Positions 1 through 64,000 of a stretch of DNA of 64,000 nucleotides are shown one piece after another (within the stretch, counting starts at the first letter, position 1; every line of letters starts with the position of its first letter). Made by a program: the position numbers and the translations under genes. The stretch lies in the NCBI GenBank assembly GCA_004134985.1, contig REGQ01000010.1:124001-188000 (forward strand). Direction: 5' to 3'. The DNA is from Paenibacillaceae bacterium. GTDB lineage: Bacteria; Bacillota; Bacilli; Paenibacillales; Paenibacillaceae. Below the pieces are notes generated by a model. That model searched no databases. It saw only the letters and a program-made list of their open reading frames with translations, and was not told the DNA's origin.

Positions 1-1247
1 CCAAGGCTAAGAATAAAACAGGAGAATAGGTTCACCAGCATAAAGACAGCAACGGTTTTCCAATCCGCCATATTAAGCAGCCAATAACCGATCATAGCGA
101 TGAAACCGCTCAAACGGATATAAGGGTTTAAGGTTTCAAATAAGATGTTATAAGGAAGTGTTAAAAACCCAAACACTTTGTAACGGGGGCGGAAGATCAT
201 ATGAATGCCCTCTTCAATCATGTTTTTCAGATTACCACGCCCCCAACGCATCCGTTGGCTGCTTAGAATCCGATAAGTATCCGGCGCTTGTGTCCAACAA
301 ACGGCGTCCGGGCAAAAAGCGACATGATAAGGTATTTTGTTCTCCAGGCAATAGCGATGCAGCTTGATGACAATGTTCATGTCCTCCCCAGGGTATCCGC
401 CACGGTAACCGCCTACGGCAATCACTTTATCCTTTTGAAAAACGCCGAAGGCGCCGGATACAATGATCAATCCGTTAATGGAGCTCCAGCCGATCCGACC
501 ACCCAAAAAAGCTTTGATGTACTCGACGTTTTGGAGTGCAGGCCACATTTTTTTGGGGAATCGGATGTTTTTGACGATCCCGTCTTCCACTGTACAGCTG
601 TTAACGATTCGAACATTTCCGCCGACTGCCACGGTATCTTCGGGGTTTTCCATATACACTCTGGCGATTCTTGTCAGAGCATCCTTTTCCAATAATGAAT
701 CGGCATCAATTGTCGAGATCAAAGGATAGTGGGATAGGTTAATCCCTGCATTCAAGGAGTCCGCTTTCCCTCCATTTTCTTTATCAATGAAGTACAAGTT
801 CGGATATTCAGGATTGTGATAATACCCTCTAATCTTTTCAGTTTTAATGTGACTTGCAGCAAACGGCTTGATTTCTTTAAGCTGAAACTCTTCGATCATG
901 ATTTTGACTGTATCGTCTTGGGAGCCGTCATTAACGACGATGACTTCATATTCCGGATAATTCAAGGCTAATAATGATCGTACATTTTCTTTAATCATTA
1001 ATTCTTCGTTATACGCCGGAACTAATAAAGATACTGCCGGTACGTGTTCAGAACCGGATAGCTTCTGTACACGGTTGTACCGTATCCCTCTATGAAGAAG
1101 GGAAGTATGACGAATCGATAGGCCGAAGATCAGGAAATAGATCAGAGTGATGACCAATGCATAATACATGGCGAAGTAGGCGTAGCTCAATAAAAATTCG
1201 CGCAAGTAACTCGCTGCTTGCTGTAAATAATAATCCAGCATTCTCAT
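1..1247 (-). CDS. Processive family-2 glycosyltransferase, membrane polysaccharide synthase (C-terminus beyond window)
   Basis: The reading frame starts at the ATG at 1247 and runs off the left edge (415 codons visible). An N-terminal membrane segment lies at about residues 18-44. The GT-A core follows, with VSLLVPAYNEE near 72, a D-A-D triad at 181-183 for UDP-sugar/metal binding, GED at 287-289 as catalytic-base region, and QRMRW at 331-335. The last is the QxxRW signature of processive synthases such as cellulose, hyaluronan and poly-GlcNAc synthases. Membrane helices resume after about 355. It probably polymerises and exports a polysaccharide from UDP-sugars at the cytoplasmic membrane. 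It is the last gene of a three-gene minus-strand run with the HEAT protein (27 bp upstream) and a secreted hydrolase. The polymer cannot be read from sequence. Confidence 0.9.
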   Translation of the reverse strand, partial: MRMLDYYLQQAASYLREFLLSYAYFAMYYALVITLIYFLIFGLSIRHTSLLHRGIRYNRVQKLSGSEHVPAVSLLVPAYNEELMIKENVRSLLALNYPEYEVIVVNDGSQDDTVKIMIEEFQLKEIKPFAASHIKTEKIRGYYHNPEYPNLYFIDKENGGKADSLNAGINLSHYPLISTIDADSLLEKDALTRIARVYMENPEDTVAVGGNVRIVNSCTVEDGIVKNIRFPKKMWPALQNVEYIKAFLGGRIGWSSINGLIIVSGAFGVFQKDKVIAVGGYRGGYPGEDMNIVIKLHRYCLENKIPYHVAFCPDAVCWTQAPDTYRILSSQRMRWGRGNLKNMIEEGIHMIFRPRYKVFGFLTLPYNILFETLNPYIRLSGFIAMIGYWLLNMADWKTVAVFMLVNLFSCFILSL

Positions 1248-1273
1248 GGTTTGTTTCCTCCTAAACCTGCAAG

Positions 1274-2467
1274 CTACACAACACGATAGATTTGTTTGTT
1301 CTTGCCAAGCATCTTTTCGTAATGGTAATCGAGCGAATTGTATCTTGTGAGTTGATCAAGGTCATGGAGCTGTATCGAAAGGGATTTGATTTCTCCCTCA
1401 ATTAGCATTTGGAGATATTCCCCGTGCTCTGACCCTTTTGCTTCTGCAGTGACGCTGCACAATGCGGCTATCCCTTCTTCTCCCAGAAGCAATAACCCTT
1501 TGGCACTGGCGTCGGATACTCGCTTGCTTTCATCCAACAATGCGTTTCTCATGACATCAATATACGTAACCATTTGCAGATCGGCGATCGCTTGAACGGT
1601 GAGGACGCGCACTTCATCCAGTGGATGCCGAAGCAGCTTCTGAACGACGTTTCTGGGAATAAAATGGACCGATTTCAAATAGATTTCCACGGCTTTATAT
1701 TGAATGGTGCTATCCGTGGAATCGATGAGTCGATAGACAGCTGATGCCACCGTCGGTTCGGTATAGTCCTTCAATCCGCCCAGGCCAATCTGAATGAATG
1801 CATTATTTTCCCGTTTAATGAATTTGGCGAAAAGCGCCCCATGGTTAATATCCGCTTCTTTAATGATGTCGACAAGCAAATCATAAAATCCTTTGTTATG
1901 TCTTAGAAGAATCTGCACCATGTCCTTGACATCCTGTTCATCGCGAGCGCACTTCGCAATCGAACGGGCGATGACAAAGAGGTAAGAATTCAATTTATGC
2001 GTTTGGAGCAACTTGAGTAAAGCCGGAACGGCTTCCTGAACTCTCATGCAGCCTAAGTGATATGCCGCATCGATTTTCACAGCATGAGAACCTTTTTTCA
2101 ACCGGTCCAAATGGTATTGAACCAATCCCAATCGCTTGCAGAGCGCCATACATTTCTCGCGAGGCGTTCCGGTAAAGTTTTCGATCATATCATTCAAACG
2201 TTCCTGCATCACTTCTTGTTCTACTTTGGTCATTGAAAACGGTGGTGCGTTAAGCGGCTCTTTTCCTTCGGCATTGACAAGGACATAGGTGAAATAATCT
2301 TTGATTTTGCCTTCAAACCTGCGTTCAATTTTAGTTCTATTCAACTTTTTGATTTTCATGGCATAAACCACAACGGCGAATACAATATTTAAAACAATCA
2401 GAACATACAATATTTTAATCGCCACTTCGATGTTAATATACACGAATAAAATCCATCCTTCCTTCAT
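1274..2467 (-). CDS. Membrane-anchored HEAT-repeat protein of the polysaccharide unit
   Basis: This 397-residue protein has one hydrophobic segment at residues 7-38, then a basic stretch and a soluble helical region. From about residue 95 to 340 it shows repeated paired helices with the alternating Leu/Ala/Val pattern of HEAT or PBS-lyase-like repeats (for example AAYHLGCMRVQEAVPALLKL). HEAT solenoids usually bind proteins, so I infer a scaffold or partner of the adjacent glycosyltransferase. Its start is only 2 bp after the stop of the upstream hydrolase gene, so the two are surely co-transcribed and probably translationally coupled. No catalytic motif is visible. The exact family is not recognised. 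Confidence 0.75.
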   Translation of the reverse strand: MKEGWILFVYINIEVAIKILYVLIVLNIVFAVVVYAMKIKKLNRTKIERRFEGKIKDYFTYVLVNAEGKEPLNAPPFSMTKVEQEVMQERLNDMIENFTGTPREKCMALCKRLGLVQYHLDRLKKGSHAVKIDAAYHLGCMRVQEAVPALLKLLQTHKLNSYLFVIARSIAKCARDEQDVKDMVQILLRHNKGFYDLLVDIIKEADINHGALFAKFIKRENNAFIQIGLGGLKDYTEPTVASAVYRLIDSTDSTIQYKAVEIYLKSVHFIPRNVVQKLLRHPLDEVRVLTVQAIADLQMVTYIDVMRNALLDESKRVSDASAKGLLLLGEEGIAALCSVTAEAKGSEHGEYLQMLIEGEIKSLSIQLHDLDQLTRYNSLDYHYEKMLGKNKQIYRVV

Positions 2468-2469
2468 CT

Positions 2470-4701
2470 TTACTCGGATACCGGTTCATTCACTTCACGC
2501 ATCGCTTTTTGCATAATAGAATAGCTTTGTTTTGGGCGTTCCACATAGTTGACATCGATATCTTCCCACCGTTTCCATGTGTAACGCGGAAGCTTCGAAA
2601 CCGGATAGGGGTTGTCGCCTTCGAGTCCGATGACTTCTTTCGAGTTCTTGTGGACGATCCATGGAACAATGCGAACGCCCTCGACTTTCACAGATTCAAA
2701 TTCCTTCGTTCCCGTATCTTCGTAACTAATGGCGCTGAGTGAGCTTGGATCACTGAACCCCAGCAGCATCCATGGAATCCGAATTTCCAATACGTTGTCT
2801 TTGGCCTGCCACATCGCTTTTGAGTTATAGTTCGGATCTTGCGGATCGCTCGTTCCTCGCAGCATGTCTCCTACTTCAATATCACCAAAGGGATGATCGA
2901 CACGGGCATCCGGATATTCGAGCAAATAATTCACGACCAATTTCCATGGGTGAAAAAGTCCGCTATTATCCTGCAACACTTGAGGGTCATAGTCCAATAT
3001 GTTCGATAGCTTGCCATAGAACCTCGTATGGAAGTCATAATTGGAGGCAATCATCATCTGCCCTTGATCCTTGTTCCCGAGTTCGATTAAGGTTTCCAAT
3101 CCTTCATCCAGCGTCTTTCCCTGGAGTTGCGGTGCATGACGATTGCCGCCGTCTAACGTATCAAACCCGAAATAGATGGTTTTTTTTGAGAAATCAAAAT
3201 ATTCAGAAAAATTTACCAAGAGGTAAAGATATCCTTCATCATGTGCGGCCCATACTTCATTCACACCTTCGATTTGCATAGCAAGCTTCGTCTTCTCCCC
3301 GTCGCCAAGCTTGTCCCAGTCCGAAGCATCCCCGTCAATATGAATGACATCATCTTTACTTGGATACATGCCGAGCACCCCAAAATGAGATTCGTTCGTG
3401 AGCGTGTTATACCAATACGCCCGTCGGTCGGGAATGTCGTAATGCATCGTGTTCCAGGTTTTCTTAAACCACTCATCCTGCCATGTAAACAAGATCGCGC
3501 CGGAGTATCCTTCCTGATGGATTTGACGGAACATATCCGCATCCATTTCCCCTTGTGTCTTGTCGTCGTGCCCTCCCTGGTTACGCCCCAGCATGCCTGT
3601 ATGGGCAATGCCCTGTGAGGCGGGAACACCAAACTCGGTTATCATAATTGGCATATCATTATGGTATTTCTTCAGCTTGTGCAGATAGGTTTTGTAACTA
3701 TCGATTTCCCCTTTGTCATTTCTCATCGTTTGATACGACTTGTCAAAGGTAAAGAAGTCGGGGTAATAAGGATAGACGTGATAGGAGGCAAAATAACCGG
3801 CATCCCAATCGACGGCTGCGATATGCGACGGATCGACACTGACCATATCTTCAGCAACCAATGGCTCGCCTGGATGTTCAAGCGGATCGGTGGTCACCCA
3901 ATTCGAGAATGCAATCGGATGCTGCCATCCGTGCTTTGCTTCGGTTACGGCCGTAATGTCGACCATTTCAGCCAACCATTTTTCAAAAGGACTGGCACCG
4001 GGTTTGCTTGCAAAATGTTCTCCTGTATAATCAGGCACATCCGAATTATTCTTATTCGTTCTATCCACCATAACAGGATCCCACTCGGTGCCGACGATCC
4101 ATCCCATGAGATAGGGCCCTGCATTAAACACGTATTTACCGCTGGCTTTTCCGGAATGCGCCTCGGCTTCAAGATCAATATTTCCGTACACTGCTTCTAC
4201 AGCCTCTCGAATCTCTTTTTCAAATTTCTGTTTTACTTTCGGATCAAATGCGTTCTGACCTTCAATCAATTGTTCCTCCGGACTCCATACCCCTTGAATG
4301 AAAAAGAGCGGATTATCCTGATGTTTCGCATTATATCGAACCAAAGATTCGTAAAACTCCGGTTTTAAAATTGTGTACACACGAATAACGTTGGCGCCCA
4401 TCTCTTGAATCATTTCAAACCATCTCAGATAGTCATTCTTCGAAATCTCAAGCTCGCCGGGGAAATGTCCTGGAACAGCCGCTCCCATATTGACCCCTTT
4501 GGCAAAGTAAGGTTTCCATGATTGGTTTTGAAATTGTTCCATTTGCGGCCCATTCGTTTTAAATTTCACCTTAAATCCTTTGCTGATTTCGGTGTTTTCA
4601 ACCTTAGCTGCAGGCGGCATCAACCAATAAGCGAAAGCTCCGCCCGCGATGACAACAATCAGTCCTAATTTGATAAAACCACTTCTGAATAACATTTTCA
4701 T
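2470..4701 (-). CDS. Secreted or membrane-anchored glycoside hydrolase-like protein (TIM barrel plus CBM9/DOMON-like domain)
   Basis: I chose the ATG at 4701 because AGGAAG lies 6 bases before it; the ATG at 4716 has no ribosome site. The protein (743 residues) has an uncleaved-looking signal anchor at about 8-28. A clan-A-like barrel spans roughly 60-450: GVNMGAAVPGHFPGE at its start, GTEW with a candidate acid/base Glu near 206, and ITEFG with a candidate nucleophile Glu near 356. A C-terminal beta domain starting IDGDASDWDKL (about 455 onward) resembles CBM9/DOMON modules. It is first in the unit with the HEAT protein and GT2 synthase, as cellulases accompany bacterial cellulose synthases. 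Role inferred: trimming or remodelling the exported polymer. Confidence 0.75.
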   Translation of the reverse strand: MKMLFRSGFIKLGLIVVIAGGAFAYWLMPPAAKVENTEISKGFKVKFKTNGPQMEQFQNQSWKPYFAKGVNMGAAVPGHFPGELEISKNDYLRWFEMIQEMGANVIRVYTILKPEFYESLVRYNAKHQDNPLFFIQGVWSPEEQLIEGQNAFDPKVKQKFEKEIREAVEAVYGNIDLEAEAHSGKASGKYVFNAGPYLMGWIVGTEWDPVMVDRTNKNNSDVPDYTGEHFASKPGASPFEKWLAEMVDITAVTEAKHGWQHPIAFSNWVTTDPLEHPGEPLVAEDMVSVDPSHIAAVDWDAGYFASYHVYPYYPDFFTFDKSYQTMRNDKGEIDSYKTYLHKLKKYHNDMPIMITEFGVPASQGIAHTGMLGRNQGGHDDKTQGEMDADMFRQIHQEGYSGAILFTWQDEWFKKTWNTMHYDIPDRRAYWYNTLTNESHFGVLGMYPSKDDVIHIDGDASDWDKLGDGEKTKLAMQIEGVNEVWAAHDEGYLYLLVNFSEYFDFSKKTIYFGFDTLDGGNRHAPQLQGKTLDEGLETLIELGNKDQGQMMIASNYDFHTRFYGKLSNILDYDPQVLQDNSGLFHPWKLVVNYLLEYPDARVDHPFGDIEVGDMLRGTSDPQDPNYNSKAMWQAKDNVLEIRIPWMLLGFSDPSSLSAISYEDTGTKEFESVKVEGVRIVPWIVHKNSKEVIGLEGDNPYPVSKLPRYTWKRWEDIDVNYVERPKQSYSIMQKAMREVNEPVSE

Positions 4702-5145
4702 TGCACTCTTCCTCATGTCTGTAATCTTGATGTCTGTCTAGCAATGATAGCTATATTCGGAGATAAAGCAGGGCGGCCTGAGCCCACTACCCCAATAATG
4801 TAGCACAATGAGACAAGCCCCTTCAATTAAAACCGAGCCTTGCCAAGATTAATTTTTTTTTAGAACTTTAATAATTGAAATGCTGCTTTTTGCTCATGAA
4901 GATACTGTCGCAGCATCATTTGAAACCGAATTGTCCTTTAATTACAGCCCTTTAGATATCTTAGGAAGCGAGCAAGAATTTGCTTTTTGTCTCGGCTGGA
5001 AGACTGCAGCTTTCCTAATTTTCGCAAAGACGAATACCAGGATCAGCCCGCAAATAAAGAAAGCGAATTTAATTATTATATTCTGGTCCAATGTGATATT
5101 CTAATAATGGCAACACGCATGAAGCCAAAAACATGGGAGGTTATG
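4702..5145. other. Divergent intergenic region between the polysaccharide unit and the VOC gene
   Basis: These 444 bases must carry the promoters of the leftward polysaccharide unit and the rightward VOC gene. They are AT-rich with a GC-rich patch near 4770-4790 that can form a small hairpin (GGGC/GCCC). I see no gene, riboswitch or clear repeat here. Short open frames in this stretch have no ribosome site and no recognisable protein pattern. Confidence 0.5.
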
Positions 5146-5541
5146 ATGGGCAGGCTTATTCATTTCGAAATTCATGTAGATGACATGGAACGTGCCAAGA
5201 AGTTTTATGGTGAGCTATTTGAATGGAAATTTGAGGACTGGAGCGAATATGCTGGCATGCCCTATTTTGGAGCTGTGACGGGCGAAGCGAATGAACTTGG
5301 AATCAACGGAGCTTTGATGCAACGTCAAGGCTGTTCGCCAGAACCAGGACAAGCTGTGAATGGTTATGCATGTACCATGGGCGTGGAAGACTACGATGTT
5401 ACTGAAGCAAAAATACTTAACCTTGGAGGCAAGGTCGCAATGCCGAAGTTTGCACTGCCTGGGATGGCCTGGCAAGGGTATTACATTGACACGGAAGGCA
5501 ATACTTTTGGTATTCATCAGCCAGATGAGAACGCGAAATAG
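5146..5541 (+). CDS. VOC (glyoxalase/bleomycin-resistance fold) family protein
   Basis: The product is 131 residues, normal for a single-domain VOC protein made of two beta-alpha-beta-beta-beta modules. It opens with GRLIHFEIHVDDMERAKKFY, the usual first strand and helix carrying the first metal-ligand His, and closes with GYYIDTEGNTFGIHQ. This end pattern is typical of the glyoxalase-like subfamily annotated as VOC family proteins of unknown substrate. Start choice: GGGAGG at 5135-5140 is spaced 5 bases from the ATG at 5146; the ATG at 5143 is too close. It is probably cytoplasmic and monocistronic, with a strong terminator 22 bases after its stop. The reaction is not predictable from sequence. 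Confidence 0.85.
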   Translation: MGRLIHFEIHVDDMERAKKFYGELFEWKFEDWSEYAGMPYFGAVTGEANELGINGALMQRQGCSPEPGQAVNGYACTMGVEDYDVTEAKILNLGGKVAMPKFALPGMAWQGYYIDTEGNTFGIHQPDENAK

Positions 5542-5563
5542 AATTTCTTCTTTTCCACGCAAT

Positions 5564-5594
5564 AAAAGCCGATCGGATGCGATCGGCTTTTCAC
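5564..5594 (+). terminator. Intrinsic terminator of the VOC gene
   Basis: Perfect 11-bp stem aaaagccgatc/gatcggctttt around the 6-base loop ggatgc. The A-rich left arm and T-rich right arm would let it act on both strands. Confidence 0.85.
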
Positions 5595-5759
5595 ACTTGT
5601 TGCGTCATCAGATCTATAGCATTGAATCAGAAGTCTGAAAGGTCGATCGGAGCGAAGCTGCTCGTCCAAAATATTGTCAGGCTCAAGGAGCCTTTGCCAT
5701 GTTAAACTGAATCTGGCACAATAAATTTTAATAATCCCCATCGGAAAGGTGTGTTTTGG

Positions 5760-6368
5760 ATGAGCTCAGCCCATATTGTAGATCAGCTTTCGACAGACGT
5801 ACAGTCTCACCGGATAGCCGAGCACGGCGTGTCCCCATTGTTTCTTAACCGCTGGTCGCCGCGCGCTTTCGATAGCCGTAAAGTAGCGGAGGAAGATTTG
5901 AATGCCATTTTAGAGGCGGCTCACTGGGCACCATCTTCCTTTAACGACCAGCCATGGCGGTTTGTCGTGGCCAAGACAGAGGAGCAGTTAGCTGTCTTTC
6001 ATCCGTTTTTGGGCGAGTTTAACCAGACTTGGGCGACCAAAGCGCCTGTGCTCGTTCTGATTGCTTCCGACACCAAGCGGGACAACGGCGATTCGAACAG
6101 AGCGCATGAATTCGATGCAGGGACAGCCTGGGGCTATCTGGCGCTGGAAGCGACTTTGAAAGGACTCGCGGCGCATGCCATTGGCGGATTCGACCGCGAG
6201 CAAGCCAAGGCAGTGTTGCAATTGCCTGCGCATTACGACCTGCATGTCGTCATTGCCATTGGTTATCGAGGGGATAAGAGCAGTCTGCCTGAACCTGTTC
6301 AGGCCAGAGAAGTGCCTAGTCCACGAAAAGCCCTTAGCGAAGTGATCATCGAAGGCGTGTCCAAGTAA
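5760..6368 (+). CDS. Nitroreductase-family FMN oxidoreductase
   Basis: The 202-residue product has the compact nitroreductase fold. NRWSPRAFD near the start is the R-S/R-x-F motif that contacts FMN phosphate. AAHWAPSSFNDQPWRF follows, the standard second FMN/dimer motif. The helix AWGYLALEATLKGLAAHAIGGF and the terminal YRGD match the family. It probably acts as a cytoplasmic NAD(P)H-dependent flavin enzyme on nitro or quinone compounds. I chose the ATG at 5760 because AAAGG at 5745-5749 is about 10 bases upstream; the GTG at 5751 lies only one base from that site. It is transcribed alone. The substrate is unknown. Confidence 0.9.
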   Translation: MSSAHIVDQLSTDVQSHRIAEHGVSPLFLNRWSPRAFDSRKVAEEDLNAILEAAHWAPSSFNDQPWRFVVAKTEEQLAVFHPFLGEFNQTWATKAPVLVLIASDTKRDNGDSNRAHEFDAGTAWGYLALEATLKGLAAHAIGGFDREQAKAVLQLPAHYDLHVVIAIGYRGDKSSLPEPVQAREVPSPRKALSEVIIEGVSK

Positions 6369-6393
6369 GCAAATCAAATTGCAGCACAAAGGA

Positions 6394-6436
6394 GAGGCAG
6401 TCACAAAAGTCATGAACATGGCGACGTGACTGCCTC
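6394..6436 (+). terminator. Inverted repeat after the nitroreductase gene
   Basis: Perfect 11-bp arms gaggcagtcac (6394-6404) and gtgactgcctc (6426-6436) enclose a 21-base loop. No T tract follows, so termination is likely inefficient or the hairpin protects the mRNA 3' end. The right arm runs straight into the first unit of the tandem array. Confidence 0.5.
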
Positions 6437-6438
6437 GA

Positions 6439-6903
6439 TCTGTATGATTTTTCATACACATTTGCTCGGCAAGCGGCGAAATCGCCTTGATCTGTATGAT
6501 TTTTCATACACATTGCCCCGCAAGAGGCGAAATCACCTCGTTCTGTATGATTTTTCATACACATTGCCCCGCAAGAGGGCGATATCGACTCGATCTGTAT
6601 GATTTTTCATACACATTGCCCCGCAAGGGGCGAAATCGCCTCAATCTGTATGATTTTTCATACACATTTGCTCGGCAAGGGGCAAAATCGCCTCCATCTG
6701 TATGATTTTTCATACACATTTGCCCGGTAAGCGGCGAAATCGCCCCGATCTATATGATTTTTCATACACATTTGCCCGGCAAGGGGCAAAATCGCCTCCA
6801 TCTGTATGATTTTTCATACACATTTGCCCCGCAAGAGGCGAAATCGCCTTGATCTGTATGATTTTTCATACACATTTGCCCCGCAAGGGGCAAAATTGCC
6901 CCT
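6439..6903. repeat. Nine-unit tandem array of 51/52-bp double-dyad repeats
   Basis: The dyad TGTATGA-TTTT-TCATACA begins at 6441, 6493, 6544, 6596, 6647, 6699, 6751, 6803 and 6855 (the 6751 copy reads TATATGA), so the period alternates between 51 and 52 bp. The rest of each unit is a second, variable dyad of the type GGCGAAATCGCC or GCCCCGCAAGGGGC. Every unit therefore offers two hairpins or two symmetric protein sites. The linkers are similar to each other, so this is not a CRISPR array. The mixed 51/52 period breaks any reading frame, so it is not coding. It lies between a plus-strand nitroreductase gene and the 3' end of a minus-strand SLH gene. Confidence 0.9.
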
Positions 6904-6984
6904 AACGCTTATTTCCCTGCATCGCAAGCCTTCTGGTAAATTTCCAAGTAACGGTCAACTTGCAGCGTTGCAAAGCCGCCGATA

Positions 6985-7022
6985 TCCCTCCCTCTCTCCC
7001 TCTCTCCCTCTCCCTATCTATA
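6985..7022. repeat. Pyrimidine-rich CCCTCTCT low-complexity tract
   Basis: A run of CCCT/CTCT units just downstream of the SLH gene stop (7043). It is purine-rich on the transcribed strand. No function is evident. Confidence 0.6.
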
Positions 7023-7042
7023 TCCTGCGAGCCTGTTATTTG

Positions 7043-7831
7043 TTAAATGAATTCCGCTTTCTGAAGGAATCGCTGAATGATTGCTGCGGTTTCTGCTCTC
7101 GTAATATTTTGCAGAGGACGCAGTTCGCCTTTGTAACCGCCAATAACGCCGATTTCAATGGTTAACGCTGCAGCTTGACGAGCCCAAGGGGCCAATTGCT
7201 CGCTATCTGCAAAATTATTGACTAGTTCCTGCTGCTTCGTATTGTCGATCTCCTTATTCAGCTCCACAAGCTTCATTGCCCTGGATAGAATAACCATCGC
7301 TTCCTGTCTAGTAATCTTCTCATTAGGTTTGAAGGAACCATCGCGATGTCCATCGACCAGCCCATAAGAATATCCGATCTGAACTGCTTGATGATACCAC
7401 GCTTTCTCCTCTACATCCTTGAAACGAAACGTCTTGTTAGCTGAGCTTAAGCCTAATGCTCTAATAATAATAGCCATAAACTCTGCGCGCGTAATTTCGC
7501 TATCCGGTAAAAACCGCTGCTCATCTGCTCCATTAATGACGAGTCTTGATGCCAAGTCATTAATGCTTTCTTGAGCCCAATGGTTGGACACATCCGTAAA
7601 GGTTTTTTTATGATAAACAAGTCCATAAATGCTATTGGTCATACTATTAAGGATAGCGTAATCGCGCTCTCCTTCACGTACTACCTTCGTCGGGATATGA
7701 ACAATCGTACCATCCGACATAAGCTTTACGCCCGTCGCAATAGGTTTAGAATATATCCCTAAAGGTATTGCAAAGCGCCTTTCTACAAAAGCATCGAATT
7801 GATTTAATTCTATTTCCTTATCCCCATGCAA
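7043..7831 (-). CDS. C-terminal part of a frameshifted SLH surface protein (three SLH domains)
   Basis: This segment encodes a short pre-SLH domain (IVHIPTKVVREGERDYAILN) followed by three SLH domains. Their signatures are FTDVSNHWAQESI, FKDVEEKAWYHQAV and FADSEQLAPWARQAA, each with its ITRAEF or ITRQEA box. SLH triplets bind pyruvylated secondary cell-wall polymer and anchor proteins to the surface. It has no start or signal peptide of its own. The paralogue at 32482-35085 has this same block at its C-terminus, and restoring one base at 7857-7860 joins it in frame to the reading frame at 7849-10746. I read the two pieces as one gene, interrupted either truly or by a sequence error. Confidence 0.85.
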   Translation of the reverse strand: MHGDKEIELNQFDAFVERRFAIPLGIYSKPIATGVKLMSDGTIVHIPTKVVREGERDYAILNSMTNSIYGLVYHKKTFTDVSNHWAQESINDLASRLVINGADEQRFLPDSEITRAEFMAIIIRALGLSSANKTFRFKDVEEKAWYHQAVQIGYSYGLVDGHRDGSFKPNEKITRQEAMVILSRAMKLVELNKEIDNTKQQELVNNFADSEQLAPWARQAAALTIEIGVIGGYKGELRPLQNITRAETAAIIQRFLQKAEFI

Positions 7832-7848
7832 CCCTTTTATAGAAAAAC

Positions 7849-10746
7849 TTACCGGCGGGGCGCAAGCGAAACCTGTCCATCACCCGAATGCTTGAAAACA
7901 AATGCCGAAGCAGGAAGATGAATCATTTCTACCTTGATCTTCATATCCTTCAAAGGGATATCGGCTCCTAATTGCTGAAGCCATTTATTAACGCTAACTT
8001 GAACCAAGGGAAGCGTATATACAACATTTTCTGTATACAGTTGAATGATTGCGTTGCGGTTCTCTAAGCTTTGCAGAAGTGCAGCGTTCATCTCCCAATT
8101 GACGGCATCGGAATTGTTACGAACCGTAATGGTAATAACCGGTTTGTTGCCCGAATCATTCAGAATCCCTTGAAGTTGAGCTTCTTCCAAAAAGATCGTT
8201 GTTACCTTTTTTCCTTCTACCATTTTAATATCCACTTTAGCTGCATTCTCTGACTTGTTCGCCGTACTAATGACAACATCAGCACTAGAAGCAATATCTG
8301 TGCTCACCTCACTTCCAGAAAAGCCGAAGTTAGAACCAGAGCTTTCTTGATAGGTAATTGAAGCCATGTTTGCCTCACTAACATTACCCGCAGCATCTCG
8401 GAATTGGACGTAAAGCTTCTTTAATCCAGGGCTGCCCGTAAAGCTCCAATTTTTCGCAGGCAATACGTTCTCCCAGTCCAACCAGGTTAAATTGTCTTCG
8501 GAAAAACGCATTTCTGTAACGCCGCTACCTGCGCCATCTGAAGAAGTTAAAGTTAATGTCACTAACTTGCTGTTTGTCGTGGTTGCACCACTGTTTATGA
8601 CGATTTTCCCTGTAGGAATCGTTTGATCTAGCTTAATAACGTCATTGATTGTTCCACTCACATTGCCAGCCTTGTCTTTAAACTGTACATATACCGTCTT
8701 CTCGCCGTCACCCGTTGCAAAACTCCAAGCCTTTGTGCTCGCTGATGGTTCCCAGCTTCCCCAGTCACTTCCGTTGCTAGAAAAGCGCATCTCCACTACA
8801 CCGCTACCATTATTTCCGTCGTTGCTAGTCAGCGTGAGTGTAGCGTCCGTCACATTCGTCCATTCTGCACCCGCTTGAATGCTGACCGTACCCGTTGGCG
8901 CGGTTGTATCGATTTGAAAATTAATGATGGTTTCATTCCCTGCGGCATCCGTTACAACAAGCGTATACAGACCATCCTGATCAATCTCTGTACCATTAGC
9001 AAAAGCAGCACCATTCAATGTCGCCGTTCCTTTGTTAAAATTGATGGTCACTTGCTCTTTATAACTCTCGCCGTTCGTTACTCCTGTAATTATAGGTGCT
9101 ACTGTGTCGATCGTGAAGCTAACAGTCGTCACATTGCCTGCGGCATCCGTTACGACTAGGGTATACATACCATCTAGAGCAACCTGCATACCACTGGTAA
9201 AAGCTGCTCCATTCAATGTCGCCGTTCCTTTGTTAAATGAGACGCTTCTGTTCGTGTTGTATAAACCACCATTGGTTACTCCTGTAACAACAGGCGGGAT
9301 CGTGTCAATTTTAAAGGTTACCGTGGCACTATTGCCTGCTGGATCGGTGACGATCAGCGTATACGTCCCATCCTGCGTGATATCTGTACCACTGGTATAA
9401 GGGTTCCCATTAAGCAATCCGCTGCCTTCGTCAAATAGAGGATTAACTTTGCTGTTATATACTTGGTTATTCACCACATTCGTAATAACAGGAGCTATTG
9501 TATCTACTGTAATCGTACTGCTAATAGTTGAGCTTGAATTGCCGACTCTATCTTTATACTGTATATATACGGTCTGGACTCCCTCGCCAGCCGGAAGGAC
9601 CCAAGACTTCTCGTTCAAGTCAGCAATGTTGAACCAACTAGTCTGCCAACTGCCGTTGATATTGGAGAGACGCGCGTGCTCAACTCCTGAGCCGCTTCCA
9701 TCCGTATAAGTTCCTTTCAAAGTGACCGTGTTCGATTTCGTCCATGTGGCACCTTCATTAATAATCAGTGTACCTGTTGGGGCTGTCTGATCCAACAGAA
9801 TGGTCTGAGAAGAATTAACTGAGATCCCATTATTGGAATCCCTTAACTGCATATAGATGGTCTTCGATCCATCTCCTCCACTTAGACTGAATGTTGCGGT
9901 ATTGCTGAAAGGCAGCCAAGATGCTGCTGATAAATTTGCCTCGCTATTCGCAAATCTCATATGGGTAACACGATCACCTGCATCAGGATCTAATCCTGTT
10001 ATGGACAGATTAACCGTACTGTTGCTTGTCGCTGCTCCTTGCATAATCGTGAAGGAACCTGTAGGAGGGGTATTAACCGGTCCAGTCTCATAGGTAACGA
10101 CTAGCTTCGGACGGTATGCAGCATTCCCGTAAGTCTCCAAAGAATGAATGGAGAACCAGCCGCTCTCTGCATCTGTCTCATTCCCATTGAGCATAAAGGT
10201 AATTTTACGATCCGAGATATCGGTGAAAGCATCTACAGCACTTTTCACATTTAATGTAATGGATTGATTCTGAAGATAAGTATCCACAGGCACTTCCGCA
10301 ATGCTTTTCGCAGTGAATTTATCTGCATAAGGACTATTCGTATCTAACGAGGGGAAGGTTGTATAGTTCAAACCATTCGCAGCAGATCCCCTTACCTCCA
10401 TATACAAAGTATGACCAGAGTTCCTTATGACAGTAGCAACAGTCAAAACCAACTCCGCTGACACAATATTCCCTTCTGGCACACCCAGATCAAACGTTAT
10501 GGCTGCCCTCTGCCGAACATTCCCGAATTCGTCGTTACTCCTGCCAATACTAAGAAAACCATCCCCATTATTATCATGAATGCCGTCATACTGAATATGA
10601 CCGTTTATTTCCATGGTATCCATCGTGGCTGTATAGGATTTTGTAACTGTGCCCCCTGCCGCTTCAGCGCTTGGTACCAAGCCGGGTGTGATTGTCGTGA
10701 ATATAATAACAATAGTCATGAATAGCATTGAAATTCTTTCTTTCAT
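7849..10746 (-). CDS. N-terminal part of a frameshifted SLH surface adhesin (DNRLRE-like and Ig-like repeats)
   Basis: The ATG at 10746 is preceded by GGGGAG at good spacing and starts a signal peptide ending near SAEA. Residues about 31-215 resemble a DNRLRE-type beta sandwich. Then come repeated Ig-like modules. Three are near-identical, with D-x-x-P--TG-VT-N--NG--Y and the closing TLVVTDAAGN. Further modules share the pattern SGV-EMRFS and TVYVQFKDKAGNVS. The frame stops at 7849 just after SLAPRR, inside a domain that in paralogues leads to SLH repeats. Adding one C to the C4 run (7857-7860 on the plus strand) continues into the SLH block at 7043-7831. Expected role: a surface adhesin or carbohydrate-binding layer protein. 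Confidence 0.85.
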   Translation of the reverse strand: MKERISMLFMTIVIIFTTITPGLVPSAEAAGGTVTKSYTATMDTMEINGHIQYDGIHDNNGDGFLSIGRSNDEFGNVRQRAAITFDLGVPEGNIVSAELVLTVATVIRNSGHTLYMEVRGSAANGLNYTTFPSLDTNSPYADKFTAKSIAEVPVDTYLQNQSITLNVKSAVDAFTDISDRKITFMLNGNETDAESGWFSIHSLETYGNAAYRPKLVVTYETGPVNTPPTGSFTIMQGAATSNSTVNLSITGLDPDAGDRVTHMRFANSEANLSAASWLPFSNTATFSLSGGDGSKTIYMQLRDSNNGISVNSSQTILLDQTAPTGTLIINEGATWTKSNTVTLKGTYTDGSGSGVEHARLSNINGSWQTSWFNIADLNEKSWVLPAGEGVQTVYIQYKDRVGNSSSTISSTITVDTIAPVITNVVNNQVYNSKVNPLFDEGSGLLNGNPYTSGTDITQDGTYTLIVTDPAGNSATVTFKIDTIPPVVTGVTNGGLYNTNRSVSFNKGTATLNGAAFTSGMQVALDGMYTLVVTDAAGNVTTVSFTIDTVAPIITGVTNGESYKEQVTINFNKGTATLNGAAFANGTEIDQDGLYTLVVTDAAGNETIINFQIDTTAPTGTVSIQAGAEWTNVTDATLTLTSNDGNNGSGVVEMRFSSNGSDWGSWEPSASTKAWSFATGDGEKTVYVQFKDKAGNVSGTINDVIKLDQTIPTGKIVINSGATTTNSKLVTLTLTSSDGAGSGVTEMRFSEDNLTWLDWENVLPAKNWSFTGSPGLKKLYVQFRDAAGNVSEANMASITYQESSGSNFGFSGSEVSTDIASSADVVISTANKSENAAKVDIKMVEGKKVTTIFLEEAQLQGILNDSGNKPVITITVRNNSDAVNWEMNAALLQSLENRNAIIQLYTENVVYTLPLVQVSVNKWLQQLGADIPLKDMKIKVEMIHLPASAFVFKHSGDGQVSLAPRR

Positions 10747-10936
10747 TATTTCTCCCCATTTCATAAAAAACATCAATAACTTTTCTTTCAGTAGGCAAGC
10801 ACTAATTTTTAGGTAGTGCCTAATTTTAATCTATTTTCAAAAAAAATAATGTAACCTGGGTTACATTATAAACAAATTATATGAAATGTCCCGAATATCG
10901 GGCCCTACCCCACTTCAAATGAAGCGCCAACGCTTA

Positions 10937-12796
10937 TCAATAAATATTTACACCCTCGTCCAAAACAGACTTGTTTTGCACTTGATTTCCTAAAATGTAT
11001 AGCTTCTGAAGCTTTGGTAGACTAACCAATGGTTCTATATTTAGTATCGCGTTATTCTCCAAATGAAGCTCCTCAATTTGCTGCCATTCCTTCAGAAATT
11101 GCAGTGACTGAAGTGAACTATCCTGCATCGTAAACGAGCGCAAGGCTGTCAAATTAGCAAAGTAAGGCATCGCCTTATCCAATTCCTTCAAGGGTTCGTC
11201 GCCCATTCGAAAAGAAACATTATTCAAAGTCAAATGCTCCAATGCTTCATTCGTAAACGAGTTAGCAGAGTCTAATTCAAGCTTGCATTCATTGCAGCTT
11301 AACGTGTTTACATGCTCCAATTTAAACAATGCACTCGTCTCATCATAGAACGCCGTTTCATCAGCAGAAATATCGCGCAACATTGGCAGCTTATTTAGCG
11401 CACGAATATTTATAACTGTTCCAGAGCCTGTTAATGACAGCTGCTCTAATTGCGGAAATTTCACTAATGCTTCTCCATTAAAATCGATGCTGCCAATATT
11501 TGCTGTTAGCCATTTTAAAGCTGGAGCTTCCAGCCGCGATACGAAAGAACCTGCCAATTCCGCTTTTCTTAAATTCGGTAGCGACAATGACGGTACTGAT
11601 TCGTAATAACCGCTCACCGATAATTCAGTCAGGGAAGTCAGGCTATTTACAAAATCAAGCGACCCTAATTGACCAACAGAAGATAGCTGCAATCTCGTCA
11701 ATGATGTTTTGTCTTCAAGAAACGCTAAGCTTGTAATGTCAGATTGCTTGATGCCGAGCAACTGAAGATTGGGCATGTTTTGAATAAAATCAATCGTTTT
11801 TAAATTTTTGACCGCAGTAAGCTTTAATGCTTGCAATTGACTCAGTGAGTAAAAAGAAGTAAAGTCGGTTGCTTCACTATAATTCACTTCCAATGAGGTT
11901 AAATTAGATAATGAAGACAGCCATTTCAAATCATTAATGAAATGGACAGATAAAGATTGCAGCGGCAGCTGATTCAGTAAATGGAAATCTGTAACAGACT
12001 CATCCACATACGTGATTTCAAGCTTTTTTAAATTCGGAAACTCTAAGAGTAAAGCCAGTTCATTATTGCTTCTTATTTGAGTCGTAAGCTCTTCGATATT
12101 CGCTTTATCTGCAAAATAACGGGCAAACTGCGAAAAGGATTCATTAAACTTGCCCGAGTAGCTTTTTAAGCCCTGCATATGTTGAAAGCTAATGTTTTGA
12201 TCACTTATTATTTCATACGTCCCCTTCAGATCGAGCATCGTGATGCCGCGGAAGGCTTCAAAATCCTTTTGCTCCATTTTCTTGGTGTTCAAAATTTTAT
12301 CCATAATCACATAATCGGATATTGCTGCTCGCCCATTCGTAAAGGGATCATCAAAGCTATACGAGAAATGCCACTGATTTTGTTCATAACCGGCAGACAA
12401 ATAGCGAATACTGGCCATTTCCTCTTCTGTCGGCATTGCTTCGCCTTTATTGAAAATATCTCTTAGAAAAAACAATAACACATCACTTTCGGGCACTGTT
12501 CGAATCGCTATTCCAGCATCGTTCGTCTTAGCTTCCTGATCATTGGTCAAATAGACGACCATGGCGCAAGCAATGAAGAGCATTGCAAAAGACAACATCT
12601 TTACCTTGTTATGTACCGGGGCTTTTTTTTGAACAGGAGCCGTCCCATAATAATTGTTAATCGTTTGGTCCACATAATAGACCTTGTTTTCCTGCAGAAA
12701 TAATTCCGTTTCACAAAAAGGACACCTGAATGTTTGTTTATCTTTATACTCAATTTTCCCATTGCAATTTGGACAATTTAATTTAATTAATTTCAC
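10937..12796 (-). CDS. Zinc-ribbon, single-TM, leucine-rich-repeat protein
   Basis: I place the start at the GTG at 12796, six bases after GGAGGGG, giving 619 residues. Residues about 8-32 hold two CxxC pairs (CPNC and CPFC), a zinc ribbon. One hydrophobic helix follows at about 66-85. A long region from about 235 to 610 carries leucine-rich repeats of the type LPNLRKAELAGSF and LPKLQKLYILGNQ. The ribbon should be cytoplasmic and the LRR domain outside, so this is a transmembrane protein with an external recognition domain. It has no neighbours in operon. A sensor or adhesion role is inference; I know no named family with this exact order. Confidence 0.75.
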   Translation of the reverse strand: MKLIKLNCPNCNGKIEYKDKQTFRCPFCETELFLQENKVYYVDQTINNYYGTAPVQKKAPVHNKVKMLSFAMLFIACAMVVYLTNDQEAKTNDAGIAIRTVPESDVLLFFLRDIFNKGEAMPTEEEMASIRYLSAGYEQNQWHFSYSFDDPFTNGRAAISDYVIMDKILNTKKMEQKDFEAFRGITMLDLKGTYEIISDQNISFQHMQGLKSYSGKFNESFSQFARYFADKANIEELTTQIRSNNELALLLEFPNLKKLEITYVDESVTDFHLLNQLPLQSLSVHFINDLKWLSSLSNLTSLEVNYSEATDFTSFYSLSQLQALKLTAVKNLKTIDFIQNMPNLQLLGIKQSDITSLAFLEDKTSLTRLQLSSVGQLGSLDFVNSLTSLTELSVSGYYESVPSLSLPNLRKAELAGSFVSRLEAPALKWLTANIGSIDFNGEALVKFPQLEQLSLTGSGTVINIRALNKLPMLRDISADETAFYDETSALFKLEHVNTLSCNECKLELDSANSFTNEALEHLTLNNVSFRMGDEPLKELDKAMPYFANLTALRSFTMQDSSLQSLQFLKEWQQIEELHLENNAILNIEPLVSLPKLQKLYILGNQVQNKSVLDEGVNIY

Positions 12797-12884
12797 TGGC
12801 CGCCCCTCCAACTATCCTACTCAAAGATGAGAAATCGCATCATTCAAATTATACGGTCAAAATCAAATAAAGTTCCCCTATATT

Positions 12885-13477
12885 GGCTCAAAACCATAAA
12901 TCAGTGCTTGACCGTCAAGCTACCATTCGATGGCGTTTAAATGCTACGAAAATGCCAGCTTTATTGCGGCCCGGCACTTGTCATAGCTATGTTCATATCG
13001 GTGAAGGTAACACGTGTGCTCATGGTCACCGCAGTCCGTTAGAAGTGGAAATGTAGCGAATGGAGATTGTAACCGTCACGGATGTCCGTTAGAAGCGGAA
13101 ATGTAGCGAATGGAGATTGTAACCGTCACGGATGTCCGTTAGAAGCGGAAATGTAGCGAATGGAGATTGTAACCGTCACGGATGTCCCTTACAGGGTGAA
13201 AAGGGGACGATTGAGGGGGAAAATTCCTTCTAATGGTCGCGAATGTCCTTTAGAATCAGGAATAGGTAAAAATCCGCCTCTAAAGGTCAATGGTGACCGT
13301 TAGGACAGGTCCTTTCCGTAACAGGAAGATTTCTTTCGTCGTTGTGATCGGCTGATTCTGCATCGGTCTATTCCTCTTTTGTTGTTGGGTATAACTTTCA
13401 ACCATACAGGATTGGCAGATGTTTATCCGTTTTCAACCTTGGTTTATTTCGTCAAGAACTGATTTTGGTTTTGAGCC
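12885..13477. mobile_element. MITE-like element, 593 bp, with about 28-bp terminal inverted repeats and 8-bp target duplication
   Basis: The left end reads GGCTCAAAACCATAAATCAG and the right end, reverse complemented, GGCTCAAAACCAAAATCAGT. The match continues to CTTGAC with one gap and one mismatch over about 28 bases. The flanks are the direct repeat CCTATATT at 12877-12884 and 13478-13485, an 8-bp target duplication. There is no transposase inside, only a 50-bp tandem repeat and noncoding sequence. GGCTC ends with 8-bp duplications recall the ISL3 family, so a non-autonomous ISL3-like derivative is my best guess. Confidence 0.8.
13031..13180. repeat. Three perfect-length 50-bp tandem repeats inside the MITE-like element
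   Basis: Copies at 13031-13080, 13081-13130 and 13131-13180 differ by only a few bases near their left ends. Each contains TCCGTTAGAAG and ends in TAACCGTCACG. Degenerate continuations follow to about 13305, where CTAAAGGTCA/TGACCGTTAG forms an imperfect 10-bp palindrome. The core unit is therefore a TAACC/GGTTA-type dyad repeated through the element. No coding frame is evident. Confidence 0.85.
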
Positions 13478-13524
13478 CCTATATTAATCCTTTCTTTTTT
13501 CAAATAACCGGATCAGCATGGAAT

Positions 13525-13660
13525 GGGCGGCGGCTGATCTATGCGTTTGGTGTGTTTGCGGTGGGCAATTTGATTGCCGTAGCATTGCCGGGCTTTACAT
13601 TATTAATCGTGTCGCGAATCGTGCTCGCACTTAGCACTGGCATGTTTGTCGTTACTGCAT
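13525..13660 (+). pseudogene. Relic of a major facilitator superfamily transporter
   Basis: About 45 codons read GRRLIYAFGVFAVGNLIAVA and continue through LLIVSRIVLALSTGMF. This is the end of MFS motif A plus transmembrane helices 3-4 of a drug/sugar efflux permease. Both the upstream N-terminus and the remaining helices are absent, and the frame runs into unrelated sequence after VVTA. The MITE-like element ends 48 bp upstream, so the deletion may be linked to its arrival. Confidence 0.7.
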
Positions 13661-13721
13661 GTCAAGCTCATGAAGTCAAGTACGTAAGTCCAAGCTGCTT
13701 GGGTATCTACAGGCGTAACAC

Positions 13722-13752
13722 CCCCCTGTCCGCTTGAGGACAGGGGGTTATT
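13722..13752. terminator. Terminator-like hairpin
   Basis: Perfect 10-bp stem cccccctgtcc-type (13722-13731) with ggacaggggg (13738-13747) around the loop gcttga, followed by ttatt. It sits about 100 bases downstream of the kinase gene stop on the minus strand and after the MFS relic on the plus strand. Confidence 0.65.
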
Positions 13753-13844
13753 GGCGGGGGCGAACCGCAGCTGGCAAATCACATTTTGCCAGACGGTCTG
13801 TCACGGCCTGTCATAATCTCTCCTGGCTTACATTCATAATCATT

Positions 13845-15731
13845 TTATTCCGTATGCTCGGCACGCGCTCCTTTCATCCGGACGGTAACGGCCGTGCCAA
13901 CGCCGAGCCGGGAAGAGATGCTTAATCCGTAACCTTCCCCGGCATACAGCTTCACACGTTCATTAACATTGAACAGGCCGTAGGAACTTCCGTTGCCAGT
14001 ATGGTCGCTCGGGCCCGGGCGGGCCTCTGTCAGCAACAGCCGCGACAGCTCCTCATCCATGCCGATACCGTTATCTGAGATAACAAACACCAGATCGCCG
14101 TCCTCTTCGGTAACTGAGATCGCAATAAGACCCTTCCGGTCCTTCGCCTTGCGAATGCCATGAAGCAGCGCATTCTCGACGATCGGCTGCAGGATCAGCT
14201 TCGGCATCAGGTAAGCAGTAAGATCCGGACGCGCATCCAGCTTAAAGTCGAATGAACCCAAGAAGCGACTCTGCTGGATCTCAAGATACACCTCGGCCAG
14301 CCGAAGCTCATCTCCCACGCTGACGATGTTCTTCCCCTTGTTCAGGCTGAGACGGAAATACTTCGCAAGGCTGTCGATCATTTGGCTAATATCCGTCGCG
14401 CCCTTGCCGATCGCGATCCAGTTAATTGTGTCGAGCGTGTTATACAGGAAGTGCGGATTGATCTGCGCCTGCAGCGCCTGAAGCTGCGCTTCACGTTCGC
14501 GGATCTCCGCGGTGTAGTTCTCTTCGACCAGCGTGCGCACCCGCATGATCAAATGATCAACGCTCCGTTCAAGCATATGAAAGTCGTAGTTCACGGCAGG
14601 GAGATCTTGTAAGCCGTCCATGCCGTCTTTCCCTTCCTTGCTTTCCTTGCGGATGGCGGTAATAACATGGTTGACCCTTCGGTTCATCCCCCTTACGATG
14701 ATCGCCAGCAAGACGAACGGCAAGAGGAGGAACAAAGCGATGTATTCAATCAGGGACCGCCACTCCGAACGTTTCGTAAGCCTGACCGTTGTCGGCGACA
14801 GCTGGGACTCCGTCCCTTGTGCAACGAGCTTCCAACCTGCTGGACCAATCGTCGTATACAAAAGGTCGTTTATTTCGTTGTCCAGCTTCAGCGACCTGGT
14901 GCCCTCCTGTCCATCTTGGAGCACGTCCCATAAGGAGGTATCGAGGACCGTCCCGATCAGCGCCGGATCGGGGTGGTAGGCGACCCGCCCATCTGCAGAA
15001 ACGAGATACACCTGCGTACCCGGTGCGAATTGAAGCTCGGAGAGAATGTCCGACACAATATTTTGTTTGATGTCAATCATCATTACGCCTGATACTTTAT
15101 CGTAGTTGTTGGGATCGCGAAGCATGCGAGCGGCGGAGAGGATCGTCTCCTCCCCGCCACCCAGATACGATTCCTTGTAGACGCCTGTCCATACAATACC
15201 GCCGTTACCGGTGATGATCGAGTCGAACCACGGCCTGCTCATCAGGCTGTCCAGTGGAAAAAAATTGATTAATTCGCCCGCATATAGCTTTGATTTATCC
15301 ACGAACAACCGTACGCGGAACACATCGGAATTGGACTGCACGGTCTCCACCAGAAACCGCAAATCCTCGATGACCTTGATTTGAATGCTGATCGATTGAT
15401 CGTCCGCCCCTACGGACAGATAAGAATGGAGGTTCACGTTCATGAAAGCCGCGTTGCTGATGTCCTCGATCCGCGCAAGACGGTACGAAAGATTGCTGCC
15501 CGCTTGCTTCAACGCCTGATGCATCGTCCGCACGACCTCATTTTTCAGGATAGCGGCAGAACGCTCATAGTAACCATATAGGAAAACGCCCGCAGGCAGC
15601 ACGATTAGAAGCAGGTAGGCAAGTAGCCACCGACGCGGGATCGAGAACCGATGGAGCGGCGAGAACAGGCGAGCGGCGGCAATAGCAGCTTTACGCATGT
15701 CAATCCCTGTGGCGATGGCGGCTTTACGCAT
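13845..15731 (-). CDS. YesM-type sensor histidine kinase of the sugar ABC operon
   Basis: The 628-residue protein has two membrane helices at about 33-53 and 330-348 bracketing an extracellular Cache-like sensor domain, then a HAMP-like linker. QINPHFLYNT holds the phospho-acceptor His (about 427), the hallmark of the HisKA_7TM/YesM LytS-like class. The ATPase domain shows VENALLHG, SDNGIGM and a GLFNVNER box. It phosphorylates the response regulator encoded just upstream. The ATG at 15731 overlaps the regulator's stop (ATGCGTAA), implying coupled translation; a duplicated second start lies at 15698. Expected role: sensing an extracellular saccharide or its binding protein and switching on the transporter genes. 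Confidence 0.92.
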   Translation of the reverse strand: MRKAAIATGIDMRKAAIAAARLFSPLHRFSIPRRWLLAYLLLIVLPAGVFLYGYYERSAAILKNEVVRTMHQALKQAGSNLSYRLARIEDISNAAFMNVNLHSYLSVGADDQSISIQIKVIEDLRFLVETVQSNSDVFRVRLFVDKSKLYAGELINFFPLDSLMSRPWFDSIITGNGGIVWTGVYKESYLGGGEETILSAARMLRDPNNYDKVSGVMMIDIKQNIVSDILSELQFAPGTQVYLVSADGRVAYHPDPALIGTVLDTSLWDVLQDGQEGTRSLKLDNEINDLLYTTIGPAGWKLVAQGTESQLSPTTVRLTKRSEWRSLIEYIALFLLLPFVLLAIIVRGMNRRVNHVITAIRKESKEGKDGMDGLQDLPAVNYDFHMLERSVDHLIMRVRTLVEENYTAEIREREAQLQALQAQINPHFLYNTLDTINWIAIGKGATDISQMIDSLAKYFRLSLNKGKNIVSVGDELRLAEVYLEIQQSRFLGSFDFKLDARPDLTAYLMPKLILQPIVENALLHGIRKAKDRKGLIAISVTEEDGDLVFVISDNGIGMDEELSRLLLTEARPGPSDHTGNGSSYGLFNVNERVKLYAGEGYGLSISSRLGVGTAVTVRMKGARAEHTE

Positions 15732-15742
15732 GCGAATCCCTG
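15677..15742 (-). repeat. 33-bp tandem duplication covering the kinase translation start
   Basis: Two imperfect 33-bp units, 15742-15710 and 15709-15677 on the minus strand, each read CAGGGATT-NNC-ATGCGTAAAGC. Each copies the ribosome-site-like AGGG, the ATG and the first codons of the kinase. The kinase thus has two stacked starts giving MRKAAIA twice. Confidence 0.8.
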
Positions 15743-17361
15743 TATACGCTTGGTGTGACACCCGTGGCCTTCTTGAACAGCTTCGTGAAGTAGCTGGGGT
15801 CCGTGTATCCGATCGCGTAGCAGATGTCATAGAACTTGTATTGCGGGTCGAGCAGCAGTTCCTTCGCCTTATTCACGCGCACTTGCGTCAAATATTCGCC
15901 CACCGTCTGCCCCGTCTCCTGCTTGAACAACAGGCTGACGTATGTCGGCGACAAGTAAACCGCCTTTCCGATCTCCGCAACAGTGAGATTGCCGTAGGCG
16001 TAATGCTGCTTGATGAATCCCCGTACGCGCTCGACGATGTTCGCCACCTTGCCCGTCCGCTTATCACGGATACGATCCTTAACTGATGCCAAATACGATT
16101 CGATCAACCCTCTCATCTCGCCAAGCGTCTCTTTGACCAACAACTCTTCCCACAACTTCGCCTCCACGGCTTCCAGATCCGGGGAGCCTGCGCTGATTTC
16201 CATCAACAGTTGCCCAACGACGAGTATAAGCTGGAGGCACATGTTCCGCCCATACTTCAGTCCGCCCGGGCGGTTCTGGGCAAGATCCGCGAAAATACGT
16301 TCTACTGCTTCTTGAAGCTTATCGCTATCGTCAGCTTTCAGGGCGGAGATGAGCACTTCGTTCAGTCCCTTGTCATACCTTTGCATGCCATCAGCATCCG
16401 AAGCTGCGCTCTCCAAACTGTCCATCGTAATAATGCGGTTTTTGCCGAGGTACCATTTATAATCTGCCGCTTCACGCGCCTGCTTGTAAGCTTGCGCAAG
16501 GTCGGATAGCTGACTCACCCGGTCGCTGATCCCGATGGTGACACTGAGCTTCAGCCACTGCTCCAAGTTGGTCCGAATATCATCGGCAAGCGCTAAGAGC
16601 GCTTCCGCCGCCTCTGTCGCGGAGTCGTCCTCCGCGTCAACTCGTAAGACACCAACGAACTCGCCGATCTGATGCTCAAAGGCATAACCAAAAAGATACT
16701 TGTCGATCAGTTCCTGATAAATGTTGATCACCGAATACCAGAGCAGTTGCCGATCCCGCTCGGAGCGGGCCCCTATCACATCAGCCAAGTCGTCGACAGA
16801 GATGACGATGACCCAATATGAGGCGACAATGGGCAGATCCAGACCGAGGAACGCAATTCGTTCGCGAAGATTCGTCTTGGGCGCACCGCCACCGACCAGC
16901 GATAGCAGGAACTTCTCACGAAGAAGGGGCATGCCCTCATTGAGCTTGACCAACAGTTCCTGCTGCTGCCGCAGTTCCGAACGCTCTACGTCCATGTCGG
17001 TTACGACACGCGTAATAACCGCGCTCAGTTCCAGCAGGTTTACTGGCTTAAAAATATAGTCGACAGCGCTCAGCTTCATCGCCGATTTCAAATAGTCCGC
17101 GTCATCGTGGCCGCTGACAAAAATAATTTTGCATGTCGGGTATGCCTCCGCGATGCGCTGCGACATCGTGATGCCGTCCATGTTCGGCATCCGGACATCC
17201 GTCAAGATCAGATCGGGCTGATCCTGCGCGATCATCTCTAGTGCAACGTCACCATCGTCAGCTTCTCCCGTCACTTCGATCCCATAGGACGCCCAGTCGA
17301 AATAAGCGCGCAAGCCCGCCCTTACCGTCGGTTCATCGTCTACGATCAGCAATCTGTACAT
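15724..17361 (-). CDS. YesN-type response regulator with AraC DNA-binding domain
   Basis: The ATG at 17361 follows AGGAGGACAGGGCG, so the product is 545 residues. Residues 1-120 are a receiver domain with the acidic pair DD at 8-9, phospho-acceptor Asp55 in LILTDVRMP and a conserved Lys in IFKPVNL. A long middle region (about 130-420) matches the YesN-family linker. The last 100 residues are a double helix-turn-helix of AraC type (VAEIGKAVYLSPTYVSLLF, then ICYAIGYTDPSYFTKLFKKA). It overlaps the kinase gene by 8 bp. It should activate the operon 17524-21052 or a related saccharide locus in response to phosphorylation. Confidence 0.93.
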   Translation of the reverse strand: MYRLLIVDDEPTVRAGLRAYFDWASYGIEVTGEADDGDVALEMIAQDQPDLILTDVRMPNMDGITMSQRIAEAYPTCKIIFVSGHDDADYLKSAMKLSAVDYIFKPVNLLELSAVITRVVTDMDVERSELRQQQELLVKLNEGMPLLREKFLLSLVGGGAPKTNLRERIAFLGLDLPIVASYWVIVISVDDLADVIGARSERDRQLLWYSVINIYQELIDKYLFGYAFEHQIGEFVGVLRVDAEDDSATEAAEALLALADDIRTNLEQWLKLSVTIGISDRVSQLSDLAQAYKQAREAADYKWYLGKNRIITMDSLESAASDADGMQRYDKGLNEVLISALKADDSDKLQEAVERIFADLAQNRPGGLKYGRNMCLQLILVVGQLLMEISAGSPDLEAVEAKLWEELLVKETLGEMRGLIESYLASVKDRIRDKRTGKVANIVERVRGFIKQHYAYGNLTVAEIGKAVYLSPTYVSLLFKQETGQTVGEYLTQVRVNKAKELLLDPQYKFYDICYAIGYTDPSYFTKLFKKATGVTPSVYRDSHA

Positions 17362-17523
17362 CGCCCTGTCCTCCTTGTCTGCCAACTGTTTGTGGCGGGT
17401 ACCCATGCGGCGATACGGTATATCGTATCGTTCACTTCGATCGTCTTCTGCGAACAGGACAATCTCTCCCTAATAATAGAAGGAAGCGGCAAGCGAAATT
17501 TCCCGCCGCCGCCGCTTATCCAA

Positions 17524-19062
17524 TTATTTTCGTACAGTCGAATACCATTCATTAACTTCTGCAAGGCTTGCTTCAGCACCTGCAGCCAGATACTTTGATT
17601 GGAATTCCGCCAAACCGTCGATAGACTCCACGCCCGCGATCAGCTTGACCGTATAATCGCCAACCATCGTCTCAAGCTGCTGGTTGCTCTTCGCATATTT
17701 TTGCATATACGGCGCGAGGCCAAGTACGTTGGTTTTCTTCGCTTCTTCCGCTTGTTTGTTGTTTAGGAAGTCGAACGCTTCGAACATGATCGGGTTTTTA
17801 CGAACGCGCGCCTGCCAGTATTGCGGATAGTTCTCTTCGTCAGTACCGGCCATGAAGTTGTTCGCGAGATTGCGCTCGTCGGTAAAGATCGGTTGAATCG
17901 GCTCATAAGTGCCGTCTACCTCATTATAATGCGTGCCTTCCAAGCCGATTGCCAAGTTTTTGAACGTCTCCGGCTCAAGACTCGCATTGATCCACTTGAT
18001 CGCATCTTCCGGATGTTTCGAAGATTTAGGAATAAACGTCAATCGGTCAAAACCAGCGTTCGCAGCGAATCCCGCTTCTCCCGATGGTCCCTTCAGCGCG
18101 GGTATGAACGCGAACTTTGCTTCCGGATAATTTTTCGTCAGTGCGTCTGCAATGCCCGGGATATCTGCCCAGTGGACGACGATCGCGCCAGCCGTGCCGC
18201 TTGCGAACTTTTCCTTGGACGTTGCGTCTTTGTTGGCCACAAATTCACGGTCAATCAGACCTTGTTTGTACAGGTTACCCACGTAAGCCGCATAATCCTT
18301 GTAAGCCGGATCGAGCACGCGCGGCACAAGTTGGCCGTCTACGTCGTTCCATACGTTCGGTATGCCGAACGCACCCAAGAGATTGTCAATCATCGACTGA
18401 TCGCCTCTGATCGTCATCGGAATGTTGCGTTCCCCGTTCGCGCCCGGATCCTTTTCCTTGAACTGTGTAAGTACATCAACCAATTCTTCCGTCGTTTCCG
18501 GCATTTGCAGTTCCAGCTTATCGAGCCAGTCCGTGCGGATCAGGATGGAACTGTTGATTTCATACGTCACGGTTGTAGGAATGGCGTATAACTTGCCGTC
18601 TACTTTCAGCGCTTCAATCGACTCAGGCTTCAGCGCCGCTTTGATATTCGGACCGAACGCTTCGATGAGCGGCATCAAATCCACAAGCGCACCCTTTTGA
18701 GCATAATCGGAATATAAGGCCATGTCACTGTATGCGGTGACCAAATCGTAGGCTTCCCCGGACGACAGAATCAGGTTCAGCTTCTCCGCCCACTTGTCCT
18801 GGGGCATCATGTCGTATTGCACTTTATAACCGGTCTTCTCCTCCAGCAGCTTAGCTACCGGATACGTGTTGTAATCTTCGTTCGCCCAGACATTCAGCCG
18901 CTTGAGGCTCGGCTTCTGTTCATCCGGTTTCGCGGCAGCTCCGTTGCCCGCGTTCAAACCTGAATTGCTGCTCTTGCCGCTATTTCCCGAACACGCAGCC
19001 ACTGCCGTCACCATAAGGGTGGCCATGATAATGACCGTAATGAATTTGAAAGCTTTTTTCAT
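17524..19062 (-). CDS. Sugar ABC transporter solute-binding lipoprotein (family 1, LplA/LipO-like)
   Basis: The 512-residue protein has a signal peptide with lipobox VAAC and lipidated Cys24, then a low-complexity Ser/Gly/Asn linker. The body has the family-1 binding fold with LNVWANEDYNTYPVAKLLEE near the start and the hinge motif AVKWI-like DAIKWINASLEPE late. It should capture an oligosaccharide outside the membrane and hand it to the two permeases encoded just upstream. GGAGGG lies before the ATG. A 143-bp gap separates it from the permease gene. No ATPase is encoded, which is normal for this class as a shared MsmX-type ATPase usually serves. Confidence 0.93.
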   Translation of the reverse strand: MKKAFKFITVIIMATLMVTAVAACSGNSGKSSNSGLNAGNGAAAKPDEQKPSLKRLNVWANEDYNTYPVAKLLEEKTGYKVQYDMMPQDKWAEKLNLILSSGEAYDLVTAYSDMALYSDYAQKGALVDLMPLIEAFGPNIKAALKPESIEALKVDGKLYAIPTTVTYEINSSILIRTDWLDKLELQMPETTEELVDVLTQFKEKDPGANGERNIPMTIRGDQSMIDNLLGAFGIPNVWNDVDGQLVPRVLDPAYKDYAAYVGNLYKQGLIDREFVANKDATSKEKFASGTAGAIVVHWADIPGIADALTKNYPEAKFAFIPALKGPSGEAGFAANAGFDRLTFIPKSSKHPEDAIKWINASLEPETFKNLAIGLEGTHYNEVDGTYEPIQPIFTDERNLANNFMAGTDEENYPQYWQARVRKNPIMFEAFDFLNNKQAEEAKKTNVLGLAPYMQKYAKSNQQLETMVGDYTVKLIAGVESIDGLAEFQSKYLAAGAEASLAEVNEWYSTVRK

Positions 19063-19205
19063 AGTGAGACCCTCCTGAATATATTGTAATCTATATCATT
19101 AATTTTCCGAAAACCCCTTATGAAGAAGCGGATTCCACCACCGGTACCTGGGGCTATGCATCGTTAACGAAGATAACGGAAAAGTTAATGCGAATGCCGT
19201 CGTAT

Positions 19206-20081
19206 TCACCCTTTGACAGAGCCGATAAGCACCCCTTTAATGAAGTACTTCTGCAAGAAAGGATACACCAGCAGGATCGGAATAGTAGATGCGATGACCG
19301 TCGCAGCCCGAACGCCTTCCGCCGGAAGGTTCATCAGATCGTCAGCGCTCTTGTCCAAGGTGGAGGATGTGTCTGCGTTCATAACAATATCCTGCAAGTA
19401 CAATTGAAGCGGCTTCAGCGACGTGCTGTTGATGTAGAGCATCGGGTTAAAATAATCGTTCCAATAATAAACCGCGTAGAACAACCCGATCGTCGCGAGC
19501 ACGGGGCCGCTGAGGGGAAGAATGATCCGGAAGAGGATCGTGAGATTGCGAGCCCCTTCGATCTTTGCGGATTCCTCCAAACTTGCCGGCAAGTTTTCGA
19601 AATAGCTTTTGATCACCAGCAGGTTGAACACGCTGATCAAGGCCGGCAAGATAAGCGACCCCAAATGGTTGATTAGGCCAAGCTCACGGATGAGCAGATA
19701 ATTGGGGATAATACCGCCGCTGAACATCATCGTGAAGATAAACAGGACGATCAGGATGCCCATGCCGGGAAGCTCACGCTTCGAAAGCGGGTATGCCGTA
19801 AGCGCCGTGACGAGCAGGGACGCCAGCGTTCCGACAACGGTAATGAACACCGATATCCAAAACGAGTGAAGAAACTGGCTGTTCGTAATGACGAATTTCA
19901 TCGTGTCGAGTTGAAAACCGACTGGGAAAATCCCAACCTTGCCTGAAATGATAGCCCACTCTTCGCTTATCGACTTGGACAGGACATTCGCGAAAGGAAG
20001 CAGCGTGATAAGTCCCATGAGCGTCAAGATGATGTAGATCGTTCCGTCTAATGTGTAATCCTTGATGGTTTTTCTATGCAT
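19206..20081 (-). CDS. Sugar ABC permease (LplC/YtcP type)
   Basis: The 291-residue protein has six predicted membrane helices and the inner-membrane permease signature in ESAKIEGARNLTILFRIILP (EAA loop). It ends with KYFIKGVLIGSVKG, the usual end of this family. I chose the ATG at 20081, six bases after an AAGGGGGGG ribosome site; the ATG at 20087 abuts that site. It is separated by 14 bp from the partner permease and pairs with it to form the channel. Confidence 0.93.
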   Translation of the reverse strand: MHRKTIKDYTLDGTIYIILTLMGLITLLPFANVLSKSISEEWAIISGKVGIFPVGFQLDTMKFVITNSQFLHSFWISVFITVVGTLASLLVTALTAYPLSKRELPGMGILIVLFIFTMMFSGGIIPNYLLIRELGLINHLGSLILPALISVFNLLVIKSYFENLPASLEESAKIEGARNLTILFRIILPLSGPVLATIGLFYAVYYWNDYFNPMLYINSTSLKPLQLYLQDIVMNADTSSTLDKSADDLMNLPAEGVRAATVIASTIPILLVYPFLQKYFIKGVLIGSVKG

Positions 20082-20095
20082 GGCCATCCCCCCCC

Positions 20096-21052
20096 TTACC
20101 AAATGCTGCGATTCAAAAACTTGCGGCTAAGCATGTTCCCGACGACAATCAGCAGAAATCCGACCGCGGAGTTGAACAGGCCAACCGCCGTGCTGAAGCT
20201 GTAATCCTGCTGCCCGAGACCCATGCGGTATACGAACGTGCCGATGACATCGCCGCTCTTGTAAACGAGCGGGTTATACATCGTCAAAATTTGCTCCGTG
20301 CCGGCTTCAAGCAGATTGCCGATCCGAAGGATAAACATCAGAACGATCGTCGGCAGCATGCCCGGGAGCGAGATCGACCACATCTGTCGGATGCGTCCCG
20401 CCCCGTCGATGGCGGCGGCTTCGTACTGCTCCTGCTCGATGCCCGCGATGGCTGCGATGAATACAATTGCGTTCCATCCGATCTCCTTCCAACCGGCAGT
20501 GAACACGACCAGTCCACGGAACAAGTTATTGTCCGTAAAGAATGACACCGGTTGGCCGCCCAGCGACCGGATGATGTCATTCACGATGCCGCCCGTCGGC
20601 GACAAGATGTTAATGAATAATCCCGAGATAATAACCCAAGATAGGAAGTGCGGCAAATAAATGATCGTTTGGATCGTTCGCTTGAAGAACATGCGCCTCA
20701 CTTCGTTGAGCATCAATGCGATAACGATCGGAATCGGGAACAGAATCGTAATCTTGTACACACTGATGAGCAGCGTATTGATCAGCACCTGCAGAAATTC
20801 GTCCGAACGGAGCAACTTCTTGAACTGTGCCGTCCCTACCCACTCACTGCCTGATATGCCACCAAAGATGTTGAAATCCTGGAACGCAATTACGATGCCG
20901 TACATCGGCGTATATTTGAACAAAAACAAGAAAATAATGCCTGGGATCAGCAGCAAATACATATCCAGGTTGCCACGGATCAATCTCCAGCGCCGCCCTT
21001 CGGCTCCGCGGCGGGCCCCTTCTCCTCCGTTTCGTCCACTCACGTTCTCCAC
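20096..21052 (-). CDS. Sugar ABC permease (LplB/YteP type)
   Basis: The product is about 318 residues with six membrane helices. It has the opening LDMYLLLIPGIIFLFLFKYTPMYG type helix and the EAA loop YEAAAIDGAGRIRQMWSISL. It is the first gene of the five-gene minus-strand operon permease-permease-lipoprotein-regulator-kinase. The start is uncertain: the GTG at 21052 has a weak ribosome site, and the GTG at 21043 follows GGTGGAG closely. The Arg/Glu-rich N-terminus (about 25 residues) is cytoplasmic. Substrate probably a plant or host oligosaccharide by analogy with the Lpl/Yte group; not shown by sequence. Confidence 0.92.
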   Translation of the reverse strand: MENVSGRNGGEGARRGAEGRRWRLIRGNLDMYLLLIPGIIFLFLFKYTPMYGIVIAFQDFNIFGGISGSEWVGTAQFKKLLRSDEFLQVLINTLLISVYKITILFPIPIVIALMLNEVRRMFFKRTIQTIIYLPHFLSWVIISGLFINILSPTGGIVNDIIRSLGGQPVSFFTDNNLFRGLVVFTAGWKEIGWNAIVFIAAIAGIEQEQYEAAAIDGAGRIRQMWSISLPGMLPTIVLMFILRIGNLLEAGTEQILTMYNPLVYKSGDVIGTFVYRMGLGQQDYSFSTAVGLFNSAVGFLLIVVGNMLSRKFLNRSIW

Positions 21053-21207
21053 CTACTTTTCTCTGTCTTGACTCCATTGTAGGGGAGACATTCTAGCTTG
21101 AGTAGCAGACAATCCTTTCATTTCTGGTCATATTCCACAAACTTTTGTGCAGATGTCGATGGTCCCCACCGTTGAACAACCTTGTACCCCCTCATTGGCG
21201 AATACTT

Positions 21208-21423
21208 AACCGCCTTGCTGGAGATGTGATCGTTAATTATTCATTCGATCAGCCATTAAAGTACGGTGATCGGTTAGTGTTTGGCGATATGGCGATCTAC
21301 ATGGTGAAAACCAACACATTCAATGACATGCCACTGCCAGCCATTGCCGTTCAAGGTAAAGAAGGCGATTGCCGCGTCGTGCGCGAATTTGGCTATCAAG
21401 ATTTTAAGACACGGCTAGCGTAG
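21208..21423 (+). pseudogene. C-terminal relic of carboxynorspermidine decarboxylase (nspC-like)
   Basis: About 70 codons read AGDVIVNYSFDQPLKYGDRL, VFGDMAIYMVKTNTFNDM and VVREFGYQDFKTRLA before a stop. This is the end of the PLP-dependent carboxynorspermidine decarboxylase family (CLAGDVIGDY, GDRLVFEDMAHY and the FGYEDF terminus). The catalytic Cys of CLAGD is replaced (NRLAGD) and everything upstream, including the PLP-lysine domain, is missing. It is therefore a dead gene end left between the ABC operon and the lipoprotein gene. Confidence 0.75.
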
Positions 21424-21507
21424 AAGATCCAGGGCGCGTAGAACTGTACTGAGCACAGAACAGCTGCTTAGGCTGGCACCAGTTGATGCTCTGTAGGCGA
21501 ACATGAC

Positions 21508-21538
21508 AAAAAAACCTTCATCCATCGCTGGACAAAGG
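21508..21538 (-). terminator. Intrinsic terminator of the lipoprotein gene
   Basis: On the minus strand CCTTTGTCC pairs with GGATGAAGG (9 bp including two G-U pairs) around AGCGAT, followed by seven T residues. Confidence 0.8.
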
Positions 21539-21555
21539 CTCTTTGCGCTAACATA

Positions 21556-22104
21556 TTATTTCTGTGTCAATGCCCTTATATCATCTGCAAAAGCTTGACT
21601 ATACTGCTTAAATAGTCCCGTTTCAAACACATAGCTCCCGTCATTGGCTTGAGGCGGATTTTCCTTGAGCTGCCTGTACAGGTTATCCGTTTCATTCGAC
21701 AGCTTGCTCCATACTTGCTTCACGCTATCATACTCCGCATCCAGTCCCTGAATATAGGCATCATACTCTGCCTTCTTCTCCATAGCCTGGCCAAGACGTT
21801 CAATTGTGAACTCCATATCCAACTGCTGTCCCGTGGAGTCCGTCCCCGATTTGGCATACCAGCCAATGTTAACAAATGCCTCATTCCAAACACTGGCAGT
21901 AATAAAGCTGTTGATTTGACGCAGTTGGGATTCCACAGTCGGTGGCTTATCTGTATCGGCAGCATCTTTCTGATCAGCAAGCGAACTAAAGAGCTCCTTT
22001 ATCTTTTCCTCATCTGTCTTCTCCTTGCTAGCGCAGCCGGAAGTCACCAGCATTAATGCAACGGCTACACTAATAAATAACCCCAATTTGTTACGAATCG
22101 ACAT
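21556..22104 (-). CDS. Small lipoprotein of unknown function
   Basis: The 182-residue product has a signal peptide with lipobox LVTSGC, so it should be lipidated at Cys24 and sit on the outer face of the membrane. The mature part is helical and charged with no recognised motif: an acidic KTDEEKIKELFSSL segment, then regions rich in Gln, Tyr and Glu. It is monocistronic with its own terminator. I do not recognise the family. Confidence 0.7.
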   Translation of the reverse strand: MSIRNKLGLFISVAVALMLVTSGCASKEKTDEEKIKELFSSLADQKDAADTDKPPTVESQLRQINSFITASVWNEAFVNIGWYAKSGTDSTGQQLDMEFTIERLGQAMEKKAEYDAYIQGLDAEYDSVKQVWSKLSNETDNLYRQLKENPPQANDGSYVFETGLFKQYSQAFADDIRALTQK

Positions 22105-22336
22105 TTCTAAACTCCCCTTTTATAATTATAAATTCACTTATATATCGGCTTACCTAGAATTATTTTGAATAGTTATCTTCTATTTCTCATAATTTTATAA
22201 ATTTGATCCAGATGGGAATAATTGTTGAAAGCCTAAAGATCATTTGTGTAATTTAGGCGCAAAGCCAAAACCAGATCTCGACGAGATGCGGATGTGCTGC
22301 TGCGGGCTTGTAGGAGGCAAGCACTCAATGTTCAGG
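22105..22336. other. Intergenic region upstream of the lipoprotein gene
   Basis: AT-rich sequence that should carry the lipoprotein promoter. I see no gene here. The stretch continues into the palindromic repeat at 22337. Confidence 0.4.
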
Positions 22337-22481
22337 TAAAGTTGAAATTGTTGTATTTCTTACAGCAATTTTGTCTGAAAATTGATATTATGCCAAAAAT
22401 ATTGTATAAAGCACAACAATTCTAGCAAAATAACAAATTATGAGTTGAATTCTTGCAGAAAATACAACAATTCCAACTTAC
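22337..22481. repeat. Short imperfect palindromic element (about 145 bp)
   Basis: The left end GGTAAAGTTGAAATTGTTGT and the right end, reverse complemented, GGTAAGTTGGAATTGTTGTA match over roughly 25 bases with two differences. An internal CACAACAATTC echoes the same core. It looks like a minimal MITE or a long imperfect hairpin. No clear target duplication was found. Confidence 0.55.
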
Positions 22482-22508
22482 CCTCCATTCCTTGCTATAT
22501 GTATCATT

Positions 22509-22646
22509 TTAAAGAAGTAAGCTATCTTCGCTGTTTACAGCTGCAACGTTATTGCTTACATTTAGTTTTAATAGAATTAGTTTATTACCTCCTGCAGTAG
22601 TTGCTACGCCTATTCCACCGATCCCTCTTCCCCGCCGCGCGTACAT
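22509..22646 (-). CDS. Small 45-residue protein, Gly/Arg-rich N-terminus
   Basis: An ATG at 22646 follows the near-ideal ribosome site AAGGAGGAATTG with 5-base spacing. The frame runs 45 codons: a start MYARRGRGIGGIGVATTAGG, then a hydrophobic/Asn-rich part containing NKLILLKLNVSNNVAAV, ending in EDSLLL. The RGRGIGG start resembles small sporulation or coat peptides of Bacillales, but I do not recognise a family. It is expressed separately from the large SLH gene upstream, whose terminator lies at 22776-22803. Confidence 0.55.
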   Translation of the reverse strand: MYARRGRGIGGIGVATTAGGNKLILLKLNVSNNVAAVNSEDSLLL

Positions 22647-22775
22647 CAATTCCTCCTTCCAACCAGATTTGAAGGGCCAGGGACTCGCGCTTGCTGGCAG
22701 GTGCAGGGTTGTGCGATATGCAGTATCTTTTAAATAAATGCAGTCTGAATCGCATGTTCATCCTGCAAAACGGGA

Positions 22776-22803
22776 AGAAACCCGACCTCATGAGGCCGGG
22801 CTT
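22776..22803 (-). terminator. Terminator-like palindrome after the giant SLH gene
   Basis: On the minus strand, AGCCCGGCCTCATGAGGTCGGGTTTCTT: a 10-bp stem with one G-U-compatible mismatch, then a short T-rich tail. It is about 200 bases downstream of the SLH gene stop at 23000. Confidence 0.6.
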
Positions 22804-22819
22804 ATCCATGGTACATATT

Positions 22820-22862
22820 ATGGCGGCGAACCGTGGAGAGACAAGTCCACAGTTCGCTGCCA
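22820..22862. repeat. 16-bp-arm hairpin of the GGCGAACCG family (copy 1)
   Basis: GGCGGCGAACCGTGGA and TCCACAGTTCGCTGCC form a 16-bp stem (two G-U-compatible differences) around GAGACAAG. Two relatives occur at 46489 and 52779. All three lie between a minus-strand gene end and its terminator. Confidence 0.6.
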
Positions 22863-22999
22863 TTTGTTGCTCACACCGTAATGCTTTTTAACACCTGCTC
22901 TTGCTACACTTGTCTGCTATACGACTTGCTCCAATAGAACACCGTCAGCTTCTCGGGATCGTATTGCTTGTCGCATGGATCATTCGTTTTTATCCGTAC

Positions 23000-25900
23000 T
23001 TATTTCACTTCTTGACTCTCGATGTAGCGGTGCGCTCTCATGGCAACAACGACCGCCATCTCTCTGGTTGCTGTCCCCTTCGGATTAAAGCGGTTAGCGT
23101 AACCCGCCATAATGTTTAGCGCTGTGAGGTCCGCAACATGTCCCTGTGCCCAAGACGCAATCTGCGCACGGTCTTGATAGACAATGCTTGATTGAACCGG
23201 CTCACGATTCAACACCCTTGCCATCATGACCGCCATTTCTTCTCTTGTAATCGTGGCATTCGGCAAAAATTGATCCTTATATCCTTTGACAATTCCCGCT
23301 GCATATGCGGTATTGACGTATGAATAGAACCAATCCGTCGTCTTGATATCACCGAAAGGAGCAGCTGCCTTACTTTCAGCTTTTATGCTGAACACTTCCA
23401 CCAGCAACTTGGCAAATTCAGCTCTAGTGATCTCATTTTTCGGATTCACTTTGCCGTTAGACCCTTTAACAAACCCTTTCTCTGTTGCCTCAAGAATAAG
23501 ATCATACGCCCAGGAAGAGACGTCTTTGCTATCTTTATAGAAGTCTGCCAAAGACTTTTCGGGCTTGTCTGTATTTGGCGAGCCTTTGCCGTCACCTTGA
23601 CCAGGTTTTCCTTCCGTACCCGAGTTTCCTTGTCCGTTGCCTTGATCAGGTTTTCCTCCCGTATCCGGATTTCCTTGTCCTCCACCTTCATCAGGTTGGT
23701 CAGGCTTTTCTCCTGTACCCGGGTTCTCTTCCCAATTCGAAGGATCTTGGCCCAGATCGATGCCAAGATTGGTCGTATAACGCCATTGGACATTATCTCC
23801 CTGTTTGAGCTTATATTGACTTGCTCCGTAATTAGGGTAGTTGCCATTGACGTTATACATCCAACCGCTGCCGCTGCCATGATCAAACTCGCCATCACCT
23901 GCAATAGACTCGATATAGACGCTATTGTATTTACTTGAGAAAGAGTGTTGATAAGCAATATTGTGTTTATCCAACTCTCTTCTGATCACATCCCAGACCG
24001 ATTCGCCTGGTGTAAATTCAACCGTTGTTGACGGCAGGACATATCCTTTATTGATCGTTAATTTATCAACCGACAATTGAATCGTTGCTTTTTCAGGGTT
24101 TGGCCCGGAACCGCCGTCGCCCGGCAGCGTACCACCGCCGTTATCATTCTTGTCCTTAAGCGAATAGGCGACAAAGTCCGTGAAGTGATTCGTTTTAACA
24201 ATAAGATCATTCCCGTCTTCATACGCATACTCAGGCTTGCCGCTTGCTAATCCTTCCTGGTTGCTCGCAAACTTTTGAATCGAGGCAAGCTGGCCATTTT
24301 GGATAAATGCAGCTTCTTTGCCTTTCATCCCCTTGAAGACAATTGCAACAAATCCATCTGTAAAATGAACCGATTCGTCTCCGCCAATTGTGAAAAATTC
24401 ATGGACTGCATCGACTTGCTTATTCGCATTCAGCAGACCGTTCAGGCTCGTTTTAAGCGCCTCATCATTTTTATTTTTGGACGTGATCAGTTCAAGTATT
24501 TGATTTGATTCGCCATCCAATGTTATTCCGTGAGGGAATGCGACATTGATGCCGCCTCTTACGATAGACAGCTGCGGCAGCGCCACATTGGCGGGCAGAC
24601 TGATGAATGTTTTCGATTGCGCATGATCGGGCAGTTCAATGGCTATTTGCTTATCTAGATCCGATTGTTCTACGAGTATCGTGTAGAGTTTGCCGTTATT
24701 AGGAATAACGATCGGCTGATCATTGTCGGGCAATTCAACTGTCTCGCTTGGCCCCTTCTCCTCAATCGAAACATCTGTCATATCATACAGACTGGTTTCT
24801 CCATTCAAGTAACGGGCATAAGCAACTAGAGCATAAGTGGCTTGATCTGTAGCCATCCCATTTACGTTGCCGCCTTTAGGATGGACAAACCCGCCTGTCG
24901 GAGCCCCGTAAGTCAGCAAATTTTCGACGGCGGAATGTCCGTTCTTGTTAAACCGCTCATCCGTATGCGGGTCAATACCCAGACTGGTTAGCGCCACGAT
25001 TACCTGGGCAACACTTTGGACATTCTCAGAACCCCAGCTCGTGTAACCTCCAAATTGGTTCTGGGCCGAAGAAAGCCAAAGGACCCCACGATCGACTGCA
25101 GCTGTGACCTCTTCCTTCTTATTGTAATAAGGGGCCAAAGCTTGAATCGCCATGGCGGTTATATCCGGATCTGCCGCTCCAGACAAGGACCACCCGCCGC
25201 CGGCAACTTCTTTGTTCACAATATAGTCAAGGAGTTTGTTGCGCGTCGTTTGATTCCCAATCCCATGCTGTACCGGGATACCATATTGATGGCTATCGAG
25301 TGCGATCAGCGCAAATATTGGTCCGTTAATCCCCTGCTTGGTGACGTAATCAAAGTCTGCTAACGCGGCACTGATATCATATCCTGCTACATCGTAAATG
25401 TTTTTACCAATTGCCGTAAGCGCTAAGATAAGCCTTGAATGCTCCGTACCTTTCGACCGATCCAGCTTTCCTTGCGACATAAAGCGTTCAACAACTTTAC
25501 CAACCACATTGCTGTAATACGTAGCGAAATAACCTTCCGGTACCTCATAATTGGCGCGCGCAAGCGAAAGAATGCTCCATTCCCCGCCAATCGTATCGAA
25601 CGTAGGATTGCTTACGGTTTTAACCATATAAGCTAAATGCTTATCTAAATGTTCGTTTACGTTTATGGCATTTTTCTTCAAACCCCGTTTTTTGGCACTG
25701 TCAAACGAATCATGTGATTGGTCTAGTGCCAGTACTTTAGCGTCAACTTCGTCTTGGCCGGCATTTTCGTCAGCTATTAAAGCTTGTGCCGATTCAATAA
25801 GCTGTGCATATTGACGGTATACGTCTTCTGTCACCCAATATTCGCTTTGGAGAAGATCCGCTCCGTCTGTACTTATGGAGACCGATGTCAGTTGTGCCTT

Positions 25901-28900
25901 GGCATCATCAACAGCAAGCTGAAGAGAAGCCTTATCCACCGCCTTAACAATTACGATCTCGGGAAAAATACTGTAGTATCCTTCTCTACCCAATGCCGTG
26001 AAATTAGGGTTTGCCCCTACTAACGGATCAATATTCCGATGATCTCCAATCGGACTGCCGAAAAAACCCAATTTAATGTGTCCGTCATAAAGGCTATAGC
26101 CCCCTTTCAGATTCTGTGGAATCTGAAATTCCAGACTATTGGCCTGCGTAGTAATGTTGTATTGTCTTACAAGACCAGCGAGCAGTGTCCGTTCATGTCC
26201 CGCCAAAAAATTGATTTGCGCATTAAAATTGTAAATACCTGCTAACTTATTAGCTGGGAATGATAACCCATTAAATACAACTTTAACGCGATCTCCGGGA
26301 CCAGCTTCTTCTTGTGGACGAGTCATATTTTCGATGGTAACAGTCAGTGGCCTTGCCGTCATGACCTGGTATTCGGCCAGCCCGTCTCTTTCGACCTTGA
26401 CAATGTTTCTGCCTTCCGTCAGCAGCACGCTGAAGGATCCATCTTGATGGGAAATCACATTTTCCGCGGAAAACGTGCCGTCTTCATAAGATACCGTTCC
26501 CAAGGCATGATTAATTGTAGGACGGAGAACACTTACTTCGCTTCTGACGGAAGGAGTAAACGTATAGGTAGCTCCAGGCTCCGTATCCATGAAGTAGACA
26601 CTATCAATATCTGCATCGAATGCGCCGTTTTGAAGGTTCATTATATCATTGCCCGTCTTGCCTTCATTGGCCTTCTGATTGCGTACCTTGTTGCTCTCAA
26701 TGCCTGTAGAAATACCCGTTTCGCCTTGGCCCACTGTGACAACAAACAAGCCTACATTTTCTGGCCAAATGGCACTGAATGCATCGGCTGTGTCTTTAAT
26801 ATAAGTCGACCCGTTTACCTTTAGAGCATCGTAAGTTACTTTAACAATCGCTGTTCCATTCTTATTGGCACGGATCGTTGAATAGCTGCCAGGCTCGCCT
26901 TCAGCAATCTCAATGACATCTTGACCCGTGATGATCTCATAATGAAAATCAGGTTCAAAGAAATAATTGCTGATGCCTTCAATTAAAGCCTGCCAGCTTC
27001 GCAAGCTTAATAACTTAAACTCATCGCCAGGCTCCGACAGCTTCAAGTGATTTTGTTCGTTGATATTGAGATAAATATTCCCTTCCAAGTAGGTCCCACG
27101 ATTTAAAATTGCCTGAGGGGATAGAACATTCAATTGTTCCTCTGTAATCTTCATCGAAGCATTCGCTTCATTTGCTCTGAATGTGCCTGTGTTTGTTAGC
27201 TTGCCTTCTTGACTTACCCGATAGTTATATTCCTGATTATTCGCTAGTTTGTAGCGATATACTTTTTTACCGTCCTGAATCGTCGATTCTGCAGGCTCGA
27301 CTTTTTCAAAAGTGATAAAATGCTTTATTTTCCGGCCAACGGTTAGTGTTGCTTGCTCAGGCACGGTAAAAGTTATCGCGCGCGCTAATGGAAGCGCCCC
27401 AGAAACAGATTGTGCTGAAGTGGACATCGTAACTGTAACGCTGTTGCTTAATGCAATATAACCCTCAACATCACGTGCTGTGCTTGGCTCAAAAGAATAA
27501 AAATACGTATTCCCTGCAAACACGAGGACAGGGTATTCTCCCGCGGCCGTCTTCGTCCCCAAAGTGAGCGATGTATCGCTTGGACTATTCTGACCAACCT
27601 TTACCGTATAATCTTCATCCGCGTTCCACCCTGTGTTACTGGCTTTAAGGTTCAATTGGCGGAATTCAAATCGTTGATTCGGCTCCGTCGTTACCGCCAG
27701 CTTCCCTCCGCCAATGCTATTTCCGCTAGCGTCCATCCCTCTGTAGCGATAGTCTCCTGCGGGCAAAGAAGCCGTATATACTTTATAAGTGCCCTCTTCA
27801 CCCTCACCTATGCTCATGAGCTGATCTTGAGAATTATAGAGCTCTAACGCAGCGGTTGTAGGCGCAACCGTAAACGTAATATTAAATTCGGGCTGAGTCT
27901 CCTCTTCCCATAAACCTGGCTTTTTGGCTTCATTGAAGACCGCTTCTGCTTGATTGAGCGCTAATACCTTGGCGTCCACCGCTTCTTGCGTCGCATTCAA
28001 ATCGGCAACTAGCTGCTGAGCCGAGACGATGACTTCGACCAATGCATCAAACTCTGTTTGGACAACCCAGTAATCCGTTGTGCTGACATCCGATCCGTCT
28101 ACGCTAACCTTCACAGATGCTTTGGTTAACTCTGCGTCTTGAATGGCGGCTTCCAATTCAGCCGTATTCAGTTCATTGCTCTCATTTAATGCTTCAATCA
28201 ACTCTTTTAAAGCATTGTCAACAACCAATTGACTGCTCTCGATATTCGTGAGGACATCATAAGCGTTGTCGTACGCTGAACGAACAGCATCCTCTGCAAG
28301 AATTTCTGTTTTATCTGTGCGACTGTTAATCTCTGCTACTTTTTTGGTTAATGCATCTTTGTTGGCAGGATCATAAAATGCATTATAGCCTCCCAAATCT
28401 CCCCCGTATCCGTAAACGGTGTATTGCCAGCGAATAACATCGCCGCTTTTAATAGAGGCAACCGAAGCTCCGACGTCCGGGAAAGTGTGATTCACTGCGA
28501 ACATCCATCCCGATTGGTCAGTGTAATCAAATTGGCCTAACCAATCCGCGTCCGCCCGATCTCCAATCTGATCTTCTCCAATGGCTTGCAAGATATAGGA
28601 AGGAGGATTAACGGCTCCGGCTCCAGGATCGTAGATTTTGGATAAATAGAAGCCGCTATCAACACTACCGCTATTCTCATAGCCCCCTTCTCCCAAAAGC
28701 TCTGTAATAACTGCTGCCGCGTTGTCTCCTTCATGAAGGGGAACACGAATTGGCTCAACGATGTAGCCTTGTCCCAAGGTGAACTTCTCAACAGATATTG
28801 TCACATATCCCTCTACATCCTTAGCATCTGACACGACCGCCGCTGCCATCACAGCTGTGGGGCTGAATAATGAAAAAATCATCAGCAATGTCAAGCTTAG

Positions 28901-28936
28901 TGCGATAAATTTTCGCCCTGTTTTTTGCAAGAACAT
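23000..28936 (-). CDS. Giant SLH surface protein with two transcobalamin-like (DUF4430) domains and an alpha/alpha-toroid-like region, B12-riboswitch controlled
   Basis: The 1978-residue protein follows AAAGGAG and a signal peptide ending near VMAAA. Order of parts: DUF4430 (transcobalamin-like C-terminal) domain at about 41-180 with SGWMFAVN; a FIVAR-like helical domain at about 265-350; large beta regions; a second FIVAR-like domain near 985-1070; and a prenyltransferase/alpha-toroid-like region at about 1090-1400 with GGGWSLSG and QNQFGGYTSWG. Then come a second DUF4430 domain at about 1617-1735 (GSGWMYNVNGNYPNYGA), a Gly/Pro/Asp linker and three SLH domains at about 1800-1978. Toroid plus DUF4430 is the layout of animal intrinsic factor and transcobalamin. 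With the cobalamin riboswitch upstream, a surface corrinoid-capturing role is a strong inference. Confidence 0.9.
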   Translation of the reverse strand: MFLQKTGRKFIALSLTLLMIFSLFSPTAVMAAAVVSDAKDVEGYVTISVEKFTLGQGYIVEPIRVPLHEGDNAAAVITELLGEGGYENSGSVDSGFYLSKIYDPGAGAVNPPSYILQAIGEDQIGDRADADWLGQFDYTDQSGWMFAVNHTFPDVGASVASIKSGDVIRWQYTVYGYGGDLGGYNAFYDPANKDALTKKVAEINSRTDKTEILAEDAVRSAYDNAYDVLTNIESSQLVVDNALKELIEALNESNELNTAELEAAIQDAELTKASVKVSVDGSDVSTTDYWVVQTEFDALVEVIVSAQQLVADLNATQEAVDAKVLALNQAEAVFNEAKKPGLWEEETQPEFNITFTVAPTTAALELYNSQDQLMSIGEGEEGTYKVYTASLPAGDYRYRGMDASGNSIGGGKLAVTTEPNQRFEFRQLNLKASNTGWNADEDYTVKVGQNSPSDTSLTLGTKTAAGEYPVLVFAGNTYFYSFEPSTARDVEGYIALSNSVTVTMSTSAQSVSGALPLARAITFTVPEQATLTVGRKIKHFITFEKVEPAESTIQDGKKVYRYKLANNQEYNYRVSQEGKLTNTGTFRANEANASMKITEEQLNVLSPQAILNRGTYLEGNIYLNINEQNHLKLSEPGDEFKLLSLRSWQALIEGISNYFFEPDFHYEIITGQDVIEIAEGEPGSYSTIRANKNGTAIVKVTYDALKVNGSTYIKDTADAFSAIWPENVGLFVVTVGQGETGISTGIESNKVRNQKANEGKTGNDIMNLQNGAFDADIDSVYFMDTEPGATYTFTPSVRSEVSVLRPTINHALGTVSYEDGTFSAENVISHQDGSFSVLLTEGRNIVKVERDGLAEYQVMTARPLTVTIENMTRPQEEAGPGDRVKVVFNGLSFPANKLAGIYNFNAQINFLAGHERTLLAGLVRQYNITTQANSLEFQIPQNLKGGYSLYDGHIKLGFFGSPIGDHRNIDPLVGANPNFTALGREGYYSIFPEIVIVKAVDKASLQLAVDDAKAQLTSVSISTDGADLLQSEYWVTEDVYRQYAQLIESAQALIADENAGQDEVDAKVLALDQSHDSFDSAKKRGLKKNAINVNEHLDKHLAYMVKTVSNPTFDTIGGEWSILSLARANYEVPEGYFATYYSNVVGKVVERFMSQGKLDRSKGTEHSRLILALTAIGKNIYDVAGYDISAALADFDYVTKQGINGPIFALIALDSHQYGIPVQHGIGNQTTRNKLLDYIVNKEVAGGGWSLSGAADPDITAMAIQALAPYYNKKEEVTAAVDRGVLWLSSAQNQFGGYTSWGSENVQSVAQVIVALTSLGIDPHTDERFNKNGHSAVENLLTYGAPTGGFVHPKGGNVNGMATDQATYALVAYARYLNGETSLYDMTDVSIEEKGPSETVELPDNDQPIVIPNNGKLYTILVEQSDLDKQIAIELPDHAQSKTFISLPANVALPQLSIVRGGINVAFPHGITLDGESNQILELITSKNKNDEALKTSLNGLLNANKQVDAVHEFFTIGGDESVHFTDGFVAIVFKGMKGKEAAFIQNGQLASIQKFASNQEGLASGKPEYAYEDGNDLIVKTNHFTDFVAYSLKDKNDNGGGTLPGDGGSGPNPEKATIQLSVDKLTINKGYVLPSTTVEFTPGESVWDVIRRELDKHNIAYQHSFSSKYNSVYIESIAGDGEFDHGSGSGWMYNVNGNYPNYGASQYKLKQGDNVQWRYTTNLGIDLGQDPSNWEENPGTGEKPDQPDEGGGQGNPDTGGKPDQGNGQGNSGTEGKPGQGDGKGSPNTDKPEKSLADFYKDSKDVSSWAYDLILEATEKGFVKGSNGKVNPKNEITRAEFAKLLVEVFSIKAESKAAAPFGDIKTTDWFYSYVNTAYAAGIVKGYKDQFLPNATITREEMAVMMARVLNREPVQSSIVYQDRAQIASWAQGHVADLTALNIMAGYANRFNPKGTATREMAVVVAMRAHRYIESQEVK

Positions 28937-28969
28937 GACCAGTCTCCTTTATATTTATTTTGGTAAATC

Positions 28970-29008
28970 AAAAAAAACACCGCTCACTTGTCATTGAGAA
29001 AGGTGTTT
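28970..29008 (-). terminator. Riboswitch-controlled intrinsic terminator
   Basis: On the minus strand AAACACC ... TCTCA ... TGAG ... GGTGTTTTTTTT forms a stem ending in eight T residues. It lies between the cobalamin riboswitch and the SLH gene start, so B12 binding should cause premature termination. Confidence 0.85.
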
Positions 29009-29085
29009 GACATACGGACATACCCATGCCCGAATAAATGCACAGTGAAATATCCCTCCTTTCATCCTCGTGAAAATCGCAGAAG

Positions 29086-29251
29086 AGGTAAATGGCATGT
29101 ATCCTGGCTTTGCTTCATCGTATAACTAACTCCTTCCCGTATCCAATACAGTGGAAACACGTTAGCATACTCAGTGTTACAGTGGCGGGACCGCGTCAGA
29201 TTTGCACTGATCTTCCATTTTGAGCTGTGTTCAACACAGCGCCATTTACCT
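29086..29251 (-). promoter_or_regulatory. Cobalamin (B12) riboswitch
   Basis: A perfect 11-bp closing stem pairs AGGTAAATGGC (29251-29241) with GCCATTTACCT (29096-29086). Inside are the conserved core CAGTGCAAATCTGACGCGG, then CCCGCCACTGTAA, and near the 3' side the B12 box AAGCCAGGATACATGCC. Spacing and order match the Rfam cobalamin class. The downstream terminator indicates transcriptional control of the giant SLH gene, normally off when adenosylcobalamin is plentiful. Confidence 0.92.
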
Positions 29252-29583
29252 GAACATTATGAAGTTGTCTTATCAAAAAGTGGAATATAGGTACTGATTT
29301 ACTCCCCCTCATAAATACCCGTTGACCTGCTCGAAACGATCACAATGAGCATGCAACTACTGCAACATCAATTCGCTTGCTCATAGAAGAATAACCCATT
29401 TAGGATGAGTGTGCAATCGTTACTTAGTAGAGAAGTCAAAGTGAAGTAGATTTACATGACACGGAAAGCAAACATCCACTATAGCTCTCTCCCCCTTCAT
29501 GAGTATCCAGTAACACAAATGGGCTAATGCGCATAGACTGGGTTTGAATATAACCAGATTCTTTTGCATTGGAGATGTGAGAA
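29252..29583. other. Divergent intergenic region
   Basis: It holds the promoter feeding the B12 leader leftward and that of the 29584 gene rightward. Apart from these expected sites I see no gene or repeat. Confidence 0.4.
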
Positions 29584-30309
29584 TTGAGCAATACAAAAAC
29601 TAAGGATAAAACTCAGCAACTTACGATGAAAAAGCTTTCTCCCGTGAGCATTATAAAGGAGCTTCCAGCCGTCCGCGGTAATTTAAGGAACTCCTCTTCA
29701 AATCCTAAGCGCACCAGTAGTGAAAAGGGCATATCATCGGCTATCAATGCATGCGTGGATCGCGCTTTTCGAATTCCAATATTTTTGAGTACAACGAACA
29801 CGGTAAATGATCTGCAAGGACAATTTCTGAACCGTCTTATTGCGGAAATTGAAGGGGCATTGCTCTTTCCCCGCACATTGCCCGTAAGCGAACAATATCC
29901 GGAGAACATCCTGACGAATATACGACGCTTGGTTTTTTCAAGCTATGGTTTGCTCGCGATCAACTTCCGCAGATTTCAAGTTGAAATTCTTCAATCCAAT
30001 GAGGGACAACCGCCAACGAGCACTCCGTTCTGGGAAGGATCGACTTTTTCTCAAATTGAGCCTGCCATGGCTTTTCAATTCGGAATTCCAATATTATTGG
30101 TCAGAGAGAGAGGGACTGACGTCAATAATGGAATTTGGGCTGGAGGAATCACACCTCTAAACATATTTGTTGATTGGGATTCCGACAACCAATCCGTAGA
30201 CGATTTCTTTAACAGTATTCAATGGAGAGAGGTCTTTGCAAATTGGGCTGCAGAGGTAAGAGGCAACTATTTGCTTCGAACGGAACCCCTGTTCAATAAT
30301 CAACACTAA
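29584..30309 (+). CDS. Putative nucleoside-deoxyribosyltransferase/TIR-like fold protein
   Basis: The 241-residue product starts at TTG 29584, nine bases after GGAG; ATG 29626 is an alternative. The first 60 residues are basic and Ser-rich, unlike the rest. From about 65 the pattern is Rossmann-like: RIPIFLSTTNTVNDLQGQFL (strand, then helix), LPVSEQYPENILTNIRRLVF, YGLLAINFRR, and SQIEPAMAFQFGIPILLVRE. A conserved Glu in an E-x-x-MA helix followed by GIPILLV is the layout of nucleoside 2-deoxyribosyltransferases and related TIR-like NAD-cleaving effectors. It stands alone between terminator-bounded units. Function is inference; an immune or nucleotide-modifying role is possible. Confidence 0.6.
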   Translation: MSNTKTKDKTQQLTMKKLSPVSIIKELPAVRGNLRNSSSNPKRTSSEKGISSAINACVDRAFRIPIFLSTTNTVNDLQGQFLNRLIAEIEGALLFPRTLPVSEQYPENILTNIRRLVFSSYGLLAINFRRFQVEILQSNEGQPPTSTPFWEGSTFSQIEPAMAFQFGIPILLVRERGTDVNNGIWAGGITPLNIFVDWDSDNQSVDDFFNSIQWREVFANWAAEVRGNYLLRTEPLFNNQH

Positions 30310-30313
30310 TTAA

Positions 30314-30345
30314 AAATCCACAGCCTCCATGGCTGTGGATTGATT
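30314..30345 (+). terminator. Intrinsic terminator
   Basis: Perfect 11-bp stem AATCCACAGCC/GGCTGTGGATT around TCCAT with an A-rich left flank. A second hairpin TCCAGTC/GACTGGA follows at once, so convergent transcripts are both stopped here. Confidence 0.8.
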
Positions 30346-30370
30346 CCAGTCCTCATGAGACTGGATTACT

Positions 30371-31053
30371 TTATTTGTTGCTTTCAGTCAGCAAGTCGAC
30401 GATAATATCAGCTGTTGTTCTACTGAAATCGGATCACTAAACAGAAATTGATCGAAATCAATATTATAGATCTTTCCGGCTTGCCATGTTGGCGTGTTTT
30501 GAATTAACGTTTCCACTTCCTTCATTTTTTCCTCCGCCCCTTTATTCACAGCCAGAATCAACCGATCACCCATGAAATCGGGAATGACCTCGGTAGATAT
30601 TTCCCATGTTTCGCCATGAATGACCTCGGTGTTTACTTTTTCGGCGGGTTTCAAATTCAGATACTTGTAAATGATGTTGCCCCCCATATTGGTATCTCCG
30701 TAAATAAACACATTATTAGGACGCACATTCAAAATCGAAAAGGTCTCATCAGCCTTAATAAATGGACTAATCTTTTCCTTGTATTCAGCTATTTTGGTCG
30801 CAAACGCCTTATTCCACTGTTGGGCTTCGTCCTGCTTGCCGAGAATATCGCCAAACATTGCGACATCCTTAATTGGATCGTTGTATTGCTCCACAACAAC
30901 CGTTGGTGCAATCTGGCTCAGCGCTTCGTACCCGCCCTCTACAGTCTCCGCGAATGGCAGCGTTGTAACTATCAGATCAGGCTCCAGCGACAGAATCTTC
31001 TCCGCGTCAGGCGGGACGCCAACATCTGCAATGCCGGCAGTATCGCTTAACAT
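30371..31053 (-). pseudogene. Decayed FhuD/BtuF-like siderophore-binding domain (frameshifted, N-terminus lost)
   Basis: The reading frame shows a siderophore-binding fold: DAEKILSLEPDLIVTTLPF, the ADETFSILNVRPNNVF strand and the C-terminal FLFSDPISVEQQL. No signal peptide or lipobox is present, and the N-terminal lobe is missing. After QQL the frame shifts by one base near 30410; the other frame reads DIIVDLLTESNK and stops at 30371, the natural family end. The frame also extends 5' of the ATG (VKITHILKN) into the AraC gene. I read it as the binding domain once fused to the AraC regulator at 31062-31916, as in Btr-type iron regulators of Bacillales. It is now broken. Confidence 0.75.
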
Positions 31054-31061
31054 CGGATTTT

Positions 31062-31916
31062 TCAGAATGTGGGTGATTTTAACAGACGTAATGGATTATT
31101 ATGAACCGAATTCCGCTTTTCTTCCCGAAATTGAAGCGGCGAGCATCCCGTATGCTTCTTGAACAGCCGCCTGAAATAATAAACGTCCGCATAGCCCACA
31201 CTGCCGGCTATTTCCAGGATTCGAGCCTCCGTTTTCAGCAAATGCTGCTTCGCTTTGTGAATCCGTACATAAATCAAGTACTCAATTGTGCCCGCTCCAA
31301 TCTGGCTTTTGAACATGCGAGATAAATAGCTCACGCTGCAGCCATAAATTCCGACCAATTGCTCGGTTGTAATCGGCTCCCTATAATGCTCATGAATATA
31401 ATGAATTGCTTCGGCTATCAAATTCGGCCGGCTGTTGTCCTCCGCGGAAGCGCGGAGCTGCCGCATTACCTCGTATACAAACGGAAGGAAAGTAGACTGC
31501 GCCTGCAGCCTGTCCATCGGGGTTGCTTGCTGCCATAGACGATTCATCGTTTGACACTTTTCCTGCAGAGGCAGCATGGCATACGGGGTGAATCCATACG
31601 ACATATGGAAGGTCTCCCGATCTTCCGGCAATTCACAATTGGCTTTATACAGAATCAAATAGCAGGCATAATCGTTTCCCAGCGGCATGAAACTCAGCTC
31701 CGCTTCCTTGCCTCCATGCAAAATGTGAAGTGGACGGGCCTCATAGACCGTTCCCGCCAGACTCACTCTTGCCTCTCCATGAGCAGTAACCAAGAAGAAG
31801 CTTGTGTGCGCCACATAGCGATCAGGTAATGTGCCATTCTCCACACCGTACTGGCATATATCCAGCAGTGTAACAGCGGCTCGACTCCACCGTTCGATGT
31901 GGGTTTCCCAGTCCAT
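31062..31916 (-). CDS. AraC-family transcriptional regulator, Btr-like, probably truncated fusion
   Basis: The ATG at 31916 is about 8 bases after GAGGGGG, giving 284 residues. The N-terminal half is an AraC-type cupin-like sensing region. The double helix-turn-helix is at about 165-270: TTEQLVGIYGCSVSYLSRMF and ILEIAGSVGYADVYYFRRLF, then the HTGCSPLQFRE signature. After this the frame ends in an odd tail (HNNPLRLLKSPTF), and the next bases in another frame resume a siderophore-binding domain. In Bacillales, AraC-binding-protein fusions control siderophore uptake. The DNA-binding part here looks intact, but the ligand domain is cut off by deletion and frameshift. Confidence 0.85.
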   Translation of the reverse strand: MDWETHIERWSRAAVTLLDICQYGVENGTLPDRYVAHTSFFLVTAHGEARVSLAGTVYEARPLHILHGGKEAELSFMPLGNDYACYLILYKANCELPEDRETFHMSYGFTPYAMLPLQEKCQTMNRLWQQATPMDRLQAQSTFLPFVYEVMRQLRASAEDNSRPNLIAEAIHYIHEHYREPITTEQLVGIYGCSVSYLSRMFKSQIGAGTIEYLIYVRIHKAKQHLLKTEARILEIAGSVGYADVYYFRRLFKKHTGCSPLQFREEKRNSVHNNPLRLLKSPTF

Positions 31917-32004
31917 ACATGGTCCCCCTCTCACTATTTCAGCGAATCTAACGAACTTTAGCGTGGACTAGATCGGTTAGTATGTCCCAATTCAACGATC
32001 ACCT

Positions 32005-32040
32005 AAAAAACTGACACCGGTGCTTAGTGGCGTCAGTTTT
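32005..32040 (-). terminator. Intrinsic terminator
   Basis: AAAACTGAC/GTCAGTTTT arms (plus CC/GG) enclose GGTGCTTAGT-type loop sequence. It sits 14 bases downstream of the 32055 gene stop on the minus strand. Confidence 0.8.
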
Positions 32041-32054
32041 AACATAATACCATG

Positions 32055-32417
32055 CTATAGGGAAAAATCCGTAACACCCTTTTTATAGGCGTATTTCAGT
32101 GTATAGATTTCTTCTTCTCCATAGGGCATTGTCGCAATTTTTATACGAGTGTAATCAAGCCTGCTCTCTCTTAAAACCTTTTTTATCAAGGCGATGCTCC
32201 GCTCTTCTTCCGTAATGACACAGAATATATTAAGCGCATATTTTGTCGGGTCGGAAATGCATTTCCCCATATCAAAGCCATCAACATCGCCTAAGTTAGC
32301 ATCCGCTAGAGATATCTCTAAGTATTCCATTACTTTATCTTTTAACCAGTGGTCACGTTGGCTGCCTTTGGCACTTTTCAGAGGGTACTGTACCACTAAC
32401 CAGAACTTTTCACTCAT
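32055..32417 (-). CDS. Hypothetical cytoplasmic protein, 120 residues
   Basis: I start at the ATG at 32417 (MSEKFWLVVQYPL); the longer frame overlaps the SLH gene end. The protein is soluble, with a strand-rich start, a conserved-looking GDVDGFDMG patch near 50-58, NIFCVITEEERSIALIKKVL, and a charged C-terminus. I do not recognise a family. Size and lone position would fit an immunity-type protein, but nothing shows that. It has its own terminator. Confidence 0.6.
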   Translation of the reverse strand: MSEKFWLVVQYPLKSAKGSQRDHWLKDKVMEYLEISLADANLGDVDGFDMGKCISDPTKYALNIFCVITEEERSIALIKKVLRESRLDYTRIKIATMPYGEEEIYTLKYAYKKGVTDFSL

Positions 32418-32481
32418 TAATTCACCAGCCAATCTACAAATAATATATTTAAAACTACTCTTAAACAGCCATTGGCTTGTG

Positions 32482-35085
32482 TTAATCAATAAGCTCAGAC
32501 GCTCTTAATAGTCTCTGAACCATAACCGCAACTTCCGCACGCGTGATAAATGCCTTTGGTGCAAGTGTATGACTGTCGCGTCCTGTGATGATGCCGGCAT
32601 TAAGATTGTCCGCAATACTGCTCCGTGCCCATTCCCCAGCCTCGTTGGCGTCGTTGAACGGTGCCAATAGCTGTTCCACAACTTGTACAGCGCGTTTGTC
32701 CTTCAGCTTTGTCAATTTCATTGCATTGGAGATTACCTTCATCGCCTGCTCCCGTGTCAGCTTATCTTCTGGACGAAATGTACCATCCTCAAATCCAGAA
32801 ATAAGACTGTACTCGTATGCGATTTGGATCACATCACTGTACCAAGCAGAGGGTTGCACATCAGGATAAGGCGACAGTGACTTCCCAGCCCTCTTAAGCC
32901 CTAATCCGTTTACCAGAACCGCCGCGAACTCGGCACGAGTAATATCGTGATCTGGATGGAACAATCCCCCGCTGTCTCCCTGTACAATGAATCGTGCGCC
33001 CATCTCATTCACTGCAGATTGGGCCCATTGTGCCTGTACATCCTTAAACGTACGTGAATGAGAGATTACGGCATAAGTATCGTTCGTTAAGCTGCTTATA
33101 ACCGCATACCGGTTGCCATCGATCGTCGACACCTTCGTCGGTACATGCCTGATCGCTCCATCCTGGTCCAGCGCAATCGCTGTCGTCACTTGGGCAGGGA
33201 GTATGCTCTCCGGCAGCTTGATCATTGTCTGCACAAAACGATCGTTCATTAGTTCCCATTGCTTATCTCCGAGGTAGGCCAATAAAGTGAAATGTACTGG
33301 CTTTGCGATGAGGGTCAAGCCGTTCTCCTCTGCTGCTCTCTCGGCAACATTCAGCAAGGTCTCCTCGGCATCTCCAATGCCCAGGCGCACTTGCAATTGC
33401 TGCAACATCGTAATTGGCTTGCCGGATTCATCTTGCATACGTTGGAGATCAATGGCTTGAACAGGCACGCGATAGATGCCTTTAGAGGATTGAAGCTCTA
33501 GCACAATTTGCTGTGCGCTTAAGTATTCAAGCTGTGTCCCACTTAGCTCGAGGTAGACCTCTGCATCGGCTTGACTGTTCACCTGCATCGTAATTACAGC
33601 TCCTGGCTCCACACTCGCGAGCTGCTCCGCTAGCTTGCCCTGATTCAGTACGATCACAAGTTCACCGCGGCGGTCTTGTGTCGATCGGGTTACCGACACG
33701 ATTTCTGCTGCCGCCTTCTTCCCATCTATTCGCACGTCCACTCCTGTCACTGGCGGTTCTGGATTAATCGGTGTCGGTATCACTATCGGTATTGGCGTTG
33801 GTGTTGGTGTTGGCGTCGGTATTGGTGTAGAGTTGCTAATGTCTATCGTCAATGGTAGCTGAGGTCCTGTACTAAAATCAAATATCAATACGTTCTGTCC
33901 GATTGATAAGGTAGCCAAATATTCCTTTGTAATTGTGAACGTGTTGCTCGCTCGCAAATAATCGCTTCCTTCGATTAATGTTGTGGAACCGTTCAGAATA
34001 CCGGATAGGACATGGCCCTTTTCCTCCAAGGTCACATTAATATCCCGATAATGTAATCCAGACTCATTCTTATCGAAGGCTTGGCTGTTAGGTGTAATCG
34101 ATGGTGTTCCTTTTGGCCATCCGTCGAGATAGTCTCCATCCGGATCAAATTTTTGGATCCGTTCGTTATTGGCTCCCGTTACATAGACATTACCACTGCT
34201 ATCGATGGCTATACTGTTAGGAAAATTAAACTGACCATTTCTATTACCAAGGCTTCCCCATTGACTAATATAGGTCCCATCCAAATCGAATTTTTGGACT
34301 CGATTATTTTGAGCATCAGAAACATAAGCATAGCCGCTATTATCTACAGCAATATCAAAAGGATGCCTAAATTGACCATTTCCATCACCATGGCTTCCCC
34401 ATTGACTAATATAAGTCCCATCCGTATTAAATTTTTGGATGCGATGGTTTTCGCTTTCGGTTACATAAACAATCCCATTCTGATCAATCGCAAGACCATA
34501 TGGACGATTAAATTCCCCATCTCCAGTGCCATAGCTTCCCCATTTGCCCAAAAACTGACCATTTAAATCAAATTTTTGGACTCTATGGTTATCCCGATCC
34601 GTAACATAGACTATACTTGTGTTGCCGTCAATTTCAATATTTGCCGGATTTCTAAACTCCCCATCATTGAAGCCAACGCTTCCCCACTTAGTGAGATAGT
34701 TGCCTTCCGAATCGAATTTTTGGATTCGGTGATTCTGCCTGTCCACTACATAGACATTGGCGTTGTTATCGAACGCGATTCCACTTGGATAATTAAACTG
34801 ACCATCTCCACTTCCTAATCCTCCCCACTCGGTAAGGAAATCTCCATTAGCGTCCAATTTAACAATCCGGTGGGTACCATAATCTGCAACATACATATTC
34901 CCTCCGTTGTCTATCTTTATAGCGACGGGACGATCAATCAAAGTTTGCTGAGGTTGAGTAGACGATATAAATCCACTTCCTCCTTCAGCCCAAGCTACTG
35001 GATATGTACTGACCAGTAACGTCGAAATGAGAACTGTACTTACTAACTTTTTCATGAAGGGATTCCATCTGTGCATCAAGCTCAT
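32482..35085 (-). CDS. SLH surface protein with six NHL repeats and a CBM-X2-like domain
   Basis: The ATG at 35085 is six bases after GGGGAGGAG, giving 867 residues. A signal peptide ends near AWAEG. Six NHL repeats at about 38-335 carry the periodic motif NHRIQKFD / GKWGSYGTGDGEF-NRP and should form a six-blade propeller. Residues about 340-425 (SITPNSQAFDKNESGLHYRD) match the X2 module of bacterial surface proteins. A Pro/Thr linker follows (TPTPTP). A pre-SLH domain (RHVPTKVSTIDGNRYAVISS) and three SLH domains occupy about 690-867. The protein is anchored to the cell wall polymer and probably binds glycans or proteins. It follows the 35149 gene by 63 bp on the same strand. Confidence 0.92.
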   Translation of the reverse strand: MSLMHRWNPFMKKLVSTVLISTLLVSTYPVAWAEGGSGFISSTQPQQTLIDRPVAIKIDNGGNMYVADYGTHRIVKLDANGDFLTEWGGLGSGDGQFNYPSGIAFDNNANVYVVDRQNHRIQKFDSEGNYLTKWGSVGFNDGEFRNPANIEIDGNTSIVYVTDRDNHRVQKFDLNGQFLGKWGSYGTGDGEFNRPYGLAIDQNGIVYVTESENHRIQKFNTDGTYISQWGSHGDGNGQFRHPFDIAVDNSGYAYVSDAQNNRVQKFDLDGTYISQWGSLGNRNGQFNFPNSIAIDSSGNVYVTGANNERIQKFDPDGDYLDGWPKGTPSITPNSQAFDKNESGLHYRDINVTLEEKGHVLSGILNGSTTLIEGSDYLRASNTFTITKEYLATLSIGQNVLIFDFSTGPQLPLTIDISNSTPIPTPTPTPTPIPIVIPTPINPEPPVTGVDVRIDGKKAAAEIVSVTRSTQDRRGELVIVLNQGKLAEQLASVEPGAVITMQVNSQADAEVYLELSGTQLEYLSAQQIVLELQSSKGIYRVPVQAIDLQRMQDESGKPITMLQQLQVRLGIGDAEETLLNVAERAAEENGLTLIAKPVHFTLLAYLGDKQWELMNDRFVQTMIKLPESILPAQVTTAIALDQDGAIRHVPTKVSTIDGNRYAVISSLTNDTYAVISHSRTFKDVQAQWAQSAVNEMGARFIVQGDSGGLFHPDHDITRAEFAAVLVNGLGLKRAGKSLSPYPDVQPSAWYSDVIQIAYEYSLISGFEDGTFRPEDKLTREQAMKVISNAMKLTKLKDKRAVQVVEQLLAPFNDANEAGEWARSSIADNLNAGIITGRDSHTLAPKAFITRAEVAVMVQRLLRASELID

Positions 35086-35148
35086 TTTTTCTCCTCCCCT
35101 ATCTTTCAATTCTGGGTGTTCTTTTCCGCTCTGATTTTCCTCAGACAA

Positions 35149-36801
35149 TTAGATTAAGTTTGCATATTCAAGCATTCTACGAATCATAATTACAATTTCA
35201 GCTCGGGTAATAGACTCTTGTGAGGCTAGTGTATGCGAAGTTTTCCCTTGCAGTATACCTGTTTCTATCGCCACAGCCACTGCTTTTTTAGCCCATCCAG
35301 ATACTTTATTTGCATCACTATACTGCGCTAAAATTTGTTTAACTTTATCATCGGATAAAGCAATTTCATCCCCAACCATTTGCAATGCTCTTGTTATGAC
35401 CACAATCGCTTCTTCTTTTGTCATGCTTTGTTCAGGTCGGAACGTGCCATCTTCATACCCGTGGATGAGTGATCTATTCAATGCTGACTGTATTGAAACG
35501 GCTGACCAGTTTTCAGCGTGAAGATCATCGAACTGACCTTGATACGAATCGCTCACCAGCCCTATTGCTCGACCTAATATTGCTGTAAATTCCGCTCGGG
35601 TTACATCCACATTTGGTGCAAAATTCGTTTCCTTTTTACCCGTCACAATCAATTGACTTGCAGATTCCTCAATAGCTGCCTGTGCCCAATGTCCCTGAAT
35701 ATCTACAAAACGCTGCTGCTGTGAAACCAGTGCAATCGTTCCATCCACAAACGTATAAATCTCAGCATATCGATTTCCATCTTGCATCACGATTTTCGTC
35801 GGTACGCGGACAAATGAACCATCCTCTGCGATCACAATTGCAGTTGCATTATTCAGTTTGGCAGATGGGTCGAGCTGTAGAATGCGTTTGTTGTAATGCT
35901 TACTTTCTACATGAGATACAACTTTGTTATCTTTCTCGTAATGAACAATCATCGATAGCGGCTGACCAATGATAGACATCTTCTGAAGGAATGGATAGCT
36001 TGTACTCGACTGTTCACGCATAACGAATGTTACAGTTACGCCTTGATTAAATGCAGTAACACCTAATTGAGCTTTTATTTTTAATAGATCCACTTTAGAT
36101 GCATCCCATATCATCGTTCCATCTTTTGTCTCGATATGAAATACGATCCCTTTATCGATCAGAAGATCTATCGTATCCCCGTCAACATCAATTAGAATAT
36201 CGTCTACTGCAATGTTAACTCCGACACTTAGCGTTTCGCCTCTAGCCATTTGCTGAACATAGGAAATCATTTCAGTTGGATCCAAGGTAAGTTTCAATAC
36301 TTCCTTGCCATTTTCTTTGACAATCGTCCCATTCAAAAGACGCTGATTGTGCGCTTCATTTACCGTAATGTTCAATTGGTTCTGCTGTTGATTACTGTCT
36401 GTAGGCCTAATTGGAACAGGCGGCGGTGTGCTTGGCGTGCTATTAGCTGGCGTACTGTCGCTTACCGTTAGTGTCAGCGTTGCATCGTCACCTGTGCTGA
36501 ACCGGAAGTCAAAGCTATGTGTTCCTGTACCTAGTGTTGCTAAGTACTTCTTCTTCAGCGTGATCTCATTGCCATCTCCGTTCACGTCATAAGAAGTTGC
36601 TGAAATTGGCGTTCCTCCCACTTCTATGCCTTGGAACGTGTTACCTAATAAACCTAGTCTTACTGTAATATCTGCATAACCTGATGCCGCGGCATATTTA
36701 TCAAAGCTCGCTGTGCTTGGCGTGATCGTGCTATCCATTGTAGCACGCGTTACCGTGACGATATACGTTTGCGTATCACCGTTGCCTGATGCAACCACCA
36801 C
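35149..36801 (-). CDS. C-terminal part of a frameshifted SLH surface protein (X2 module plus three SLH domains)
   Basis: This 550-codon frame begins in the middle of a domain and has no signal peptide. It starts with the end of a cadherin-like module (GDTQTYIVTVTRA), then an X2-type module at about 25-115 (STASFDKYAAASGYADITVR), a Thr/Pro linker, the shared pre-SLH domain (VRVPTKIVMQDGNRYAEIYT) and three SLH domains at about 370-550. The preceding module is encoded in the overlapping frame at 36776-38182. Removing one G from a G5 run (36813-36817) joins both frames in AKGG-ATVTVVVASGN. I treat the two as one gene, 35149-38182. Confidence 0.88.
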   Translation of the reverse strand: MVVASGNGDTQTYIVTVTRATMDSTITPSTASFDKYAAASGYADITVRLGLLGNTFQGIEVGGTPISATSYDVNGDGNEITLKKKYLATLGTGTHSFDFRFSTGDDATLTLTVSDSTPANSTPSTPPPVPIRPTDSNQQQNQLNITVNEAHNQRLLNGTIVKENGKEVLKLTLDPTEMISYVQQMARGETLSVGVNIAVDDILIDVDGDTIDLLIDKGIVFHIETKDGTMIWDASKVDLLKIKAQLGVTAFNQGVTVTFVMREQSSTSYPFLQKMSIIGQPLSMIVHYEKDNKVVSHVESKHYNKRILQLDPSAKLNNATAIVIAEDGSFVRVPTKIVMQDGNRYAEIYTFVDGTIALVSQQQRFVDIQGHWAQAAIEESASQLIVTGKKETNFAPNVDVTRAEFTAILGRAIGLVSDSYQGQFDDLHAENWSAVSIQSALNRSLIHGYEDGTFRPEQSMTKEEAIVVITRALQMVGDEIALSDDKVKQILAQYSDANKVSGWAKKAVAVAIETGILQGKTSHTLASQESITRAEIVIMIRRMLEYANLI

Positions 36802-38182
36802 CGTTACCGTAGCCCCCGCCTTTCAGCGCCACGGCTTCCGCTTGGCCGCTTGCGACAGACGAATCGTTCACCGTCACCGCTGCCCCGATTTCCGCAGTCG
36901 TTGGCGTTACATCGATACTCGCCACTTCATTGTCGACGCTTGCCGTGTAGCTTGTTATTTCCGAACTAAATGGTGGTGACAATGTACCGCTACTTAACGT
37001 AAGTTCACTCAAATCGGAACTATTCCCAAACTTCATAAGACGGTCGGCCATAAATGGAATCATCCAAACATTCTCTCCATCATACACGCCGCCAAGAAAC
37101 GCACTATTTTGTTTGGCAAACCCACTTGGCCAATTGTTGTAGCCCGTCATTTCACCTGTTGCCGAATCAACCTTGATCAGACGATCGGCATTGTTCGGAA
37201 TGAGCCAGATACTAGTACCATCATACACGCCTCCAGTGAAGCTACCGCTCCCTTTTGAAAAGTTACTAGGCCATTCGTTATATTTCGTCATATCTCCAGT
37301 CGTCGTATCAAATTTCACTAGATGAGTGGCGTTATGAGGGATCATCCATATATTTGTTCCATCAAAGACACCTCCCGTAAATGCATTCGCACTTTTGTCA
37401 AACTCGCTAGGCCAATTGTTGTACCCCGTCATTTCACTTGTTTCAGGATCAAGCTTGATTAGCCGATCGGCATTATTTGGAATGAGCCAAATACTAGTGC
37501 CATCAAATATCGAACCATAAAATGGATATCCACCAAGGATTGTTCCGCTTGGCCAACTATTGTAACTGGTCATTGCTCCAGTCGTTGCATCAACCTTTAT
37601 TAAGCGACTGCCAGAATAGGGGGAAAGCCATATGTTAGTACCATCATACACGCCTCCAATGAATTGATCGCTTCCTTTCGATCCATCTGGCCAACTGCTA
37701 TACCCTGTCATTTCACCTGTCGTCGCATTAACTTTGATGACCTGATTTGCACTATATGGAATTAGCCATATGTTAGTTCCGTCATAAACTCCCCCGGCAA
37801 ATGCATTGCTCCCCTTAGTAAAGCCAACGGGCCAATTGCTATATCCCGTCATTTCTCCCGTAGATGGATTAACTTTAACTAATTCGTTAGCATTATAAGG
37901 TATCATCCATATACTCGTACCGTCATAAACCCCACCAACAAAGGCAGAAGATCCTTTGGTAAAGCCACTAGGCCAGGCCTGGTATCCGGTAAAAGCGGTT
38001 CCTGCCACTTCATTTCCAAGAATGGAGCCACTATATCCAATTCCGTCTTGACTGGAGATGTTTGCCGCCGCTGCGATGGTCGATATGCCGCCAATGCCTG
38101 CACCGAATTTACCCGGAATGACACCTATTGTTAAAAGAATAATCAAAACTATAACCGATATTTTTCTACTTATTCTTGCCAC
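36776..38182 (-). CDS. N-terminal part of the frameshifted SLH protein: eight propeller-like repeats and a cadherin-like module
   Basis: A GTG start at 38182 follows GGACGGAAG. A signal peptide of about 35 residues precedes eight repeats of about 44 residues at 60-390. Each repeat has FVGGVYDGTSIWMIPYNANE and a TGEMTGYNNWPSGF-like turn. This periodicity suggests a beta propeller. A cadherin-like beta-sandwich (LSELTLSSGTLSPPFSSEIT) starts near 395 and is interrupted by the shift at 36813-36817, after which the frame ends in GGGYGNGGGCIRQR. The correct continuation is in the frame at 35149-36801. Likely a cell-surface adhesin. Confidence 0.88.
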   Translation of the reverse strand: MARISRKISVIVLIILLTIGVIPGKFGAGIGGISTIAAAANISSQDGIGYSGSILGNEVAGTAFTGYQAWPSGFTKGSSAFVGGVYDGTSIWMIPYNANELVKVNPSTGEMTGYSNWPVGFTKGSNAFAGGVYDGTNIWLIPYSANQVIKVNATTGEMTGYSSWPDGSKGSDQFIGGVYDGTNIWLSPYSGSRLIKVDATTGAMTSYNSWPSGTILGGYPFYGSIFDGTSIWLIPNNADRLIKLDPETSEMTGYNNWPSEFDKSANAFTGGVFDGTNIWMIPHNATHLVKFDTTTGDMTKYNEWPSNFSKGSGSFTGGVYDGTSIWLIPNNADRLIKVDSATGEMTGYNNWPSGFAKQNSAFLGGVYDGENVWMIPFMADRLMKFGNSSDLSELTLSSGTLSPPFSSEITSYTASVDNEVASIDVTPTTAEIGAAVTVNDSSVASGQAEAVALKGGGYGNGGGCIRQR

Positions 38183-38558
38183 TGTTCTTCCGTCCTTTCG
38201 TATAGAGAATCTTGTCGTTGTTGGAAACCGTCAACATATCTTTAATCAACTTCTCTGCGGCTAGCCTATCCAGTAGTCAAGCATCGACCTCCACGGCAAT
38301 GTTCTTGATGCTGGGCCGATAGCCGCTTCCCTTCGATAACATGTCCAAATACATACGTGGTGCAATCTTATCTATGCTAGATCAAATCGTTGTCCGACAC
38401 ATCCTAAAATTTTATCCCTACTATTATAAATTCATTTAAGGCAACTAGTCTGTAATCCCGATTACATTTTGCAAATAATAATTAAACTCAAATGACCTCA
38501 TCAAGCAGTCATTTCGTCACTGTCTCCGCGCGCCGTTCCCCGAGACAAGTTAGAGGTC
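38183..38558. other. Upstream region of the SLH gene with a possible coding relic
   Basis: No intact gene. On the minus strand 38380-38279 reads IAPRMYLDMLSKGSGYRPSI then KNIAVEVDA and a stop, which looks like a protein end but has no start; I do not recognise it. The rest should hold the promoter of the SLH gene. Confidence 0.35.
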
Positions 38559-38598
38559 GAAAAATGAAAAATCCACAACCTCTTGTGGTTGTGGATTT
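38559..38598 (-). terminator. Intrinsic terminator after ssrA copy 1
   Basis: Perfect 12-bp stem aaatccacaacc/ggttgtggattt around tcttgt. On the minus strand it is followed by TTTTTCATTTTTC. It lies 13 bases beyond the tmRNA 3' end. Confidence 0.85.
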
Positions 38599-38610
38599 AC
38601 ATGGTACATA

Positions 38611-38936
38611 TGGAGGCGAGGGGATTTGAACCCCTGTCCGAAGATAACGGCACATGTGCTTCTACGGGTGTAGTTACAGTTTTGATGCCACCCAGGAGGA
38701 CGCCTCGTAACCAACTTCTTCCAAGGTCAGGCTGATTGTCTTCTTCAGCTCACCCCAGGCGGAGACGAGACAGCGTATCCCACTACTTGTTAGCCCCTAG
38801 TCTAGTCACATGAGCGATGCTAGGTAGGAGCACTCTCACAGTTTCTTAGGCTGCGACAGCGTAGTTTGTTTGTTGTTTTCCATTTAATAGGCTTTAGCGT
38901 TGATTAAGTGGACGCGTCCCCTCTACCCGCAACCCG
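38611..38936 (-). ncRNA. ssrA: tmRNA (ssrA) copy 1, 5'-truncated
   Basis: The 3' end has the T arm AGGGG-TTCAAAT-CCCCT followed by the acceptor strand CGCCTCCA. Upstream are the pseudoknots and the tag frame ATGGAAAACAAC..., encoding GKQQTNYAVAA and a TAA stop, typical of Paenibacillaceae tmRNA. The first about 35 bases of a normal tmRNA, with the TTCGACA element that pairs with the 3' end, are absent: identity stops near 38936 and AT-rich island DNA starts. CCA is not encoded at the end. As written it cannot fold the acceptor stem, so it is probably a long remnant or a junction. Confidence 0.88.
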
Positions 38937-38950
38937 CTGGCCTCAATGTG

Positions 38951-39157
38951 TCATCTAAACACAGAATACATTGAGCCCCATTGTCCAATGACTCCATTCG
39001 CTTTTAAACGACTCATAGCAATATCCAGTTCTGATCGTTCTTTTTCAACCCCAATTGAAATTAATTCATTAAGTATATCATCAATAGTGAATGGCTCCCT
39101 TTTAGAAAGAACAATTTCCCCTAATTTATAACTAGCATTATTTATAATTGCAGACAT
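38951..39157 (-). CDS. Small winged-helix-like protein, partner of the HD enzyme
   Basis: AAGGAG lies about 8 bases before the ATG at 39157, and the gene starts 17 bp after the HD gene stop, so the two form an operon. The 68-residue product has helices KLGEIVLSKREPFTIDDILN and a pattern DIAMSRLKANGVIGQWGSMY ending in a small hairpin, as in winged-helix DNA-binding domains. I do not recognise a family. AT-rich composition and lysine/isoleucine bias mark it as transferred. A regulatory or antitoxin-like role to the HD protein is inference. Confidence 0.65.
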   Translation of the reverse strand: MSAIINNASYKLGEIVLSKREPFTIDDILNELISIGVEKERSELDIAMSRLKANGVIGQWGSMYSVFR

Positions 39158-39174
39158 GAAAACACTCCTTTTTA

Positions 39175-41097
39175 TTATACTGGACTCACTACCTCTTCTT
39201 CCTTAGTAATAAGTATTTTTTCAATAAGCCTTTTTAATTCTACTGCAATCTCAAAACCAATATCTCCCAAAAACTGGCGATGATCGATATTCATTTCGCA
39301 TGTTAAATAGATAAAACATGGTGGAAAAACTGATTGATTACTTCTCAGTTCATTATTAATTCTCGAAACCTCATTCAAATAAACTAATTCTCCTTGCCCA
39401 CTATACAACAATGGGAATCCATCTTCCAATCCTGTCTTCATTTTTTTGAAAACAACAAAGGAATCTTTAGTATGATACTTTTGATTCGCAACACTGTTTA
39501 CAACTCTTTGCACTAATTCTTGAAGAATCTTCCCTTTGCTTAAGCTACTGGAAAATAAGTCAATAAGCACTTCGACAAATTTCACTACCTTGGTTAAATA
39601 AAACCCATTCTCAGAAACATTATGTTTCACTAAAGGATCTATAAGGCTTTGATAACTATCAGAAACCATACTTTGAATAACTTCATAATCAATATCAATA
39701 TTTTCGAAAATGCTGTTATCTAATATTAGAAAATCATCCATACCCTTAATCATTGATTGATAATTCTTCTTATTAGCCAATAATTCTTCTAACTGTAGTT
39801 TAACAATATTTTTCTCGTCACTCAATCCTGCTGGATTCAATGTTAAGTATTCACTAAAGTAGTGTCTTCTTAATACTGTTATTAACCAAGAGTCATCCCA
39901 TTGAATAATAGTATTAAAGTATTTTTCATTTGAATGTGCATCCTTTATTGCTTCCCATAATCCAGATATATTCATTGGAAGGACTTGTTCTTTATTACTA
40001 TTTTCTAACAAAAGCGTATCCTTAGCAAGAGCCACAATAGCTCTTCCTAAAATATAGTCCGTTTTTATTATTCGGTGATGAAAAATCACGTTTTTATAAA
40101 GTAGCCATCTTCTTTGAAAAAAATCTTCAACAGTATTAAGCACCTTAATGCTAGGAGCAAAATAAAAAGCATCTTTTTCTTCAACAAGTTTCATTGATGA
40201 AATTAACCGATCGTATTCGATCTCGCCCGCATTTAAACCCGAGTTTTTAAAATCTCTTGTAATATAGTCTAAACGATCACTATCAATGGAATGAGCAACA
40301 ATATGATGCAGATCTTTAAAAATACCCTTTTCTTCAAATATTGTTTTGACGAATCTTCTGTTTAACCAATAAAAAAGCCTTAATTCTGCACTTTGTTGAT
40401 CATCAGGTATGAACGTTACCGACTCTAGTAATCTATCAGAGATATTATTACCAATCTGTTCATGAAGAGCAAAATCACTCTCAGAGTAAAATCTTGTTGC
40501 ATCCATAAACTCCTTATGTGCTGGAGTCCTGTCTTTTTCTTCTATATGACTGACATGATTCCAAACCTCCTCCAATGCGTATTCTGTTATGTGACTAAAG
40601 GGAGGATGACCAATGTCATGCAGTAATGCAGCAACTCTGACTGATTGAAAAGCAACTAAGTAAGCAAAAATGTGCTGTTTTTTAATTATATGTGGTGAGT
40701 TCAATCTATACAACGGGTCATCAATCACAAATTCGTGACAATTGTTAATTAAACCCGCAAATCGATCTGTTAATGTATTTCTAAATGTTTCAGCATGTTC
40801 GGATGATCTATAGCTGTCAATTTCTTTATTAATAAGATCGAAAAATTTGTCTCTAACTTCAGACTCTGCATTAGTCACTGAAAAGTAAAACATTTTTCCA
40901 GCTAGATGCATTACTCCTAATGAGTGCTCAAAACGTTTCGTTTTGTTTGAAGGATACGTCAGATACGCCGTTGAGTTTTGCATAATATTATGTAACCGAT
41001 TAAACAGTTGTGTAGATATAATTTGTTTCTCTAAGACACTCATTTGGATGGTACCGTGTATCGTATCTGTTATGGAAATAGTTTTGTTATTCGACAT
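39175..41097 (-). CDS. HD-domain phosphohydrolase (SAMHD1/dGTPase-like)
   Basis: AGGAGG sits 4-5 bases before the ATG at 41097, giving 640 residues. The HD metal site is complete: His58 in FEHSLGVMHLAGK, His160-Asp161 in LLHDIGHPPFSHITE, and Asp274 in IDSDRLDYITRD. These match the SAMHD1/YwfO/dGTPase branch that cleaves dNTPs to nucleoside plus triphosphate. The C-terminal 300 residues are larger than in YwfO (about 430 residues in total), so an extra domain is present. The gene is AT-rich and lies in a region bounded by ssrA remnants, followed by a 68-residue partner. dNTP depletion is a known anti-phage strategy; a defence role here is inference. Confidence 0.8.
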   Translation of the reverse strand: MSNNKTISITDTIHGTIQMSVLEKQIISTQLFNRLHNIMQNSTAYLTYPSNKTKRFEHSLGVMHLAGKMFYFSVTNAESEVRDKFFDLINKEIDSYRSSEHAETFRNTLTDRFAGLINNCHEFVIDDPLYRLNSPHIIKKQHIFAYLVAFQSVRVAALLHDIGHPPFSHITEYALEEVWNHVSHIEEKDRTPAHKEFMDATRFYSESDFALHEQIGNNISDRLLESVTFIPDDQQSAELRLFYWLNRRFVKTIFEEKGIFKDLHHIVAHSIDSDRLDYITRDFKNSGLNAGEIEYDRLISSMKLVEEKDAFYFAPSIKVLNTVEDFFQRRWLLYKNVIFHHRIIKTDYILGRAIVALAKDTLLLENSNKEQVLPMNISGLWEAIKDAHSNEKYFNTIIQWDDSWLITVLRRHYFSEYLTLNPAGLSDEKNIVKLQLEELLANKKNYQSMIKGMDDFLILDNSIFENIDIDYEVIQSMVSDSYQSLIDPLVKHNVSENGFYLTKVVKFVEVLIDLFSSSLSKGKILQELVQRVVNSVANQKYHTKDSFVVFKKMKTGLEDGFPLLYSGQGELVYLNEVSRINNELRSNQSVFPPCFIYLTCEMNIDHRQFLGDIGFEIAVELKRLIEKILITKEEEVVSPV

Positions 41098-41552
41098 TTT
41101 TCCTCCTGCTACGTAATAGCCTATTACACATTCCACATTTCCCTTAAAATCCCTTCTATATATTAAATAAAATTTAACATTTCTCAATTCCTTTATCAAC
41201 CCTCAAAATGTCAATATTCGAGGACGGTGACGTTACCCTTCCGAAGATCGGACAGCGTGAAGAACATTGTTGCTCCCGCGCCTTCGCTTGGGCGACGTCC
41301 ACCAACGCACCAACGTAGCACCTATAAAATCTTATTTTTCTTTGTCCCGATGGAAAATCTTACTTACACAAACTTCTTGACGCTACCCTAGGAAATACAT
41401 CCATCGATAAAGAAGTGAAAAAAATCTACAAGAAGCTTCATAAAGGTAGAGTGGCTGGCCTGGGATCGTGATGGCTTCTTCTGGGCTTGGACCTAGAGCT
41501 TTCTTTGTAAGCTCAAACTACGGATATCGTACCAATAAGCGCAGTAAAGATC
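41098..41552. other. Intergenic region between the HD gene and the IS21 element
   Basis: It includes the HD operon's promoter and sequence of mixed origin. On the minus strand a stretch near 41430-41520 reads TKKALGPSPEEAITIPGQPL with stops around it. I do not recognise it. No other structure is seen. Confidence 0.3.
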
Positions 41553-41612
41553 CTCCACTAAAGTAAGCCTTAAGTAACCTAACGGCTCTAGTGCTTATAG
41601 TGGAGTTTTTAT
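41553..41612 (+). terminator. Terminator-like hairpin just left of the IS21 element
   Basis: CTCCACTA..TAAGC pairs with GCTTA-TAGTGGAG, followed by TTTTT, four bases before the insertion sequence. The gene it once served is not visible, so it may be a relic. Confidence 0.55.
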
Positions 41613-41702
41613 TAATTGTGAACGGCAGTGGTAAAATCCCTAATAACGGCACTTGAAAATTCCCCATAATCGGCAGACACTCTTCCTTATGGGGGAGAGA
41701 TA

Positions 41703-42941
41703 ATGATCAAGAATGGGGAGTTTTATGTGATCCAGCATATGTGGCAAAAAGGCATGAATAAGACACAGATTGCCGAGGAACTTGGCCGGGATCGGAAGAC
41801 CATTGACAAATGGCTTCGTGAAGAAGGTCCTAAATCCTATAAACGCCAAGCGTTAAAACCTAGCATCCTAGCCCCGTATCAAGAATACATCCAGTCCCGA
41901 ATGGAAGAAGGCTGTCTGAATGCGACCGTACTGTTCGATGAAATCAAAACAAAGGGATACCCGGGACAAATCCGGTTGCTGCGCAGCTTTATGGAACCCC
42001 TGAGGCCTACCGTACTTGCCAAAGCCACCGAGCGTTTCGAGACGCCGCCCGGTAAACAGGCTCAGGTCGATTGGGGCCACTTCAAAGTCGAGTGGAACGG
42101 TGAATCTAAACGCTTGTATGCTTTCGTCATGGTACTCGGCTATTCTCGGGCGATGTATCTCGAGTACACGGAAGACGAAAGGTTAGATACCCTGATCGGC
42201 TGCCACGTCCGGGCTATGCAGTACTTCGGTGGCAGAACGGAAACGGTACTCTACGACAATATGAAGACGGTCGTAGCTGGAGCTGACGAACAGGGCCATC
42301 CCCTATGGAACGAACGGTTCGCCCGGTTTGCCGCCCATCATGGCTTTCTGCTTCGGCGTTGTGCCCCGTACCGTCCGCGTACCAAAGGCAAAGTCGAGAA
42401 TGGCGTCGGCTATGTGCGCAAAAACTTTTGGCCGCGGGTACGTACGTTCACCGGTTTAACCGATCTCAACATCCAGGCTCGCTTGTGGCTTGACACCGTT
42501 GCCAACGTCCGCATCCACGGCACCACTCATGAAGTGCCGCAGCAGCGCTTGCTGCAGGAAGGCCTGAAAACGTTCAACCTTGTTCCCTTCGATGAAGCGG
42601 AGCGGCACCCCCGCAAGGTAGCCGCTGACGCGCTCATCTCCTACGAGGCTAATCGCTATTCGGTGCCTTGGCGATATGTCGGTCAGGTCGTGGAGCTACA
42701 GGATGAACGTAACGGCCGGATTCGGATCTTCGCACAGGATAAACTCATCGCTGAACACGAGAAGGCCGCCGGACACCGCGAGATCATCTTCAACAAGAAG
42801 CATACCGAGGGGATCCGTAAAGCAGGCGGCAAGCCCGCGCAACTGCCGATGCCGCGCCTCGTGCAGCAAGCATTGCCAGACGTTGTCATACGCGACCTTT
42901 CGGTCTACGAGCAGTTGCTGGATGAGGAGGTGGTTCAATGA
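41703..42941 (+). CDS. istA: IS21 transposase IstA
   Basis: The 412-residue protein begins with a helix-turn-helix (MNKTQIAEELGRDRKTIDKW) and carries the integrase-like DDE domain. The first Asp is in QVDWGHFKVEWNG, the second in VLYDNMKTVV and the Glu in TKGKVENGVGYVRKNF. It catalyses strand transfer of the element and needs IstB. A good ribosome site (GGGGGAGAG) precedes the ATG. It overlaps istB by four bases in ATGA. Confidence 0.93.
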   Translation: MIKNGEFYVIQHMWQKGMNKTQIAEELGRDRKTIDKWLREEGPKSYKRQALKPSILAPYQEYIQSRMEEGCLNATVLFDEIKTKGYPGQIRLLRSFMEPLRPTVLAKATERFETPPGKQAQVDWGHFKVEWNGESKRLYAFVMVLGYSRAMYLEYTEDERLDTLIGCHVRAMQYFGGRTETVLYDNMKTVVAGADEQGHPLWNERFARFAAHHGFLLRRCAPYRPRTKGKVENGVGYVRKNFWPRVRTFTGLTDLNIQARLWLDTVANVRIHGTTHEVPQQRLLQEGLKTFNLVPFDEAERHPRKVAADALISYEANRYSVPWRYVGQVVELQDERNGRIRIFAQDKLIAEHEKAAGHREIIFNKKHTEGIRKAGGKPAQLPMPRLVQQALPDVVIRDLSVYEQLLDEEVVQ

Positions 42942-43720
42942 TCGTTGTGACCGAACGTTTGCAGGGAGCTTTCGAGCAGCTTGGATGGAGCCGAATTCCA
43001 GACATTTTGCATCAGCATGCCGAAGAGGCGGCCACCCAGAACCGCACCTATCTGGAGTTTCTCGACGGATTGCTTCAGGAGGAACTCTCCGCCAAGCATG
43101 ACCGCTTTATTCGCATGAAAACCCGGATGCCTCACTTGCCGTACCACAAAACGTTAGATCAGTTTGACTTTGCTTTCCAGCCTTCGGTCGAGGAACGTCG
43201 TATCCGGGATTTGGCCACCCTCCGCTTTGTAGAGCACCAAGAGAATCTGGTCTTTCTAGGGCCGCCTGGCGTGGGTAAAACACATTTGGCCGTGGCTCTT
43301 GCATTGGAAGCCATTAAACGGCGCTACACGGTGTATTTCACAACCGCACACGATTTGGTCCAGACCCTGCAGCAAGCGCATCTCAACAACACGATTACGC
43401 AGAAGATGAAGGCACTCACCAAGCCCAACTTGCTGATCATCGACGAGATTGGCTACCGCAAAATGGACGAAACCGCAGCGCACTTTTTCTTTCAGATTAT
43501 TGCCGAGCGCTACGAATCTGGTTCCATCATTCTGACCTCCAACAAGTCCTACGGTGCCTGGGGGGAAATATTCGGCGACTCCGTATTAGCCACAGCGATA
43601 CTCGACCGCCTGCTCCATCACTCCACGACGATTAACATTAAGGGAGAGAGCTACCGCATCAAAGAGAAGAAAAAGGCAGGCTTCTTTCGGCCTGATAAAG
43701 AAAACGAGACAACGGAATGA
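42938..43720 (+). CDS. istB: IS21 helper ATPase IstB
   Basis: The 260-residue protein has an AAA+ fold with Walker A GPPGVGKTH at about 109-117 and Walker B LLIIDEIGY. It is related to DnaC and stimulates IstA while choosing target DNA. It starts in the ATGA overlap with istA, and ends with a Lys/Glu-rich tail. No defect is visible. Confidence 0.93.
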   Translation: MIVVTERLQGAFEQLGWSRIPDILHQHAEEAATQNRTYLEFLDGLLQEELSAKHDRFIRMKTRMPHLPYHKTLDQFDFAFQPSVEERRIRDLATLRFVEHQENLVFLGPPGVGKTHLAVALALEAIKRRYTVYFTTAHDLVQTLQQAHLNNTITQKMKALTKPNLLIIDEIGYRKMDETAAHFFFQIIAERYESGSIILTSNKSYGAWGEIFGDSVLATAILDRLLHHSTTINIKGESYRIKEKKKAGFFRPDKENETTE

Positions 43721-43846
43721 TACGATTTTCGCCGCCCCCTCGGGGGCCTTCACCTTGCACGGAATGGGGAAAATTCAGGTGCCGCTTTTGGGGAATTTTC
43801 GTTTGCAGTTGACATAATTATGAATACTCATGCAGATTATACTAGA

Positions 43847-43881
43847 CAAAACAAAAACACCATCCTCATGACGATGGTGTT
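43847..43881 (-). terminator. Intrinsic terminator after ssrA copy 2
   Basis: AACACCATC/GATGGTGTT arms around CTCATGAC. On the minus strand it is followed by TTTTTGTTTTGTC. Same position relative to the tmRNA end as the terminator of copy 1. Confidence 0.8.
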
Positions 43882-43889
43882 ACTAATGA

Positions 43890-44100
43890 TGGAGACGAGG
43901 GGATTTGAACCTCTGTCCGAAGATCACGCCACACAGGCTTCTACGGTGTAGACACAGTTTTGATGCCACCCTAGCAAGCGCCCCATAAGCGGCTATCGCT
44001 AAGGTCAGCCTGTTTGTCTTCTTCAGCTAGCCCCAGGCGCAGACTAGACAGCATATCCCACTAATTTTGGTGTAAACGTACTCTACTCCGCCTACACCTC
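43890..44100 (-). ncRNA. ssrA: tmRNA (ssrA) copy 2, 3' fragment of about 210 bases
   Basis: The 3' end is again AGAGG-TTCAAAT-CCCCT and CGTCTCCA, followed upstream by ATCTTCGGACAG and the pseudoknot region with AGTTTTGATGCCACC on the plus strand. It diverges from copy 1 at many loop and stem positions. Similarity fades near 44100 before the tag region, so the peptide tag and the 5' half are missing. The fragment has its own terminator, and cannot act as a tmRNA. It looks like a scar of an ssrA-targeted integration. Confidence 0.8.
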
Positions 44101-44112
44101 TGATTGTATCAA

Positions 44113-44328
44113 CTAAATATCATATTGTAATGTATCTACAGAAGCCAAACACACCCTCCCATCCATTCTTACTAATCTATCAAGCAACGCTATGCCAAAA
44201 TAATACAATTCCTTATTTCGAAGATACTCTATCACAGTTTGAATCTCATATTCGGAGAGTTCGAGTTTATTCAACAATGTTGAATACGATTGGGCTATTG
44301 CCTGTAGCCAGTATATATACAGAATCAT
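44113..44328 (-). CDS. Short open frame, doubtful
   Basis: Seventy-one codons (IYWLQAIAQSYSTLLNKLEL, then YFGIALLDRLVRMDGRVCL) look protein-like and AT-rich. No ribosome site precedes the ATG at 44328, so it may be a fragment of an island gene whose start is lost. No family is recognised. Confidence 0.3.
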   Translation of the reverse strand: MILYIYWLQAIAQSYSTLLNKLELSEYEIQTVIEYLRNKELYYFGIALLDRLVRMDGRVCLASVDTLQYDI

Positions 44329-44555
44329 AATGTAAAATATCCGGGAGGTGGTTGTGGTACGAAAGCAAAAGCAGTACCTGTAGAGAGATGCTGGAGCATG
44401 CCTCTGTCTAATCGGGTGCTGCAGATGTTCTTACCATTGAAACTGTTGATGATTTGGTTTTGTTGACGGAGAAAGACATTGGCCCACACCCATTTATATT
44501 TTGGAAATATCATAACACGATGCAGCTGCTACTAATCTAAAAAAGGTGCGATGTT
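44329..44555. other. Upstream region of the glycosyltransferase gene
   Basis: No intact gene. One frame on the plus strand gives a short pattern TIETVDDLVLLTEKDIG, possibly a relic. The promoter of the glycosyltransferase should lie here. Confidence 0.3.
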
Positions 44556-45656
44556 ATGTCAAATATACAGGTCGTTTGGAGAGGCCCCGTAAAACGCGCC
44601 TCAGGTCTCGGGATCGCGAGTAGAGAATACGTATCTGCTTTAAGGAGGCAAGGCGTAAATGTTAAGTTGAGCGGCGAATCCATGGGCAAGAAAAAAGGCG
44701 CCAGGAAAAAACATGTGCTAATTTACCATCAATTACCCAAAAAATTGAATATGGCACAAGAGCGAAAACGGTTTAACCGTATTATATTAAATACGGTTTG
44801 GGAAACGACCCGTATTCCCAAAGGTTGGCTCTTGAAGATCAACAAATTTGACGCAGTTTGCGTACCAACCAGCCAAAATAAAACCGCACTGCGGCAAAGC
44901 GGCGTCAAGATACCCATTTTTATAGTCCCCCATGGGGTACACGTCGAAAAGTTTAAACCCGGAAATAAAAAATATCCTCTGCCAATTGCTAAGGGACGTT
45001 TTGTATTTGTTTCTGTTTTTGGCTTTCAGCATCGGAAAAATCCCGAGGCATTGCTGAGGGCTTACTGGGAGCAATTTTCAGCGTCCGATAAAGTGCTGCT
45101 CGTCATTAAAACGAATGGGTATGCGCGGCACGAGACCGGCCAGTGGATGCGAAACCGCATCGAGAACTATAGGAAAAAGCTCGGAATTCGTAAGAAAACA
45201 GCACCGATTGTCGTCATTGCCAAGCGTATGTATCCGAACCAGTTAAAAGGAATCTATGCTCTCGGTAATGCATTTGTTCTCCCTACAAGAGGTGAAGGAG
45301 TAGGACTACCGTTTTTGGAGTCGCTGTCTAGCGGGGTTCCCGTCATTGCAACGGGTTGGGGCGGGCATATGGATTTTTTAAACAGCGGGAACTCTTTTCT
45401 AGTCAAATATAAGCTACAAAACCCGCAAATCAGCATGAACAGCAGGAACGCGATTGCACGAAGATTTCGTACTTTATTTTCTGGAAATGGGCAGCGGTGG
45501 GCTGAGCCGTCTTTAACCAGCTTAAAAGACCAGATGAGATTGGCATACCATCATCCCGGGCTATGCAAACAGAAAGGACGGCAGGGCCGCCTTGACATGA
45601 AAAAAATATCGTGGGACCGCGCAGGAGCCGCTCTTAAAAAAATTGTGGAAATGTAA
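44556..45656 (+). CDS. Family-4 (GT-B) glycosyltransferase
   Basis: The 366-residue protein has a GT-B layout. The N-terminal half contains NTVWETTRIPKGW and VCVPTSQNKTALRQSGV, and the linker PHGVHVEKFKPG is typical of GT4 enzymes. The C-terminal domain has VFVSVFGFQHRKNPEALL and the nucleotide-sugar E-x7-E site in GEGVGLPFLESLSSGVPVIA. It transfers a sugar from a nucleotide donor to an unknown acceptor in the cytoplasm. The Lys/Arg-rich C-terminus is unusual. It is isolated from other sugar genes within the ssrA-bounded region, with a weak ribosome site (AAGGTG). Confidence 0.85.
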   Translation: MSNIQVVWRGPVKRASGLGIASREYVSALRRQGVNVKLSGESMGKKKGARKKHVLIYHQLPKKLNMAQERKRFNRIILNTVWETTRIPKGWLLKINKFDAVCVPTSQNKTALRQSGVKIPIFIVPHGVHVEKFKPGNKKYPLPIAKGRFVFVSVFGFQHRKNPEALLRAYWEQFSASDKVLLVIKTNGYARHETGQWMRNRIENYRKKLGIRKKTAPIVVIAKRMYPNQLKGIYALGNAFVLPTRGEGVGLPFLESLSSGVPVIATGWGGHMDFLNSGNSFLVKYKLQNPQISMNSRNAIARRFRTLFSGNGQRWAEPSLTSLKDQMRLAYHHPGLCKQKGRQGRLDMKKISWDRAGAALKKIVEM

Positions 45657-45826
45657 TAAAAGCATGCTTTCCGGTTCGTTGGTGGATCAGCTCCCTATTA
45701 CGCAGAGAGCTGAAGTTCGAATCGATTTGATCAATTCGGGTAAAGCACGCTTTTTCCAGTGAACTAGGTCTTGACACAATCATGGCGGCGGGAAAATGCC
45801 GAGGGTGGGATGGGTATGAGTAATTA

Positions 45827-45991
<165 letters not shown>

Positions 45992-46090
45992 TCACTTCAA
46001 CTTAAACGTCGCCCTATTTATTCAAAAAAAATCAATCAAACCTAGACAGATGAACAACCCCCCTCCTTCCTATTTTTTAGACTTGTCATC

Positions 46091-46366
46091 CGAAATATAA
46101 ACCGAGTAACACAAGCCCATATTCATCTTGGGCGAAGAGGTGAAAACGGTCCTATAGTCGCCTTTCTGTTCGGCCCGTCGAAATTTGGAATTTCCGTAAA
46201 ACGAGGAGTTATTCGAGGGACTCTGACTCGCAATGATTTAGTCGGTTCTCTAAATGGAAAGACGATCCACGATCTAGTCCGTGAATTTGAAAGAGGCAAT
46301 GCTTATGTCAATGTACACACCATACAAAATCCAAATGGAGAAATCCGCGGCCAAGTTATTTCATAA
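46091..46366 (+). pseudogene. C-terminal relic of a CHRD-domain protein
   Basis: The frame reads NRVTQAHIHLGRRGENGPIV, GVIRGTLTRNDLVGSL and NAYVNVHTIQNPNGEIRGQV with a stop. AHIH and VNVHT--NP-GEIRGQ are the hallmark of CHRD (chordin-like) domains. No start codon or signal peptide is present upstream, so the 5' part has been deleted. Confidence 0.8.
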
Positions 46367-46447
46367 ACCGTACTTGATTAATAAATAGAAGTGCTTCTAA
46401 CGCAGAGAGTACCTTTACGCTGGTTGCAGAATCGAACCGCTCACACC

Positions 46448-46480
46448 AAAAAGCACCGATCCTATAGATCGATGCTTTTT
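46448..46480. terminator. Bidirectional intrinsic terminator
   Basis: AAAAAGCACCGATC and GATCGATGCTTTTT form a stem with one mismatch around CTATA. It ends the MFS transcript (minus) and the CHRD relic (plus). Confidence 0.75.
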
Positions 46481-46488
46481 GCCATGGT

Positions 46489-46532
46489 ATGGAGGCGAAC
46501 CGCGGCTATGCAAAACTACAATTCGTCGCGCT
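46489..46532. repeat. GGAGGCGAACCG hairpin family (copy 2)
   Basis: The sequence ATGGAGGCGAACCGCGG, then TGCAAAACTACAATTCGTCGC, matches the copy at 52779 at about nine positions in ten over 40 bases. It lies between the MFS gene end and its terminator. On the minus strand it ends TTCGCCTCCATA, resembling the ssrA copy-1 end TCGCCTCCATA. Confidence 0.65.
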
Positions 46533-46545
46533 CCCTTCCAAAACG

Positions 46546-48114
46546 TTATATTTTATTAGATAATCCAATAGATTCTTGAGATTTTTGCAAACTCTTCTTT
46601 TCTACTAATCGAGCATTACCTATAAAAATACTGGCAATAAATCCGATGCCGACAAAAATCAAGCCACCCAGGAACACTTTGTCCAATGCATGGCTGAATA
46701 CTTCTCGCAACGCCATGAATACTTCTGGAGGCAATGAAATCAGTGTGCCGGAATCAAGCAGCGCTTGTGGATTGGCTAAAACTTCTAATTGTTCCACAGA
46801 AAACGTATCAAACTTCTTATTGAGTTCAATCAATCCTGAATTCAATTGCTGAGACAGTAGAGATCCGAATACACTGATTCCAATTGTTCCCCCAATCGAG
46901 CGAAAAAATTGAGAGGAAGACGTGGAGACTCCTCGTGTACTGCTATTGACCGCACTCTGCGCCGCAGTTCCGACAATTGGATATACGGCTCCCATGCCAA
47001 GACCAGTAATAATCATATAGCAGACCATTTGCATTTTGGTTGTATCTACTGTTATTTGACTGAGGAAAATGAAACCAACTGTCATAAGAATCATGCTCGG
47101 CACGAGAATAGCACGGTAAGAAACTTTGCTCATCAGGCGGCCGCCGATAATCGAAGTGACGATCGAGGACAGCATTAACGGTATTAGTACATAACCAGAC
47201 ATTGTCGAATTCACACCAATTACACCCTGAACAAACAACGGGATGTACACAATCGCACCGAACATACCCGCACTCATAAAAAACCCGACGATATTTCCAA
47301 TAGCAATGGTCCGAATTTTGAAAAGTTGAAGCGGAATAATCGGTTCCCTCACCTTCGTCTCAATCCAAAGAAACAATGCAAGGAAGACTGCCCCAGTTCC
47401 GAATAATCCGATGATTTGTGGAGATGTCCAGGCGTACGACGCACTAGATTCCTGATTAGTGCCGCCAAGTACCAGCGCGAGCAGAAACGATAGGACTGCA
47501 ACGGTCAAGGTCATAGCGCCGAACCAATCAACGGATAGTTGTACCTTGCTCTTGCTTTCTTTCATAGCTATTGCAATTAGGAGCAGCGCAGGAATACCAA
47601 TCGGAATATTCATGTAAAAAATCCATCCCCAGTTCCATTGCTCGGCTATCAACCCCCCAAGAGCTGGCCCGATAATGCTGGATATAGCAAAAATGGCGCC
47701 AAACAAGCCCATAAACTTCCCGCGCTTATCAGGTGGATAAATATCCGCGACGATCGTCATCGAAATCGGCAATAATGCCCCTGCCCCAAGACCTTGCACC
47801 CCTCTGAAAATAATGAGCTCCGTTATGCTTCTCGCAAACCCACATAGAACAGAGCCGGTAAGGAATATAGTGATGCCGATTAAATACACCCTTTTACGCC
47901 CAAATAAGTCCGCCAATTTACCATAAATCGGCATAGTTGATGTCGATGCCAGCATATAGACGGTAAATACCCAGCTATAGAAAGAAAATCCCCCCAACTC
48001 TTTAATTACAGTTGGCATAGCGGTTGAGATGATCGTTTGGTCTAAGGAAGATAGAAAAAGTCCCATCAACAAACCAATTGTTATCAATCCTACCTTTGGT
48101 TTCTCACTTGTCAT
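46546..48114 (-). CDS. DHA2-type (EmrB/QacA) 14-helix multidrug efflux MFS transporter
   Basis: The 522-residue protein has 14 predicted membrane helices. It has the motif D1 Asp in LFLSSLDQTIISTAMPTV, motif A GKLADLFGRKR, motif B RGVQGLGAGA and motif C SIIGPALGG. These define proton-driven export pumps of the DHA2 family. The gene is divergent from a TetR regulator gene 179 bp away, a common pump/repressor pair. GGAAG lies upstream of the ATG. The specific drug cannot be predicted. Confidence 0.93.
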   Translation of the reverse strand: MTSEKPKVGLITIGLLMGLFLSSLDQTIISTAMPTVIKELGGFSFYSWVFTVYMLASTSTMPIYGKLADLFGRKRVYLIGITIFLTGSVLCGFARSITELIIFRGVQGLGAGALLPISMTIVADIYPPDKRGKFMGLFGAIFAISSIIGPALGGLIAEQWNWGWIFYMNIPIGIPALLLIAIAMKESKSKVQLSVDWFGAMTLTVAVLSFLLALVLGGTNQESSASYAWTSPQIIGLFGTGAVFLALFLWIETKVREPIIPLQLFKIRTIAIGNIVGFFMSAGMFGAIVYIPLFVQGVIGVNSTMSGYVLIPLMLSSIVTSIIGGRLMSKVSYRAILVPSMILMTVGFIFLSQITVDTTKMQMVCYMIITGLGMGAVYPIVGTAAQSAVNSSTRGVSTSSSQFFRSIGGTIGISVFGSLLSQQLNSGLIELNKKFDTFSVEQLEVLANPQALLDSGTLISLPPEVFMALREVFSHALDKVFLGGLIFVGIGFIASIFIGNARLVEKKSLQKSQESIGLSNKI

Positions 48115-48293
48115 TCCTGCACGCTTCCTTTCTTATTATTCATACATGGTGTTGCATTAGCATCGTTGTGTTGTTTATGATAAAAGAATCAAGGAAAGTC
48201 GACAACCAACAACATATAAGAAATCGTCGCATTCTTAACAGAATTCCTAGTCATGTTGCAGAAGGGAAACAAATGAAACAGGAGTGATAGACA

Positions 48294-48911
48294 ATGTCGA
48301 ATAACTCAATACATAACGACCCGCGGATAAAGCGAACCCTAAATCTAATTCGAGATGCCTTTATCTCATTAATGGATGAGAAGGGCTTTGATCAAATTAC
48401 AGTTCAAGATATAACTAAGCGCGCAGAAATCAACCGGGCCACTTTCTACCGTCACTATCAAGATAAATATGACCTATTAGAAAAAATAGTAGATGGTATG
48501 CTAAATCAGTTTCAGTCCGCCTTTCAACTCCCGTCCGATTTCGAAGTTCATCATTTCGTAAAGGATTACGACACTCCACCTGACTCCTTTATTCGCCAGT
48601 TCGAGCATATCGCTAATCATTTTCAATTCTATAAAATCATGCTTGGTCCTAATGGATTGCCTGGTTTCTCTTGCCGGTTGGAAACTATCATTCGCGACTC
48701 TTTGTATCGTCGATCAATGATTGCTCAACCAATTGACAATCAGGTGGTCATACCACGAGAAATTATCGTCCGCTACGTCACTTCCTCCCATCTTGGAATC
48801 ATCATGTTTTGGCTGGAAAATGATATGCCCTACACGCCCAAATATATGGCGACGCAACTCATACGACTGCATGGGTTTGGTTCCACCTATTTTTTTAAAG
48901 ACCATGCTTAA
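48294..48911 (+). CDS. TetR-family regulator of the MFS pump
   Basis: The 205-residue protein has an N-terminal TetR helix-turn-helix at about 10-60: TLNLIRDAFISLMDEKGFDQ and ITKRAEINRATFYRHYQDKY. The C-terminal ligand domain ends with a TetR_C-type helical region. AGGAG lies about 10 bases before the ATG. It is divergent from the DHA2 pump, so it most likely represses the shared 179-bp promoter region and releases it on binding the pump's substrate. Confidence 0.92.
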   Translation: MSNNSIHNDPRIKRTLNLIRDAFISLMDEKGFDQITVQDITKRAEINRATFYRHYQDKYDLLEKIVDGMLNQFQSAFQLPSDFEVHHFVKDYDTPPDSFIRQFEHIANHFQFYKIMLGPNGLPGFSCRLETIIRDSLYRRSMIAQPIDNQVVIPREIIVRYVTSSHLGIIMFWLENDMPYTPKYMATQLIRLHGFGSTYFFKDHA

Positions 48912-49048
48912 ATCTGAAACCTTGGAAAAAGATAAAGACAGTAAAATCCATAACCGCATGAGGTTGTCGATTTATGTTTAAACAAACGAATGTGTTTAAT
49001 AATAAATGATGATGACGGATAACTATGTTCCGTATAGGAGGAGCAATC

Positions 49049-49744
49049 ATGGCAGAGACCCTGTTAGTGGTAGAGGATGAACGGAAAATTGCAAGGCTGC
49101 TGCAAATCGAGCTGGAAAGCGAAGGCTACCAGGTACGAGTAGCATTGGACGGCACAGCGGGCTGGGCGGCATTCCTCGAAGGGGGTATTGATCTGATCTT
49201 GCTGGACGTTATGCTTCCCGGCATTAGCGGGATCGAGTTGCTGCGGCGTATTCGCTCCGCGGATGCCGATACGCCTGTCTTGCTGCTGACAGCCAAAAGC
49301 GCAGTCGAGGACAAGGTATCCGGTCTCGATCTTGGAGCAAACGACTACATCACGAAGCCCTTCGAAATCGAAGAGCTGTTCGCGCGCATTCGCACCGCTT
49401 TGCGTCTGGCTGCGCGTACGGAACAGCAGTCGCATCCCGAAGAATGGCTGACGGCGGACGATTTAAAGGTTAATTTACAATCAAGGGAAGTCATGCGAGG
49501 CGGAAAAGAACTGGACCTCACGCAACGGGAATTTGATCTGCTTGCGTATTTGCTCCGCAATAAGCGGCTTGTGCTGAACCGCGATCAGATTTTAGCTGAA
49601 GTGTGGGGGTATGATTACGCAGGAAATACGAACGTCGTGGATGTCTATATTCGGTATGTCCGCAAAAAAGTAGACGAGGGCTACGGGAAAGAGCTTATTC
49701 ATACCGTTAGAGGAATCGGCTATGTCCTGAAGGAAACGCCATGA
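49049..49744 (+). CDS. OmpR-family response regulator
   Basis: I start at the ATG at 49049, after AGGAGG with 6-base spacing; product 231 residues. Receiver domain: acidic pair at 10-11, phospho-acceptor Asp53 in LILLDVMLPG, Thr/Lys in LLLTAKSAVED and YITKPFEIEEL. The C-terminal winged helix (DLTQREFDLLAYLLRNKRLV, then VDVYIRYVRKKVD) is typical. It overlaps the kinase gene by four bases (ATGA) and probably controls the PepSY genes downstream. Confidence 0.95.
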   Translation: MAETLLVVEDERKIARLLQIELESEGYQVRVALDGTAGWAAFLEGGIDLILLDVMLPGISGIELLRRIRSADADTPVLLLTAKSAVEDKVSGLDLGANDYITKPFEIEELFARIRTALRLAARTEQQSHPEEWLTADDLKVNLQSREVMRGGKELDLTQREFDLLAYLLRNKRLVLNRDQILAEVWGYDYAGNTNVVDVYIRYVRKKVDEGYGKELIHTVRGIGYVLKETP

Positions 49745-51129
49745 AGCTGAGCAGCAAAATTCATTTATACTCCTCTGTCCTGTTCGCCTCGCTGCTTCTG
49801 GCGGCCAATATAACCGTTTATTTTGTTTTTTATTCGCTAACGATTGAACAGGAGTTGCATGACTTAGCGGCCGAGACGGAACAAGCGGCGGAAGCAATCC
49901 GTGCTTCTAATAATCCGCTCGCGACAGGGGAGCTTCTTCGGGCTTATGTACCGGTGTCGGGCATGATCAGACTAACGCAAGAAATGGCTAACGGCGGAGC
50001 CGGATTGCTTGTGACTTCTTCATCCGAAACGGCGCTCAGCGAGCAACAATCGGTCTATTCTCCTCAGCGAATCGTGGAGAAGGTCCAGATCGGCCAGAAA
50101 GACTACGGTTACGCCTCCATCCCCATTATTGCTGCGGACGGCGCGGTTACGAATGTACAAGTAACGAAAAGCATGGAAGAGTTGACTTCGTTACTTGCTA
50201 TGCTGCGGCTTGTACTCATTGTTGTATCAATTGCTGTTATTATTATTGTTCTTTTATCCAGCGGCTTACTAAGCCGGTTGATTATGCGTCCGATTGGCGC
50301 AATGACCCGAACGATGAAGGAGATTGCTCGCAGCGGCAAGTTCGTTCGTTTAGAGCAGCATGCGAAGTCCAAGGATGAGCTTGCGCAAATGGGCGAGACA
50401 TTTAATGAAATGATCGGTTTGCTGGAGAACAGCTTTCACAAGCAAGAGCAATTCGTATCGAATGCTTCGCATGAACTGAAGACGCCGCTGACCATTATCG
50501 AAAGCTATGCCCGTCTGCTGCAGCGAAGGGGGCTGGAACGGCCGGAGTTATTCGAGGAATCCGTCGAAGCGATCCGGTCGGAAGCGGTCCGAATGAAAGG
50601 AATGACCGAACAGTTGCTGTTGCTTGCCACCCCTAACCGCCATCAGGAGCATGAACGAAACGTGATCGAATTGTTGCCGGAGGTTGAACAAGCAGCAGCC
50701 GGTTTTCGGCGCGCATACAAAAGGGACATTGACATTCAAGCCTCTGCTGAACCGGTACATGCTTATACGAATGCCAATCAGTTGAAGCAGCTCCTGTTTA
50801 TTTTGCTCGATAATGCCAGGAAATATAGCCAGGACAGGATCGATATTGAGCTTGAACGAGACAGCCGCCATAGCCTCATTCGGATAAAAGACCGCGGGAT
50901 CGGCATTCCGGCGACGGAATTGCCGCATGTGTTCGAACGGTTTTATCGGGTGGATCCGTCACGCAGCAGAAATCAGGATTCCGAAGGAGGAACTGGTCTG
51001 GGCTTGTCCCTGGCCCAAGAAATCAGCCGGGCGATCGGAGCGGAAATTGTGCTGTCGAGCGAAGAAGGCAAAGGGACGACAGCTACCCTTCTTTTGCCCC
51101 TGCCTAAACAGGGGGAACTATTCTCATGA
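49741..51129 (+). CDS. Sensor histidine kinase paired with the OmpR-type regulator
   Basis: The 462-residue protein has two membrane helices (about 10-30 and 155-175) around a 120-residue external sensor, a HAMP domain, then HisKA with His244 in SNASHELKTPLT. HATPase_c has LLDNARKYS (N box), DRGIGIP (G1) and GGTGLGLSLAQEI (G2). It should phosphorylate Asp53 of the partner. The translation-coupled ATGA overlap confirms the operon. The external signal is unknown; downstream PepSY proteins may feed back. Confidence 0.95.
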   Translation: MKLSSKIHLYSSVLFASLLLAANITVYFVFYSLTIEQELHDLAAETEQAAEAIRASNNPLATGELLRAYVPVSGMIRLTQEMANGGAGLLVTSSSETALSEQQSVYSPQRIVEKVQIGQKDYGYASIPIIAADGAVTNVQVTKSMEELTSLLAMLRLVLIVVSIAVIIIVLLSSGLLSRLIMRPIGAMTRTMKEIARSGKFVRLEQHAKSKDELAQMGETFNEMIGLLENSFHKQEQFVSNASHELKTPLTIIESYARLLQRRGLERPELFEESVEAIRSEAVRMKGMTEQLLLLATPNRHQEHERNVIELLPEVEQAAAGFRRAYKRDIDIQASAEPVHAYTNANQLKQLLFILLDNARKYSQDRIDIELERDSRHSLIRIKDRGIGIPATELPHVFERFYRVDPSRSRNQDSEGGTGLGLSLAQEISRAIGAEIVLSSEEGKGTTATLLLPLPKQGELFS

Positions 51130-51187
51130 AATTGTAATGAACAGCGGTTATTGTAGGGTAAGGTAGATGCTGAAGCGAGGGATGATG

Positions 51188-51787
51188 ATGGGAAAACGGA
51201 CCGTAAGAACGGGGATTGCGCTTTTTGCACTCGCGTTGGTTATATTAGGGGGGATCCTGCTTTTTGCGAATTCGCGATCAAGCGGCGATAAGGTGTTGTC
51301 CCCAGAGGAAGCAGAGAAAAAAATACTCGAACAGTATGATGGCAATATTGTTCATACAACCTTAGACGGACAAAACTATGTTGTGCAATTGCGGTCAGAC
51401 AAAGGCCTATATGAGCTGACGATAGACAGAGCAACTGCCGCTATTGAGGCTATCCGCCAGATTGAGCTTTTTACGGACGTTCCCGGCAAGCCTGCGGAGA
51501 CACCAGCACCATCGGAAACGGCCAACCCAAGCCAGTCACCACCGCCGCAGAAATCGCCAAATCCGTCCGTATTGTTAGAAGAAGCAGACGCCATCAAAAT
51601 TGCGTTTGAGAAAGTTAGCGGCACGCTCAAAGAAGTAGAGCTCGAGCAAGAAGGCGGCAAATGGTATTACTTTGTAGAGCTGGAGACGAAAGACGGCCGT
51701 GAAGCAACCGTGCAATTGCACGCCGGTTCGGGCAAGGTCCAATCGGTAACATGGGATGACGACGATGATGAGGACGATTCGGATTAG
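51188..51787 (+). CDS. Membrane-anchored PepSY-domain protein with acidic tail (paralogue A)
   Basis: I choose the ATG at 51188, seven bases after GAGG; ATGs at 51167, 51182 and 51185 are alternatives. The protein (about 199 residues) has one N-terminal membrane helix, then two PepSY-like units separated by a Pro/Ser-rich linker (PAPSETANPSQS). The units have ILEQYDGNIVHTTLDGQNYV and IAFEKVSGTLKEVELEQE patterns. It ends in a run of Asp/Glu (DDDDDEDDSD). PepSY units usually inhibit or sense peptidases at the surface. It is in the operon with the regulator and kinase. Confidence 0.85.
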   Translation: MGKRTVRTGIALFALALVILGGILLFANSRSSGDKVLSPEEAEKKILEQYDGNIVHTTLDGQNYVVQLRSDKGLYELTIDRATAAIEAIRQIELFTDVPGKPAETPAPSETANPSQSPPPQKSPNPSVLLEEADAIKIAFEKVSGTLKEVELEQEGGKWYYFVELETKDGREATVQLHAGSGKVQSVTWDDDDDEDDSD

Positions 51788-51887
51788 TTTATCATCAAAT
51801 TCTAATGTGGCTGTAATTTCACTCTTAGAAAGCATGTGTAAAGTAATAAGCGTGAGATGGGCAAGCTATTACGAAAGGATGATATTC

Positions 51888-52508
51888 ATGAAGAAAAAAG
51901 GATTAATTGTTGCCATCGTTGCTTTTGCAGTCATTGGAGGTACCGGCGCTGCATTCGCATCGGGAGCCGTATCGTACATTGGAACAGATAAAGCTGCAAA
52001 AGCAGCGTTGAAAGAAGTGCCAGGCACCGTTACAGAGGTTGAATTTGAGCATAAGAATGGCAAGGCCTATTATGAGGTCGAAGTGCAAAAGAAAGACAGC
52101 CGCGAGGATACAGATGTATACATTGATGCGATTTCAGGAAAAGTACTGGCCGTTCATGATGATCATGATGACGATCGCAAGAAACCGTCCGTGACTGCGA
52201 AGCCGGATGCGAGCGCAAATGCTGGGAAAAGTGCAAAGAATACTGCTGCTGTCGGCGCCAAAGTTATCACGAAAGATCGTGCAATCGAGCTGGCCCAGCA
52301 AGTGGTTAAGGGCGAATTAATTAAAGTGGATAAAGAACGGAATGACGGCATTCAGAAATATGAAGTCAAGCTGAGAACAAGCGAAGGCACTGCCGAAGTA
52401 GAGATTCATGCTACGAATGGTAAAGTCCTTTCGATTGATTATGATCGCTATGATGACGACGATAATGATGACTTTGATGACGATGATAACAGTCGTGGTT
52501 GGAAGTAA
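51888..52508 (+). CDS. PepSY-domain protein with acidic tail (paralogue B)
   Basis: The ATG at 51888 is about 9 bases after GAAAGG and starts MKKKGLIVAIVAFAVIGGTG, a signal or anchor. The 206-residue product has two PepSY units (AAKAALKEVPGTVTEVEFEH and AIELAQQVVKGELIKVDKER), an Asp/His-rich linker (DDHDDDRKK) and an Asp-rich end (DDDDNDDFDDDD). It is a tandem paralogue of the gene before it, 100 bp apart. The acidic runs may bind calcium or other cations; this is inference. The product is likely controlled by the adjacent two-component system. Confidence 0.88.
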   Translation: MKKKGLIVAIVAFAVIGGTGAAFASGAVSYIGTDKAAKAALKEVPGTVTEVEFEHKNGKAYYEVEVQKKDSREDTDVYIDAISGKVLAVHDDHDDDRKKPSVTAKPDASANAGKSAKNTAAVGAKVITKDRAIELAQQVVKGELIKVDKERNDGIQKYEVKLRTSEGTAEVEIHATNGKVLSIDYDRYDDDDNDDFDDDDNSRGWK

Positions 52509-52544
52509 ATAAGTAAATGAAAATTTAGACATTGAAAAGCCCAG

Positions 52545-52635
52545 TCCTCATGTGAAGTGCACCCCTTATAGTGGACATTGGAAAAACACCCATGGTGGTG
52601 TGAAACCGATAAAACTATAGGGGGTGATTTTCGCG
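52545..52635. mobile_element. IS3-family end remnant
   Basis: TGAAGTGCACCCCTTATAGT with GGACATTGG resembles the IS150-group terminal repeat, followed by GGGGGTGATTTT like the ribosome site of an orfA. The rest of the element is absent. Weak evidence. Confidence 0.35.
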
Positions 52636-52739
52636 CTGGTCAGCCTTTTTGGCGGGCAGAAACAAAGGGACTATTTGTTGCTATTCCAAAACCAGGATGT
52701 CCGCCATGGTAAAGCCCGAGCTTTGATATATTCAAATAA

Positions 52740-52765
52740 AAAAGCGACCGATTAAGGTCGCTTTT
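52740..52765. terminator. Bidirectional intrinsic terminator
   Basis: Perfect 10-bp stem aaaagcgacc/ggtcgctttt around gattaa. It separates the PepSY operon (plus) from the 52854 gene (minus). Confidence 0.85.
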
Positions 52766-52778
52766 CCTGATACTTCAT

Positions 52779-52822
52779 ATGGAGGCGAGCCGTGGGTGTG
52801 CAAAACCACAATTCGCCGCCGC
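52779..52822. repeat. GGAGGCGARCCG hairpin family (copy 3)
   Basis: ATGGAGGCGAGCCGTGG then TGCAAAACCACAATTCGCCGC. GGCGAG/TTCGCC and GTGG/CCAC can pair. It sits between the 52854 gene stop and the shared terminator, the same place as the copies at 22820 and 46489. Confidence 0.65.
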
Positions 52823-52853
52823 GCGTTGCTTCGGTTGTTTGGGGTGGCTTAAC

Positions 52854-53720
52854 CTAATTCTCATTTTCTATTTCCGTTTCAATTTCATTCTGAATTTGAA
52901 CGTAATGGTCAGCACTGCTCCAGCATTCCAAGAATAAATCCCGAATATCGTCAACATCTATTTCAAAATCGCACCCTTCCGTCCGAAAGCTAAGGCTGCC
53001 CGTACGCAAATCGTACTCCGTATCAAAAATTAGATCTCCAGACTTATGCAAGCCAGATATCTGCAATGATACTGCCAAGTTAATTTTAGCAGCAGCGGGA
53101 TTCTCGTCCGCGAAAAGGATTGCTGATACGCTTACCTTGTTATCACTATCTCGTTCAAAATACACTTCGGTTTCCCATTCATATTCCCATAAAAATTCAA
53201 TAATTTCATCCAATAGGCTCTCAATCTCTCGCTTTACCCGACTAATTCTTACACAAAAGGCTTCAGTATCAACTTCTTTCAAATCTTCATAATCGTAAAA
53301 AGGATACTTTCTTCCACTATTTTCCAATACACGATAAGGCGCGAAAATAAGATCAGCAACCGGATGAATAATTATGTTAATTGGAATCAGTACAATTTCG
53401 ACACCTTCAGATACATCTCTAGTTTCAATTACTTTTGACATGTTTTCAATTAGTTCAATTGATTTGCGAGATAAAGTTTGTCCGAGTTTAATCCCATTCT
53501 TATACCTCTTCCTTGTTACAACTTTCTGCTCTACATCAAAAAGATCAGCAATCACACCATCAATTATTTCTTCGTCTATAAACATCTCTTGCAAATCATC
53601 TGGAGGAAGAGTTTCGATGTCCAATTTTTCACCGTTTGCCTTCCTCATTACATAAGACTCGAAAACAGGTGTTTCACGCTCCATAAAGTATTTAAAACGA
53701 TCAAACACTGATTTATCCAT
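52854..53720 (-). CDS. Hypothetical acidic cytoplasmic protein, second gene of the palindrome operon
   Basis: The 288-residue protein starts after GGAGG with good spacing and is acidic, with no membrane segment. It has long helical/strand-rich stretches such as KRYKNGIKLGQTLSRKSIEL, EYEWETEVYFERDSDNK and SVSAILFADENPAAAKI, and ends in an EIETEIENEN repeat. I do not recognise a family or catalytic motif. It is 63 bp after the stop of a HTH gene on the same strand. AT-rich composition suggests transfer. It may be an effector of a two-gene system, which is inference. Confidence 0.7.
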   Translation of the reverse strand: MDKSVFDRFKYFMERETPVFESYVMRKANGEKLDIETLPPDDLQEMFIDEEIIDGVIADLFDVEQKVVTRKRYKNGIKLGQTLSRKSIELIENMSKVIETRDVSEGVEIVLIPINIIIHPVADLIFAPYRVLENSGRKYPFYDYEDLKEVDTEAFCVRISRVKREIESLLDEIIEFLWEYEWETEVYFERDSDNKVSVSAILFADENPAAAKINLAVSLQISGLHKSGDLIFDTEYDLRTGSLSFRTEGCDFEIDVDDIRDLFLECWSSADHYVQIQNEIETEIENEN

Positions 53721-53783
53721 AACATTCCTCCTACAACTATTAGAAGTCTGTTGTACTCCCTTATAAGCTTTCGATCACAATTA

Positions 53784-54512
53784 CTACTCTTCCACTCGAA
53801 CAACGCTACTACTGATAAGTGCTAACTCTAACTTTTCACGTTCCTTGGTTGATAAGGTAGTTTTCTTTCGATCATTTTGACCTGGATAGCCTAAGATACA
53901 ATCAAATTGTTGTTTTGCTTGTTCATTCTGAAAGATATATATACAATTATATCCAATAAGAAACGGAAAAGAATCCGATAACATTATTGGAAGCCGATCC
54001 CAATAATATGATGCAGGACTAAATCCCCTTGCCGGTTTTACTGCAATTGATGGAATAAGCCAATCTCTACCCACTTTTTTGGCTGTCCGTAATTTTCCAC
54101 GGCGAATCCACTGGCGAACCGTTATTTCCGTCACATTATTAATTGTAGCAAACTGTTCGACATTAACATAATCACATTTTACACTTAAAAGAGTAAATCC
54201 CTCTGTGAAAGTCATAGATTCCATGCCGTTCTCATCTATATCAAACTCTTCACAGAAATAAAGTTTAAGGTCTATTCCATCATTTGTCCTCTCATAATCA
54301 TAAAACCACCAATCATCAGTTAATTGTGGCAAACTACAATTATCAAGTGCAAATTGGAATCTTTCACACAAGTCAATCATTGTGTTTCTGTAGGGCTCAG
54401 GATAATCTTCTTCAGGATCAAGTACATTTAGCTCCATATAATTTTTAAAAGCTAATTGAACTTGTGCTTTATTGAAACAATGCATCTCCTTGAATAAGGC
54501 TAAATGTTCCAT
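53784..54512 (-). CDS. Helix-turn-helix (MerR/excisionase-like) protein, first gene of the palindrome operon
   Basis: I start at the ATG at 54512 (GTG 54515 is an alternative), about 10 bases after TAGGGGG. The reading frame upstream of it overlaps the operator palindrome and is unlikely to be translated. The 242-residue product has a HTH_17-like domain in the middle: YVNVEQFATINNVTEITVRQ then WIRRGKLRTAKKVGRDW, the excisionase/MerR type. The N-terminal half (residues 1-110) is aromatic and acidic, the C-terminal part ends in a Lys-rich tail. A self-repressing regulator is likely, given the palindrome directly upstream. Family not named. Confidence 0.7.
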   Translation of the reverse strand: MEHLALFKEMHCFNKAQVQLAFKNYMELNVLDPEEDYPEPYRNTMIDLCERFQFALDNCSLPQLTDDWWFYDYERTNDGIDLKLYFCEEFDIDENGMESMTFTEGFTLLSVKCDYVNVEQFATINNVTEITVRQWIRRGKLRTAKKVGRDWLIPSIAVKPARGFSPASYYWDRLPIMLSDSFPFLIGYNCIYIFQNEQAKQQFDCILGYPGQNDRKKTTLSTKEREKLELALISSSVVRVEE

Positions 54513-54528
54513 CACAATATTACCCCCT

Positions 54529-54575
54529 AAATTGTATTGTTTCGATACAATAATCGTATCGAAACAATACAATTT
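54529..54575 (-). promoter_or_regulatory. 47-bp perfect palindrome, probable operator
   Basis: Two perfect 20-bp arms (54529-54548 and 54556-54575) flank the 7-base centre AATAATC. Within the arms TTGTAT-N7-ATACAA recurs, so two overlapping dyads are possible. It lies just upstream of the HTH gene's ribosome site, where repression or autoregulation would act. Confidence 0.75.
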
Positions 54576-55116
54576 AGTCAAGATGACATTTTTCTCATAT
54601 TTCCAGAGTCAAGAGTAGCCATTTAGAGATTGCATATAGCTATTAAGCAAAAGAGCTCAGCACCCATAGTGGCTGAAAAACCGCCGAACTGATAGGATAA
54701 TGTAGTTTTACTCGTCTTTTAGTAGCTGCACAGATCAACTACCACTACTTCGCACCGTTAAGCAGCCATTTGAGCAACACAACTTATTTAGCTGCTTAAA
54801 ATAGTAGAGATTTTGTTTAGAAGGCATTGGAAAACACCTCAATCACATATTCTCTTCATAAATAGGAACTTTCCCCCAACTGCAAGACCCAATTCCTAGC
54901 CCTCTCAGTCGTAGAGCAGCACCATGTTGCGCAGACCCGTTCGCTGATTTGCAAAGTAACGTAAAAACCGAAAGTACCATCGAAAGCGTCACCAAAACGC
55001 AACTGACGGTACTTCTACTATATGAAAATATTTAAACTGTTCCGATTGGAACCAGAGTGAACCCTGTCCAGCATTAAAAGTTGTGGTTTTATACGGACAA
55101 GAGTTCGATTTTCCGA
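54576..55116. other. AT-rich intergenic stretch between the palindrome and ssrA copy 3
   Basis: About 540 bases without a recognisable gene, repeat or RNA. It should include the promoter feeding the HTH operon at its left end. Nothing else supported. Confidence 0.4.
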
Positions 55117-55339
55117 AGGGGATTTGAACCCCTGTCCGAAGATAACGGCACATATGCTTCTACGGGTGTAGTTACAGTTTTGATGTCACCTTAGCGATCG
55201 CCCCGTAACCGGCTATCGTTAAGGTCAGCCTGATTATCTTCTTCAGCTCACCCCAGGCGGAGATGAGACAGCGTATTCCACTACTTGTTAGCCCCTATTC
55301 CAGTCACATGGACGATGCTGGATAGAAGCTCACTCACAG
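55117..55339 (-). ncRNA. ssrA: tmRNA (ssrA) copy 3, 3' fragment of about 220 bases
   Basis: The 3' part of a tmRNA on the minus strand: T-arm AGGGG-TTCAAAT-CCCCT, then pseudoknot region and CCTGTCCGAAGATAACGGCAC on the plus strand. Homology stops right at the T arm on the left (sequence GGGGATTTGAACCCCT preceded by TTTTCCGA instead of the acceptor strand). On the right it ends at 55339, where a transposase relic begins. It differs from copies 1 and 2 at many positions. Cannot be functional. Confidence 0.8.
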
Positions 55340-55730
55340 GAGCGGCCTTGAAACTCTTTTTGCAAACGAAGCAGCGATTTGTTGCATTTGAAGAAGACCT
55401 CAATGTCCCAACGAATCGCGTAAATATGAATCACATCTTCCACAGAGAGGGAAAGGTCCGTCGTCAGAATAGCGAGCCATTCGTTTTTCTTTGTGCGATG
55501 ACGAACGAATACCACACGAACCAGAATGCCTGAAGCAAGCATGACCGAAAGAGACAATAGGCATTGGAATATCATTTATTTCGACCATGTCATGAATAGA
55601 AGTATATTTCGCCAAGTTAATAAGCGCATCATCTCTACTAACTAATTTAGGCTTTACAATCCCCCCAATATTCCGCATACAGCTGAGTTGCAAAAACCTT
55701 AAGAAAAATAAATCCCAACAAGAAGTCAAC
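55340..55730 (-). pseudogene. Decayed IS4-type transposase C-terminal part
   Basis: Frame 55575-55330 reads VRVVFVRHRTKKNEWLAILT, YAIRWDIEVFFKCNKSLLRL and KEFQGRSCE, matching IS4-family transposases (Y-x-x-RW-IE-FFK and FQGRSYD). A second frame at 55729-55560 gives the preceding strands (KPKLVSRDDALINLAKYTSI), so at least one frameshift is present. The N-terminal catalytic half is lost. It abuts ssrA copy 3. Confidence 0.75.
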
Positions 55731-56039
55731 GGATCGGAGATGCAGACCGCAGAGGAGATTTCCTTGAGGGAGAGGCCGGTCAGGCTTAAAAGCAGGTCCG
55801 GCCTTCTGCATTTTCATATGACTTTGAAGCCCATCTCCTCCCAAGCACGTCATTTTCCATAGTGGATAGGCCTCAAATATCCCGTCTAGACGAATCTCAT
55901 GTCAATCAACATCTAAGGCCGATGTAAGATCGTTCGTTTCCGATAGGATTCAGAGGAAATTGTTATGGATTATCTCTCTTCGTTCCCCCGATAATAGAGT
56001 CAGGTGATCGGTCTTAGGTGTGAAAAGGAGGGGTATAAA
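55731..56039. other. Non-coding scrap between transposase relics
   Basis: No gene is supported. Short frames here show no family pattern and no start with a ribosome site until GGAGGGG at 56028-56034. Confidence 0.35.
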
Positions 56040-56132
56040 GTGAAAGCGAGTGTCCAACCAACCTTTGCAAAACAAGCCAACAAAATTATTTTCCTACAGA
56101 CTCGATGCTTTGACTCTATAGGGCATTCGTAG
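56040..56132 (+). pseudogene. Short N-terminal fragment, possibly of a transposase
   Basis: GTG at 56040 follows AAAAGGAGGGGTATAAA. Thirty codons (VKASVQPTFAKQANKIIFLQ) then a stop. It could be the start of an insertion-sequence transposase, but the family is not certain. Confidence 0.25.
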
Positions 56133-56242
56133 ATTATCAGCCAAGCTTCCGGAAATTCTTGTCTTCCTTAACAGCAAGTTTGCAGGGTTCGATTGGTTTT
56201 CGTACTTCTTTAGTTTTGAGCGATTAATTGAGGAGAAAAATA

Positions 56243-56317
56243 ATGTCATTTAAGAAAGTAGTAAGTTTCATAATGGTATTGACTATTATGCTTACGTCTG
56301 TTCCTTCAGCTTTTGCG
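56243..56317 (+). pseudogene. Orphan signal-peptide start of a secreted protein
   Basis: AGGAG precedes an ATG at 56243 that encodes MSFKKVVSFIMVLTIMLTSV and then PSAFA, a textbook signal peptide with cleavage site. After that the frame enters antisense of another gene (TOPRIM relic), so the mature protein is gone. The junction marks a deletion at about 56318. Confidence 0.65.
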
Positions 56318-56626
56318 TATGTCCTTAAAACCCTTCAAAAAAGACTGAGAAACTCCATCCGCCGCCAAATAGTCGTAAAGGCTGAAGGTAACACCTGTTT
56401 TGATCAGCCTCTTCGCTACATCCTGCTCTGCCTTCTGGCCGTCCTCGTCGTTATCCAGCAGCAACAACAGATGCAAATCTGGAGAGACAGGTTGGCGGTA
56501 CAGCTTTTCCATCAGCTTGTTAATGTGCAAACCATTCAGGGCAAGTGCCGAGTACCCCTCTTGCTCCAGCAGAATTGCATCTAGACCAGCAGCGCCGCTA
56601 AGCAGTTTGTTATGCGACATTCTCAT
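56306..56626 (-). pseudogene. TOPRIM-domain relic (primase or relaxase associated)
   Basis: The minus-strand frame reads LLSGAAGLDAILLEQEGYSA, LHLLLLLDNDEDGQKAEQDV and FSLYDYLAADGVSQSF. The D-N-D-E-x-G motif is the TOPRIM metal site (DxD-like) and the order matches the C-terminal TOPRIM module of phage or plasmid primases. Both ends are missing. It is a relic of a mobile element, and joins a foreign signal peptide sequence at its left end. Confidence 0.7.
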
Positions 56627-57007
56627 TAACGCAATGAAATGCCAATGGCTGTACTAAAGATAATTGCCAGCAAACTGTTGTATGAGCCTGCATTCGCCTC
56701 CCCCGCCGCGGTCATCCGTCTCTTCTTACTATGGCAACTGGCAGCCAAAGTACTTCACTGAGCCACCCATCCGTCCCCTACCGCATCTATCGGCTTGGAA
56801 AGCAGTTTCCATCTCGCAAAACTTATATGGTCTATGCTCACCGAACACCGCATACCGCTCTCTTACAGACCATCACCAGTCAGTTTTTCCGCAGCGAATA
56901 GGGCGAGAAGGCCAAAAAGGGCTGCAACAGGTGGCTTGCTCACAACCTGTCACAGCCCTCAATCCTACGCCTAACTTGGCCTCTCCCATCCTTTTCCCGC
57001 TCATGTC
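56627..57007. other. Region between the TOPRIM relic and the GH97 operon end
   Basis: No gene is supported. An inverted repeat of the type GGGCTG..ACAGGT/ACCTGT..CAGCCC occurs near 56918-56960. The stretch is likely decayed island sequence. Confidence 0.35.
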
Positions 57008-57045
57008 AAAGCATCCTTGAGCGGATTCCCTCCCAAGGATGCTTT
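57008..57045. terminator. Terminator-like palindrome
   Basis: Perfect 12-bp arms aaagcatccttg/caaggatgcttt around a 14-base loop. It is 146 bases downstream of the GH97 gene stop and lacks a long T tract. Confidence 0.55.
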
Positions 57046-57190
57046 GCTCTGTGCAGCATGTTCAACTTATACGAGTTCGCAACTGCCTATCATAAACCTT
57101 CAAAAGAGTTACAAGTTGCTCTTGTTGTTGTGTTCAGCAATCATAATACTAAGCCAAGCTCTTACCCTTGGTCAGCATCTGCATCCATTC

Positions 57191-59743
57191 TTACTCATCT
57201 GCAATAATCGCAAAGCCGTATATATGAACTGCCCGGCCTTCATCATTGTATAGACGGAATGTATTGTTGCCTGCTTGCATCCAGATGCGAATTTCACGCT
57301 GATCTTTGATATCCCAAACAGGAAAGCCCCAGCCGGCTGTGTTGTGCAAATTTGTTCTGTAAGTGTGCGCTCCTCCGTTAAGCTCTATGCTGAGGTCTCT
57401 GCTTTCCCCTGCACAGTAGTCAAAGCGCATTAAATAGTAGCCATCCATAGGCACCATAATATTGTCAAACTTAAGCTCTCCTCCATTACCAAGACCTGTA
57501 GCCTTCTCCACGCCTGCTCCATCTAAAACAAATTCTGCGCCACCGCTCAGGCTGCCTTTTCCAACAGGAATATACAATTCTTTCTGCGGTTTGTTATCAA
57601 TAATATGGATTCTTTCCAAAGCGGGCACAGCTCCTGCAATACGTTCGATGAACAAAGCGCTCTCGCCGCCAGCGAAAGGAAATACCACATCTTTGGTAAG
57701 GAATATTTTATTAGAGCCACTTTGCGGCATTTCCATTTCCACTTTGTTGATTCCGTCACTTACACGCAGTGTCCAAGGCTCTTTTACTGCATAGAACAGT
57801 CTTATTGTCTGAGGCGTGTCCGTTGTTTTCACTGAAAACACAATACTACCATTCAGCAATACTGCTTCCTGTTCATTTTCATAAACGACAGGCTCGCTGC
57901 CTTGCCGCGTTTGTCCCGCTGTTGCCAAGTACTCTGTTCTTGCTTCACTCATGTAACCGGAACAAATCCCTTTTGGCAGGTCCGAGATTTCTTTTGTGAT
58001 ATAAATGCCGGCACCGCCGCTTTTCAGCAGTGGAAGCTCGATTACATCAGTAGAAGTCACTTTGATGCGCTTAACTTTCATCAATTCGCCGCTGGAGTCA
58101 TCCTCATAAATGTCAGCCTCAAACTCACCTTCAGGCAGGAAATCCATTTTCAGACGCAAAATCATCGCTTCGTCTGTAATGCAGCCAATTAACCAATCTT
58201 CTTTTGAACGGCGCATAATGGCTGCATGATGACCTGGAAAACCAGACAACACCTTTACCTCATCGTAAACAGGCTTCATGCGGCGTAAAAAATCGGTTCC
58301 TTTCCATGCTTCCAAATAATAAATGGAAGCTGCAATATGCGCAGCGCCTGATTCATAAACGACTGAAAGCGCCATTTGATGCCCTAACGTTGTATTGCGG
58401 TTTTTGTTCGAAAACCCGGTCGGCGTATAATCCATCGGACCGATTACATTGCGTGTAAACGGAACCGTACAATTGTGCCTTGCATCCGGCAAGCCGCTCC
58501 ACATATAATGTTCAATTCCCAAAATGCCTTCTGCCGTCATAAAGTTCGGCCATGTGCGTCCTTCGCCCATACATTTGGTTGCCCCATGGAAATTAATCAT
58601 CAACCGATGTTCCGTCATTAAGTTTGCAATCATTTCATATTGCCACATCGTGTGCTGAGAATCGTTCTGGAAGAAATCGACCTTAAGCCCGTCTACCCCA
58701 CAGCTTGCCCACAACGGAATTTTCTCTTGTGCCTTTTCAGGAGTGTCGATATACTGCATGGCGCTCCACAGCCATACGACAATCCCTTTCGAATGGGCAT
58801 AATCGCACAGCTCTTTCAGCCACGTAATATCCCAGTCCGCATCCACGGTGAGTCCTTCAAATCCGACCCCTGCCGCAAAATCCACATAATGTTTTTGCTC
58901 TGTGTATAGCTGTGCACTATTCATATATTCCCACCAACCCCATAAACAACGGCCGGGCTTGATCCAGCTTGTATCTTCCATCACAGAAGGCGGATTCAAG
59001 TTATAATTTATTGTTGTATTAACCAATTCGTTCAAATCGTCTGTCGCCACAATGACGCGCCAAGGAGAGGAGAACGGCAGTTTACAGGAGAGCGGCCCGC
59101 CCATTTCTTCCGGAGCGAATTCCAAAGACATGGTACGCTTTCCGGCTCCACGCAAATGACAAGAGCAATAACTGCCATCCGTGTTATATACCTCTGCTTC
59201 TGTAATCATGACCCAGCCACCATTGTCAGCGTGGAACAAGCTTGGCATCCCGTAATCTCTACCTTCTTTGTCTTCCCAGCCGGTACGGTCATAGGTACCC
59301 TCATAGCTGCTTACCCAATGCTGCAGCCACAAATCATTGTAGGCCTCTGGCAAAGTGAAGTTTGTTGCTTCACGTAATACTTTCATCGGTTTTTCTTCAT
59401 TAGACAGTACTTGATAGCGGAAAGCAGCACCATCATCATAAGCACGCGCGCACAGTTCAAACGTATACGCGCCACACTCAAACGCTAGCGTCATCTCATT
59501 CGCATGATTCTCATAAACTGCTTTTTTACCCGCTGGTATCGAATAGGTCTCGTCAACAACAGCACGAGCTTCCTTTACAAAACGAAAAGCTTTTGTGAAA
59601 TTTTCCAAATCACTTTCAAAGCCAAGCTTGCTTTGCTCGATTACCGCTTTGCCATTGCGCTCAACAGCGTACCATAATTCCTTCTCGGAATTCTCAAAAA
59701 CCGTTACTCTAACAGCATTATTAGGCGAATACAGTTTCCACAT
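57191..59743 (-). CDS. GH97-family glycosidase (alpha-galactosidase/alpha-glucosidase type) with C-terminal CBM
   Basis: The 850-residue protein lacks a signal peptide, so it is probably cytoplasmic. An N-terminal beta domain (1-255) precedes the barrel. Features: RCLWGWWEYMNSAQLYTEQK, GFEGLTVDADW, and GVDGLKVDFF where Asp356 matches the nucleophile of retaining GH97 members, plus TAEGILGIEHYMWSG with a candidate acid Glu. A C-terminal domain at about 720-850 (GGELKFDNIMVPMDGYYLMR) resembles a CBM35/6 sandwich. Last gene of the second sugar ABC operon, 48 bp after the binding protein. Expected job: intracellular cleavage of the imported alpha-linked oligosaccharide. Confidence 0.88.
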   Translation of the reverse strand: MWKLYSPNNAVRVTVFENSEKELWYAVERNGKAVIEQSKLGFESDLENFTKAFRFVKEARAVVDETYSIPAGKKAVYENHANEMTLAFECGAYTFELCARAYDDGAAFRYQVLSNEEKPMKVLREATNFTLPEAYNDLWLQHWVSSYEGTYDRTGWEDKEGRDYGMPSLFHADNGGWVMITEAEVYNTDGSYCSCHLRGAGKRTMSLEFAPEEMGGPLSCKLPFSSPWRVIVATDDLNELVNTTINYNLNPPSVMEDTSWIKPGRCLWGWWEYMNSAQLYTEQKHYVDFAAGVGFEGLTVDADWDITWLKELCDYAHSKGIVVWLWSAMQYIDTPEKAQEKIPLWASCGVDGLKVDFFQNDSQHTMWQYEMIANLMTEHRLMINFHGATKCMGEGRTWPNFMTAEGILGIEHYMWSGLPDARHNCTVPFTRNVIGPMDYTPTGFSNKNRNTTLGHQMALSVVYESGAAHIAASIYYLEAWKGTDFLRRMKPVYDEVKVLSGFPGHHAAIMRRSKEDWLIGCITDEAMILRLKMDFLPEGEFEADIYEDDSSGELMKVKRIKVTSTDVIELPLLKSGGAGIYITKEISDLPKGICSGYMSEARTEYLATAGQTRQGSEPVVYENEQEAVLLNGSIVFSVKTTDTPQTIRLFYAVKEPWTLRVSDGINKVEMEMPQSGSNKIFLTKDVVFPFAGGESALFIERIAGAVPALERIHIIDNKPQKELYIPVGKGSLSGGAEFVLDGAGVEKATGLGNGGELKFDNIMVPMDGYYLMRFDYCAGESRDLSIELNGGAHTYRTNLHNTAGWGFPVWDIKDQREIRIWMQAGNNTFRLYNDEGRAVHIYGFAIIADE

Positions 59744-59791
59744 CGATGCAATCTCCTGTCCATTCGTATTATGTTTTTTTGTACTACATGT

Positions 59792-61411
59792 TTAATTGTT
59801 TTCGGCAGTATTGTACAAATCCATACGAATCTTGTAGTTAGCTGTGTAAATATCTTCAATCTTCACTGCATTATTTGCTTCTAACTCAGCAAGCATTTTT
59901 GCATACATATCGTCAATTTCATCATGTGAGTTTGCATACACCATAGTGGAGAAACTATTGTCGATAATATCCTTGATTTTTTGCTCACTCAATGCGTCAG
60001 GTGAGCCTCCCTTTGGACCGAGATCATCATAAAGCGCGGTATCCCAAGTGGAACCTGCCATTGATTTCAGTGCATGTTGATTCACATTATCTCTGTTGTA
60101 ACGGAACATTAAGTCATAAGGAGTGCCGTCTTCGCCCAATCCATTACGAATCATCCATGTCCATTTGCGCGCGCCTGTTGTTTTCGAGAATTCCGCCCAA
60201 TCAGCACTGATTGCATCCAACGCTTCTTGTGTCGGTACATGAACACCGTTCTCCATATTCCAGTTCATGCCTTCTTTACCCCACATCAGCAAATACTGAC
60301 CTTCTTCACTTGCCAGGAAGTCCAAAAATTTGATCGTTTCTACCGGATGCTTATTCGCTACTGTAATACCAACACCGTCCCACCCCAAGGAACTACGAGG
60401 GCCAAATGTTGTTTTTTCCGGATCAACGCCTGGGGCAGTTACTTTAAACCCGTAGAACAGTTGATTTGTATCCTCGCCGTATTGCGCGCGGAATGCACTG
60501 TTGGCATCACCCACGATACCGCCCGCCGTGGCAAACACACGTCCGCTGGCTGTTTTCTGCTCATAGTTTTGAGCTTTATTGATGCCCCATTCACGGTCAA
60601 GCAAGCCTTCTGTATAAAGCGTGTTGATGAATTTTATCATTTCCAAGTAACGTGAATCTCTTACTATAAACTCAAGACGGCCATCTTGCTCAAAATAAGT
60701 TTTCATCCCATACATCGCCTTGAATGAACCAATAATAGTAGGCATGTGATCTGCGTTCACTGTCATCGGTATAGAAGGATTTCCGTCTACAGATGGATAT
60801 TTAGCTTTAAATTTTCTCAGCAAGTCCAAAAATTCATCCTGTGTAAAGGAATCTCCGGCCAATGCGCGCTCGCCATATCCGAACTCTTCCAGGATATCCA
60901 TACGCATATTGATTGCCCAGTTTGGATCTGGATCCAAGCCGTACCAGTTGTTCAAATAATAATTTTTGCCATCCTCATACACACTTTTGGAAAGCACGTC
61001 ACCATAACGCGCCTTGATATTCGGAGCGTGCTCCTCAATCAAATCATTCAGCGGAATCAAAGCTCCACCGGCAATGTATTTGTTCAAGGTTGCTTCACGT
61101 CTGTCAATGAGAGCAATATCAGGCAAATCTCCGCTGACTAACATCAAATTCAGTTTCTCATCCGGATTACCGGTAGGTTGCTGAACCTCAATAAAAACAC
61201 CTGTACGTTCTGTAATTTCTTGTGCAACAGGGTTAGTAAACGGATCACCCACATTTTTGTCAAACAAAGTTAATGTAATAGGCTTCTTCGTTGTACTGTT
61301 TACTGCCTCCCCTTTGGGTGCGTTTTCATCTACATTTTTGTTTCCGGTACTACATGCGCTCAAAAGCATCGTGCATGCAAGTACCGCTGCCATGAGGATT
61401 CTTTTTCTCAT
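59792..61411 (-). CDS. Sugar ABC transporter solute-binding lipoprotein (LplA type)
   Basis: Product of 539 residues with a lipoprotein signal (LLSAC, Cys20) and a Lys/Glu/Asn linker. The body (TLFDKNVGDPFTNPVAQEIT and IKFLDFLASEEGQYLLMWGK) matches the LplA/YtcQ family of carbohydrate-binding proteins, which are larger than classical ones. It binds the saccharide outside and feeds the permeases. It lies between the permease genes and the GH97 gene. The 187-bp space to the permease contains a 12-bp hairpin. Confidence 0.93.
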   Translation of the reverse strand: MRKRILMAAVLACTMLLSACSTGNKNVDENAPKGEAVNSTTKKPITLTLFDKNVGDPFTNPVAQEITERTGVFIEVQQPTGNPDEKLNLMLVSGDLPDIALIDRREATLNKYIAGGALIPLNDLIEEHAPNIKARYGDVLSKSVYEDGKNYYLNNWYGLDPDPNWAINMRMDILEEFGYGERALAGDSFTQDEFLDLLRKFKAKYPSVDGNPSIPMTVNADHMPTIIGSFKAMYGMKTYFEQDGRLEFIVRDSRYLEMIKFINTLYTEGLLDREWGINKAQNYEQKTASGRVFATAGGIVGDANSAFRAQYGEDTNQLFYGFKVTAPGVDPEKTTFGPRSSLGWDGVGITVANKHPVETIKFLDFLASEEGQYLLMWGKEGMNWNMENGVHVPTQEALDAISADWAEFSKTTGARKWTWMIRNGLGEDGTPYDLMFRYNRDNVNQHALKSMAGSTWDTALYDDLGPKGGSPDALSEQKIKDIIDNSFSTMVYANSHDEIDDMYAKMLAELEANNAVKIEDIYTANYKIRMDLYNTAENN

Positions 61412-61533
61412 TTTGATACCCTCCTATGAATGAAATAGCTTCCTGGCTTTCGCCAAAACAGATGGAACTAGAACTTTCTTGAGCCATCCAACTTGCTTCC
61501 CTCCTACTTATGCAGGGGGGATTTATATTTCAA

Positions 61534-61569
61534 CCCTATCCCGAACTGGATGTCAGATTCGGGATAGGG
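61534..61569 (-). terminator. Intra-operon hairpin between permease and binding-protein genes
   Basis: Perfect 12-bp stem CCCTATCCCGAA/TTCGGGATAGGG with a 12-base loop. On the minus strand it follows the permease stop and precedes the binding-protein gene; the tail TTGAAAT is a poor T tract. It may be a partial terminator or an RNA-processing/stability site giving more binding protein than permease. Confidence 0.5.
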
Positions 61570-61598
61570 GCGACAACACGATCTTTGATTGGTATCGC

Positions 61599-62540
61599 TT
61601 AGCCTTTTACTGCCCCAATAAGCATTCCTTTTAGGAAGTACTTTTGCAGAAATGGATACATAAGAATGATCGGCAGTGTAGCTACCATAGTAACTGCCAT
61701 ACGGATACTCTCGCTGGATACCGGCATCTTACGCTGTTCATTGGCAAGCTGCTGTGCCGCACTTAACATGTCGTTGGTCTGGAACTGATTCAGAATTTTC
61801 ACCAAAACCGCTGACAATGTTTTCAAATTAGGATTATAGGTGTAAATGTAAGAATCATACCAAGCATTCCAATGGCCAATGGCTGAAAACAAGGTGATTG
61901 TAGCCAGTACCGGAGTACACACAGGTATAATTACTTTCAGAAAAATCTGAATGTCATTTGCACCTTCTATTTGTGCCGCTTCCTCCATTTCTTTTGGCAA
62001 ACCCTCCATGTAGGTGCGAACTAATATCATCCAAAATATACTCATAATTCCGGGGAAGATAAAAACCCAGAAACTGTCGATCAGATTCAAGCTGCGCACT
62101 ACCATGTAAGTGGGAATCAATCCGCCGCTGAAATACATCGTAAATACAAAAAACAAATTAATTCCACGCCAGCCTACAAGTTCTCTTTTACTTAGTGAAT
62201 AAGCCAGCATTGAAACGCAAGCCAGCGTAAGAGGTACTCCAACCACCGTTCGACCGACCGTCACTACGATGGAATTCAGAATTTCTGCATCCTTCAAAAC
62301 GGTTTTGTAACTTTCCAGGCTGAAATCCCTTGGCCACAGCATAAATTGTCCATAAGTTGGGTCAGACGCATCATTCAGGGACAAAATGAAAATATGCCAG
62401 AACGGAAAAAATGTAACGATGAACAATAACAATAAAAATCCGTAAACGATCATATTTCCCGTAATTGTTGCCAGCGTATAGCGCTGTGACCACTTGCTTC
62501 TAGCGCCTGTCTTGTTACACCGTGCAACTTCATTATCCAT
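61599..62540 (-). CDS. Sugar ABC permease (LplC/YtcP type)
   Basis: The 313-residue protein has six membrane helices, the EAA loop MEEAAQIEGANDIQIFLKVI, and the end KYFLKGMLIGAVKG. It closely resembles the permease at 19206-20081 in layout. It pairs with the next permease gene 34 bp upstream. Cytoplasmic N-terminus is long (about 25 residues). Good ribosome site (GGGGGAGGAA) upstream. Confidence 0.93.
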   Translation of the reverse strand: MDNEVARCNKTGARSKWSQRYTLATITGNMIVYGFLLLLFIVTFFPFWHIFILSLNDASDPTYGQFMLWPRDFSLESYKTVLKDAEILNSIVVTVGRTVVGVPLTLACVSMLAYSLSKRELVGWRGINLFFVFTMYFSGGLIPTYMVVRSLNLIDSFWVFIFPGIMSIFWMILVRTYMEGLPKEMEEAAQIEGANDIQIFLKVIIPVCTPVLATITLFSAIGHWNAWYDSYIYTYNPNLKTLSAVLVKILNQFQTNDMLSAAQQLANEQRKMPVSSESIRMAVTMVATLPIILMYPFLQKYFLKGMLIGAVKG

Positions 62541-62574
62541 TTTCTTATTCCTCCCCCAGCCGCATGCACAACTT

Positions 62575-63543
62575 TTAGAACAGATGCGTTTGGCCCATTT
62601 TTTTAGATATGTTGTTTACAGTTATCACCAGAATAAACGCTATTACTGATTTGAACATACTTACAGCAGATGCATAGGAGAACATGCCATTCTGAATACC
62701 ATAACGGAACGCATAGGTATCAATTACATCAGAATAGGATCTGTTCAGTGAATTACCCAGTAAAAAATATTGATCAAACCCGGTATTCATCAAGTTGCCG
62801 ATGTTCAAAATCAACAGAATAATAATTGTAGGCCGCAGCATCGGCAGTAAAACGTGCCAGATTTGCTTCAAACGATTGGCGCCGTCCACTTTCGCAGCTT
62901 CAAATAACTCCGTTGGAATTGCAGCAATGGCAGCCAGATACATGATGGAATTGTAACCCATATCTTTCCAAGCATTCGAAAGGGCTATAATGATCCAGAA
63001 CATCTTGCCTTCCTGCATAAACAAAACACCTTGTTCTACAACTCCGATTTTCATCAGCAGTTGATTTACAGGTCCTTCAGCGGACAACAATGTAATAACA
63101 ATACTTGCAGCAACAACCCATGAAATAAAAAATGGTAAATAGGAGGCTGTTTGTATCGTCCGTTTAAACCAGCTTATTCTTACTTCATTCAGCGTTATTG
63201 CAATAAAAATAGGAAGAATAAACCCGATCGACAGTGTTAACACACTCGAAACCAAAGTATTGCGCATCACTCGCCAAAAATCTTGTCCTGAAAAGAAGTA
63301 TTCAAACCACTGAAATCCCACAAAATCCGCTTTAAAAAGCGAGCCCCAGAAATCCCCTAAAGCCGGCTGATAATCTACAAATGCCATGTACAAACCAACC
63401 ATAGGAGCGTAAGCAAACAATGCTGCCCATGCAACTCCCGGAATTAGAAGCAAATAAAAATATCGCTGACGAACCATTTTTTTAATTGTAGGATTTTTAA
63501 GAAACGGCATTTTCTCGTTGCTTCTATCCACCTCGCATTCCAT
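62575..63543 (-). CDS. Sugar ABC permease (LplB/YteP type)
   Basis: The 322-residue protein has six membrane helices and the EAA loop LFEAAKVDGANRLKQIWHVL. First gene of the second sugar operon, starting near 63543. The promoter must lie in the 300-bp divergent region shared with the response regulator at 63844. A cytoplasmic ATPase is not encoded here. Confidence 0.93.
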   Translation of the reverse strand: MECEVDRSNEKMPFLKNPTIKKMVRQRYFYLLLIPGVAWAALFAYAPMVGLYMAFVDYQPALGDFWGSLFKADFVGFQWFEYFFSGQDFWRVMRNTLVSSVLTLSIGFILPIFIAITLNEVRISWFKRTIQTASYLPFFISWVVAASIVITLLSAEGPVNQLLMKIGVVEQGVLFMQEGKMFWIIIALSNAWKDMGYNSIMYLAAIAAIPTELFEAAKVDGANRLKQIWHVLLPMLRPTIIILLILNIGNLMNTGFDQYFLLGNSLNRSYSDVIDTYAFRYGIQNGMFSYASAVSMFKSVIAFILVITVNNISKKMGQTHLF

Positions 63544-63843
63544 TCTCCCGCCTCCTCATGTCCAATTTAAGATTATGAATTAATCATATGGAATCTTGTA
63601 TGGTATGGCTATATCACGATTTTCCGATTTCTATCAAAAAAAAACGAACTTTCACAATTTCAAGTGTTTGGGTTAAAAAATACACAAAATCAGGGGTCCG
63701 ACTTACAACGCTTTCATTGCGACCTGAACTCAGATGGACGCCATCCGATTGCTCAATCCATTGCATTTGACATTGCCTACATTCAAACTTATACTCTGTT
63801 CTAAGTAAGGGTATCATCCATAACGATATGCGCGGAGGATCTA
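63544..63843. other. Divergent promoter region of the second sugar operon and its regulator
   Basis: Three hundred bases with a run of A residues near 63635-63645 and no gene that can be supported. AraC-type YesN sites are expected here but are not identifiable by eye. Confidence 0.4.
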
Positions 63844-64000
63844 ATGTACAATATTATTTTAGTCGATGACGAACGGCTCACTTTAGACACTCTTGCCAAT
63901 TATATAGATTGGGAACAAATGTCCTGCCGTGTCATTGCCACTGCCAGCAACGGACGAGATGCATTGAAAAAAATAGAATCCCTACAACCGGATATTCTCA
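63844..64000 (+). CDS. Response regulator, YesN-like, N-terminal part (continues beyond window)
   Basis: GGAGGATCT precedes the ATG at 63844. Fifty-two visible codons read MYNIILVDDERLTLDTLANY and DGRDALKKIESLQPDIL-like sequence. The DDE acidic pocket is at 8-10; the phospho-acceptor Asp would lie just past the window end. The start MYNIILVDDE and the divergent position beside a sugar ABC operon suggest a YesN-type regulator with a C-terminal AraC domain, not visible here. Confidence 0.85.
   Translation, partial: MYNIILVDDERLTLDTLANYIDWEQMSCRVIATASNGRDALKKIESLQPDIL

Follow-up and report, generated by a model that had tools for sequence, protein, structure and literature searches.

What is the function of a 1978-residue putative surface protein whose gene lies directly behind a cobalamin riboswitch? 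The gene is on the reverse strand of a 64,000-nucleotide stretch of a Paenibacillaceae contig (REGQ01000010.1), referred to here as the window. To our knowledge, far less is known of corrinoid capture outside the membrane in Gram-positive bacteria. Dedicated binders for surface capture of B12 are described from Gram-negative gut Bacteroides (PMC8941943, PMC12751083). The protein is most likely an S-layer-anchored corrinoid catcher that passes B12 to an ECF importer of the CbrT type, and the full account, in which it is a predicted capture protein of a Gram-positive B12 scavenger, is in our judgement highly probable.

The gene behind the riboswitch and its product

The features of the locus, all on the reverse strand, are as follows.

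29077..29261, (-): cobalamin riboswitch aptamer RF00174 (covariance model matched over its full length, 1-189; 103.4 bits, E 8.7e-25)
28970..29008, (-): intrinsic terminator, a hairpin plus T run that separates the aptamer from the start codon (fold and comparison of leaders)
23000..28936, (-): 1978-aa putative surface protein, first gene behind the riboswitch (ORF from ATG)
28844..28936, (-): signal peptide, residues 1-31 (by inspection)
28367..28807, (-): DUF4430-1, residues ~44-190 (Pfam PF14478, second stretch; structure model unreliable here)
27917..28354, (-): helical FIVAR-like linker, residues ~195-340 (helices in model)
25949..27889, (-): module shared across phyla, residues ~350-996 (modelled as beta-sandwich domains; without a Pfam family)
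25682..25939, (-): second FIVAR-like repeat, residues ~1000-1085 (sequence resemblance and model)
24761..25654, (-): alpha/alpha toroid, residues 1095-1392 (model; cyclase and transcobalamin folds)
24152..24745, (-): beta domain separating toroid and DUF4430-2, residues ~1398-1595 (model)
23744..24133, (-): DUF4430-2, residues 1602-1731 (Pfam PF14478, best stretch; model)
23030..23518, (-): three SLH domains, residues ~1807-1969 (Pfam SLH, three stretches)

The aptamer scores above the curated RF00174 gathering score of 31.5 bits and, read by eye, shows the core and the B12 box together with a closing stem of 11 bp (AGGTAAATGGC/GCCATTTACCT), which places it in this RNA family. These elements, a terminator just upstream of the gene and a single 1978-residue reading frame were all named in the preliminary description of the DNA and are confirmed here; its feature takes in both gene and riboswitch, but ends at 29251 and so omits the first 10 nt of the latter. 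The terminator hairpin (28975-29008) has a stem of 7+4 bp and an eight-T run, three T of which lie inside the stem; the 71-nt fold has an energy of -18.2 kcal/mol (z -1.9), with 9 of 200 shuffles equally good. The same hairpin and T run are present in each of eight other orthologous leaders read by eye, and a consensus terminator scan of the leader gave 0 sites. Orthologues of the protein are 68-78% identical to it, and a cobalamin riboswitch lies 5' of all eight that were read (8/8). Scoring 150 of the 359 first-look candidates in the window genome gave two such riboswitches, a minimum count. Under coenzyme shortage, transcription would be allowed through the terminator by the riboswitch, and the protein would be made.

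Two DUF4430 domains (PF14478, 97.2 bits against a cut-off of 23.8, two stretches) and three SLH domains (110.5 bits against 20.8, three stretches) are assigned by Pfam, as had been proposed. The SLH part matches the S-layer protein Sap (2.6e-14), and after secretion the protein would be retained in the wall through these domains. Its three C-terminal SLH domains are shared with SLH-anchored S-layer proteins, from which it differs in its B12-riboswitch control and its ligand-capture-type domains. Flanking the central module are FIVAR-like segments, residues 257-342 resembling residues 1000-1085 (46-50% identity in cross-matches to pieces of locus L010); a FIVAR match was found by Pfam in one member of the module alignment, A2 (E 0.002).

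The toroid and DUF4430-2 compared with animal B12 carriers

The prenyltransferase/alpha-toroid-like region of the preliminary description is clear in the structure model (pLDDT 78-96 over most of its length, falling to about 60 at model residues 131-150), and in Pfam is matched by SQHop_cyclase_C alone, below the Pfam cut-off (E 5e-5). DUF4430-2 was modelled with pLDDT of about 68-87. When the model of toroid plus DUF4430-2 was compared by Foldseek with 350,542 PDB chains, ranks 1-8 were occupied by transcobalamin and intrinsic factor, in alignments spanning both domains; haptocorrin followed at rank 35. The model thus has the fold of these carriers, an alpha toroid with a C-terminal beta domain, and the earlier likening of the layout to intrinsic factor holds on structural comparison. 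Sequence identity to the carriers is about 10% (9-11% in ranks 1-8), and superposition on transcobalamin gives an r.m.s.d. of about 21-23 Å and TM-scores of about 0.3 (query) and 0.41-0.49 (target), values from which it follows that the closed two-domain arrangement of the B12 complex is not reproduced by the model.

Profile searches of the PDB with the toroid returned cyclases and prenyltransferases, squalene-hopene cyclases being closest by sequence, and no transcobalamin, and with DUF4430 nothing under E 0.1; the eukaryotic cobalamin-binding family PF01122 was absent from the 9 families matched by 7 toroids at E<=10, a search in which HMMER filters drop most weak matches. A C-terminal DUF4430 is described for TCN proteins in PMC4350170. 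Like transcobalamin, intrinsic factor and haptocorrin, the bacterial protein has a DUF4430-type beta domain behind its alpha toroid; unlike them, it has an additional beta domain of ~200 residues between the two, a second DUF4430, an SLH anchor and riboswitch control. Held between toroid and DUF4430 domains, a corrinoid could be gripped in the manner of the animal carriers.

On another reading, the protein is an enzyme, its toroid a terpene cyclase or glycosidase-like, or a structural S-layer protein only incidentally regulated by B12. We regard this as very improbable. The catalytic motif of squalene-hopene cyclase is DXDD, and D-x-D-D is absent from all 1978 residues; with the Pfam match also below threshold, the protein falls outside that family, and the toroid was rejected as an enzyme for want of the motif. 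The signal peptide and SLH domains, the repeated pairing of DUF4430 and ECF genes with the toroid, and the Foldseek ranking, in which the two-domain transcobalamin match stands above the cyclases, likewise speak against an enzyme.

A module common to Bacteroidota and Paenibacillus

Overlooked in the preliminary description is a conserved module of ~620 residues at residues ~350-996. Eleven Bacteroidales loci that lie behind cobalamin riboswitches carry 12 copies of it, at 31-37% identity and with the operon order riboswitch-btuB-btuG-module; at one of these loci, L012, the BtuB-like and BtuG-like proteins match chains A and B of PDB 8blw. One Bacteroidales copy is fused to DUF4465, a B12-binding family. 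Few genomes in the order of the window genome carry the module (6 of 392). Alignment A2, without the misaligned L022 row, served as input for the structure model and the module searches; the tree was built without L010, L044 and the second copy of genome G398.

Searched against a PDB collection containing BtuG entries, the module profile gave 0 matches. With the module model, VIA-align listed common Ig-like folds only and no known B12 binder; BtuG and BtuH are absent from its 50 rows, which mainly cover model residues 317-398 and 587-833. Membership of DUF4465 was considered and rejected: PF14717 (BtuJ/DUF4465) is absent among the 3 Pfam families of the 1978-aa protein at E 0.01, and DUF4465 among 25 of the 27 Pfam families of the A2 members at E 1.

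On a second reading, the toroid/DUF4430 part alone captures the ligand and the module, no corrinoid binder, serves as a stalk of Ig domains or as a surface with which other uptake proteins interact; we place its chances just short of even. Against it, seventy-nine alignment columns are invariant across the 18 rows of A2 from two phyla, which would be unusual in a spacer, and cobalamin riboswitches stand before 13 of 15 Bacteroidota module ORFs as well as the nine Paenibacillus-type genes read. In the corrinoid-capture account, the Bacteroidales-type module would instead provide a second site, for contact or for display. The protein would share riboswitch-controlled surface capture with the Bacteroides BtuB-BtuG-BtuH/BtuJ uptake systems (PMC8941943, PMC12751083, PMC13398666), and the module sits in such operons; it differs in that the module, which has no DUF4465 match among the families listed, is joined in a Gram-positive protein to transcobalamin-like parts.

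Linkage to a CbrT-type importer

DUF4430 is present in 47 of 149 sampled genomes of the order. In 46 genomes other than that of the window, a cobalamin riboswitch lies on the same strand and no more than 10 kb upstream for 87 of 94 DUF4430 ORFs, the riboswitch counts across the order being lower bounds (stricter filters; at most 43 candidates scored per genome). Locus L022 has a gene order like the other loci, yet no cobalamin riboswitch was found at the locus or in its genome, G403, a point against the capture account; for the riboswitch of L021 two scores disagree (58.9 and 29.5 bits, the latter below the gathering score).

In a genus mate, the riboswitch and orthologue are followed by genes for SLH-toroid and DUF4430 proteins and an ECF transporter. 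This SLH-toroid/DUF4430/ECF cassette lies on another contig in the window genome, and among the 150 scored of 359 first-look candidates there was no cobalamin riboswitch at the cassette, which weighs against the capture account. The toroid of the 1978-aa protein is 55% identical to the cassette's SLH-toroid protein. Against the PDB, the cassette S component is a homologue of CbrT, of the ECF-CbrT vitamin B12 transporter (PDB 6FNP, PMC5997447), at 5.4e-13, with the second-best match at 0.0074; in NCBIfam it has only sub-cut-off FolT-like and riboflavin-type matches. The published CbrT gene cluster is nrdJ-cbrS-cbrT-pduO according to PMC5997447, in the main text of which 'DUF4430' occurs 0 times, unlike the DUF4430-linked cassette of the window genome. 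Through the 87 ORFs downstream of riboswitches, the linked ECF cassette and the CbrT-like S component, comparative genomics independently supports a predicted B12 role. In the open-access literature we found no paper on bacterial DUF4430 proteins in B12 capture, and DUF4430, PF14478 or IPR027954 is named in six papers only.

Captured corrinoid would then be passed to the SLH-toroid protein and the membrane-linked DUF4430 protein of the cassette, and the CbrT-like S component would import it, supplying MetH. The preliminary reading of a B12-linked surface protein is thus supported by fold, riboswitch genomics and ECF linkage, but was incomplete, having missed both the module and the transporter that would receive the ligand. 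The two outcomes named beforehand as fatal to it and open to computation, an RNA failing the cobalamin model and a toroid structurally unlike intrinsic factor, did not occur.

More tentatively, and with a little less confidence than we give the stalk, Paenibacillus and its order may own a 'bacterial transcobalamin' relay, in which corrinoids are caught outside the cell by a riboswitch-induced S-layer clamp and reach an ECF importer of the CbrT type through further toroid/DUF4430 proteins; the module may represent a new kind of domain for handling corrinoids, exchanged between the Gram-negative Bacteroidota and the Gram-positive Paenibacillus, and the animal B12 carriers may be related to an old bacterial system of surface capture. 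If the capture account holds, a system common in the order would be built from the two-domain parts of human intrinsic factor, DUF4430 would gain a bacterial function and its likely importer a name, an unnamed module common to two phyla would be open to direct binding tests, and the origin of the animal carriers would be touched upon.

The ligand itself may be other than B12: a corrin precursor or another cobamide (cobinamide, pseudocobalamin), cobalt or a lower-ligand base. Cobalamin riboswitches also precede transporters of other kinds, among them predicted ones for cobalt and nickel (PMC2667541), and CbiC is absent from the window genome, which could therefore salvage any complete corrin ring. 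The resemblance of the S component to the B12 transporter CbrT and the transcobalamin-like fold of the model weigh against such a ligand, which we consider unlikely. Were it another corrinoid, the mechanism would be unchanged and the ligand alone would differ.

The predicted surface protein and its leader

At the N-terminus of the 1978-residue product is a signal peptide, predicted by inspection of the sequence, followed by the domain DUF4430-1, a helical FIVAR-like linker and a module of ~620 residues. The module is followed by another FIVAR-like repeat, the alpha toroid (residues 1095–1392), a beta domain and DUF4430-2 (residues 1602–1731). A Gly/Pro-rich linker then leads to the three SLH domains. 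The preliminary description had placed two DUF4430 domains, a toroid and three SLH domains in this one product, and all were recovered. It had also proposed a cobalamin riboswitch and a terminator upstream; the former is full length, and the latter is a hairpin with a T run between riboswitch and gene.

23000–28936, minus strand: gene of the predicted surface protein, 1978 residues (ORF read from the window)
28970–29008, minus strand: terminator hairpin with T run
29077–29261, minus strand: full-length cobalamin riboswitch, 103.4 bits

A similar hairpin and T run were seen by eye in the eight other leaders read. Directly upstream of the orthologue is a riboswitch in all five loci of named Paenibacillus genomes and in three of three further loci of the same family; two further hits, in genomes G353 and G388, were left out of the count, their coordinates and scores being identical to those in the genomes of loci L006 and L010. 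This kinship points to a Paenibacillus-like organism of the order Paenibacillales. The L010 genome, of P. gorillae, is represented twice (G388 and G410), and its orthologue (L010 9947–15797, plus strand) comprises two ORFs with a break at about residue 911. The orthologue at locus L046 (6669–14798, plus strand) has 2709 aa and contains two copies of the part that spans residues ~1000–1740 in the window's gene product (second FIVAR-like repeat, toroid and DUF4430-2).

Riboswitch linkage and B12 economy

DUF4430 matches at E 0.001 or better occur in 47 of 149 sampled Paenibacillales genomes, 46 of them over Pfam's cut-off. With the window's genome left out, 124 listed matches, some under that cut-off, merge into 94 ORFs in 46 genomes. 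A cobalamin riboswitch lies on the same strand within 10 kb upstream of 87 of the 94 (46/47 of those of 700 aa or more, 41/47 of the smaller), against about 0.2 expected by chance (a hand estimate, genomes roughly 6.4 Mb); these genomes hold at least 143 riboswitches, on average 3.1 each. Among the 47 smaller ORFs, 35 lie behind a large one, on the same strand and within 8 kb. The seven ORFs lacking a linked riboswitch are from genomes G061 (two), G038, G077, G060, G138 and G124; that of G124 has one at 10.6 kb, and those of G060 and G138 sit at contig starts. The finding of a riboswitch-led, putative surface protein is real, and stronger than first claimed.

In the window genome, one of two DUF4430 genes is riboswitch-linked, namely the 1978-residue gene, and at least two cobalamin riboswitches are present, a count based on scoring 150 of 359 first-look candidates. 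The second one (L026; G000, contig C22, 85037–85246) is upstream of metE (TIGR01371, 1096 bits), an arrangement that usually marks an organism using MetH when B12 is present. MetH was found in a piece read without its N-terminal part, which scores 971 bits where the cut-off is 1011; CbiC, the biosynthesis gene looked for, was not found in this genome. Owing to the metE riboswitch, the presence of MetH and the absence of CbiC, the organism probably takes up corrinoids without synthesis of its own.

The probable importer cassette and a proposed route

In a genus mate (locus L047), the riboswitch leads, all in one direction, into the orthologue (1891 aa) and then into genes for SLH-toroid and DUF4430 proteins, EcfT and EcfA; the stretch read ends short of any S component. 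In a Tepidimicrobium MAG (L023), genes for toroid and DUF4430 proteins come after the riboswitch, followed by those for EcfT, EcfA and the S component; the order is the same in Tissierella (L025), where EcfA was assigned by size and place and the other proteins by similarity. The window genome carries a homologous cassette on contig C65 (SLH-toroid, DUF4430, EcfT, EcfA and S), whose ECF parts show 42–60% identity. Its S component, in this DUF4430-linked setting, has its best sequence match in the vitamin B12 transporter ECF-CbrT (6fnp, 5.4e-13; next match 0.0074). No cobalamin riboswitch was found at this cassette among the 150 of 359 genome candidates scored, and this is the feature that fits a simple regulon least.

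We propose that the riboswitch would open at low B12, and that the protein would be exported and anchored by its SLH domains. Its toroid and DUF4430 domains may then grip a corrinoid. From there the ligand may pass to the toroid and DUF4430 proteins that the cassette itself encodes, at the membrane, and be imported via the CbrT-like ECF transporter. The analysis shows the RNA, the architecture, the fold likeness and the gene linkage in relatives, and from these we infer binding, hand-over, surface location and regulation; the weakest step is the role of the module. Its strong cross-phylum conservation and nearly constant B12 context argue for a function, but it may instead serve as a stalk or for docking. 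Surface capture of B12 under riboswitch control, transcobalamin-like binders and ECF transport are each known; no description of the combination proposed here was found in the open-access papers searched.

A single Bacteroidota protein chain (L042 337–3492, minus strand) combines the module with DUF4465 and a T9SS tail. Recurring in B12 operons is a ~400-aa protein (L011 3756–4937, L042 3565–4773, L043 8932–10119) that starts with 'SPYI.KVY(E/D)..PAPGQFVN' and has no Pfam match except the T9SS tail in L042.

Other features of the window

Three decayed tmRNA-like copies may be relics of ssrA-inserting elements.

38608–38955, minus strand: tmRNA-like copy, 92 bits
43887–44158, minus strand: tmRNA-like copy, 37 bits, under the gathering score
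55116–55443, minus strand: tmRNA-like copy, 66 bits

ARAGORN called no tmRNA within the window, and the genome's best match is on contig C44 (173 bits). Between the relics is an IS21-type istA/istB pair (41703–43720, plus strand). At 30388–31934 (minus strand) are two adjacent ORFs, an AraC-type regulator, for which the closest NCBIfam model is Btr, and a siderophore-binding-protein-like product. As Btr joins regulator and siderophore-binding parts in one protein, the two may be a split gene.
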